Below, in pieces: positions 1 to 36,186 of a stretch of DNA of 36,186 bases (positions within the stretch are counted from its first letter, which is position 1; every line of letters starts with the position of its first letter). A program made the position numbers and the translations under genes. The notes beneath the pieces were generated by a model. That model was not told the origin of the DNA, ran no database searches, and saw only the letters and a list, made by a program, of their open reading frames with translations. Source of the stretch: Bifidobacterium merycicum DSM 6492 (GTDB taxonomy: Bacteria; Actinomycetota; Actinomycetes; Actinomycetales; Bifidobacteriaceae); assembly GCF_900129045.1 (NCBI RefSeq), contig NZ_FQTX01000009.1, forward strand, positions 1 to 36,186, given 5' to 3'.

Positions 1-246
1 CATGGGCGCAGATTATTCGTGATCGACTGATCGGCGACTGTCTGCTTGCCTGTTCGGTTGGGTTGGCTTTTGTCTGCTTGCCAACCCAATTGGACGGGTA
101 GTCGATTGATCGATCAACTGGCTGATCGGCCAGTCGGCCTGAACGCATGTTCGGGCCATGTGGATCAACCGCAGGATCTTTCCTTTTTCTTCCTGCTGGT
201 TGTGTGGAGGACCGGAGTCCCGCGTATGCGGCGGCTCCGGTCCTCG

Positions 247-328
247 TCTTGTCTTTTGCTTCAGTCTTGTCTTTTGCTTCAGTCTTGTCTTTTGCTTCAG
301 TCTTGTCTTTTGCTTCAGTCTTGTCTTG
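247..328. repeat. 18-bp tandem repeat, four copies plus a partial
   Basis: The unit TCTTGTCTTTTGCTTCAG occurs four times without a mismatch (247-264, 265-282, 283-300, 301-318), followed by a partial copy. A multiple-of-three unit keeps reading frames open, which explains repetitive spurious ORFs here. Perfect identity suggests recent slippage, so copy number probably varies between strains. Confidence 0.95.
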
Positions 329-356
329 TCCTGGAGCTCCAAGTCCCGCAGCGTTT

Positions 357-401
357 CCCCATTTTCAGACAATTTTGCCCGGATTCTGTCCGATTTTGGG
401 G
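357..401. repeat. 45-bp palindromic element, copy 1
   Basis: Starts CCCCATTTTCAGACA and ends TGTCCGATTTTGGGG, exactly 45 bases. The arms are inverted relative to each other with a few internal mismatches. It belongs to the family also seen at 477, 562, 661, 1200, 1282, 1380, 14076, 16424 and 16487. Confidence 0.9.
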
Positions 402-476
402 ATGAGAGTGGGGACGGGCGGGGCGGGAAGGGAATGGGACGGAGGCAAGAATGGAGTGGACTCTGCCGCTATACAT

Positions 477-521
477 CCCCATTTTCAGACAATTTTGCCC
501 GGATTCCGTCCGATTTTGGGG
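477..521. repeat. 45-bp palindromic element, copy 2
   Basis: Differs from copy 1 by a single base (ATTCCGTCC instead of ATTCTGTCC). Same length and same arms. Confidence 0.9.
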
Positions 522-561
522 ATGGAGGCGGAAGGCGGGGTTGGGGTCTGCTGTTGTACAT

Positions 562-606
562 CCCCATTTTCAGACATTTTTGCCCCGTTCCTGTCCGATT
601 TTGAGG
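562..606. repeat. 45-bp palindromic element, copy 3
   Basis: CCCCATTTTCAGACA left arm and TGTCCGATTTTGAGG right arm, 45 bases. The centre differs from copies 1 and 2 (TTTTTGCCCCGTTCC). Confidence 0.88.
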
Positions 607-660
607 ATGGGGATGGGGACGGAGCAGGGTGGAACTGGCGGGAATCTGTTGTCGTATCAT

Positions 661-705
661 CCCCATTTTCAGACGGATTTGCCTGGATCTTGTCCCTTAA
701 ATTTT
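661..705. repeat. 45-bp palindromic element, eroded copy 4
   Basis: The left arm CCCCATTTTCAGAC is intact. The right half has diverged (TTGTCCCTTAAATTTT), so the hairpin is largely lost. I read it as a decaying member of the family. Confidence 0.65.
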
Positions 706-918
706 CATTTCAAGTGCAACGGCCGGAAATGGCAAGGGCCCATGGATCCCCGACGCGATGGTGTTTGCGACAGACAACCATGATGCGGTATGCGGGGTGC
801 AGGATCCTGTGGGATGCTGGGCGTCGGGCGGGGGGGGGACAGATCGGGAATAGGATTGCAGGGCGCTACGGGGCGGTTGTTGGAGCAGTGCCGGGAGTGA
901 ATGGGGCGTTGTTGGGGG

Positions 919-1113
919 CTATCTCGCTTATATATGGCAGATTCGGGGGTCCGTGTTTCGCTAAGTGGCTTATATATGGCACCGAAACCCGAATATCACG
1001 AGTACGAGCGTTGCGGTTCCGCGCCCCGTACTCGCGATATCGCGATTTGGCTGCCATATATAAGCCACTTAGCATTTCGCAGCTGCCCGAATCCGCCATA
1101 CGTAAGCCAAGTA
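919..1113. repeat. Long imperfect inverted repeat (~190 bp)
   Basis: A perfect 21-base inner pair is present: 961-981 (CTAAGTGGCTTATATATGGC plus A) is the reverse complement of 1052-1072. An outer, less perfect pair lies at about 926-948 and 1085-1107 (left motif GCTTATATATGGCAGATTCG). Between the inner arms, 992-1004 and 1028-1040 pair with one mismatch, and TCGCGATATCGCGA (1032-1045) is a perfect palindrome. The motif GCTTATATATGGC therefore occurs as two forward and two inverted copies, one degenerate. No coding sequence is associated. It could be a non-autonomous mobile element, a large DNA hairpin or a structured RNA; the sequence does not decide. Confidence 0.85.
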
Positions 1114-1199
1114 GTGGGGGCGAGTGAAACCTGGGTGTGAAGACAGGCGGAATAAGGCGAAGCTGTGATATTTGGTTTTGCGGATGCGTGGTAGCTTTG

Positions 1200-1244
1200 C
1201 CTCGTTTTCGGATGGAATCGGGCTGATTCCGTCCGATTTTGGGG
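1200..1244. repeat. 45-bp palindromic element, copy 5
   Basis: Left arm CCTCGTTTTCGGATGGAAT, right arm ATTCCGTCCGATTTTGGGG, 45 bases. The inner parts of the arms (GGATGGAAT/ATTCCGTCC) are complementary, although they differ from the other copies. Confidence 0.85.
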
Positions 1245-1281
1245 ATGGGGATGGGGCAGACGGGAACCTGTTGCCGTTCCG

Positions 1282-1326
1282 TCCCGTTTTCAGACATTTT
1301 TGCCCCGTTTCTGTCCGATTTTGAGG
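1282..1326. repeat. 45-bp palindromic element, copy 6
   Basis: Begins TCCCGTTTTCAGACA and ends TGTCCGATTTTGAGG. The first base deviates from the C seen in the other copies. Confidence 0.85.
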
Positions 1327-1379
1327 GTGGGAATGGGAATGGAGGCGGAAGACGTGGTTGAGGTCTGTTGTTGTTCCGT

Positions 1380-1424
1380 CCCCATTTTCGGACAGATTTG
1401 GCCGGATTTTGTCTGATTTTGAGG
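1380..1424. repeat. 45-bp palindromic element, copy 7
   Basis: CCCCATTTTCGGACAGA at the left and TTTGTCTGATTTTGAGG at the right, 45 bases. Closes the cluster upstream of the GH5 gene. Confidence 0.88.
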
Positions 1425-1542
1425 ATGGGGGATGGGACTGGTGGCGCAGGGGGAGGAGCATAGGGGAGCGCGAGTTGCGAGGAGGAGGGGGGCGACACGG
1501 CATGGCGCGAGTTGCGGAAAGCGGAGCAATATATTATCATCT

Positions 1543-1566
1543 AACTAAGTAATTACTAAGTAATAG
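1543..1566 (+). promoter_or_regulatory. Operator-like repeat upstream of GH5
   Basis: ACTAAGTAAT occurs twice with an 11-base period (1544-1553 and 1555-1564), and TTACTAAGTAA (1553-1563) is a palindrome. AT-rich sequence with TATTAT at 1532-1537 lies just upstream. One-helical-turn spacing directly before a sugar-hydrolase gene is typical of a repressor site. The regulator is unknown, and no good -35 box could be assigned. Confidence 0.45.
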
Positions 1567-1598
1567 GGACTATGGTGAACACGTACAAGGGAGTGCAT

Positions 1599-2807
1599 AT
1601 GGAAACTGATTACATCAAGGGCGTCAACCTCGGCAACTGGCTTGTTCTGGAGAAGTGGATGAACCCGGCGCTGTTCGACGGCACCACCGCCGACGACGAA
1701 TACTATCTGCCGACGCAGCTCGACCCGGCTGTCTACGAGGCGCGCATCAGAACGCATCGCGCCGAATACATCAACGAACGCGATTTCGCCACCATCAAGT
1801 CGTGGGGTCTGAACTCCGTGCGCATCCCGGTGCCGTACTTCATTTTCGGTGATCGCGCGCCGTTCATCGGCTGCATCGACGAACTCGACAAGGCTTTCAA
1901 CTGGGCCGAAAAGTACGGTCTGACCATCCTCATCGACCTGCATACCGCGCCGATGAGCCAGAACGGTTTCGACAACGGCGGCCTGTCCGGCGTGTGCAAG
2001 TGGGCGCAGCTGCCGGAGGAGGTCGAATTCGTGCTGTCCGTGCTGGAACGTCTCGCCAAGCGTTACGGCAACCGTAAGGCGCTTATGGGCATCGAGATCA
2101 TCAACGAGCCGAACACCACCACGTCCTGGCCGATGATGAACGTGACCGAACGCTACAAGGCGGTCGATCCGGAACTGGCCGAAGGCACCGGTCCGATCGA
2201 ATTCGACTGGCTGAAGGACTTCTACATCACCGCATACCATCGTCTGCGCGATGCCGACAAGGGCGCTCTGCCGGTCGATAAGGCCGTGGTGTTCCATGAT
2301 GGTTTCGACATCGAACAGTGGAAGGATTTCATGCGCGGCGAGGACGGCAAGCTTGCGCCGGAGTTCGAGAATGTGATCCTCGACACCCACCAGTACTTGA
2401 TGACCGCGGAAATGATGGGCTGCCCGCAGACCGTGGAAGGCTACGACGATTTCGTGAAGAACACGTATGCGCCGATGGTCGCCGAAATGAGCGAATACTT
2501 CCCGGTGATCGTGGGCGAGTGGTGCCTGTTCAACTCGGTCGGCTGCGGCGTGGACACCCATGGCGGTCAGAGCGTGCTCAATGGTGAGGAGGGCGCGCAG
2601 GCGGAAACCTTGTCCGCCGAGGAGAAGCGCGACCTGTACCAGGGCGTGGCCTTGTCGCAGCTCAACGCGTGGAGCAAGGGAAGCGGCTTCTACTACTGGA
2701 ATTACAAGCTGCTCACCGACACGGTCAACACCCCCGGCTGGATCGGCTGGGACGCTTGGGATCTCGGCCGATGCATCGCCCAAGACTGGTTCCCCATCCA
2801 AAAGTGA
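1599..2807 (+). CDS. GH5-family glycoside hydrolase (exo-beta-glucanase-like)
   Basis: A 402-residue enzyme of clan GH-A, family GH5, expected to hydrolyse a beta-linked glucan, mannan or oligosaccharide by a retaining mechanism. The N-terminus KGVNLGNWLVLEKWM is typical of the exo-beta-1,3-glucanase-like branch. The acid/base Glu is in INEPN (Glu170) and the nucleophile in VIVGEWC (Glu307). RIPVPY, DLHTAP and WNYK, near the start, middle and end, are usual GH5 substrate-site motifs. No signal peptide is visible, so it probably acts in the cytoplasm on imported oligosaccharides. I chose the ATG at 1599 because AAGGGAG lies about five bases upstream; an in-frame ATG at 1572 lacks a comparable site. 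The exact subfamily and substrate cannot be set by eye. The next gene is a GH43 enzyme on the same strand. Confidence 0.85.
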   Translation: METDYIKGVNLGNWLVLEKWMNPALFDGTTADDEYYLPTQLDPAVYEARIRTHRAEYINERDFATIKSWGLNSVRIPVPYFIFGDRAPFIGCIDELDKAFNWAEKYGLTILIDLHTAPMSQNGFDNGGLSGVCKWAQLPEEVEFVLSVLERLAKRYGNRKALMGIEIINEPNTTTSWPMMNVTERYKAVDPELAEGTGPIEFDWLKDFYITAYHRLRDADKGALPVDKAVVFHDGFDIEQWKDFMRGEDGKLAPEFENVILDTHQYLMTAEMMGCPQTVEGYDDFVKNTYAPMVAEMSEYFPVIVGEWCLFNSVGCGVDTHGGQSVLNGEEGAQAETLSAEEKRDLYQGVALSQLNAWSKGSGFYYWNYKLLTDTVNTPGWIGWDAWDLGRCIAQDWFPIQK

Positions 2808-3102
2808 CCCCGCCTCCTCCCTCTCTACCCTCCCTCCTTCCTTTGAAAGAAGGAGCTTCCATCTGATACGCCATAATCAACGGCGTTAGGAGCCGGGGTC
2901 TGCGGCGCTCCGTTGACGACCGTAAAGACTTGGCCAGCTGAGCCGTTTAATGGGAAGCCCAGTGGGCTTCCCATAGGCGAGGTGAGCGGCTGTGCCGCGA
3001 AGGTCGGCGCAGCCGACGCCCGGAGCGTGTCTGCGATGGAGCATCGCAACCTCTGGCGGCCACCTCAAAAGCAAAACAATAATGAAAAACAAGGGGATAG
3101 CA
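2808..3102 (+). other. Structured leader between GH5 and GH43
   Basis: This 295-base spacer has several hairpin-capable segments: a near-perfect palindrome TGGGAAGCCCA-G-TGGGCTTCCCA (2951-2973), GCGGCTGTGCCGC (2986-2998), GGCGCAGCCGACGCC (3006-3020) and GCGATGGAGCATCGC (3031-3045). GAGGTG near 2979 can pair with CACCTC near 3061. It may be a structured 5' leader of the GH43 mRNA or a decayed repeat. No known riboswitch class is recognised. Confidence 0.4.
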
Positions 3103-4749
3103 ATGTTGCACAATCCGATTTTCAAAGGTTTCAATCCGGATCCGGCCATCTGCCGTAAGGGCGACGACTATTATGTCGCCGTTTCCACGTTCGAATGGTT
3201 CCCGGGCATTCCGATCTACCATTCGAAGGATATGAAGCATTGGGAGCTGCTCACCCATGTGCTCACCGATGATACGAATCCGAATCTTACCAAGCTGCCG
3301 AGTGCCAAGGGCATTTGGGCGCCGTGCCTCACCTATGACGAGGGCGAGGACATGTTCTACGTGATTTATGGCGTGATGAATTCCATGAACGCCCGCTATT
3401 TCGACGTGAATAACTATCTCATCAAGTCGAAGAGCATCGAGGGCCCGTGGAGTGAGCCGGTGTATTTGACGTCTTCCGGTTTCGACGCGTCCATTCTGCA
3501 TGACGATGATGGCAGGAAGTATATTGTCAGCCTTGAATGGGAGACGCGCGAAGGCTATGAGAAGCCGGGCGTGATCTGCTGTGTGGAATATGATCCGCAG
3601 GCCAAGCATGTGGTCGGCTATCCGAAGCGTATTTGGCGTGGCGCCACCGATCGCGGTTGTATTGAGGCTCCGCATCTGACCAAGCGTGATGGCTGGTATT
3701 ACCTGATGTGCGCCGAGGGCGGCACGGGATATAACCATGCGGTGACGATGGGTCGTTCCCGTAATGTGTGGGGCCCGTATGAGCCGGATCCGAATGGTCC
3801 GCTGGTCACGTCCCAGCCGAAGGATTCGAATGAGCGTGCGGATGATGATCATTTGAAGCCGCGCTATTTCAATCCGGATTCCGTGTTGCAGAGGTCCGGT
3901 CATGGCTCTTATGTGGATTTGCCGAATGGTGAAACGTATTTGGTGCATTTGACGAGCCGTCCGTTCGTGCCGGAATTGCGTTGCACGTTGGGCCGCGAGA
4001 CCGCTATTCAGAAGATGACGTGGACGGAGGATGGCTGGCTGCGTATGGCGGATGGTTCCAACCTGGCGAAGCTGGAGGTTGAGGAGCCTGATCTGCCGGA
4101 TGTGCCGATGCCGCAGATTCCGGATATGGATGATTTTGATGGTGGCGTGCTGGGTAACTGGTATTACTCGCCGCGTCAGATGCCGAGCACGTTCGCGAAT
4201 GTGACGGAGCGTCCGGGCTGGTTGCGTATTCGTGGCGAGGAGTCGCTTGCGTCGCTGAATCGTACGAGTCTGATCGCCCGTAAGCTTACCAGCGTGTACA
4301 CCACGGTGACCACGAAGATGGAGTTTTCGCCGGAGGTCTACCAGCATTCCGCCGGTCTGACGATTTACTACGACAACATGAATAATATTTTCCTGCGCAA
4401 GTATTATTCGCAGACGCTGGGCGGGGCGGCGATTTCGCTGGTGCGTTTGGAGAATGGTGAGAAGACGGAGATGCTTGATACCCGTGTTGCCGTGGAGGAT
4501 AAGCCGATTTACATGCGGCTTCGCATCGACGGTCGTCGCACTTGGTTCGAATGGGGCTATGATGGTGAGACTTGGACCAAGATCGGTCCGGATTTCGACA
4601 CCACCACGTTCTCCGACGAGTATTGCAAGTTTGGCGAGTTCACCGGCACGATGGTCGGTGTCGCCGTCACGGATGCGGCGTTGCATGAGAAGACCGCTGA
4701 TTTCGATTTCTTCGAGTATGAGGCCGACGAGACCAAGCCGGTCAACTGA
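3103..4749 (+). CDS. GH43 beta-xylosidase / alpha-L-arabinofuranosidase
   Basis: A 548-residue glycosidase of family GH43 that would release xylose or arabinose from the non-reducing end of xylo- or arabino-oligosaccharides by inversion. The five-bladed propeller domain covers about residues 1-310. The general base is Asp13 (FNPDPAI), the pKa-modulating Asp is Asp128 (FDASILHDDDG) and the general acid is Glu188 (CIEAPH). The C-terminal ~200 residues form the jelly-roll domain common to GH43 beta-xylosidases, which helps shape the active site. No signal peptide is seen, so it is probably cytoplasmic. The start is the ATG at 3103, preceded by AAGGGGA at 3091-3097; longer in-frame starts have no ribosome site. 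The family is clear; beta-xylosidase is more likely than arabinofuranosidase from the architecture, but substrate is not proven. Confidence 0.88.
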   Translation: MLHNPIFKGFNPDPAICRKGDDYYVAVSTFEWFPGIPIYHSKDMKHWELLTHVLTDDTNPNLTKLPSAKGIWAPCLTYDEGEDMFYVIYGVMNSMNARYFDVNNYLIKSKSIEGPWSEPVYLTSSGFDASILHDDDGRKYIVSLEWETREGYEKPGVICCVEYDPQAKHVVGYPKRIWRGATDRGCIEAPHLTKRDGWYYLMCAEGGTGYNHAVTMGRSRNVWGPYEPDPNGPLVTSQPKDSNERADDDHLKPRYFNPDSVLQRSGHGSYVDLPNGETYLVHLTSRPFVPELRCTLGRETAIQKMTWTEDGWLRMADGSNLAKLEVEEPDLPDVPMPQIPDMDDFDGGVLGNWYYSPRQMPSTFANVTERPGWLRIRGEESLASLNRTSLIARKLTSVYTTVTTKMEFSPEVYQHSAGLTIYYDNMNNIFLRKYYSQTLGGAAISLVRLENGEKTEMLDTRVAVEDKPIYMRLRIDGRRTWFEWGYDGETWTKIGPDFDTTTFSDEYCKFGEFTGTMVGVAVTDAALHEKTADFDFFEYEADETKPVN

Positions 4750-4807
4750 CTGGTCGGCTGTCCGATCGGCCAGCTGATGCTGGAAGCGTCGACCGACCGG
4801 ATATGAG

Positions 4808-4860
4808 GAAGGCCGGAACCCTGTGCCAATCCAAATGGATGGACGAGGGTGCCGGCCTTC
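4808..4860 (+). terminator. Hairpin terminator after GH43
   Basis: GAAGGCCGGAACCCT (4808-4822) pairs with AGGGTGCCGGCCTTC (4846-4860), with one internal mismatch. It lies 58 bases past the GH43 stop. The downstream T-tract is weak (CGCTGTTTGTT). Confidence 0.6.
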
Positions 4861-4868
4861 GCTGTTTG

Positions 4869-4913
4869 TTGCCGGACGTTTGGTTGCCGGACGTTTGGTT
4901 GCCGGGCGTTTGG
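4869..4913. repeat. 15-bp tandem repeat, three copies
   Basis: TTGCCGGACGTTTGG repeats at 4869, 4884 and 4899, with one substitution in the third copy. It lies between two convergent genes. Confidence 0.93.
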
Positions 4914-4935
4914 ACGACTGCTGTTTGGATGGTGC

Positions 4936-5289
4936 TCAGTCGTTCATGATGCTGTCGGACAGTTGCATGATCCGCGGCGCGTACTCCTTCTTGCGCTTGT
5001 CGGTGATGGCGCGGCACAGCGGGTAGGCGACGATCAGGATCAGCAGGCCGGGGATGCTCAGGGCCAGTCCGGCCACCATATTGCCGTATGCCATGATCAG
5101 CGCCATGCCGCCTCCCATGACCAGGGCGCCGATGATGCCGAGCGTGAGGGCCACGATCATGCCGGGCTTTTTCACCTGTTCGTCGAGTTTGCGCAGCTGG
5201 TCCAGCTTGTTCTCCTCGGGTTCGAGATACTGGCGGCGGATCTGCTCGGCGGTCTTGTGATCCTGCCCGTTGGCGATGTAGTTGCTCAT
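4936..5289 (-). CDS. Small two-helix membrane protein of unknown function
   Basis: A 117-residue protein with a charged N-terminal half (coiled-coil-like YLEPEENKLDQLRKLDEQVKK) followed by two hydrophobic segments at about residues 46-66 and 70-92, then a charged tail rich in Lys and Arg. It is likely an inner-membrane protein with both ends in the cytoplasm. The ATG at 5289 is chosen because AGGAGA precedes it by six bases; upstream in-frame starts only add a low-complexity His/Arg-rich stretch. It is convergent with the GH43 gene. No family is recognised and no function is claimed. Confidence 0.75.
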   Translation of the reverse strand: MSNYIANGQDHKTAEQIRRQYLEPEENKLDQLRKLDEQVKKPGMIVALTLGIIGALVMGGGMALIMAYGNMVAGLALSIPGLLILIVAYPLCRAITDKRKKEYAPRIMQLSDSIMND

Positions 5290-5566
5290 TGTGGTTCTCC
5301 TGTGTGGTGCGTTGGCGCGCGTCGGTGCGCGGCGTCCGTGTTCATGCGCTGCGCGATGCGTATCGTGCGTCGTGCATCGTGCGATGTGCGTCGTTCGTAC
5401 CCGCGCGGAAGCGATGTGCGCGGCCGGATGGCATGGGAGCCTATGCGGCGCGGCCATATGGGAAACCCTATGAGTGCTTGGCCGCCGGAACAACCATCAA
5501 TAACGCGACAAGTGTTGGGATAATGAAGATGTGGTGTAGAAGGTGCAGACAAGAGGGATACGTTGA
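5290..5566. other. Intergenic spacer with degenerate CG-rich repeats
   Basis: The segment 5310-5420 is built from variants of CGTGCGATG and CGTCG without strict periodicity. It should contain the promoter of the small membrane protein, but no convincing -35/-10 pair was found. Confidence 0.5.
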
Positions 5567-6178
5567 TCAGTCGCGCATTCGGGCGAATGTTGGCAAGAAT
5601 ATCGCGGGAACGGAATTGACGACGATATCGGTGATCGTGTCGAGGTCCTCCGCGCAATCGCGTTCCACCCACCGTCCCAGAATCGCGGAAATGCCGGAAT
5701 AGAGCCCTATGCGGAAATATTCCAGCTCATTGTCGTCGGTGAAGCCGATCTTGGCACAGTGCGGTATCAGTATCTTGTCGTACAGTTCGCGATTCGCAGC
5801 ATCGAAGGCGAGTGGAAGCGTGCGGCCGATTTTCAACGCGATCCTATAGAAATAGCGGTGTTCGCGGATGTGTTCCAGGAAAATGCGGAACGACTCCTGG
5901 GACAGCGGCGTCTCTTCGGGAGCGTAGGAGGAATGATCCGACCGTTTGTCGAAAAACGTTTCGCGCAGGTCGGCGAACAGGTATTCCTGCATGGCGTCGA
6001 CCATATCCTCGATGCCGGTGAAATGCTCGTAGAACGTGGAACGGTTGATACCGGCCTCCTTGCAGATCGCGGTGATGCTCACCTGCGGGCCATCCGCGCG
6101 ATCCATCAGCCGCAGCGCCGCGGCCTCGATGTGCCGGTCCGTTGCCAGGAACCGCGCGTTGTTCTTTACGTTCACCAT
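5567..6178 (-). CDS. TetR/AcrR-family transcriptional regulator (first)
   Basis: A 203-residue DNA-binding repressor. The N-terminal helix-turn-helix covers about residues 15-60, with the recognition region in ITAICKEAGINRSTFYEHF. The C-terminal ligand/dimer domain contains IFLEHIREHRYFYRIAL, as in TetR proteins with a type-7-like C-terminal domain. The start at 6178 (ATG, MVNVKNN) gives a normal N-terminus; an ATG 33 bases upstream is also possible, and neither has a strong ribosome site. The gene is divergent from a second TetR gene, with 126 bases between them, so each may influence the shared region. It is not a close paralogue of the other two TetR proteins in this window. The ligand is unknown. 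Confidence 0.85.
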   Translation of the reverse strand: MVNVKNNARFLATDRHIEAAALRLMDRADGPQVSITAICKEAGINRSTFYEHFTGIEDMVDAMQEYLFADLRETFFDKRSDHSSYAPEETPLSQESFRIFLEHIREHRYFYRIALKIGRTLPLAFDAANRELYDKILIPHCAKIGFTDDNELEYFRIGLYSGISAILGRWVERDCAEDLDTITDIVVNSVPAIFLPTFARMRD

Positions 6179-6304
6179 GGCATCAAGCCTAGTGCCGGGC
6201 ATGCGCGGCAACAGCCTCAGGCAGTGTACGGAACATCGCGTGCCGTCTCGCGGAAGCGTTGCGTTGACGGCGATGATGCTGCTTCGGCGCTAGACTCGGG
6301 GGTT

Positions 6305-6943
6305 ATGGGAAAAGAAGAGCAGACGCCGAAACGCATTCGTAAATCACCGGAGGAACGGCGTGAGGAAGTGCTGGATGCCGCGGTCCAGTTGATCAGCGAG
6401 CGCGGATTCAACGGTATTTCCATGCAGGATGTCGCCGACAAGGTCGGCATTTCAAAGCAGGGCGTGCTGCGATATGTCGGCAGCAAGGACAATATGTTGG
6501 CGATGGTGTACCACGAGTATTACAACACCACCGGTTCGCCGGAGGATTTCTTCGCTTCGGGCATGCCGGGCAGCGATCCGGAAGCGCCGTCGTTCCCCGC
6601 ATATCTGCGGTATCTGGTGAAGCATAACTCCCGTCGGCGCATGATGGTCCAACTGTTCACCGTGCTGACAACCGAAGCGCTGAATCCCGAACATCCGTTG
6701 CATGAGGAGTTCGCGGGGCGTCAGGACCAGCTGTGGACGTACTATTCGGGTTTCCCGTGGAGAATCCCGCCGCAGTTGGGCTCGTGGGAGGACAGTATGC
6801 GCCCGCTGGTGCGCAAGGCCATGGAATTCATGGACGGCATGCAATTGTGGTGGTTGCGCGAATCGGATATCGACCTCAACGAGGAATGGCGTGAAATGGA
6901 GATGATACTGTTCCCGTCGCCGCTGTGGGACGGGTTCCGCTGA
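6305..6943 (+). CDS. TetR-family regulator, paralogue of the gene at 16582, next to GH3
   Basis: A 212-residue TetR repressor. The helix-turn-helix lies at about residues 15-65 (ISMQDVADKVGISKQGVLRYVGSKDNM). The C-terminal part shares TEALNPEHPLHEEF, FMDGMQLWWLR and the end ILFPSPLWDGFR with the TetR at 16582-17160 (AEALDPDHPAHDYF, MMDGVQLRWLR, VLFPLPLWEGYR), so they are paralogues. Both sit beside a GH3 beta-glucosidase gene, which suggests glycoside-responsive repression. The ATG at 6305 follows a G-run (CGGGGGTT) that may serve as a ribosome site. The gene is convergent with the GH3 gene and ends at a strong terminator. Confidence 0.88.
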   Translation: MGKEEQTPKRIRKSPEERREEVLDAAVQLISERGFNGISMQDVADKVGISKQGVLRYVGSKDNMLAMVYHEYYNTTGSPEDFFASGMPGSDPEAPSFPAYLRYLVKHNSRRRMMVQLFTVLTTEALNPEHPLHEEFAGRQDQLWTYYSGFPWRIPPQLGSWEDSMRPLVRKAMEFMDGMQLWWLRESDIDLNEEWREMEMILFPSPLWDGFR

Positions 6944-6961
6944 TCCGGCGTTGAAATACGG

Positions 6962-7016
6962 CCGAGGGGTTGTGGTTCATTCCATGGAACGAACCACAAC
7001 CCCTCGGTTTTTTTAA
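6962..7016 (+). terminator. Strong intrinsic terminator
   Basis: A 17-base perfect stem, CCGAGGGGTTGTGGTTC (6962-6978) with its complement at 6991-7007, is followed by a T-run (7008-7014). It ends the TetR transcript and lies 37 bases from the stop of the convergent GH3 gene. Confidence 0.92.
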
Positions 7017-7052
7017 TTATCCGTTTGCCGCGCGTTTAGCGACAACCTGCGT

Positions 7053-9386
7053 TCAGGCGACCGTGAACGTGGTGCGCTTGAGGTCGGCGCGACGGCTCGA
7101 ATGGCCGATCAGCACCTCGAACTCGCCGGGTTCGACGAAACGCTTGGCATAGGGGTCGACGATGGTGCACGCGGAAACCGGGATGTCGAAGCTGACGACC
7201 GTGCTTTCGCCCGGCTCAAGCTCGACGCGCTGGAACGCCTTGAGTTCGCGGTCGGTCCAGCTGTACGAGGTCACGATGTCGCCGATGTAGGCCTGCACGA
7301 CTTCGGTGCCCTTGCGCTCGCCGGTGTTGGTGAGCGTGATTTCGGCGTGCACGGTGTCGTTTTCGGTGAAGGCACCGGATTCCGGCACGTTGGTGATCGT
7401 CGGCTCGCCGTATTCGAACGTGGTGTAGCCGAGGCCCTCGCCGAACGCGAACGCCGGATCCTGCGTGAGATCGGCATAACGATTGCCGTGCTGGCCACGG
7501 ATCTGGTTGTAATAGACCGGCAGCTGGCCCGCATGACGCGGGAAGGTGATCGGCAGACGTCCGCTCGGCTCGGTTTCACCAAGAATGATTTCGGCGATGG
7601 CCTGGCCACCCTTCATACCCGGATTCGGCGCCCACATGAACGCGCTGACACCGTCGGCCGTGGATTCGTCCACGATCACGCCATTCGTGCCGATCACGCA
7701 TGCCGGCATCACCTGCGGCTTGGAGCTCATCAGCACCACGACCAGCGGCTTGCCGGTTTCCTTCGCCACGTTCGACAGTGCTTCGAGCAGGGCGTTCTGG
7801 CCGCCGAGCAGTTCAAGGGTCGCGGTGGAGCAGGTTTCGCCGACCAGCTGGACCACGTCGCCCACGACGGCGACGATCAGATCGGACTGCTTCGCGTTCT
7901 CCACGGCTTCGTCCAGCAGCGCCTGGTCGATCTTGGCTGAGACGCCGAGCTTCGGGCGCGGCTGGCCGTCCGGGTAGAACTCGCCTTCCGGATCGTCCAC
8001 GAGATCGATGACGTCGGCGCCACGGGAGTACACGACTTCGCAGCCTTCGGGGGCGAGTTGCTTGAACCCGTCGAGTACGGTGGTGATCATGTCGCGCGGC
8101 TGGCCGTCCGGCATCCAGTTGACCTGGCCGGAGTTGCCGGTCCAGTCACCGAGTTGTTCCTGCGCGTCGTCGGCGAGCGGGCCGATCACGGCGATCCTCT
8201 TGCCGGCTGCGTCGTTGAACGGCAGTGCGCCATTGTTCTTGAGCAGTGCCACGGATTCGCGGGCCACCTGCAGGTTGAGCTCCTGATGGGCGGCGGAGCC
8301 GATGACGGCCTTGATACGATCCTCGTCGGGCAGGCGCGGGTCTTCGAACAGGCCCAGACGGAACTTGAGCGCGAGGATACGCGACACGGCCGCGTCGATC
8401 AGCGATTCGTCCAGCAGTCCGCGCTTGACGGCTTCGATGGCGCCCTCGTAGAACTTCGGCGTGGTCATGATGAGGTCGTTGCCGGCCTTGACCGCATCGG
8501 CGGCGGCCTGCACATAGTCGGCCTTGATGCGCTGCTCCCACACGGCACGTCCGACGTTGTCCCAGTCGGTGATCAGCGTGCCCTGATAGTTCCAGTCGCC
8601 GCGCAGCTTGTCGGAAAGCAGCCACTTGTTGAAGGTGACGGGCACGCCGTCGATGGACTCGTAGCCGAGCATGAAGGTGCCGCAGCCTTCCTTGGCCACG
8701 CGTTCGAACGGCGGCAGGAACCAGGATTCGAGCTTGCGGTGGCTCAGGTCGGCTTCGGAGGCGTCACGGCCGCCCTGGGTTTCGGAATAGCCCGCGAAAT
8801 GCTTGGCGCAGGCGAGGATGGCGTCCTTGGCGAGCGGTTCGCCGGCCTTGGCGCCGCCCTGGTAGCCCTTGACGATGGCGGATGCCATTTCGCCGATCAG
8901 GTAGGGGTCTTCGCCGAAGGTTTCGTCCACGCGGCCCCAACGGGTGTCGCGTGCGATGCACAGCACGGGGGAGAAGGTCCAGTGCACGCCGGTGGTGGAG
9001 ACTTCCTCGGCGGTGGCGCGGCCTGCCGCTTCGACCTTGGCCGGGTCGAAGCTGACGGCCATGCCCAGCTGCGAGGGGAAGATGGTGGCGCCGGGCCAGA
9101 AGGAGTAGCCGTGGATGCAGTCGTCGCCGATGATCAGCGGGATGCCGAGACGGGTTTTGGTGTTCACGGTTTCGACGGCTTTGGGCAGGTCGGAGGGGCT
9201 GGTGTGCAGGATCGAGCCGACGTGCTTGTCGATGATGAGATCGTCCAGGTTGCCGCTGCGTGCGTCGAGCTGCATCATCTGGCCGACCTTTTCCTCAAGG
9301 GTCATGCGGCCGAGCAGGTCGGCGATGCGTTCCTGGGTGGGCAGGTCGGGGTTTCTGTACGGCAGATTGGTGGTGTTGTCGGTCAT
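7053..9386 (-). CDS. GH3 beta-glucosidase
   Basis: A 777-residue family GH3 enzyme that removes beta-linked glucose (possibly xylose) from the non-reducing end of oligosaccharides or glycosides. The N-terminal TIM-barrel carries the nucleophile Asp274 in LITDWDN; KHFAGYSETQGGRD and GRVDETFGEDP are standard GH3 substrate-site motifs. The alpha/beta sandwich domain and a C-terminal fibronectin-III-like domain (about residues 670-777) follow, so the length is normal. No signal peptide is visible, so it is likely cytoplasmic. The ATG at 9386 has AAAGTGAG just upstream; an ATG at 9404 is a possible alternative. An operator-like palindrome lies at 9419-9434, and a TetR gene is convergent on the other side. 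Confidence 0.9.
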   Translation of the reverse strand: MTDNTTNLPYRNPDLPTQERIADLLGRMTLEEKVGQMMQLDARSGNLDDLIIDKHVGSILHTSPSDLPKAVETVNTKTRLGIPLIIGDDCIHGYSFWPGATIFPSQLGMAVSFDPAKVEAAGRATAEEVSTTGVHWTFSPVLCIARDTRWGRVDETFGEDPYLIGEMASAIVKGYQGGAKAGEPLAKDAILACAKHFAGYSETQGGRDASEADLSHRKLESWFLPPFERVAKEGCGTFMLGYESIDGVPVTFNKWLLSDKLRGDWNYQGTLITDWDNVGRAVWEQRIKADYVQAAADAVKAGNDLIMTTPKFYEGAIEAVKRGLLDESLIDAAVSRILALKFRLGLFEDPRLPDEDRIKAVIGSAAHQELNLQVARESVALLKNNGALPFNDAAGKRIAVIGPLADDAQEQLGDWTGNSGQVNWMPDGQPRDMITTVLDGFKQLAPEGCEVVYSRGADVIDLVDDPEGEFYPDGQPRPKLGVSAKIDQALLDEAVENAKQSDLIVAVVGDVVQLVGETCSTATLELLGGQNALLEALSNVAKETGKPLVVVLMSSKPQVMPACVIGTNGVIVDESTADGVSAFMWAPNPGMKGGQAIAEIILGETEPSGRLPITFPRHAGQLPVYYNQIRGQHGNRYADLTQDPAFAFGEGLGYTTFEYGEPTITNVPESGAFTENDTVHAEITLTNTGERKGTEVVQAYIGDIVTSYSWTDRELKAFQRVELEPGESTVVSFDIPVSACTIVDPYAKRFVEPGEFEVLIGHSSRRADLKRTTFTVA

Positions 9387-9418
9387 GGCGCTCACTTTCG
9401 TCATTGAAGCGATCTTTA

Positions 9419-9434
9419 ATTACCACTTGGTAGT
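9419..9434 (-). promoter_or_regulatory. Operator-like palindrome upstream of the first GH3 gene
   Basis: Reading toward the GH3 gene (minus strand) the sequence is CTACCAAGTGGTAA, containing TACC-AAGT-GGTA. Ten of the first twelve bases match CTACCAATCGGT at 17408-17419 in front of the second GH3 gene. Since paralogous TetR genes accompany both GH3 genes, I infer a shared type of TetR operator. Confidence 0.55.
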
Positions 9435-9482
9435 TTACTATGTCGCGCCGTACGACACACCCGTTTTGCCGCCGATGCGCGG

Positions 9483-9692
9483 TCAGTTCGAATCGTTGAT
9501 ATCCAAGGCCTCGGACATCTCGTCCGCGGTGTTGAAGCGCGGTTCGGTCGCGCCCGCCTTTGCCCGAGCCTCGGCAAGGGCTTCGCTGTTTGTGCGGGCA
9601 TAGTGCGGTGCCTGATATCCGAATCCGCTCAAACCGGTATTGACGGCATGACCATGTTCCCCTTTTCCTCGTGCTGCAAGGCAATCAGACAA
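9483..9692 (-). pseudogene. Probable RelB/DinJ-type antitoxin remnant
   Basis: The open frame has only a TTG start at 9692, and its first ~20 residues look non-coding. The last ~45 residues (APHYARTNSEALAEARAK... RFNTADEMSEALD) resemble the C-terminal toxin-binding part of RelB/DinJ antitoxins, which typically show a PNAET-EARA region followed by an F/Y-x-s-x-EEM-x-x-L segment. The N-terminal ribbon-helix-helix DNA-binding domain is missing, and no toxin gene follows: the next minus-strand gene is GH3. I read it as a broken orphan antitoxin. A small genuine gene with a non-standard start is the alternative. Confidence 0.4.
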
Positions 9693-9755
9693 ATCATGCT
9701 TGTACGCTCTATATTCATATGGCAGCGGACAATGTTTTGTCTGCCCTGTGCGTCC

Positions 9756-9989
9756 CTAGTCGCCTGCGGGGTCGTTCCTGTGCTCGTACGTATGGATTGC
9801 GCCCAACACCAGCATGGAGAGGAGCGTCACCGAAAGCGTGTGTGGGCAGCTGTTGGTCATGTGGCATCCGATGCTGGCGATGAGCGCGACCCAGAAGAAG
9901 GCTTTCGTCAGTACCTTCAGCACGCGAAGCGGATGGAAGATGAGCGTGATGATGATAAGCGTGACGACGGCTCCGATGATGAACGGCAT
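9756..9989 (-). CDS. Small hydrophobic membrane protein
   Basis: A 77-residue protein with two hydrophobic segments (about residues 4-18 and 30-42) and a third, weaker one near residues 53-66, ending in a charged tail (HTYEHRNDPAGD). The ATG at 9989 is chosen because GGGAGG stands about five bases upstream; an in-frame extension to 10133 lacks any ribosome site. No family is recognised. It is divergent from the kinase-like gene at 10246. Confidence 0.65.
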   Translation of the reverse strand: MPFIIGAVVTLIIITLIFHPLRVLKVLTKAFFWVALIASIGCHMTNSCPHTLSVTLLSMLVLGAIHTYEHRNDPAGD

Positions 9990-10160
9990 GGGATCCTCCC
10001 GGACTTGGTTTTCTTTGGACATTGAATATAACCAGACAAAACAATGCTGGATTGCTTTCGTGAGCGCTGTTGAGTTGTGTGCGTTCTGTGAAGAAAGCCT
10101 ATATATAGCCGATATATCAATCGGTACAATCAAAACTTGCGCAAGGGAAACGAAGCAACG

Positions 10161-10195
10161 GAGATATGGCCTGAAGGCGCATATCTCTTTTTTTT
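10161..10195 (+). terminator. Leader terminator upstream of the kinase/MFS operon
   Basis: GAGATATG (10161-10168) pairs with CATATCTC (10180-10187), an inner GCC/GGC extends the stem, and eight T residues follow (10188-10195). It lies 50 bases before the kinase start, in the same direction and with no gene upstream on that strand. It is therefore a candidate attenuator rather than the end of a preceding gene. Confidence 0.75.
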
Positions 10196-10245
10196 ATGCG
10201 CGAATTGTATGCGCGAAGCAAGAAGAGAAGGATACGAAAAAACGC

Positions 10246-10825
10246 ATGGATAAGATCGTCACGATCAGCAGGCAATACGCCAGCGGCGGACGCACCATAG
10301 GAAAACTGGTTGCCCAGGAGCTCGGCATCCCCGTCTACGATTCGAAGATCATCAAAGACACGATGAAACGAACCGGCCTGTCCGAACAAGTGGTGGAAGA
10401 CGCCGAACAGCGATCCGTGAACGCTTTCCTGTTCAATCTCGCCATGGGCGTGGACGACGCCCTGAACCATATGAAACTCATCGCCGAAGTCGAACGCGAC
10501 ATTATCGAAGGCTACGTGCAGGAAGGTCCGTGCGTAATCGTGGGACGAGCCGCGAACTTCCTGCTGGGGGGATCGGAAATCCCTGAACGTGTTCGTCTAT
10601 TCGGACACCGAATCGCGCGTCGCTTACGCGCACGAGAACTACGACGTGACCGAACGTCAGGCATGGAAAATGATCGAACGGACCGACAAGGAACGGCAGA
10701 TGCACGCCATGAGCTTCTACGGCAAGAAATGGGGCGACCGCGACTATTACGACCTCATGCTGAACTCCGGGCGTCTCGGCATCGAACAGTGCGTAGACCT
10801 CATCATCGCGGCGGCGGGCAAGTAG
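10246..10825 (+). pseudogene. Cytidylate-kinase-like protein, frameshifted
   Basis: The N-terminal half has the P-loop region SRQYASGGRTIGKLVA and IPVYDSKII, as in the cytidylate-kinase-like family (PF13189 type); these are predicted nucleotide kinases of unknown substrate. The frame runs through VIVGRAANFLL (residue ~107) and then reads into a false frame. The rest of the protein (SLNVFVYSDTESRVAYA... SGRLGIEQCVDLII) continues in another frame to the stop at 10823-10825. The shift maps to a six-G run at 10566-10571; removing one G restores NFLLGDRKSLNVFVYSD, as expected for the family. It may be a true mutation, a phase-variable tract or a sequencing error. The MFS gene starts 12 bases later, so the two probably share an mRNA. 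Confidence 0.8.
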
Positions 10826-10837
10826 TAAAGGACGGCA

Positions 10838-12250
10838 ATGGAAGAAAACTACGTCCCCACGAAACTGTCGCTCTCCGTGGTCGCGTCATGCCTGGTGTCG
10901 TTCTGCGGTCTGATCACGGAAACGGCCACCAACATCGCCTTCCCCGCCGTGATGAAGACCTTCTCGGTATCCACCGGCACCGTGCAATGGCTGACGACCG
11001 GCAACCTGCTCGTCGTCGCGATGATCACGCCGCTCTCCGCGTTCCTGCAACGACGATTCAAGCTACGGCACCTGTTGCTGTTCGCCACCCTATGCTTCAT
11101 CATCGGCACGGTCATGGCCGCGGTCTCGCCCAACTTCGCCATCCTGCTGCTCGCGCGACTGGTGCAAGGCGTCGGCACGGGCGTCGGCGTTCCGATAGCC
11201 TTCTGCATCATCCTCGAACAGATCCCCTTCGGCAAAGTCGGCACCTACATGGGCTACGGGGCGCTGGTCTCCGCCGCGGCCCCCGCATTGGGCCCCACGT
11301 ACGGCGGCATCGTGAACCAGACCCTGGGATGGCGGTTCATCTTCATGATCCTGATCCCTGTCCTGCTGTTCACCCTGATCCTCGGACTGTGCACCATCGA
11401 AGAGAACCGGCAGCCGGAGAAGGTGCCCGTCGACATGCCCGGCATCATCCTCATCATGCTGACCTTCCTATGCCTCGTGTACGGGTTCGCGAACATCGGC
11501 TCCTTCGGCGCGCAGCCGCTCGGTGAAATCGTCGTATTCGTCGTCGGCATCGCCGCGCTGCTGCTGTTCGCCAAGCATTGCGCGAAATGTGAGCATCCGC
11601 TGATCGACGTCGCCATCTTCCGCAACATTCCGTTCGTCTGCCATCTCATCGCGTTCTTCCTCATCAACGCGATCATGCTCGGCATCAGCTTCCTACTGCC
11701 GAACTACCTGCAGGTCACGCTGCTATGCGCATCCATGATGGCCGGCCTCATGCTGCTGCCCGGCGCTGGACTGAACGCGCTCATGGGACCCCTCAGCGGC
11801 GCCGCGCTCGACAAGATCGGCGCGAAACTCACGATCCTCGTCGGCACCGGGCTAATGACCATCGGCACCGCGCTGTTCGCGCTCTTCGGCATGAGGCTGA
11901 ACACCGAAATGATCATCGGCTTCTACATCCTGTTCGGCGTCGGCTGTGGCATCGCTTTCGGCAACACCATGACCATCGGCAACACCATGACCATCGGCAA
12001 CCTCAGGCTGCCGGTCCAACAGAAGGCATACGGCAACACCTGCTTCAACACGCTCATGCAGTTCGCCGGCGTCACAAGCACCAGCATCTGCGCGGCCCTC
12101 GTGTCCGCCGCGCAAGGGCGGAACAACGGCCTCGGCTGCGAGATCCGGACCGTCGTGGGGTCGACGCAGGGATTCATCTTCCTGCTGGTGCTCGCCGTGA
12201 TCTGCCTGATTTTGCAGATCGTCGGATTCCGCGTGTACGAGGATCGCTGA
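10838..12250 (+). CDS. MFS drug exporter, DHA2 (EmrB/QacA-like) type, first copy
   Basis: A 470-residue integral membrane antiporter expected to export small toxic compounds using the proton gradient. Hydrophobic helices run through the whole protein, in number compatible with the 12-14 helices of the DHA2 group. Motifs such as VQWLTTGNLL and ARLVQGVGTGVGVPI are typical. AAAGGA lies six bases before the ATG at 10838. An exact 18-bp duplication at 11960-11995 adds six residues, giving GNTMTI twice within one helix/loop region. It follows the kinase-like gene by 12 bases and is paralogous to the next gene (shared ET..NIA... VQWLTTG.LL), so the pair arose by duplication. The substrate is unknown. 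Confidence 0.88.
   Translation: MEENYVPTKLSLSVVASCLVSFCGLITETATNIAFPAVMKTFSVSTGTVQWLTTGNLLVVAMITPLSAFLQRRFKLRHLLLFATLCFIIGTVMAAVSPNFAILLLARLVQGVGTGVGVPIAFCIILEQIPFGKVGTYMGYGALVSAAAPALGPTYGGIVNQTLGWRFIFMILIPVLLFTLILGLCTIEENRQPEKVPVDMPGIILIMLTFLCLVYGFANIGSFGAQPLGEIVVFVVGIAALLLFAKHCAKCEHPLIDVAIFRNIPFVCHLIAFFLINAIMLGISFLLPNYLQVTLLCASMMAGLMLLPGAGLNALMGPLSGAALDKIGAKLTILVGTGLMTIGTALFALFGMRLNTEMIIGFYILFGVGCGIAFGNTMTIGNTMTIGNLRLPVQQKAYGNTCFNTLMQFAGVTSTSICAALVSAAQGRNNGLGCEIRTVVGSTQGFIFLLVLAVICLILQIVGFRVYEDR
11960..11995 (+). repeat. In-frame 18-bp tandem duplication inside the MFS gene
   Basis: GGCAACACCATGACCATC is present twice in direct succession without mismatch, duplicating GNTMTI in the protein. 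The paralogous exporter downstream has no such repeat at the equivalent position. Confidence 0.93.
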
Positions 12251-12269
12251 GTCCCGTAGCATGCGAAAC

Positions 12270-12315
12270 GGTGGCCGTTGGGCGTTTGGCATCCAACGGA
12301 CGCCCCACGGCCACC
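12270..12315 (+). terminator. Hairpin after the first MFS gene
   Basis: GGTGGCCGT (12270-12278) pairs with ACGGCCACC (12307-12315), and the inner GGGCGT (12280-12285) pairs with ACGCCC (12300-12305). There is no T-run after it, so termination efficiency is uncertain. Confidence 0.6.
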
Positions 12316-12322
12316 ACCAAAT

Positions 12323-12352
12323 TTCACGTAACATTCCTCCTTTAGATATAAC
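12323..12352 (+). promoter_or_regulatory. Promoter of the second MFS gene
   Basis: TTCACG (12323-12328) and TATAAC (12347-12352) are separated by 18 bases, a good -35/-10 arrangement. Transcription would begin near 12359, inside the triple direct repeat. Confidence 0.55.
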
Positions 12353-12353
12353 C

Positions 12354-12394
12354 GTGCATTGAAACCTGTGCATTGAAACCCGTGCATTGAAACA
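12354..12394 (+). repeat. Three direct repeats of GTGCATTGAAAC, 14-base period
   Basis: GTGCATTGAAAC starts at 12354, 12368 and 12382. The repeats sit directly downstream of the -10 box of the second MFS gene, so they may be a repressor-binding array or a slippage tract in the 5' leader. Confidence 0.85.
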
Positions 12395-12455
12395 AGACCA
12401 TGCCGGCATCGCCATCGCGACATGCGCGAAACAGCCGGAAGGCCAAAGGAGGAAT

Positions 12456-14027
12456 ATGACGCAACAGCGGGAAACCCGGCGCGACGGGCAGCGCATCGAC
12501 CAGTCGACCGGTACGCCGGTCAACGGCCAGGCCGGCGGGCAAGTCAGCGGGCGAGACAGCGGCCAGGCCGGCAAACAGTCCGACAACCACGCCAATAGCC
12601 ACGCCAATAGCCACGCCGACAACGGTTACATGAGCGAAGGCAAACTCATCATCGTGGTGGTGGCGCTCGCCATCCTGACCTTCCTCGGCATCCTGTCGGA
12701 AACATCGCTCAACATCGCCTATTCCACCCTGATGGGTGAATTCGCCATCTCCGCCGACGTGGTGCAATGGCTCACCACCGGTTATCTGCTGCTGCTTTCC
12801 GTGGCGATCCCGACATCGCCGTTCATGGTACGCACCTTCTCCACCAAAGGACTGTTCATCGCAGCCGTCGCCCTGTTCTCCACGGGCACGGTGGTCGGCG
12901 CGCTCGCGGTGAATTTCCCGATGCTGCTCGCCGCACGACTTGTCATGGCTTTGGGCACGGGCGTCTCGCTGCCGTTGCTGACCAACATCATCCTTGAAAA
13001 AGCGCCGTTCGACAAGCGCGGCATGATGCTCGGTCTGGTCAGTCTCGTCACTTGCGCTGCGCCCGCGATTGGCCCGGTGTTCGGCGGACTGGTCATGGAA
13101 TTCCTCAACTGGCATTGGATTTTCTGCGCCATGATCCCGTTCCTCGTTATCTCCCTCGTTCTTGGCATCGCGACCATTCCCGACATCCGGCATGGTGAGA
13201 AGGGATACCTGTCGGCGCCGTCGCTGCTGCTCATCGCGCTCGGCCTGACTGGCATCATCGTTGCGGCCAGCTTCTTCGCGCAGTGGAACGGCGATTGGCG
13301 GTTCTGGACGGTGCTGATCGGTGCCATCGCGGTGCTGGGCGTGTTCGCCGCCGTGCAGTTGCGCATGGAACATCCACTGATCGAAGTGCGCACCTTCGCC
13401 CATTCCGGATTCACTTTGGGCATGCTGATCCTGCTCATGTCGTCCGGCGGAGTGCTCGGCGTGAACTTCCTGCTGCCGATCCTGCTGCAGCGCGGACTTG
13501 GACACACGTCGATGACGGCCGCGCTGATTCTGCTGCCTGGCGCTGTGATCGGCGCGATTTCGGCACCGATGATCGGCGGCGCGTTGAGGAACCATTTCCC
13601 GCCGAAGTTCATCGCCTGCGGATTCGTCGGCGTGGCGATCATGGATGTTGCCATGATGTTCGGCAGTGCGCGCGAGTGGACGGTCGCCATCGCGTATGCG
13701 TTGTTCATGGCCGCGTCCGGTTTCGTGCTTGTGCCCGATCAGACCCATGCGTTGAACCAGCTGCCCGCCCGCATGAACGCGGACGGTTCCGCGGTGATGA
13801 ACACCGTGCAGCAGTTGGCTGGCGCAATTGGCACCGCCGTGGCGTCCACGCTCATCGCCGAATTCGCCGGTGCGAACACGGCTGCCGGTATGGCGCAGTC
13901 CGACGCGTATGTCGCCGGATTCTCCACCAGCATGTGGCTGTTCCTCGGCATGGCGGTATGCGGCGAAATCTTGGCGCTGCTCATGTTCCGCTATTCCGTG
14001 CGTCGCGCGATGCCCGAAGAAGCCTAG
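12456..14027 (+). CDS. MFS drug exporter, DHA2 type, second copy
   Basis: A 523-residue proton-driven exporter paralogous to the preceding MFS protein (SETSLNIAYSTLMGEF, VQWLTTGYLLL). The membrane part begins near residue 60. Before it lies a hydrophilic N-terminus rich in Gly, Gln, Asn and Ser with a short repeat (NHANSHANSHADN, from a 12-bp unit), which is unusual for the family and probably a disordered cytoplasmic tail. The start at 12456 follows AAAGGAGG very closely; starting at the Met of MSEGKLII (12630) would remove the tail but has no ribosome site. A promoter and a triple repeat lie upstream. The convergent glycerate kinase gene is separated by a 45-bp palindromic element acting as a likely terminator. 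Confidence 0.87.
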   Translation: MTQQRETRRDGQRIDQSTGTPVNGQAGGQVSGRDSGQAGKQSDNHANSHANSHADNGYMSEGKLIIVVVALAILTFLGILSETSLNIAYSTLMGEFAISADVVQWLTTGYLLLLSVAIPTSPFMVRTFSTKGLFIAAVALFSTGTVVGALAVNFPMLLAARLVMALGTGVSLPLLTNIILEKAPFDKRGMMLGLVSLVTCAAPAIGPVFGGLVMEFLNWHWIFCAMIPFLVISLVLGIATIPDIRHGEKGYLSAPSLLLIALGLTGIIVAASFFAQWNGDWRFWTVLIGAIAVLGVFAAVQLRMEHPLIEVRTFAHSGFTLGMLILLMSSGGVLGVNFLLPILLQRGLGHTSMTAALILLPGAVIGAISAPMIGGALRNHFPPKFIACGFVGVAIMDVAMMFGSAREWTVAIAYALFMAASGFVLVPDQTHALNQLPARMNADGSAVMNTVQQLAGAIGTAVASTLIAEFAGANTAAGMAQSDAYVAGFSTSMWLFLGMAVCGEILALLMFRYSVRRAMPEEA

Positions 14028-14030
14028 ATT

Positions 14031-14079
14031 CCCGGGTTTTGCGGCTCCCGTTTCCCCGGGTTGCGGCTCCCGTTTCCCC
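14031..14079. repeat. Short direct repeat before the 45-bp element
   Basis: CCCGGGTTTTGCGGCTCCCG and CCCGGGTTGCGGCTCCCG follow each other, each leading into GTTTCCCC. The copies differ by a two-base deletion. Confidence 0.75.
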
Positions 14080-14120
14080 ATTTTCAGACAGAATTGGGCT
14101 TTTTCTGTCTGAAAATGGGG
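14076..14120. terminator. 45-bp palindromic element, copy 8, likely bidirectional terminator
   Basis: CCCCATTTTCAGACAGAA (14076-14093) is a perfect 18-base inverted repeat of 14103-14120 with a nine-base loop, making it the most perfect member of the family. It sits between the stops of the convergent MFS (14027) and glycerate kinase (14128) genes, where a two-way terminator is expected. There is no flanking T-run, so rho-independent termination is only inferred. Confidence 0.7.
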
Positions 14121-14127
14121 ATGGAGG

Positions 14128-15312
14128 CTAGGCGACGTGCAGCTGCAAGGTGGCGGCGATTGCGGCGCAGGTCGCTTCGGCATTTCGTTCGGTGTCGGCG
14201 AGCAGGGCCGGCAGACCGGCCGCGCCCGGTGCGATACCGAATACCGCGATGATGCCGGTTTCCTTAAGCCATGCGATGGTACGTGGGTCGCGTGTCACCG
14301 TCCCGCCGAGCGCAATCGTCGGTTTTCCGCATGATTTCGCCAGTTGCGCGATACCACTCGGCACTTTGCCATACGGGGTCTGAGCGTCGATCGATCCTTC
14401 GCCGGTGATCACGACATCGGCCCATTCGCACGCTTCCCGTCCATGCGTCAGTTCAAGCACCAAGTCGATCCCCGAACGCATGGATGCGTTGAACAATCCC
14501 ATCAGTCCGCCTCCGGTGCCGCCCGCGGCGCCCGCGCCCGGCATGTCACGCACGTTCCGCCCGTTGAACGTTTCAATCGCATCCGCCAACCGCGCCAACC
14601 CGTGATCAAGCAACTCGACCTGCTTGGGATCGGCGCCTTTCTGCGGCGCGAACACCCGAGCCGCGCCATGTTCGCCGGTCAGCGGATTGGTCACGTCACA
14701 CGCCAAGGTGATCGGCATCCGCTTCACGGCCTCGCTCACCGCCGAATCGTCGATTCGCGCCAACCGTGTCAACGCCCCGCCGCCTGGCTCCAGCTCCCGC
14801 CCATTGCGGTCGAGGAACCGATAGCCGAGCGCACGCGCCAAGCCGGTGCCGCCATCCGTGGTGGCGCTGCCGCCCAATCCGAGCAGTATGCGGGTCGCGC
14901 CTGCCTCGATTGCGGTACGGATCGTTTCTCCGGTGCCGAACGTGGATGCCGTGAGCGGATCGCGGTCGGCGGGGGAAATGCGTTCCAATCCGCTGGCCGA
15001 AGCCAGTTCGATCACCGCGATACGTTCATGATTGCGGACGCCTGCCGCATCGTCGGGATCTTCGCGGTTTCCAAGGAATCCGAACCGTGCGGTGACGGGC
15101 CTGCCGAGCGCGTCGACCGTCTCGACAGTGCGCATGTCACCGCCGGTGGCGTGCACCAGAGCGTCGGTCAGTCCCTCACCGCCGTCCGAAAGTGGCATCA
15201 GTCGGCATTCCGCGTACGGATCGGCGGTTAGGATGCCGCGCTTCATCGCCTGTGCGACGGATTGCGCCGACGCTGCTTCCTTGAACGAATCCGGTGCCAC
15301 AAGATAACGCAT
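14128..15312 (-). CDS. glxK: Glycerate kinase
   Basis: A 394-residue type-I glycerate kinase that phosphorylates glycerate with ATP, feeding it into lower glycolysis. Characteristic segments occur in order: LVAPDSFKEAASAQSVAQAM at the N-terminus, MPLSDGGEGLTDAL (about 39-52), LLGLGGSATTDGGTG in the middle, CDVTNPLTGEHGAA, the Gly-rich PGAGAAGGTGGGLMG and VITGEGSIDAQTPYGK near the C-terminus. The length is normal. The ATG at 15312 is preceded by GGAGG at six bases. It is a single gene, convergent with the MFS gene and divergent from the SDR gene. 2- versus 3-phosphoglycerate as product cannot be told by eye. Confidence 0.92.
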   Translation of the reverse strand: MRYLVAPDSFKEAASAQSVAQAMKRGILTADPYAECRLMPLSDGGEGLTDALVHATGGDMRTVETVDALGRPVTARFGFLGNREDPDDAAGVRNHERIAVIELASASGLERISPADRDPLTASTFGTGETIRTAIEAGATRILLGLGGSATTDGGTGLARALGYRFLDRNGRELEPGGGALTRLARIDDSAVSEAVKRMPITLACDVTNPLTGEHGAARVFAPQKGADPKQVELLDHGLARLADAIETFNGRNVRDMPGAGAAGGTGGGLMGLFNASMRSGIDLVLELTHGREACEWADVVITGEGSIDAQTPYGKVPSGIAQLAKSCGKPTIALGGTVTRDPRTIAWLKETGIIAVFGIAPGAAGLPALLADTERNAEATCAAIAATLQLHVA

Positions 15313-15536
15313 GCCGTTCCTCCAACCGTCTTTTCTTTTCCGCTTGATTCCAGTCGTTCCATGCTATACCGCAGCTATGCCGCTGTCGTGCCGCCGCAGT
15401 GCCGACGTCACGGTTCCGCCGCCGTGCCGTGCGATGCGTAGTGCCGTGCGATGTCACGCAAACCTCGCTCTGCGAGCGCTCACATGCTACGGGAATATGA
15501 TGGATGGTCATGCATGTACCACAAAAGAGGTCTGAT

Positions 15537-16370
15537 ATGAGTGAAACTGCAATGACTGCAACCGCAGGCCGTCTGGCCGGCAAGGTGGCGATGGCCACCG
15601 CGTCGACGAGGGGCATCGGCTATGCGATTGTGAAACGGTTCGCCGAGGAAGGCGCGACCGTCTACATGGCCGCCCGTAACGCCGAACGCGCCCAGGGGAA
15701 GATCGACCAGCTTGCGCAGGGGAACCTGCCCGGAACGGTGAAGTTCGTGTACAACGACGCGTCCAAGGATGAAACCTACGTGTCCGCAGTGGAGGAGGTC
15801 GTGGCCAATGAGGGTCGCATCGACGTGCTTGTCAACAATTTCGGCACGTCCAACCCGGCCAAGGATCTTGACATCGAACACACCAATCCGCAGGAGTTCA
15901 TCGATACCGTCGACATCAACCTCAAGTCCGTGTTCATCACGTCGCAGGCGGCGTTGAAGCATATGGCCGAACGCAAGTCCGGCAGCATCATCAATATTTC
16001 GTCCATCGGCGGCGCCGTGCCGGACATTTCTCAGATCGGCTACGGCACGTCCAAGGCGGCCATCAACTATCTGACCAAGCTGATCGCCGTGCATGAGGCC
16101 CGCAAGAACATTCGTTGCAATGCGGTGCTGCCGGGCATGACCGCCACCGACGCGGTGCAGAACACGTTGAACGACGAATTCCGCGAGTTCTTTCTGCATC
16201 ACACGCCGATTCGCCGCATGGCCACGCCGGAGGAGATCGCGAACGCCGTGCTGTATTTCGCTTCCGACGAATCGCAGTTCACCACCGGTCAGATTCTGGA
16301 GGTGTGCGGCGGCTTCGGTCTGGCCACTCCGGTGTTCGGCGACCTGCAGGACAAGTCCCGCGCCGCCTGA
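15537..16370 (+). CDS. SDR oxidoreductase, probable 7-alpha-hydroxysteroid dehydrogenase
   Basis: A 277-residue short-chain dehydrogenase. The Rossmann nucleotide site is TASTRGIG (residues 21-28), a variant also seen in clostridial 7-alpha-HSDHs in place of TGxxxGIG. AARN after the second strand suggests NADP(H). The catalytic residues are Ser156 (NISSIGG), Tyr169 and Lys173 (YGTSK). From memory, RIDVLVNNFGT, NISSIGG.VPDIS.IGYG, RCNAVLPG and the C-terminus G.ILEV.GGF.LATP match the Clostridium absonum/sordellii enzymes much better than generic SDRs. It would oxidise or reduce the 7-alpha hydroxyl of bile acids in the cytoplasm. AAAGAGG lies just upstream of the ATG at 15537. It is monocistronic. 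A different hydroxysteroid or alcohol substrate remains possible. Confidence 0.75.
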   Translation: MSETAMTATAGRLAGKVAMATASTRGIGYAIVKRFAEEGATVYMAARNAERAQGKIDQLAQGNLPGTVKFVYNDASKDETYVSAVEEVVANEGRIDVLVNNFGTSNPAKDLDIEHTNPQEFIDTVDINLKSVFITSQAALKHMAERKSGSIINISSIGGAVPDISQIGYGTSKAAINYLTKLIAVHEARKNIRCNAVLPGMTATDAVQNTLNDEFREFFLHHTPIRRMATPEEIANAVLYFASDESQFTTGQILEVCGGFGLATPVFGDLQDKSRAA

Positions 16371-16423
16371 CGGTTGTCGTTTCGCTGCGCTGCGGCGAAT
16401 TCGGAATGGATTCTGACGTGCTT

Positions 16424-16468
16424 CCCCGAAATCAGACAAAAATAGCCCGTTTCTGTCTGATTTTGGGG
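16424..16468. repeat. 45-bp palindromic element, copy 9
   Basis: CCCCGAAATCAGACA at the left and TGTCTGATTTTGGGG at the right, 45 bases. It lies between the convergent SDR and TetR genes and may act as a terminator for one or both. Confidence 0.85.
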
Positions 16469-16486
16469 ATGTGGGGCGTTTCGGTT

Positions 16487-16531
16487 CCTCGTTTTCGGAC
16501 AGATTTGGCTGGATTCTGTCTGAAAACGAGG
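16487..16531. repeat. 45-bp palindromic element, copy 10
   Basis: CCTCGTTTTCGGACAGA and TCTGTCTGAAAACGAGG pair with one G-T exchange. Both arms carry CTCGTTTT/AAAACGAG in place of CCCATTTT/AAAATGGG, a coordinated change that keeps the stem. It lies 18 bases after copy 9. Confidence 0.88.
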
Positions 16532-16581
16532 AAGAAAGGGAAGGAAGGGAGGGGAGGGGGGGAGGATAGGGGAAGCGCCGC

Positions 16582-17160
16582 TTAGCGGTATCCCTCCCAC
16601 AGTGGCAGGGGAAACAGCACATCCTCGCATTGCGCCCACATGGCGTTGAGGTCCTGGCCGGGGGAGCGCAGCCAGCGCAGTTGCACGCCGTCCATCATCG
16701 CGAATCCCGCGCGTAGCATCCGTTCGGCGTCGACGCCGTCGGGCACGTGCCATCGGATGTTCGCGGCGACGTCCACGACCTGTTCCTCCCGATTGGCGAA
16801 GTAGTCGTGTGCGGGATGATCGGGATCCAATGCCTCGGCGCTCAGCGTGGAGAACATGTGCACCAGGTCGGGGCGTTTCGCGTTGATGGCCACGATTCCG
16901 CGCCACATGTCGGCGATCAGCGGACTGTCCCTGCGCACCATGTCAGCGGTCACGTCCTCCGTCTCGCGGTCGTACATGTCGTCGAGCACCGCGGTCAGCA
17001 GTCCCTCCTTGCTGCCGACGTAATGCAGGATGCCGGCTTTGGTGAGGCCGACCTTGGTGGCGATCCGCTGCAGCGAGGTGCCGTAGTATCCGAGTGTGCC
17101 GAAGCATTCGACCGCCGCCTTGAGGATCTCGTTCCTCCGGTCGACCTCACCGTTGACCAT
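16582..17160 (-). CDS. TetR-family regulator divergent from the second GH3 gene
   Basis: A 192-residue TetR repressor. The helix-turn-helix is in SLQRIATKVGLTKAGILHYVGSKEGL (about residues 28-55). It is paralogous to the regulator at 6305, with shared AEALDPDHPAHDYF, MMDGVQLRWLR and C-terminal LWEGYR. The ATG at 17160 follows GGGAGG at four bases; the long upstream extension runs through tandem repeats and is not real. It is divergent from the GH3 gene at 17487, and the intergenic region holds a palindrome (17408-17425) that is the likely operator. The effector is probably a sugar or aglycone released by the GH3 enzyme, which is an inference. Confidence 0.9.
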   Translation of the reverse strand: MVNGEVDRRNEILKAAVECFGTLGYYGTSLQRIATKVGLTKAGILHYVGSKEGLLTAVLDDMYDRETEDVTADMVRRDSPLIADMWRGIVAINAKRPDLVHMFSTLSAEALDPDHPAHDYFANREEQVVDVAANIRWHVPDGVDAERMLRAGFAMMDGVQLRWLRSPGQDLNAMWAQCEDVLFPLPLWEGYR

Positions 17161-17243
17161 GTTGCCTCCCTGCCTGTCGTGCCGTGCGTACGGGTCCGTG
17201 CGCACGAATCGTATATGGACACCGTGCGCATGAACGTTATGTT

Positions 17244-17289
17244 GACATATGCGGACATATGCGGACATATGCGGACATATGCGGACATA
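17244..17289. repeat. 10-bp tandem repeat, four copies plus a partial
   Basis: GACATATGCG repeats at 17244, 17254, 17264 and 17274, and then decays into GACATACACG. The ten-base period places each copy on the same face of the helix. Confidence 0.93.
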
Positions 17290-17407
17290 CACGAACGTAC
17301 GTGGATGTATACGGATATATACGCGATGTACTGCAATCACCTTACGTTCGGTCGGTTGGAATCTCAAGGATGATTGGCGTGTCGTAAGGAGCGTTTTGAT
17401 AAAGTAC

Positions 17408-17425
17408 CTACCAATCGGTCGGTAG
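17408..17425 (+). promoter_or_regulatory. Operator-like palindrome before the second GH3 gene
   Basis: CTACCAATCGGTCGGTAG has CTACC and GGTAG as inverted ends. Its first twelve bases match ten of twelve with the site in front of the first GH3 gene. It lies 62 bases upstream of the GH3 start and 250 bases from the TetR start. Confidence 0.6.
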
Positions 17426-17486
17426 TGATTCGCAGGTGAATCGGATACCGGCGCAACGAATCTCGCGAAAGGCAGAAAGAAGCACT

Positions 17487-19733
17487 ATGAGCGACAACAC
17501 CTACCCGTCCGTCAACGACCTGACGCTCGAAGAGGAGGCGTCCCTGACCTCCGGCGGCGACGCCTGGCATCTGCAGGGCGTCGAAGCCAAAGGCATCCCC
17601 GGCTACATGATCACCGACGGCCCCCACGGCCTGCGCAAGTCGCTGGCATCCAACACCGGCGAAACCGACCTCAACGACTCCGTGCCCGCAACTTGCTTCC
17701 CGCCCGCCGCAGGCCTGTCCAGCTCCTGGAACCCCGAACTCATCCGCCAAGTCGGCGAAGCCATGGGCGAGGAATGCATCCAGGAAAAGGTCGCCGTCAT
17801 CCTCGGCCCCGGCGTCAACATCAAGCGCAACCCGCTCGGCGGCCGCTGCTTCGAATATTGGTCCGAAGACCCGTATCTGGCCGGCCATGAGGCAGTCGGC
17901 ATCGTCGCCGGCGTGCAGTCCAAGGGCGTGGGCACCTCGCTCAAGCACTTCGCGGCCAACAACCAGGAGACCGACCGTCTGCGCGTATCCGCCAACATCT
18001 CCCAGCGCGCGCTGCGCGAAATCTACTTCCCGGCCTTCGAGCACATCGTCAAAACCGCCCAGCCGTGGACCATCATGTGCTCCTACAACCGCATCAACGG
18101 CGTGCACTCCGCGCAGAATCGCTGGCTGCTCACCGACGTGCTGCGCGACGAGTGGGGGTTTGAAGGCATCGTCATGAGCGACTGGGGCGCCGACCATGAT
18201 CGCGTCGCATCCCTCAACGCCGGACTCAACCTCGAAATGCCGCCGACCTACACCGACGACCAGATCGTGTACGCCGCACGCGACGGGCGCATCCAGCCGG
18301 AACAGCTCGACCGCATGGCGCAAGGCATGATCGACCTGGTCAACAAGACCCGCGCCGCCATGAGCGTCGAAGACTACCGGTTCGACGTGGACGCGCATAA
18401 CGAGATCGCCCGCCGCGCCGCGGTCGAATCCATGGTGCTGCTCAAGAACGATGACGCGATCCTGCCGGTCTCCCGCGACGCCAAGATCGCCGTCATCGGC
18501 GAATTCGCCCGCACCCCGCGCTACCAGGGCGGCGGCTCCTCGCACATCACCCCGACCAAGATGACCGGTTTCCTCGACGCTCTCGCCGAACGCGGCGTGC
18601 CCGTCGACTTCGCACCGGGCTTCACCCTCGACCTCGAACCCACCGACCCGGCCCTCGAAGCCGAAGCCGTGATCGCCGCACGCGACGCCGACGTGGTCCT
18701 CATGTTCCTCGGCCTGCCGGAAGCCGCCGAATCCGAAGGCTTCGACCGCGACACCCTCGACATCCCCGCCAAGCAGATCGAACTGCTCAAGGCCGTGGCC
18801 GCCGAAAACAAGAACGTCGTGGTCATCCTGTCCAACGGTTCGGTCGTCTCCGTAGCCCCGTGGGCGAACAACGCCAAGGGCATCCTCGAATCCTGGCTGC
18901 TCGGCCAGGCCGGCGGTGCGGCGCTCGCCGACGTGATCTTCGGTGACGTGAGCCCGTCCGGCAAGCTCGCGCAGAGCGTGCCGATGGACATCAACGACGA
19001 CCCGAGCATGATCAACTGGCCGGGTGAGGAGGGGCATGTCGACTACGGCGAAGGCGTGTTCGTCGGCTACCGCTACTACGACACCTACGGCAAGGCCGTC
19101 GACTATCCGTTCGGTTACGGCCTGAGCTACGCCACCTTCGAGATCGGTGGCGTCAAGGCCGTCAAGACCGGTGCGAACACGGCGCGTGTCAGCGCGACCG
19201 TCACCAACACGTCCGACGTGGACGCCGCGGAGACGGTGCAGGTTTACGTCGCGCCGGGCAAGGCCGACGTGGCCCGTCCGAAGCATGAGCTCAAGGCCTT
19301 CAGGAAGGTATTCCTCAAGGCTCATGAATCCGCCGAAGTGTCCTTCGATTTGGACGAGAGCGCCTTCGCCTACTGGTCCGAGAAGTTCAACGACTGGCAT
19401 GTGGAGGCAGGCGAATACGGCATCGAGGTCGGCATGTCCAGCCGTGATATCGCCGGCGTCGCCACGGTTGCGCTCGACGGTGACGGCAAGGCCCTGCCGT
19501 TGACCGAATGGTCCACTTTCGGCGAGTGGTCCGCCGACCCGGTCGGCTCGAAGGTGGTGGCCGATGTGCGTGAGGCGGGTGAGCGCGGCGAACTGCCGAA
19601 GCTGCCCGACAACGACATGATGCGCATGTTCCTCGGCTCCATGCCGATCAACTCCATGTCCACGCTGATGGGCGAGAGCGGCAAGGCGATCAGCTCGTTC
19701 ATGCTGGACGGCTATGCCAAGCTCGTCGGCTGA
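17487..19733 (+). CDS. GH3 beta-glucosidase (second)
   Basis: A 748-residue GH3 enzyme of a different branch from the one at 7053. GPHGLRK near residue 46, GRCFEYWSEDPYLAG (about 116-130) and KHFAANNQETDR (about 153-164) are the usual substrate-site motifs; the nucleophile is Asp232 in IVMSDWGAD. An alpha/beta sandwich domain and a C-terminal fibronectin-III-like domain (about 560-660) follow, and the tail extends ~60 residues past that domain. It should release glucose from beta-glucosides in the cytoplasm, as no signal peptide is visible. The ATG at 17487 follows an AAAGAAG purine tract; the GTG at 17436 is less likely. Its divergent TetR neighbour and the palindrome upstream suggest inducible repression. 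Confidence 0.9.
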   Translation: MSDNTYPSVNDLTLEEEASLTSGGDAWHLQGVEAKGIPGYMITDGPHGLRKSLASNTGETDLNDSVPATCFPPAAGLSSSWNPELIRQVGEAMGEECIQEKVAVILGPGVNIKRNPLGGRCFEYWSEDPYLAGHEAVGIVAGVQSKGVGTSLKHFAANNQETDRLRVSANISQRALREIYFPAFEHIVKTAQPWTIMCSYNRINGVHSAQNRWLLTDVLRDEWGFEGIVMSDWGADHDRVASLNAGLNLEMPPTYTDDQIVYAARDGRIQPEQLDRMAQGMIDLVNKTRAAMSVEDYRFDVDAHNEIARRAAVESMVLLKNDDAILPVSRDAKIAVIGEFARTPRYQGGGSSHITPTKMTGFLDALAERGVPVDFAPGFTLDLEPTDPALEAEAVIAARDADVVLMFLGLPEAAESEGFDRDTLDIPAKQIELLKAVAAENKNVVVILSNGSVVSVAPWANNAKGILESWLLGQAGGAALADVIFGDVSPSGKLAQSVPMDINDDPSMINWPGEEGHVDYGEGVFVGYRYYDTYGKAVDYPFGYGLSYATFEIGGVKAVKTGANTARVSATVTNTSDVDAAETVQVYVAPGKADVARPKHELKAFRKVFLKAHESAEVSFDLDESAFAYWSEKFNDWHVEAGEYGIEVGMSSRDIAGVATVALDGDGKALPLTEWSTFGEWSADPVGSKVVADVREAGERGELPKLPDNDMMRMFLGSMPINSMSTLMGESGKAISSFMLDGYAKLVG

Positions 19734-19814
19734 ACGCTTGGTGTGCGGCTCTCTGAGCAAGGAATAACTGCACATTGAGGGATTACCTGTCTAGGGGTAA
19801 TCTGATAGAGACAT

Positions 19815-19869
19815 GAGGCCGAGGGGTCTGATTCGCTTTGAACCGGTGCGGGGCAGACCTCTCGGCCTC
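19815..19869 (+). terminator. Hairpin terminator after the second GH3 gene
   Basis: GAGGCCGAGGGGTCTG (19815-19830) pairs with CAGACCTCTCGGCCTC (19854-19869), with one G-T exchange. The loop is long (23 bases) and the T-tract weak. Confidence 0.65.
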
Positions 19870-19921
19870 GCTGTTTGCGTTGGTGCGCCACCGAATGCGC
19901 GCCGCCCGCAACACGCCAATT

Positions 19922-19950
19922 GTTGCATGTACAACAGTTGTATATGCAAC
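19922..19950. promoter_or_regulatory. MarR operator (14-base palindrome arms)
   Basis: GTTGCATGTACAAC and GTTGTATATGCAAC flank one central base and are inverted repeats at 13 of 14 positions. The site ends 17 bases before the MarR start and overlaps the probable promoter. It most likely mediates autorepression of the MarR/ABC operon. Confidence 0.8.
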
Positions 19951-19967
19951 GGGTTATGCTGTTGCGT

Positions 19968-20585
19968 GTGAACAACGAACAACCGAATAGGGAATCGTTG
20001 AGCGCGTCGATCATCGACAGTTGGAGCGAAGGGGTATGCAAGCCGCCGAGCGTGGCCTTGCGGTCCGTGCACAACGTCATCAACCGTTACCTCAAGGTGA
20101 CGCAACCCGACATGATCGACGGCCTGAGCAGCGGCAACGTGGACATCATCGTCTACCTCGACCATCATAAGGGCGAGGATGTCTTCCCCCAGGACATCGA
20201 ACAGCGTTTCGGCATAACGCGCTCGACATCCTGCCGGGTACTGGGGCTGATGGAACGCAAGGGGCTCATCGCCCGCGAACCGGTGCCGCACGACGCGAGG
20301 ATGAAACGGATCGTGCTCACGGAACAGTCCAGGACCATCGCCACGATGCTGCGCGAGAACGCCGAGAGCATGGAACGTGTTCTGCTGCGTGGGCTCGACG
20401 ACGATGACATCCGCGGATTCATGCATGTGCTCGACGTCATGCAAACCAATCTGGTGGCATCCGGCAAGCTCGGCGACTCCCGGCAATATCCCAGCCTCGA
20501 CCTATGCGAACCGGCCGACGGGCCGGACCATACGGCAGGCGATGGCATGAACGACGACGAAGAAGACAGAAAGGAAGAACAGTGA
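19968..20585 (+). CDS. MarR-family transcriptional regulator
   Basis: A ~205-residue winged-helix regulator. The DNA-binding part is VFPQDIEQRFGITRSTSCRVLGLMERKGLIARE (about residues 68-100), followed by the wing with DARMKRIVLTE. The C-terminus is long and acidic (DDDEEDRKEEQ-like). The start is uncertain: GTG at 19968 follows a possible -10 box (TATGCT, 19955-19960) by the right distance for a leaderless mRNA, and ATGs at 19944 and 19956 are alternatives inside or next to the operator. It overlaps the first ABC gene by four bases (GTGA) and almost certainly controls it. MarR proteins of such operons usually sense the drug exported, which is inferred here. Confidence 0.85.
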   Translation: MNNEQPNRESLSASIIDSWSEGVCKPPSVALRSVHNVINRYLKVTQPDMIDGLSSGNVDIIVYLDHHKGEDVFPQDIEQRFGITRSTSCRVLGLMERKGLIAREPVPHDARMKRIVLTEQSRTIATMLRENAESMERVLLRGLDDDDIRGFMHVLDVMQTNLVASGKLGDSRQYPSLDLCEPADGPDHTAGDGMNDDEEDRKEEQ

Positions 20586-22390
20586 CGACAGCGACAGCCG
20601 CGACGCAAGCCAAGCGGCCCAAACAGCATGTGCTGCGCACACTCGGCAGATCCCTGCGCGAATATAAGAAAGTCAGCATCCTCGCCCCGGTGACGGTGGC
20701 CATCGAAGGTGTTCTGGAAATCCTCATCCCCACGGTGATGGCATCGCTCATCGATGAGGGCATCAGCGGCGGCAGCATGCCGGCCATCATCAAATTCGGT
20801 CTCATCCTGCTGGTCTGCTCAATCTGCTCGCTCACCGCGGGCTTCCTCGCCGGCAAATTCGCCGCGATCGCGGGCGCCGGCTTCGCCAAGAACCTGCGTC
20901 ACGATGAATTCGAGAAGGTGCAGGGCTTCAGCTTCACCAACATCGACCGGTTCTCCACCGGTTCGATCATCACCCGACTGACCACCGATGTCACCAATCT
21001 GCAGAACGCCTATTCGATGATCATCCGCATGGGCGTACGCGCCCCGATCATGGTCGTCGTCGCCTGGATCTTCGCGTTCCGCATCAGCCCATCGATCTCC
21101 CTCGTGTTCCTCGCCTGCATCCCGATCCTCGCCATCGGCCTGTGCGGTCTGGCGGTGCTCGTGCACCCGGTGTTCGAACGCGTGTTCCACACCTACGACA
21201 AGCTCAACAACGTGGTCGACGAGAATCTGCAAGGCATCCGCGTCGTCAAGTCCTACACCCGCGAATCCCATGAGATCGGCAAGTTCGACCGCATCTCCCA
21301 GCGCATCTTCAAGGACTTCACCAAGGCCGAACGCGTCATGAGCTTCAACAACCCGCTCATGATGGTCTGCGTGTACGGCACGATGCTTCTCATCGCATGG
21401 ATGGGCGCACAACAGATCGTGGCATCCGGCAACAACGCCGCACTCGGCCTGACCACCGGCGATCTGACCGCACTGGTCACCTACGCCATGCAGATCCTCA
21501 TGGCCATGATGATGCTCTCCATGATCTTCGTGATGTGCATCATCTCCCAGGCATCCGCGGAACGCATCTGCCAGGTGCTCAACGAGGAAAGCACGGTAAG
21601 CGACCCCGAGCATCCGATCAAGGAAGTCGCCGACGGATCCATCGAATTCGATCACGTCACCTTCCGCTACTCCGACAACTCCGAAAAGCCCGTGCTTGAC
21701 GACATCAACCTGAAGATCCGCTCCGGCATGACCGTCGGCATCGTCGGCGGCACCGGTTCCGCGAAATCCAGTCTCGTGCAGCTCGTGCCCCGCCTGTACG
21801 ACGTGACCTCCGGCTCGCTTAAGGTCGGCGGCATCGACGTGCGCGACTACGACATGGAAATCCTGCGCGACCAGGTCGCCATGGTGTTGCAGAAGAACGT
21901 GCTGTTCAGCGGCACCATCGCCGAAAACCTGCGTTGGGGCAATCCGAACGCCAGCGACGAGGAAATCCGCCACGCCTGCCAGCTCGCGCAGGCCGACGGG
22001 TTCATCCAGGAATTCCCCGACAAATACGACACCTACATCGAACAGGGCGGCACCAACGTCTCCGGTGGCCAGCGCCAGCGCCTGTGCATCGCCCGCGCCC
22101 TGCTGAAGAAGCCGAAGATCCTCATCCTCGACGACTCCACCTCCGCGGTCGACACCAAAACCGATCAGCTGATCCGCGCCGCGTTCCACCACGAGATCCC
22201 CGACACCACCAAGATCATCATCGCCCAGCGCGTCGCATCCGTGCAGGAATCCGACATGATCCTCGTCATGGATCAGGGGCGCATCATGGCATCCGGCACC
22301 CACGAGGAACTGCTGAACACCTGCGACGAATACCGGTCCATCTACGAATCGCAGACCAAGAACCAGGCGCAGCCCGAGGAACTGCAATGA
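20582..22390 (+). CDS. ABC exporter half-transporter with a degenerate ATPase site
   Basis: A 602-residue protein with six transmembrane helices (about residues 20-320) and a C-terminal nucleotide-binding domain. Walker A reads GGTGSAKSS with Lys395; Ala394 replaces the usual Gly. The signature is SGGQ. Walker B is ILILDDSTS, with Asp518 at the place of the catalytic Glu, which marks the inactive site of heterodimeric exporters such as TM287/288, BmrCD and LmrCD. It should pair with the next protein to export drugs or lipids. The start is GTG at 20582, overlapping the MarR stop (GTGA), with AGGAAG upstream. The next gene starts 15 bases after its stop. Confidence 0.9.
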   Translation: MTTATAATQAKRPKQHVLRTLGRSLREYKKVSILAPVTVAIEGVLEILIPTVMASLIDEGISGGSMPAIIKFGLILLVCSICSLTAGFLAGKFAAIAGAGFAKNLRHDEFEKVQGFSFTNIDRFSTGSIITRLTTDVTNLQNAYSMIIRMGVRAPIMVVVAWIFAFRISPSISLVFLACIPILAIGLCGLAVLVHPVFERVFHTYDKLNNVVDENLQGIRVVKSYTRESHEIGKFDRISQRIFKDFTKAERVMSFNNPLMMVCVYGTMLLIAWMGAQQIVASGNNAALGLTTGDLTALVTYAMQILMAMMMLSMIFVMCIISQASAERICQVLNEESTVSDPEHPIKEVADGSIEFDHVTFRYSDNSEKPVLDDINLKIRSGMTVGIVGGTGSAKSSLVQLVPRLYDVTSGSLKVGGIDVRDYDMEILRDQVAMVLQKNVLFSGTIAENLRWGNPNASDEEIRHACQLAQADGFIQEFPDKYDTYIEQGGTNVSGGQRQRLCIARALLKKPKILILDDSTSAVDTKTDQLIRAAFHHEIPDTTKIIIAQRVASVQESDMILVMDQGRIMASGTHEELLNTCDEYRSIYESQTKNQAQPEELQ

Positions 22391-22404
22391 GAGGAGGCAA
22401 GGAA

Positions 22405-24507
22405 ATGAGCGAAACAACCGATACAACCCGCACCGCGAACCAGCCGGCGGCCAACGGTAAGACAGTTAACGGTAAGCCGGGCAACGGCAAGCAATCCAAC
22501 GTCGAAGCGCCGCACGGCAGTCCGAAAGGCATGGACAAAGCGGCACCCGGCACCACCAAACGCATCTTCGGATACATCTTCCAATACAAGTGGCATGTCG
22601 CCATCGTCGTACTGTGCATTCTCGTCGGCGCGGCGGCACAAGCCGGAGCCGCACTGTTCCTGCAAGCACTGATCGACGACTACATCCTGCCCATGGTCGG
22701 CGTGAAGAACCCCGACTGGGCGCCATTGCTACGCGCACTGACCCTCATGGGATGCCTTTACGCCGCCGGCACCTTCTGCAGCTGGCTATGGCAGTGGCTC
22801 ATCGTCACCGTCGAACAAGGCACCCTCAAGAAGATCCGCGACGACATGTTCGCCCACCAGCAGACCCTGCCGATCCGCTACTTCGACACCAACGAACACG
22901 GCGACATCATGAGCCGCTACACCAACGACACCGACACCCTGCGCCAGGCCATCAGCCAATCCTTCCCGCAGATGTTCTCCTCCGCGATCTCCGCGCTCGC
23001 GGCGCTCGTCTCCATGCTGTGGCTGTCCGTGCCGGTGACCATATTCGTGCTCGTCTTCGCCGCGATCCTCTTCGCCGTCGTACGCGCCATTGTCTCCCGC
23101 TCCGGCCGCTACTTCGTCAAGCAGCAGATGTGGATCGGCGACGTGAACGCCTTCGTCGAGGAATCCGTCAACGGCCAGAAGGTCATTAAGGTCTTCAACC
23201 ACGAGGACGCCACCCAGAACACCTTCGACGAGAAGAACGAGGAACTGTTCAAAGCATCCGCCGAAGCGAACACCTGGGGCAACGTCACCATGCCGGTCGT
23301 AGGCAACATGGGGTACATCCTGTACATCCTGCTCGCCATCGTCGGCGGATGCATGGCGCTCGCCGGCGTCGGCAACTTCGGCCTCTCCGGCGCGGGCACA
23401 CTCACGCTCGGCACCCTCATCTCACTGCTGACCCTGTCCCGCTCCTTCGTCAACCCGCTCGGCCAGGTCTCCATGCAGTTCAACATGGTGATGATGGCGC
23501 TCGCCGGTGCATCCCGCATCTTCCAGCTGATGGACGAGAAGCCCGAGGATGACGGCGGCACCGTCACGCTCGTCAACGTCGAACTCAGTGAGGACGGGCG
23601 CACCATGACCGAAGTCGATCACGAGACCGGCCATTGGGCGTGGAAGCGCGAGGAGAGCGACGACGGCAGCCGTTCGCTCAAGGCCGCGCAATCCCTGAGC
23701 CCGAAGGCCGCGGAAGTAGCGCGGAAGGCGAAGGAAGAAGCCATCACCTCGCCGGACGGTCGTCTGACCTTGCTGCGCGGCGACGTGCGCTTCACCGACG
23801 TGACCTTTGGCTACAACCCTGACAAGCCGGTGCTGCACGACATCACCTGGTTCGCCAAGCCCGGCCAGAAGATCGCGCTCGTCGGCGCGACCGGCGCGGG
23901 AAAGACCACGGTGACCAACCTCATCAACCGGTTCTACGACATTCAGGAAGGCATGATCCTGTACGACGGCATCTCCGTCAATGGCATCCGCAAGCCTGAC
24001 CTGCGCCATTCGCTCGGCATCGTGTTGCAGGACGTAAACCTGTTCACCGGAACCGTGATGGACAACATCCGCTACGGCAGGCTCGACGCCACCGACGAGG
24101 AGTGCATCGCCGCCGCGAAACTCACCAACGCGGACAGCTTCATCCGCATGCTGTCCAACGGCTACCAGACCGTGCTCGAAGGTGACGGTTCCGGACTTTC
24201 GCAAGGCCAACGCCAGCTGATCTCCATCGCGCGTGCCGCGGTGGCCGATCCGCCCGCGATGATCCTCGACGAGGCGACTTCGTCCATCGACACCCGCACC
24301 GAGGAAGTGGTGCAGGCCGGCATGGACAACCTCATGAAGGGACGCACCGTGTTCGTGATCGCGCACCGCCTGTCCACCGTGCGCAACTCCGACGTGATCA
24401 TGGTGCTCGACCACGGCCGCATCATCGAACGCGGCTCGCATGACGAGCTCATCGCGCAGAAGGGCGAATACTACCAGCTGTACACGGGAGCCGTGGAGCT
24501 GGAGTAA
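22405..24507 (+). CDS. ABC exporter half-transporter with a catalytic ATPase site
   Basis: A 700-residue partner of the preceding ABC protein. The first ~50 residues are hydrophilic and Asn/Gly-rich; six transmembrane helices follow (about 55-360). An unusual ~80-residue charged linker (about 390-465, including LSEDGRTMTEVDHETG) precedes the nucleotide-binding domain. Walker A is GATGAGKTT with Lys500, the signature is LSQGQ, and Walker B is MILDEATSS with the canonical Glu623. The LSQGQ signature faces the degenerate site of the partner, a coherent heterodimer pattern. The ATG at 22405 has AGGAGG seven bases upstream; an ATG at 22387 overlapping the previous stop is less likely. A two-way terminator follows. 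Confidence 0.9.
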   Translation: MSETTDTTRTANQPAANGKTVNGKPGNGKQSNVEAPHGSPKGMDKAAPGTTKRIFGYIFQYKWHVAIVVLCILVGAAAQAGAALFLQALIDDYILPMVGVKNPDWAPLLRALTLMGCLYAAGTFCSWLWQWLIVTVEQGTLKKIRDDMFAHQQTLPIRYFDTNEHGDIMSRYTNDTDTLRQAISQSFPQMFSSAISALAALVSMLWLSVPVTIFVLVFAAILFAVVRAIVSRSGRYFVKQQMWIGDVNAFVEESVNGQKVIKVFNHEDATQNTFDEKNEELFKASAEANTWGNVTMPVVGNMGYILYILLAIVGGCMALAGVGNFGLSGAGTLTLGTLISLLTLSRSFVNPLGQVSMQFNMVMMALAGASRIFQLMDEKPEDDGGTVTLVNVELSEDGRTMTEVDHETGHWAWKREESDDGSRSLKAAQSLSPKAAEVARKAKEEAITSPDGRLTLLRGDVRFTDVTFGYNPDKPVLHDITWFAKPGQKIALVGATGAGKTTVTNLINRFYDIQEGMILYDGISVNGIRKPDLRHSLGIVLQDVNLFTGTVMDNIRYGRLDATDEECIAAAKLTNADSFIRMLSNGYQTVLEGDGSGLSQGQRQLISIARAAVADPPAMILDEATSSIDTRTEEVVQAGMDNLMKGRTVFVIAHRLSTVRNSDVIMVLDHGRIIERGSHDELIAQKGEYYQLYTGAVELE

Positions 24508-24527
24508 GCCGGTTTCGGTATGTCTCC

Positions 24528-24583
24528 GGTTCGGATGAGCTGGTTCGGATGAGTTGGTTCGGATGAGTTGGTTCGGATGAGCC
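24528..24583. repeat. 14-bp tandem repeat, four copies
   Basis: GGTTCGGATGAGTT and close variants start at 24528, 24542, 24556 and 24570. It lies right after the ABC operon and before its terminator. Confidence 0.93.
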
Positions 24584-24593
24584 GAAACGAAAA

Positions 24594-24629
24594 CAGGGGG
24601 CTGCGATCCATATGGGTCGCAGCCCCCTG
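24594..24629. terminator. Bidirectional terminator
   Basis: CAGGGGGCTGCGA (24594-24606) pairs perfectly with 24617-24629. On the minus strand it is followed by TGTTTTCGTTT, and on the plus strand by a modest T-rich segment (GTCTCAGTTTATTT). It lies between the convergent ABC and esterase genes. Confidence 0.88.
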
Positions 24630-24714
24630 CCGCATATGTCTCAGTTTATTTGCTCCGGATTCGTAATGAAATCCATCGTGTTTCCGAGGGCTCAGGGAAT
24701 AGGCAGACCGCCGC

Positions 24715-25854
24715 TCAGCAACGGTCGTAGGAGAAGCTGCGGATGCGATCCAAGCATTCCACGCTCTCCGGCAGCCATGGCATGCCGATCACGAACACAT
24801 GACCCAACGACTCATGACGCTTCGGCTTCGGATCGAACAATTCGAAATCAGCGCCCTTACGAGACAAGGCGCATGCCAACGCAAGATTATCGGCCTCCAG
24901 GAAATCGTCAGCGCACGTCGTGATGAACAACGGCGGAAAATCAACATTGGCCACCAAACCTTCAACCGTCATGAACTTCGGATCGGCATCCTCAAGCCCC
25001 GCGAAGAACTCCACGCCAAGCATTTCCTCGAGGCGCTTACGGTCGGCCGGATCATACATGCCGCAAGCCTCACCGGCTCCGGCTACCCCGGCCCCGGCCA
25101 CCCGGTCCGCGGAAGCAAGACTATACGTGCCGCACACCGGAGCCGCACCCGCAAAACCGATACCCGACGGCTCATCAACGCCGAACGTCGCCGCAGCCTC
25201 CGCATTATTCTCAATCGCAAGCGTCAACATCGTCAACGCGCCACCCGCCGAATCACCCGTCAAAAACACCGCGCTCGGATCAACCGGATAATCCGCCAAA
25301 TGCGCCTTGATCCACCGCAACGCCGCCTGCACGTCAGCCAACTGTCCACGCAAATCAGTCTGCGGCGCCGGACGATAATTCAACGAAAACACCGCAAACC
25401 CACGATCGGCCAAATGCACGTTGAAATTACGGTTCAACTCCTTATATCCATACGTGAACCCGCCACCATGAATATCGACATACACCGGCAACGTCTTACC
25501 GCCACGCAACACCGCATCATGCGGCAGATACACATCCAGCAAATGACCACGGCACTGCCCCGCAGCCTTGTCATACCCGCCATCCGGCAGATACGCAATA
25601 TCCGCAAACGTATCAATGCCCTCAGGCGTATGCCACAACGCGGAACGCGGCGTATCACACAGGATCGAACCATAACGCATCGCCCTCATCCCAGCGGCAC
25701 GCTCCGGGGAAACACCGGCCAGATCGCCATCCGTCTCCGTCCACGCCTCCGCATTGCGCAACATCTCCTCCGAAACATACGGGACCGCGGCGCTCGCGTT
25801 CGTTTCGTTCGTTTCGTTGGATTCTGTGTTTTGGGTCTGATTCTGATCGTTCAT
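24715..25854 (-). CDS. Alpha/beta-hydrolase esterase (HSL/carboxylesterase type)
   Basis: A 379-residue hydrolase. The oxyanion-hole motif HGGGF, the nucleophile elbow GDSAGG (Ser202), a catalytic Asp in CADDFLEAD and a His in ESLGHVF give a complete triad of the hormone-sensitive-lipase-like group. It is likely a cytoplasmic esterase for acetylated or feruloylated sugars or small esters; the substrate is open. The ATG at 25854 follows AGAGGA at about six bases; the longer frame crosses a tandem repeat and is unlikely. The first ~25 residues are low-complexity (Asn, Glu, Thr). It shares a terminator with the convergent ABC genes. The divergent neighbour is ileS with its T-box. Confidence 0.88.
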   Translation of the reverse strand: MNDQNQTQNTESNETNETNASAAVPYVSEEMLRNAEAWTETDGDLAGVSPERAAGMRAMRYGSILCDTPRSALWHTPEGIDTFADIAYLPDGGYDKAAGQCRGHLLDVYLPHDAVLRGGKTLPVYVDIHGGGFTYGYKELNRNFNVHLADRGFAVFSLNYRPAPQTDLRGQLADVQAALRWIKAHLADYPVDPSAVFLTGDSAGGALTMLTLAIENNAEAAATFGVDEPSGIGFAGAAPVCGTYSLASADRVAGAGVAGAGEACGMYDPADRKRLEEMLGVEFFAGLEDADPKFMTVEGLVANVDFPPLFITTCADDFLEADNLALACALSRKGADFELFDPKPKRHESLGHVFVIGMPWLPESVECLDRIRSFSYDRC

Positions 25855-25913
25855 CGTCGTCCTCTCATCCTTACCGCGTTGTATGGGGCATTTGCAGTCT
25901 ACCGCCCATCCGT

Positions 25914-25963
25914 GGGAACATGCGGGAGCCTGCGGGAACATGCGGGAACCTGCGGGAACCTGC
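25914..25963. repeat. 10-bp tandem repeat, five copies
   Basis: GGGAACATGC/GGGAACCTGC variants repeat at 25914, 25924, 25934, 25944 and 25954. It lies between the esterase start and the T-box. Confidence 0.9.
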
Positions 25964-26032
25964 GGGGGAGGGGAGTGTCCGATACGTGCGAAACCTCCGT
26001 ATCTCGTTCGCCCGCCGTGGTACAGTTGGTCG

Positions 26033-26328
26033 CTGAAAACGCGAAAGCACAAAGGCGATGATCCGTCATCAGCGGGGAGCTTTCGGAAGAACAGCGTGAG
26101 CGCGAGCCGAACGGCGAACGTCCATACTCAGTAGAACCGACGGGATCGGCCCGACATAGCCGAGCATCAAGCGGTCGTGCCGCGATGTTGCATGCGAGCT
26201 GCAAGGCAAAAGGGCAGTGCGTGCAAGGTCGATGCGCGGCAAGCGAGGTGGTACCGCGGTTGGTCGGGAATCCGGCCGATCGTCCTCGTACGTATACCAA
26301 TGAAGTGATAAGTGACGAGGAGCATACG
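26033..26328 (+). promoter_or_regulatory. T-box riboswitch for ileS, translational, ultrashort stem I
   Basis: The T-box core AGGTGGTACCGCGG is at 26246-26259; its bulge UGGU can pair with the ACCA end of tRNA-Ile. A short stem I is formed by CGAAAGC (26042-26048) with GCTTTCG (26079-26085). Inside it, GATG/CATC (26057-26060, 26067-26070) closes the loop ATCCGT, placing an isoleucine codon ATC (26061-26063) in the loop. TCCTCGT (26283-26289) can pair with ACGAGGA (26315-26321), hiding the ribosome site of ileS. This matches the translational T-boxes known for actinobacterial ileS: uncharged tRNA-Ile should free the ribosome site. Confidence 0.88.
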
Positions 26329-29300
26329 GTGAGCGAAACCACCAATCATGTGTATCCGAAGGCGGCTGCCGGCGAGCAGAGCGCCAACGTCGCACCGAAC
26401 CCCAGCTTCCCCAAGCTGGAGGAATCGGTGCTCGACTACTGGGATAAGGACGACACCTTCCAGAAGTCCATCGATCGCAGGCCTTCCGGCGATCACAGCC
26501 AGAACGAGTTCGTCTTCTTCGACGGCCCGCCGTTCGCGAACGGTCTGCCGCACTACGGCCACCTGCTGACCGGCTACGCCAAGGATGTCATCCCGCGCTA
26601 CCAGACCATGAAGGGCCACAGAGTCAACCGCGTGTTCGGCTGGGATACCCACGGTCTGCCCGCCGAGCTGGAAGCCCAGAAGGAGCTTGGCATCGACTCC
26701 GTCGACCAGGTCAAGGAAATGGGCATCGACAAGTTTAACGATGCCTGCCGTGCCTCCGTGCTGAAGTACACCAACGAGTGGAAGGATTACGTCCACCGTC
26801 AGGCTCGCTGGGTTGACTTCGAGCATGGCTACAAGACTCTGAACATTCCGTACATGGAATCCGTGATGTGGGCGTTCAAGCAGCTGTACGACAAGGGCTT
26901 GGCGTACCAGGGATACCGTGTGCTGCCGTACTGTCCGAAGGATCAGACGCCGCTGAGTGCGCACGAGCTGCGCATGGATGCGGACGTGTACCAGGATCGT
27001 CAGGACACCACCGTGTCTGTGGCCGTCAAGCTGCGTGACGAGGAGGACGCCTACGCAGTGTTCTGGACCACCACCCCGTGGACTGTCCCGACCAACTTCG
27101 CCATCGTGGTCGGCGCGGACATCGACTATGTGGAGGTGCGCCCGACCGAAGGCAGGTTCGCGGGCAAGAAGTTCTACCTCGGCAAGCCGCTGCTCGGCTC
27201 CTACGAGAAGGAACTCGGCGAGAACTACGAGATCGTGCGCGAGCTCAAAGGTTCCGAAATGGAAGGCTGGCGCTACTACCCGGTGTTCCCGTACTTCGCC
27301 GGTGATGAGAACGCCGTGGAAGGCAAGGTGCCGGGCCCGGAAGGTTACCAGATCTTCACCGCCGATTACGTCGACACCGTTGAAGGTACCGGCCTCGTGC
27401 ATCAGGCTCCTTACGGTGAGGACGATATGAACACGCTCAACGCCAAGGGCATCAAGAGCGTGGACGTGCTTGACGCGGGCTGCAAGTTCACGTCGCTGTG
27501 CCCGGATTATGAGGGCATGTACGTGTTCGACGCGAACAAGCCGATCCTGCGCAACCTGCGTGCCGGCGACGGCCCGCTGGCCCGCGTGCCCGAAGAGCAG
27601 CGTGCCATCCTCTTCCAGGAGAAGAGCTACGTGCACTCCTACCCGCACTGCTGGCGTTGCGCCACGCCGCTCATCTACAAGCCGGTGAGCTCCTGGTTCG
27701 TTTCCGTGACCAAGATCAAGGATCGTCTGCTGGAACTCAACCAGCAGATCAACTGGATTCCGGACAACGTGAAGGATGGCCAGTTCGGCAAGTGGCTCGC
27801 CAACGCACGTGACTGGTCCATTTCCCGTAACCGTTTCTGGGGTTCCCCGATTCCGGTGTGGGTGTCCGACGATCCGAAGTACCCGCGCGTGGACGTGTAC
27901 GGTTCGCTGGAGGAGCTGAAGGCCGACTTCGGCGACTACCCGCGCGACCATGATGGCAATGTCAACATGCACCGCCCGTACATTGATGATCTGACGCGCG
28001 TCAACCCGGACGATCCGACCGGCAAGAGCCACATGCACCGCATCAGCGACGTGATGGACTGCTGGTTCGAATCCGGTTCCATGAGCTTCGCCCAGTACCA
28101 TTACCCGTTCGAGAACAAGGAAACCTTCGAACAGCACTTCCCGTGCGATTACATTGTGGAATACATCGGCCAGACCCGTGGCTGGTTCTACGTGCAGCAC
28201 GTCATGGCGACCGCCCTGTTCGACAAGCCGGCGTTCAAGAACGTGATCTGCCACGGCATCGTGCTCGGCTCCGATGGCCAGAAGATGTCGAAGCATCTGC
28301 GCAACTACCCGGATGTGAACGGTGTGTTCAACGATTTCGGTTCCGACGCCATGCGCTGGTTCCTCATGAGCTCGCCGATCCTGCGCGGCGGCAACCTGAT
28401 CGTGACCGCGGATGGTATTCGCGACACCGTGCGCCAGGTCATGCTGCCGGTGTGGAGCTCCTACTACTTCTTCACCCTGTACGCGAACGCCGCCGGGTAT
28501 GATGCCCGTATGCTGCGTGCCGACGAAGTGGCGAAGCTGCCGGAAATGGACCGCTACCTGCTGGCCCGTCTGCGTCGCCTGGTCGAACAGACCCAGCAGT
28601 CGTTGGACAATTTCTACATTTCCGACGCGTGCGATGCGGTGTCCGACTTCATCGACGTGCTGACCAACTGGTACATCCGCAACACCCGTGAACGTTTCGG
28701 TGCGGGTGACGAGAACGCGTTCAATACGCTGTACACCGTGCTTGAAACCTTCATGCGCGTACTGGCCCCGCTGGCTCCGATGGAAGCCGAAGCCGTGTGG
28801 CGTGGTCTGACCGGTGGCGAATCCGTGCATCTGGCCGACTGGCCGTTCCTGAAGGATGAGCAGACCGGCGAAACCACCGAACCGGGCGCCGTGCTGCAGG
28901 ATGACGCCGCGCTGGTGGCCGCGATGGAGAAGGTGCGTGAGGTTGTTTCCGGCACGCTTTCCATGCGTAAGGCCAAGCAGATTCGCGTGCGTCAGCCGCT
29001 CGCCAAGCTGACCGTGGTGGTTGAGGACCCGCAGGCCGTGGCCGCGTACACCGATATTCTGAAGTCCGAACTGAACGTGAAGGACGTTGAATTCTGCACG
29101 TTGGAGGATGCCGGTTCCCAGGGCCTGAAGATCGTGAACGAGCTGCGCGTGAACGCGCGTGTGGCCGGCAAGCGTCTGCGTAAGGACGTGCAGTTCGCGA
29201 TCAAGGCGTCCAAGAGCGGTGCGTGGCATGTTAATGCGGACGGTGCGCCGGTGTGCGAGACGCCGAACGGTGAGATCGCGCTTGAGAAAGGCGAATACGA

Positions 29301-29634
29301 GCTGATCAACCGTGTGGAGGAGGAGAACGCGCATGAGGCCGCGAACTCCGTTTCCGCCGCGCTGCCGACCGGTGGTTTCGTGATCCTCGACACCGAGCTC
29401 AACGACGATCTGCTGGCCGAAGGCTACGCCCGCGACGTGATCCGCGCCGTGCAGGAAGCCCGTAAGGCCGCCGGCCTGGAAATCTCCGACCGCATCACGC
29501 TGAAGGTGACCGTGCCTGCGGACGATGTGGCCAAGGTCGAACAGTTCAAGGACCTCGTGGCACACGACACCTCGTCCGACAGCGTAAGCGTCGAAGCCGG
29601 CGCCGAGCTGAGCGTGGAGGTCGCGAAGGCCTGA
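26329..29634 (+). CDS. ileS: Isoleucyl-tRNA synthetase
   Basis: A 1101-residue class-I aminoacyl-tRNA synthetase charging tRNA-Ile in the cytoplasm. The HIGH-type motif is HYGH (His75-His78) in FANGLPHYGHLL, and the KMSKS-type motif is KMSKH (652-656). A CP1 editing domain with TTTPWTVPTNFA lies at about 240-400, and the WYIRNTRERF region and anticodon-binding domain follow. HYGH and KMSKH are features of the eukaryote-like IleS2 group, which tolerates mupirocin; bifidobacteria are known to be mupirocin resistant. The start is GTG at 26329, with GAGGAG about six bases upstream, itself part of the T-box sequestering helix. A hairpin terminator follows. The CRISPR-Cas locus begins immediately downstream. 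Confidence 0.95.
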   Translation: MSETTNHVYPKAAAGEQSANVAPNPSFPKLEESVLDYWDKDDTFQKSIDRRPSGDHSQNEFVFFDGPPFANGLPHYGHLLTGYAKDVIPRYQTMKGHRVNRVFGWDTHGLPAELEAQKELGIDSVDQVKEMGIDKFNDACRASVLKYTNEWKDYVHRQARWVDFEHGYKTLNIPYMESVMWAFKQLYDKGLAYQGYRVLPYCPKDQTPLSAHELRMDADVYQDRQDTTVSVAVKLRDEEDAYAVFWTTTPWTVPTNFAIVVGADIDYVEVRPTEGRFAGKKFYLGKPLLGSYEKELGENYEIVRELKGSEMEGWRYYPVFPYFAGDENAVEGKVPGPEGYQIFTADYVDTVEGTGLVHQAPYGEDDMNTLNAKGIKSVDVLDAGCKFTSLCPDYEGMYVFDANKPILRNLRAGDGPLARVPEEQRAILFQEKSYVHSYPHCWRCATPLIYKPVSSWFVSVTKIKDRLLELNQQINWIPDNVKDGQFGKWLANARDWSISRNRFWGSPIPVWVSDDPKYPRVDVYGSLEELKADFGDYPRDHDGNVNMHRPYIDDLTRVNPDDPTGKSHMHRISDVMDCWFESGSMSFAQYHYPFENKETFEQHFPCDYIVEYIGQTRGWFYVQHVMATALFDKPAFKNVICHGIVLGSDGQKMSKHLRNYPDVNGVFNDFGSDAMRWFLMSSPILRGGNLIVTADGIRDTVRQVMLPVWSSYYFFTLYANAAGYDARMLRADEVAKLPEMDRYLLARLRRLVEQTQQSLDNFYISDACDAVSDFIDVLTNWYIRNTRERFGAGDENAFNTLYTVLETFMRVLAPLAPMEAEAVWRGLTGGESVHLADWPFLKDEQTGETTEPGAVLQDDAALVAAMEKVREVVSGTLSMRKAKQIRVRQPLAKLTVVVEDPQAVAAYTDILKSELNVKDVEFCTLEDAGSQGLKIVNELRVNARVAGKRLRKDVQFAIKASKSGAWHVNADGAPVCETPNGEIALEKGEYELINRVEEENAHEAANSVSAALPTGGFVILDTELNDDLLAEGYARDVIRAVQEARKAAGLEISDRITLKVTVPADDVAKVEQFKDLVAHDTSSDSVSVEAGAELSVEVAKA

Positions 29635-29985
29635 AGTGGTTGGCTGGGTGGCTAGCCGACTAGCCAGCTGATTTTGGGTGGTTTTGTGTGGTTTTGCGCT
29701 GCCCAAGTCAAGCCGGCCTGCCGGAACTCTGCCGAAGCATTGTGTTGATGCTTCGCTGATTCGCGTGAGGGGCTGTTCATTCTTTGCGAATGGGCAGCCC
29801 CTCGTTGCGTTTGAAAAAATGTCCGAAATTCTTTGTCAACAAATGTGTACAAAGAGATAGTGAAAAGGCTCCAATTGTTGCGATACGTTAAAACCCAGAA
29901 GAATCTTAAAAAGTCAATGAGAGAATACTGCTATTTCCTGTAATAGACTTGAGGGCAAATTAGAGTTCTACGTCAATGGAGTATT
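29635..29985. other. ileS-cas9 spacer
   Basis: The first 170 bases hold GGCTAGCCGACTAGCC (29651-29666), a hairpin CGAAGCAT/ATGCTTCG (29733-29755) and the ileS terminator. After about 29805 the base composition turns AT-rich. TTGTCA (about 29834) followed 17 bases later by GATAGT is a weak candidate promoter for cas9. No gene is seen. Confidence 0.6.
29767..29803 (+). terminator. ileS terminator
   Basis: GAGGGGCTG (29767-29775) pairs with CAGCCCCTC (29795-29803), and the stem extends inward through TTCATTC/GAATGGG. A short T-bearing tail (GTTGCGTTTG) follows. Confidence 0.75.
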
Positions 29986-32900
29986 ATGAGCCGGAAGAAT
30001 ATCGTTGAAGATTACGCCATCTCGCTGGATATAGGCAATGCTTCTGTTGGTTGGGTGGCGTTCACTCCTAATTATCGTCTTGTTCGCGCGAAGGGGCACG
30101 AACTTATTGGCGCAAGACTGTTCGAACCTGCTTCCACGGCGGAAGAGCGCAGAATGGCACGAACCACTCGTAGACGTTACTCCCGTCGTCGTTGGCGTCT
30201 ACGTATGCTCGATTCGATGTTTGACCAGGCGTTGTCCGAGGTGGATCCGTCTTTCCTGATGCGAAGGAAGTATTCTTGGGTTCACCCCGAAGATAAGAAT
30301 AATGAAGCTCATTGGTTCGGTGGCGTCCTGTTTGACTCGAATGAGCAGGATAAACGTTTTTACGAGAAATACCCGACTATCTACCATCTGCGTAAGAGTC
30401 TGATGGAAGATGATGAGCGTCATGATATCCGAGAGGTGTACCTCGCCATCCATCACATGATGAAATACCGTGGCAATTTCCTCACGGAAGGGGAATTGGC
30501 CCCTTCTTCGGTTTTCGATGTCGAGGATTTTCTCAAGTTGCTCACGGAAATTCTGCAATATGCTGATGAAGGCGAAACTGACGAGGATCTGGAGCTGCAA
30601 GCGGATGCGAATGGGCTGACGGAAGCGCTGTGCACGACCAAAGGCTCTCGCTCCATACGTGCTAAGAATGCAATCTCCATTCTCAAGGAAGGTGCCGCAT
30701 TATCGAAGCGCCAAGAGGCTATCATTAGCGCAGTGTTTGCCGGTCTTGAAGGCAACAAGCTTGATTTGACGAAGGTGTTTCCTAATAAGGAATACACTCC
30801 GGAAGACAAGAAAACGCTCGCGCTCTATTTCAACAAGGCCGATTATGACGAGAAGCGTGTCGCAATCGGTGATTCTGGTCTGCTGGAAGATAATGAATGC
30901 GATTTTCTGGACTGTATTCGGCGACAGTACAGTGCCATCGCTCTGAAACAGTTGCTGGGAGATTTCACAAGCATTTCTGAGTCGATGTGCGCGAGATATG
31001 AACAGCATCAACGGAATTGGGACTTGATCAAGCGCTATTGCCGCGAGGAATCCAATGCAGAAAATATCAACAAGAACTACGGCGCTCTCGTAGGCTGGGA
31101 AATCGTTGGAGGACAGCGAAGAAGCATTCGCGGTGCAAAGGATTATGAGAACAAGCGCAAAGCAGCCAACAAGTTCTTTGAGGAGCTGATTAAAGGTTCT
31201 GCTTTGCCTGATCAGGAGAAAGAAAGACTTCTCCACGACATCGAAAACGATGAGTTGTTCCCTGTCCAAAGGGACTCTGGCAATGGCGTGATTCCCTACC
31301 AGCTTCATCTGAACGAGTTGAAGAAAATCATCCAAAAACAGGGACGGTATTATCCCTTCCTTCTGGAGACCTATATCAAAGATGGTAAGGAAGTCAATAA
31401 GCTAGAAGGTTTGCTTGCTTTCCGCGTGCCTTATTATGTTGGTCCGCTGGTATCGCGTGATGACATGCAGTCGTCCGATAATAGGGAAAACCATTGGATG
31501 ATTCGCAGGAAGAAGGGCGTGATTACGCCTTGGAACTTTGACGAGATGGTCGACAAGGATAAGTCGGGACACGAATTCATTAAGAGCTTGGTAGGCACGG
31601 ACAGTTACCTGCTTGGCGAGACGACGTTGCCAAAGAATTCCCTGCTGTACCAGGAATTCGAAGTTCTTAACGAGTTGAACAATGTCCGTCTGTCTATTCG
31701 TACAGGCAACCATTGGGCTGATAAGCGGCGCGTGAGACTCGGCCACAATGAGAAGAAACTGTTGCTTGAAGAACTTTTTGCCAAACAAGCAACGGTCACC
31801 AAGAAGGCTGCTGAAAATCTGTTGCGCAGAACATATGGGAACACCTATGAGATTTCCGGCTTGGCTGACGAGAAGAAATTCGTCAGCTCCCTGTCTTCGT
31901 ATGGGAAGATGTGCCGCACGCTCAAAGCCTCCTATGTGAATAGTCATAAGGATGTCGTTGAGAAGATTATTGAGTTGCAGACGGTGTTTGAAGATAAAAA
32001 GACTTTGAAACATCAGCTGCAGCTGCTTGGCGAGCTGGCGGAAACCAATTGCGAGCTACTCTCCAATACGCATTACACAGGATGGGGCAAGCTGTCAAGA
32101 AAGCTTCTTACCTCGAAGGTAGTTGTTTGCAAGATCGGGAATGATTTCGCTCCTGCAAAACACAGCATTATCGAGATAATGCGGGAAACCGACCGTAATT
32201 TCATGGAGATCATCACCGACAAGGATCTTGGCGTCGGGGAGTGGATTAACCAGCAGAACGTTGGCGCCGAAGATGGGAACTCCTATCAGGATATAATCGA
32301 TGACCTGCGTGTTTCGCCTAAGGTCAAGAGAGGTATTAATCAGGCGATTCGAGTCATTGATGATATCTCGAAGGCAGTAGGCAAGGAACCGTCGCGGATT
32401 TTCCTGGAACTCGCGGGAGATGTCCAGCAAAGCGCCCGAACGGTATCTCGAAAGAGCCGTTTGCAGGGGTTGTACAAGAGTGCTGGATTGCAGAAGGAGT
32501 TCCGGGACCTCGCCGAATCATTGAACGAGTGCAGTGATAATGATTTGCGAGACGATAGGCTGTTCCTGTACTACACGCAGCTTGGTAAAGATATGTATAC
32601 CGGAGAACCCCTGAATCTTGACAGGCTCTCTTCGGATTACGATATCGATCACATCATCCCACAAGCCGTGACTCAGAATGATTCTCTGGATAATCGAGTT
32701 TTGGTAGCTCGCGTGGCAAACGCGAGAAAGACGGACTCTTTCCAGTATCTGCCCGAAATCGCGAACCGTATGAGGAATTTCTGGCAGGAGCTGTTGGACG
32801 CTGGTCTGATTAGTCGTGTTAAGTTCGACAGACTGAACCGTCAGAATGATTTCTCCTCCCACGAGAAGGAGCGTTTCGTCCAGCGCTCGCTGGTGGAGAC

Positions 32901-34158
32901 TCGTCAGATTATGAAGAACGTCGCCACCATCATGCGTAAGCGTTATGGAAACAGCGCTGCGGTAATCGGTTTGAATTCCGAGCTAACGAAGGAGATGCGT
33001 CAATATCTTGGTTTCTCTCATAAGAATCGTGACATTAACGACTATCACCATGCACAGGATGCGCTATGCCTCGGTATTGCGGGCCAGTTCGCCGTTAATA
33101 GGGGCTTCTTCGCTAATGGTATGGTTTCCGATGGGGCAGTGAATTCCTACAATCTGTATCTGCAGGATTACCTGCGCGGATACAGGGAGAAAATGAGTGC
33201 TGGGGAGCGCAGAAGAAATAAAGCGTTTGGCTTTATTGTTGGTTCGATGAATTCCCAGGATTCAGACAAGCGTATCAATCCTAAGACGGGAGAGATTGCT
33301 TGGGATGATGAAGATAAAGTATATCTTCGCAAGGTGATGAATTACCGTAAGATGCTCATCACTCAGAAGGTGGGTGATAGCTTTGGCGCGTTGTATAACG
33401 AGACCCGTTACGGAACTTCAGCGAAGGAAGGTGTCAATGGCATCCCCTTCGATAAGCACAAGCAGGATACTGCTTTGTATGGCGGCTTTTCGAGCGCGAA
33501 GACGGTCTACGTCGTTCTGATTGAAGCGAAGAAGAAAACACGTCTAGTGAATATCACGATGCAGGAATACGCCGAGTTGGGAGATCATCCTTCCGACGAT
33601 GCACTGAGAGCGGTTCTGGCTAAGAAAAAGCCGGAATATGGGAAGGCGCGCATTCTGCTACGTCACATTCCTCCGATGCAGCTGATTCGTTATGGTGGGG
33701 CCTTGGTTACGGTCAAGTCTGCCACTGAGCTGAATAATGCTCAGCAGCTATGGCTTCCATATAAGGAATATTGTCTGTTCGATGATGTGATAAGTTCTGC
33801 GATCGATGTGGATGAAGCGCGGCTTTGCCAGATGCTTGACGTGATTTTGGATGCCATACAGAAGTATTACCCGAAGCAGCGTTTTGACGAGACTGGCTTG
33901 TCTGCTTTCCACAATGCTTTCAACGAGGTTTCTGCGGAAGACAAGAAGAGAATTGTCGGGGAAATGGTAGGAATGCTGCATGCTGATGCAAAGAATGCGA
34001 ACTTGAAAGCTCTTGGAATGAGTGGGAGGTGGGGACGCATGAGTAATCAGTCAGGATATACTTTTGCTGATTCTGACGAGTTCATCTTCCAGTCGCCGTC
34101 TGGGCTGTTTGAGAAGAGAATCAGTGTTGGCGAGTTGAAGAAGAGGAGAGCGAGATAA
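29986..34158 (+). CDS. cas9: Cas9, type II-A
   Basis: A 1390-residue RNA-guided DNA endonuclease that cuts both strands of a target matching the crRNA. RuvC-I is SLDIGNASVGW with Asp15; the Arg-rich bridge helix (RRMARTTRRRYSRRRWRLRML) follows near residue 65. RuvC-II is IFLELAG with Glu808. The HNH domain is YDIDHIIPQ with Asp888 and His889 and a third residue Asn912; the spacing His-to-Asn (23) equals that of the S. pyogenes enzyme. RuvC-III is YHHAQDA with His1022 and Asp1025. All catalytic residues are present, and the size is close to S. pyogenes Cas9 (1368). GGAG lies five bases before the ATG at 29986. It heads cas1, cas2 and csn2, with a tracrRNA gene in between on the opposite strand. 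Base composition is lower in GC than the neighbours, suggesting transfer. Confidence 0.97.
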   Translation: MSRKNIVEDYAISLDIGNASVGWVAFTPNYRLVRAKGHELIGARLFEPASTAEERRMARTTRRRYSRRRWRLRMLDSMFDQALSEVDPSFLMRRKYSWVHPEDKNNEAHWFGGVLFDSNEQDKRFYEKYPTIYHLRKSLMEDDERHDIREVYLAIHHMMKYRGNFLTEGELAPSSVFDVEDFLKLLTEILQYADEGETDEDLELQADANGLTEALCTTKGSRSIRAKNAISILKEGAALSKRQEAIISAVFAGLEGNKLDLTKVFPNKEYTPEDKKTLALYFNKADYDEKRVAIGDSGLLEDNECDFLDCIRRQYSAIALKQLLGDFTSISESMCARYEQHQRNWDLIKRYCREESNAENINKNYGALVGWEIVGGQRRSIRGAKDYENKRKAANKFFEELIKGSALPDQEKERLLHDIENDELFPVQRDSGNGVIPYQLHLNELKKIIQKQGRYYPFLLETYIKDGKEVNKLEGLLAFRVPYYVGPLVSRDDMQSSDNRENHWMIRRKKGVITPWNFDEMVDKDKSGHEFIKSLVGTDSYLLGETTLPKNSLLYQEFEVLNELNNVRLSIRTGNHWADKRRVRLGHNEKKLLLEELFAKQATVTKKAAENLLRRTYGNTYEISGLADEKKFVSSLSSYGKMCRTLKASYVNSHKDVVEKIIELQTVFEDKKTLKHQLQLLGELAETNCELLSNTHYTGWGKLSRKLLTSKVVVCKIGNDFAPAKHSIIEIMRETDRNFMEIITDKDLGVGEWINQQNVGAEDGNSYQDIIDDLRVSPKVKRGINQAIRVIDDISKAVGKEPSRIFLELAGDVQQSARTVSRKSRLQGLYKSAGLQKEFRDLAESLNECSDNDLRDDRLFLYYTQLGKDMYTGEPLNLDRLSSDYDIDHIIPQAVTQNDSLDNRVLVARVANARKTDSFQYLPEIANRMRNFWQELLDAGLISRVKFDRLNRQNDFSSHEKERFVQRSLVETRQIMKNVATIMRKRYGNSAAVIGLNSELTKEMRQYLGFSHKNRDINDYHHAQDALCLGIAGQFAVNRGFFANGMVSDGAVNSYNLYLQDYLRGYREKMSAGERRRNKAFGFIVGSMNSQDSDKRINPKTGEIAWDDEDKVYLRKVMNYRKMLITQKVGDSFGALYNETRYGTSAKEGVNGIPFDKHKQDTALYGGFSSAKTVYVVLIEAKKKTRLVNITMQEYAELGDHPSDDALRAVLAKKKPEYGKARILLRHIPPMQLIRYGGALVTVKSATELNNAQQLWLPYKEYCLFDDVISSAIDVDEARLCQMLDVILDAIQKYYPKQRFDETGLSAFHNAFNEVSAEDKKRIVGEMVGMLHADAKNANLKALGMSGRWGRMSNQSGYTFADSDEFIFQSPSGLFEKRISVGELKKRRAR

Positions 34159-34303
34159 GAAAGAGGGGCTCCCGGCGCTGCCGGGAGCCCCATGGCCATA
34201 AGGCCAGGTCTAAAACCTTCTGAAGCTTGACCCAAGGGTCTTGCTTTATTTCAATATATGCCTATCAGGTCAAGGACCTAGACACCTTGGACTGCGACCA
34301 AAC
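34157..34303 (-). ncRNA. Probable tracrRNA
   Basis: Read on the minus strand: an anti-repeat (34285 to 34248; plus-strand core TGCCTATCAGGTCAAGGAC preceded by ATTTCA), a nexus hairpin GACCC-TT-GGGTC (34240-34229), small stems AGGT/ACCT (34218-34206) and TGGCC/GGCCA (34206-34193), then an 11-base GC stem GGGGCTCCCGG/CCGGGAGCCCC (34191-34165) followed by TCTTTCTT. The T-rich tail is on the minus strand only, which fixes the direction. This order (anti-repeat, nexus, hairpins, terminator) is that of type II-A tracrRNAs. TATAAA on the minus strand (34316-34311) may be the -10 box. No repeat array is in the window to confirm pairing. Confidence 0.75.
34165..34191 (-). terminator. tracrRNA terminator, abutting the cas9 3' end
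   Basis: A perfect 11-base inverted repeat with a five-base loop, followed on the minus strand by TCTTTCTTATC. On the plus strand no T-run follows, so its main role is to end the minus-strand RNA. It may also slow read-through of cas9 mRNA. Confidence 0.88.
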
Positions 34304-34316
34304 AATCCTTTATAAG
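34287..34316 (+). promoter_or_regulatory. Promoter for cas1-cas2-csn2
   Basis: TTGGAC (34287-34292) and TATAAG (34311-34316) are 18 bases apart. Transcription would start near 34323, giving a leader of ~14 bases before cas1. It overlaps the 5' end of the minus-strand tracrRNA, so the two promoters may interfere. Confidence 0.6.
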
Positions 34317-34336
34317 AATAGCACAATGGAGTGAGT

Positions 34337-35221
34337 ATGGCGTGGCGGAATGTTGTGATTACCAAACATTGCAAGATCTCGACAAAATTAAAATTGTTGG
34401 TGGTCCAGACGGATGATGACGTTTACCAGTTTCCTCTTGATGATTTGGGTACTGTGATGATTTCCACGACTCAAGCGGTTGTGACGGCTAATGCGATGGC
34501 GAATCTATTGAAACGTGATGTCAAAGTCATCTTTTGTGACGAAAAGCATCTTCCGATTGGGGAGACGAATCCATATGAGACTGAATCGAGTCGTCGCTCA
34601 TGCATTATTCAGCAGATGTGTTGGTCGGAGGATCGTAGGAATATCCTATGGCAGCGTATTGTTCAAGAGAAAATCGCTCATCAAATGCAGGTGCTGGAGA
34701 GGTGGTGTCCTTGTTCTGACGCGGAGAAAATCGGCGCACTTGCTGCAGATGTTAAGTCTGGAGATTCTGATAACCGTGAGGCTGTTGCTGCACATATGTA
34801 TTTCCCGAGGTTGTTTACGTACGAATTCGTTAGATCTGACGATGACAATCAGATAAATGGACTACTGGACTACGGTTATGCGATTCTTATGTCAGAAGTG
34901 GCTAGAAAAATAGCTGAAATAGGCTATCTTACGGAATTCGGTATTCATCATGATAGCGAGAGAAATCCTTTCAATTTGGCGTGCGATTTTATGGAGCCCT
35001 TCCGCCCGTTTGTTGATCAGGAAGTGTTCAAGCTTAGCGGCAGGTCTCTTGAAAGCGAAGTTAAAGAAGAACTCATCAAGTTGATGAGGACTGATCTGCC
35101 TCAATATGGGACAACAATTACGCAATTAATCAATGTATTCGTTCGTGATTCATTACGGTATCTGGCGGGGGAGGGCTGCCTTCCTGAATTGGGGTTTTGG
35201 CGGTGCGATACAGAGTCATGA
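34337..35221 (+). CDS. cas1: Cas1, type II spacer-integration nuclease
   Basis: A 294-residue Cas1, the integrase that with Cas2 inserts new spacers into the array. The N-terminus MAWRNVVITKHCKISTKLKLL is characteristic of type II Cas1. The metal-binding residues are Glu148 (NREAVAAHMYF), His205 (GIHHDSERNPFNL) and Glu220 (MEPFRP); these numbers are almost identical to those in the S. pyogenes protein. The ATG at 34337 has GGAG about six bases upstream; a GTG six bases earlier is possible. Its stop overlaps the cas2 start (ATGA). It has its own promoter. Confidence 0.96.
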   Translation: MAWRNVVITKHCKISTKLKLLVVQTDDDVYQFPLDDLGTVMISTTQAVVTANAMANLLKRDVKVIFCDEKHLPIGETNPYETESSRRSCIIQQMCWSEDRRNILWQRIVQEKIAHQMQVLERWCPCSDAEKIGALAADVKSGDSDNREAVAAHMYFPRLFTYEFVRSDDDNQINGLLDYGYAILMSEVARKIAEIGYLTEFGIHHDSERNPFNLACDFMEPFRPFVDQEVFKLSGRSLESEVKEELIKLMRTDLPQYGTTITQLINVFVRDSLRYLAGEGCLPELGFWRCDTES

Positions 35222-35523
35222 GAGTCATAGTGTTTTTCGATCTTCCGATGAAGACGCCTAGTGAGCGCAAAGAATATGCGTCTTTTCGGAAGAATCTTAT
35301 TCAGGAGGGTTTCCTGATGGTTCAGGAATCCGTATATGTGAGAATTGCTACTACTCGAGAATCGGCTCGCTTTCTGGAAAATCGTGTTGCGAGTTTTGTG
35401 CCGAGTGCTGGTCTGGTTCAATCGTTGATTGTTACTGAGAAACAGTATGCGTCCATTAGATTTCTGTTGGGAAGAGGAAAGAGCGATGTTCGGGATTCGG
35501 ATGACAGGACGGTGATTATATGA
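35218..35523 (+). CDS. cas2: Cas2
   Basis: A 101-residue ferredoxin-fold protein that bridges two Cas1 dimers in the adaptation complex. MRVIVFFDLP with Asp8 is the usual first strand, and QESVYVRI is the second typical motif. The ATG at 35218 overlaps the cas1 stop by four bases and was preferred over a TTG 21 bases upstream. It overlaps csn2 in the same manner. Confidence 0.96.
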   Translation: MRVIVFFDLPMKTPSERKEYASFRKNLIQEGFLMVQESVYVRIATTRESARFLENRVASFVPSAGLVQSLIVTEKQYASIRFLLGRGKSDVRDSDDRTVII

Positions 35524-36182
35524 TTGACAGTATTGTTTTCTATCCCTTGGATTCCGTGTCGCTGGAACCAGGTCTTAACGTAATCGCATGCGAGCTTCCA
35601 AGTGTGCTGTACAAATTCGTGCAAGGTCTTCGAGGTGAAGATGATGATGTTGTTCTTACGGAATGTGATAAAGAGGTTTTGACGGCGAAGAAGGTGCTAT
35701 TCGTAGGTGATTGCGCGGGAGTACTAGATTATGATGCTTTGTTTCAAAAGGCTGCACTTAAGAAGTTAAATGACGGATTTAATCCTGAAGAATTGAGTAG
35801 ATTATTGTTGTTGCAAACTGAGATAAAGTCGATTATTCAAGAAGAAATATGGAGAGAGGATTTGCCTCTGAGTATTCTTGATGAAGTTGACATAAAGTCA
35901 ATGATAGCAATGGCTAAACCGCGTGTTGATACCAGTTCTCTGGGCTCTCTTTATGATAAAATTCAACTGGTAGTTGATACTGCCGGCGCTCTTGCCGAGA
36001 GCAGGATGCTTGTGATGCTTCATATAACTCAATATTGTGATAACGACCAATTACTTTATTTGCATCGAGAATTATTAAGACACCATATGCAGCTTCTTGA
36101 CCTAGAATGCTGCGACAAAAAAGTCCTTTTGACAGAAGGAAGAAGCGAGTATATCGATGGAGACTATGTTCAGTTCTCATAG
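35520..36182 (+). CDS. csn2: Csn2, type II-A adaptation protein
   Basis: A 220-residue protein, exactly the length typical of the short Csn2 form. Csn2 forms a calcium-stabilised tetrameric ring that binds DNA ends during spacer acquisition, and its presence defines subtype II-A. Sequence is weakly conserved in this family; I rely on position after cas2, length, and features such as DSVSLEPGLNVIACE near the N-terminus and the helical middle. The ATG at 35520 overlaps the cas2 stop (ATGA). It is the most AT-rich gene in the window. It ends four bases before the right edge; the repeat array should follow. Confidence 0.9.
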   Translation: MIDSIVFYPLDSVSLEPGLNVIACELPSVLYKFVQGLRGEDDDVVLTECDKEVLTAKKVLFVGDCAGVLDYDALFQKAALKKLNDGFNPEELSRLLLLQTEIKSIIQEEIWREDLPLSILDEVDIKSMIAMAKPRVDTSSLGSLYDKIQLVVDTAGALAESRMLVMLHITQYCDNDQLLYLHRELLRHHMQLLDLECCDKKVLLTEGRSEYIDGDYVQFS

Positions 36183-36186
36183 AACG

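What the first reader, a model, noticed from the sequence alone, without database searches (positions are those of the whole stretch)
34157..34303. tracrRNA encoded antisense between cas9 and cas1, with a testable repeat prediction
Hairpins, T-rich tail direction and anti-repeat order all point to a minus-strand RNA whose 3' end touches the cas9 stop codon. Its anti-repeat predicts a CRISPR repeat (outside this window) beginning close to GTTTCA/ATTTCA and containing something near TGCCTATCAGGTCAAGGAC. The nexus is a compact GACCC/GGGTC stem and there are two tiny hairpins before a very strong terminator.
Basis: partly seen in the sequence, partly recalled or inferred. Interest (0 to 1): 0.8.

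Follow-up and report, generated by a model that had tools for sequence, protein, structure and literature searches.

The report
tracrRNA with conserved 5' hairpin
Between cas9 and cas1 this Bifidobacterium carries, on the opposite strand, a sequence predicted to make the helper RNA (tracrRNA) that would pair with its CRISPR repeats and arm Cas9, an arrangement already published for this genus; the part that looks new is a small hairpin with an unchanging loop at the predicted start of that RNA, present in eight related genomes.

Summary
The minus strand of 34157-34303 carries an anti-repeat, a two-part nexus, two small hairpins and a 12-bp terminator at the cas9 stop. The published B. merycicum II-A repeat pairs at -49.7, and the same paper already puts that species' predicted tracrRNA on the minus strand between cas9 and cas1. 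As a tracrRNA it is ordinary.

An extended -10 box precedes a hairpin with invariant loop UUGGUC just 5' of the anti-repeat. It is in 8 of 189 family genomes searched. In seven the 7-bp inner stem is unbroken, with two-sided changes at 6 of 7 pairs and 9 G·U against 0 A·C cells, which favours the minus-strand RNA; in the eighth the stem is interrupted. One more distant locus of the family (G199) lacks it. My literature searches showed no description of it. Its role is untested.

The parts
29986..34158 (+). cas9 (type II-A, 1390 aa)
   Evidence: TIGR01865 822.5 bits; Pfam Cas9_REC, Cas9_PI, HNH_4, Cas9_RuvC, Cas9-BH
34157..34309 (-). predicted primary tracrRNA, 5' end near 34308 to the T-rich tail
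   Evidence: fold -69.6 kcal/mol, z -4.6, 0 of 200 shuffles as good; repeat complementarity; start inferred from the -10 box
34157..34164 (-). T-rich tail of the terminator (TCTTTCTT), touching the cas9 stop at 34156-34158
34165..34191 (-). terminator stem, 12 pairs (11 G-C), loop of 3
34194..34205 (-). small hairpin GGCC-UUAU-GGCC
   Evidence: a counterpart is in the relatives' alignment
34206..34218 (-). small hairpin AGGUU-UUA-GACCU
34223..34246 (-). two-part nexus: AAGC/GCUU and GACC/GGUC
   Evidence: fold of this and seven other loci
34248..34286 (-). anti-repeat
   Evidence: duplex -42.1 with the repeat copy of this genome, -49.7 with the published B. merycicum repeat
34288..34309 (-). 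5' hairpin, paired core 34289-34308 GGAUUGU-UUGGUC-GCAGUCC
34315..34323 (-). predicted extended -10 box TGCTATTCT
   Evidence: 6 of 8 consensus positions; 5-7 of 8 in all eight loci; not listed by the sigma-70 scan, which needs a -35 box
34337..35221 (+). cas1
   Evidence: TIGR03639 271 bits
35218..35523 (+). cas2
   Evidence: TIGR01573 73.9 bits
35520..36182 (+). csn2
   Evidence: TIGR01866 77.4 bits

Best explanation
The sequence at 34157-34309 is a minus-strand tracrRNA gene of a Bifidobacterium type II-A CRISPR-Cas locus, predicted to be transcribed from an extended -10 promoter and to pair with pre-crRNA repeats so that they would be trimmed and loaded into Cas9. Shown here: complementarity to the repeat, the layout, and their co-variation across seven loci. 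From established knowledge of type II systems: RNase III would cut the repeat:anti-repeat duplex and Cas9 would hold the trimmed pair. Inferred: the primary RNA begins with a short hairpin whose UUGGUC loop is invariant; the hairpin would lie 5' of the RNase III cuts and so be lost on maturation, acting on the precursor, most likely by shielding its 5' end and offering the loop for recognition.
For: Repeat copy of this genome -42.1, published B. merycicum repeat -49.7, against minima of -31.6 and -32.0 in 2000 base shuffles each. In seven Bifidobacteriaceae loci the RNA lies between cas9 and cas1, opposite strand; mean duplex -48.1 cognate, -24.3 non-cognate (the window's cognate there is the published repeat). 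Hairpin in 7 of 7; 49 of 49 inner pair cells, two-sided change at 6 of 7 pairs, 9 G·U and 0 A·C cells; pattern in 8 of 189 family genomes, 0 control hits. Extended -10 box at 6 or more of 8 positions in 7 of 8 loci, against 10% of shuffles.
Against: No RNA data. No Rfam match at gathering score. The plus strand folds as well. Only one repeat copy is assembled and its joining to csn2 is inferred. The sigma-70 scan lists no promoter there. For the hairpin: arms swapped between loci still pair in 230 of 294 cells, 5 of the 9 G·U cells are the loop-closing pair; in G150 the plus strand folds better; in G053 the stem is interrupted; G199 lacks it.
Confidence: 0.92

Rival explanations
1. The 5' hairpin is a DNA palindrome, an operator at the tracrRNA promoter that a dimeric protein would bind, rather than an RNA structure.
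For: It overlaps the predicted transcription start, where operators often lie.
Against: The arms vary while the middle is invariant, and breaks of the DNA palindrome are G·U on the minus strand in 9 cells and A·C in 0; an operator should not care. The sample is seven related loci.
Confidence: 0.12
2. The 5' hairpin serves the opposite transcript, as a leader hairpin of the cas1 mRNA.
For: It lies 28 bases before the cas1 start in the window; in G150 the plus strand folds better (-9.8 against -7.3).
Against: Minus strand folds better in 6 of 7 and in G053; G·U against A·C cells 9 to 0; in G053 the hairpin stays with the anti-repeat while cas1 is over 200 bases away.
Confidence: 0.08
3. The RNA is a long-form tracrRNA (tracr-L-like natural single guide) that represses the cas9 promoter.
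For: Known from S. pyogenes type II-A (PMC11417352, passages seen).
Against: No repeat-like stretch upstream of the anti-repeat and no shared word above 9 bases with 29635-30000; the one 9-base word has no NGG beside it (exact words only).
Confidence: 0.03
4. The structure is only a terminator region shared by convergent transcripts, not a tracrRNA.
For: The strongest single element is the terminator.
Against: Specific pairing with the repeat and matched change of repeat and anti-repeat in seven loci.
Confidence: 0.02

Closest known systems
Predicted type II-A tracrRNA of Bifidobacterium merycicum LMG 11341 (PMC4521832; passages, sections 5 and 9)
   Same: [quoted passage not shown] repeat identical over the first 27 bases to the copy in this genome; double-stemmed nexus reported there and found here.
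   Different: The parts I read do not mention a hairpin 5' of the anti-repeat; the figure and supplements were not seen, so the published sequence could not be compared. The window may be the same species; not tested.
Type II-A tracrRNAs of B. angulatum (132 nt) and B. bifidum (137 nt) (PMC7284854; passages, section 11)
   Same: Between cas9 and cas1; nexus and three terminal hairpins.
   Different: The RNA predicted here is about 153 nt from the inferred start. The published lengths would end about where the 5' hairpin begins, which is an inference from length alone.
Lactobacillus sp. type II-A locus (L032)
   Same: tracrRNA on the minus strand between cas9 and cas1.
   Different: No UUGGUC hairpin. 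It has a different 8-bp inverted repeat 52 bases 5' of its anti-repeat, so some upstream hairpin may be wider than this family.

Membership tests
type II-A CRISPR-Cas locus | cas9, cas1, cas2 and csn2 in one operon-like order | tested here: met
type II-A CRISPR-Cas locus | CRISPR array beside the cas genes | tested here: inconclusive
   contig ends 4 bases after csn2; one repeat copy at the start of contig C5; in six relatives the array follows csn2
tracrRNA | anti-repeat complementary to the locus's own repeat | tested here: met
   cross-check in seven loci
tracrRNA | nexus and terminal hairpins 3' of the anti-repeat | tested here: met
tracrRNA | transcribed, cut with pre-crRNA by RNase III and bound by Cas9 | not testable with these tools
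   no RNA or protein-binding data
Rfam families | match at the curated gathering score | tested here: not met
   0 matches in the window; no membership in an Rfam family is claimed
tracr-L (natural single guide) | upstream repeat-like and guide segments matching the cas promoter beside a PAM | tested here: not met
   exact words against 29635-30000 only

The most novel reading that the evidence does not exclude
Bifidobacteriaceae type II-A tracrRNAs carry an extra 5' domain, a stem-loop whose invariant UUGGUC loop is a recognition handle on the precursor: a kissing loop that starts pairing with GACCA in the crRNA repeat, or the binding site of an unknown partner, making tracrRNA:pre-crRNA annealing an antisense-RNA-like, loop-initiated reaction.
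Probability: 0.25. Interest if true: 0.65.

Novelty: new variant of a known kind. Interest (0 to 1): 0.4.

Why it matters
The tracrRNA itself confirms a published layout and shows that a reader of raw sequence can predict a repeat that lies outside the window. The 5' hairpin, if it is what it looks like, is a part of tracrRNA that repeat-based predictions would leave out, kept across five genera with an unchanged loop. It would bear on how precursor tracrRNA finds pre-crRNA, or is kept stable, before RNase III cuts, and it can be tested with a few stem and loop mutants.

Tried and rejected
Looked for the array in the contig: the contig ends at 36186. A 14-base core with up to 2 mismatches gave 31 places in the genome, against 11 for the reversed control; I followed only the one at the start of contig C5. 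The 27-base repeat with up to 3 mismatches is found once, there.

tracr-L: rejected. Loop as partner of the repeat: GACCA is at position 31 in five of the eight repeat sequences compared (B. merycicum, B. bifidum, G225, G158/G155, G222) and at 18 in G010, but is absent from G150 and from the one copy in this genome; the anti-repeat already covers that end of the repeat, so this stays speculative. No leader of the six relatives shows GACCA (read by eye). The loop UUGG fits the YUNR U-turn motif of antisense RNAs; that is recalled, and one search gave only a listing.

Outside the family: 0 of 7 genomes with Cas9 relatives hold the pattern. A slightly wider pattern matched 2 of 301 Lactobacillaceae genomes, against 13 hits of the reversed control; both lie in open frames without a continuous stem. 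Of 18 cas1 matches in 189 family genomes I used the seven at 49% identity or more. G199 (32%) has a cas9-like frame before cas1 and, by eye, a minus-strand anti-repeat-like stretch, but no such hairpin; the scan meant to measure its pairing found only the repeat's own complement. G160 (39%) showed no cas9 beside cas1 and was left. The other nine (30-33%) were only scanned for the hairpin: none. A search of 396 genomes of the order with cas1 at E 1e-40 found only the window. The tracr region itself as DNA found only itself and a 25-base match in G098.

Full report
The window is the end of a contig. It lies at C8:1-36186 of a 2.27 Mb genome in 15 contigs, and C8 is 36186 bases long. The genome is of the same genus as G051, whose 18630-base contig with a Cas9 89% identical over residues 1-719 has the length of the named B. 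pongonis 64T4 contig with an 88% match over 1-718; I take the genus to be Bifidobacterium. cas9, cas1, cas2 and csn2 follow one another on the plus strand, and csn2 makes it type II-A.

The observation. On the minus strand from 34286 down to 34157 stand an anti-repeat, a two-part nexus, two small hairpins and a 12-bp terminator with a T-rich tail that touches the cas9 stop. The fold is stronger than all 200 shuffles (z -4.0), but so is the plus strand's (z -5.3). No Rfam family reached its gathering score.

The array is not on this contig. Contig C5 of the same genome starts with five bases and then GTTTCAGATGCCTGTCAGATCAAGGACTTACCAC, the only copy at up to 3 mismatches of its first 27 bases; it may be the degenerate last repeat, and that C5 follows C8 is inferred. 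PMC4521832, Table 1 (section read) gives B. merycicum LMG 11341 as type II-A with GTTTCAGATGCCTGTCAGATCAAGGACCTAGACCAC, identical over the first 27 bases. In a scan of the window in 60-base steps on both strands the best partner of either sequence is minus 34227-34286, at -42.1 and -49.7 kcal/mol; the next places are at -32.5 for both, and 2000 base shuffles of each repeat reached -31.6 and -32.0 at best.

The relatives. A cas1 search matched 18 of 189 family genomes at E 1e-25 or better. The seven at 49% identity or more (window, G225, G158, G222, G155, G010, G150) have the end of cas9, then a minus-strand tracrRNA, then cas1, cas2 and csn2. The array follows csn2 in the six relatives. Each anti-repeat pairs best with its own repeat in six of seven rows; in the seventh the best is the identical repeat of another genome (G155 and G158 share one repeat). 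Cognate mean -48.1, non-cognate -24.3, the latter including those two shared-repeat cells; for the window the cognate repeat is the published one. The nexus folds as two stacked stems in seven of eight loci, with three pairs in the lower stem of G053; G222 differs. The B. merycicum paper reports a double-stemmed nexus and a minus-strand tracrRNA between cas9 and cas1, and PMC7284854 the same place for B. angulatum and B. bifidum. The tracrRNA is therefore a known thing.

The 5' hairpin. In all seven loci the minus strand just 5' of the anti-repeat forms a hairpin with TTGGTC in the loop region. Aligned on the loop, 49 of 49 inner pair cells pair, against 11 of 42 to 18 of 42 when one arm is slid (12 of 35, 18 of 42, 17 of 49, 11 of 42). 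Six of the seven inner pairs show two-sided changes, and there are 9 G·U cells and 0 A·C cells, which favours the minus-strand RNA; 5 of the 9 are the closing pair, leaving 4 to 0 without it. Arms swapped between loci still pair in 230 of 294 cells, so the loci are related and the change is modest. The minus strand folds better than the plus strand in six of seven; G150 is the exception. A scan for TGGTC with 7 or more continuous pairs in the window and in L024-L064 found this place and nothing else.

An independent check. A pattern of loop plus lower stem, without any stem requirement, matched 8 of 189 family genomes, in 5 of 16 genera, with no hit of the reversed control. Seven are the known loci. 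The eighth, G053, was new. Its hairpin is interrupted (CAAG/CUUG and CGU/GCG around mismatched bases, with further pairs outside; -13.5 kcal/mol). Its cas1 begins over 200 bases away and no cas9 was found on that short stretch, so the hairpin goes with the anti-repeat there.

The promoter. An extended -10 box (TGnTATAAT, 8 scored positions) stands 5-11 bases before the hairpin: score 7 in six loci, 6 in the window, 5 in G150; shuffles of the same stretches reach 6 or more in 10% and 7 or more in 1.1%. This puts the start at the foot of the hairpin. The sigma-70 scan, which asks for a -35 box, lists nothing there.

Limits. G199, a distant family member, lacks the hairpin. L032, a Lactobacillus with the same gene order, lacks it but has another inverted repeat further 5'. 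Searches of papers (listings, with passages of PMC4521832, PMC7284854 and PMC11417352) showed no description of a conserved hairpin 5' of the anti-repeat. Figures, supplements and subscription papers were not seen, so this is not proof that it is unpublished.

Mechanism. Pairing with pre-crRNA, RNase III cutting and Cas9 loading follow from knowledge of type II systems. PMC4521832 infers cuts in the upper stem for the two Bifidobacterium II-A systems. Cuts there would remove the 5' hairpin from the mature RNA, so it should act on the precursor. Shielding the 5' end explains a stem but not an invariant loop; recognition of the loop explains both but has no partner shown. The repeat's GACCA fits the loop in most but not all repeats.

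Noticed in passing
L046 1-126 (B. pongonis-like G051, contig C37): Similarity to Cas9 stops at residue 718-719 although the contig goes on for about 125 bases; an insertion in cas9 or a mis-joined contig end is possible.
   Followed up: no
L050, minus strand of about 1334-1410 (G222): The nexus region holds a tandem copy of TCAAGCAATGAG and does not fold as the two-part nexus of the other loci.
   Followed up: partly
L070 (G053 contig C129): The tracrRNA lies by the start of cas1, but the stretch after its terminator encodes other genes and no cas9 was found there; G053's cas9 match is on another contig and is cut by the contig end.
   Followed up: partly
L049 and L051, cas1 (G158, G155): The cas1 match of each is reported with one TGA inside; this may only be the gene's own stop with the match running past it.
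   Followed up: no
L032, about 52 bases 5' of its anti-repeat: A Lactobacillus tracrRNA in the same gene position has an 8-bp inverted repeat upstream of its anti-repeat, with a different loop.
   Followed up: partly
leaders of L044, L048, L049, L050, L051, L053: The bases before the first repeat end in a shared AAGGCTAT motif, likely the conserved leader end of these arrays.
   Followed up: no
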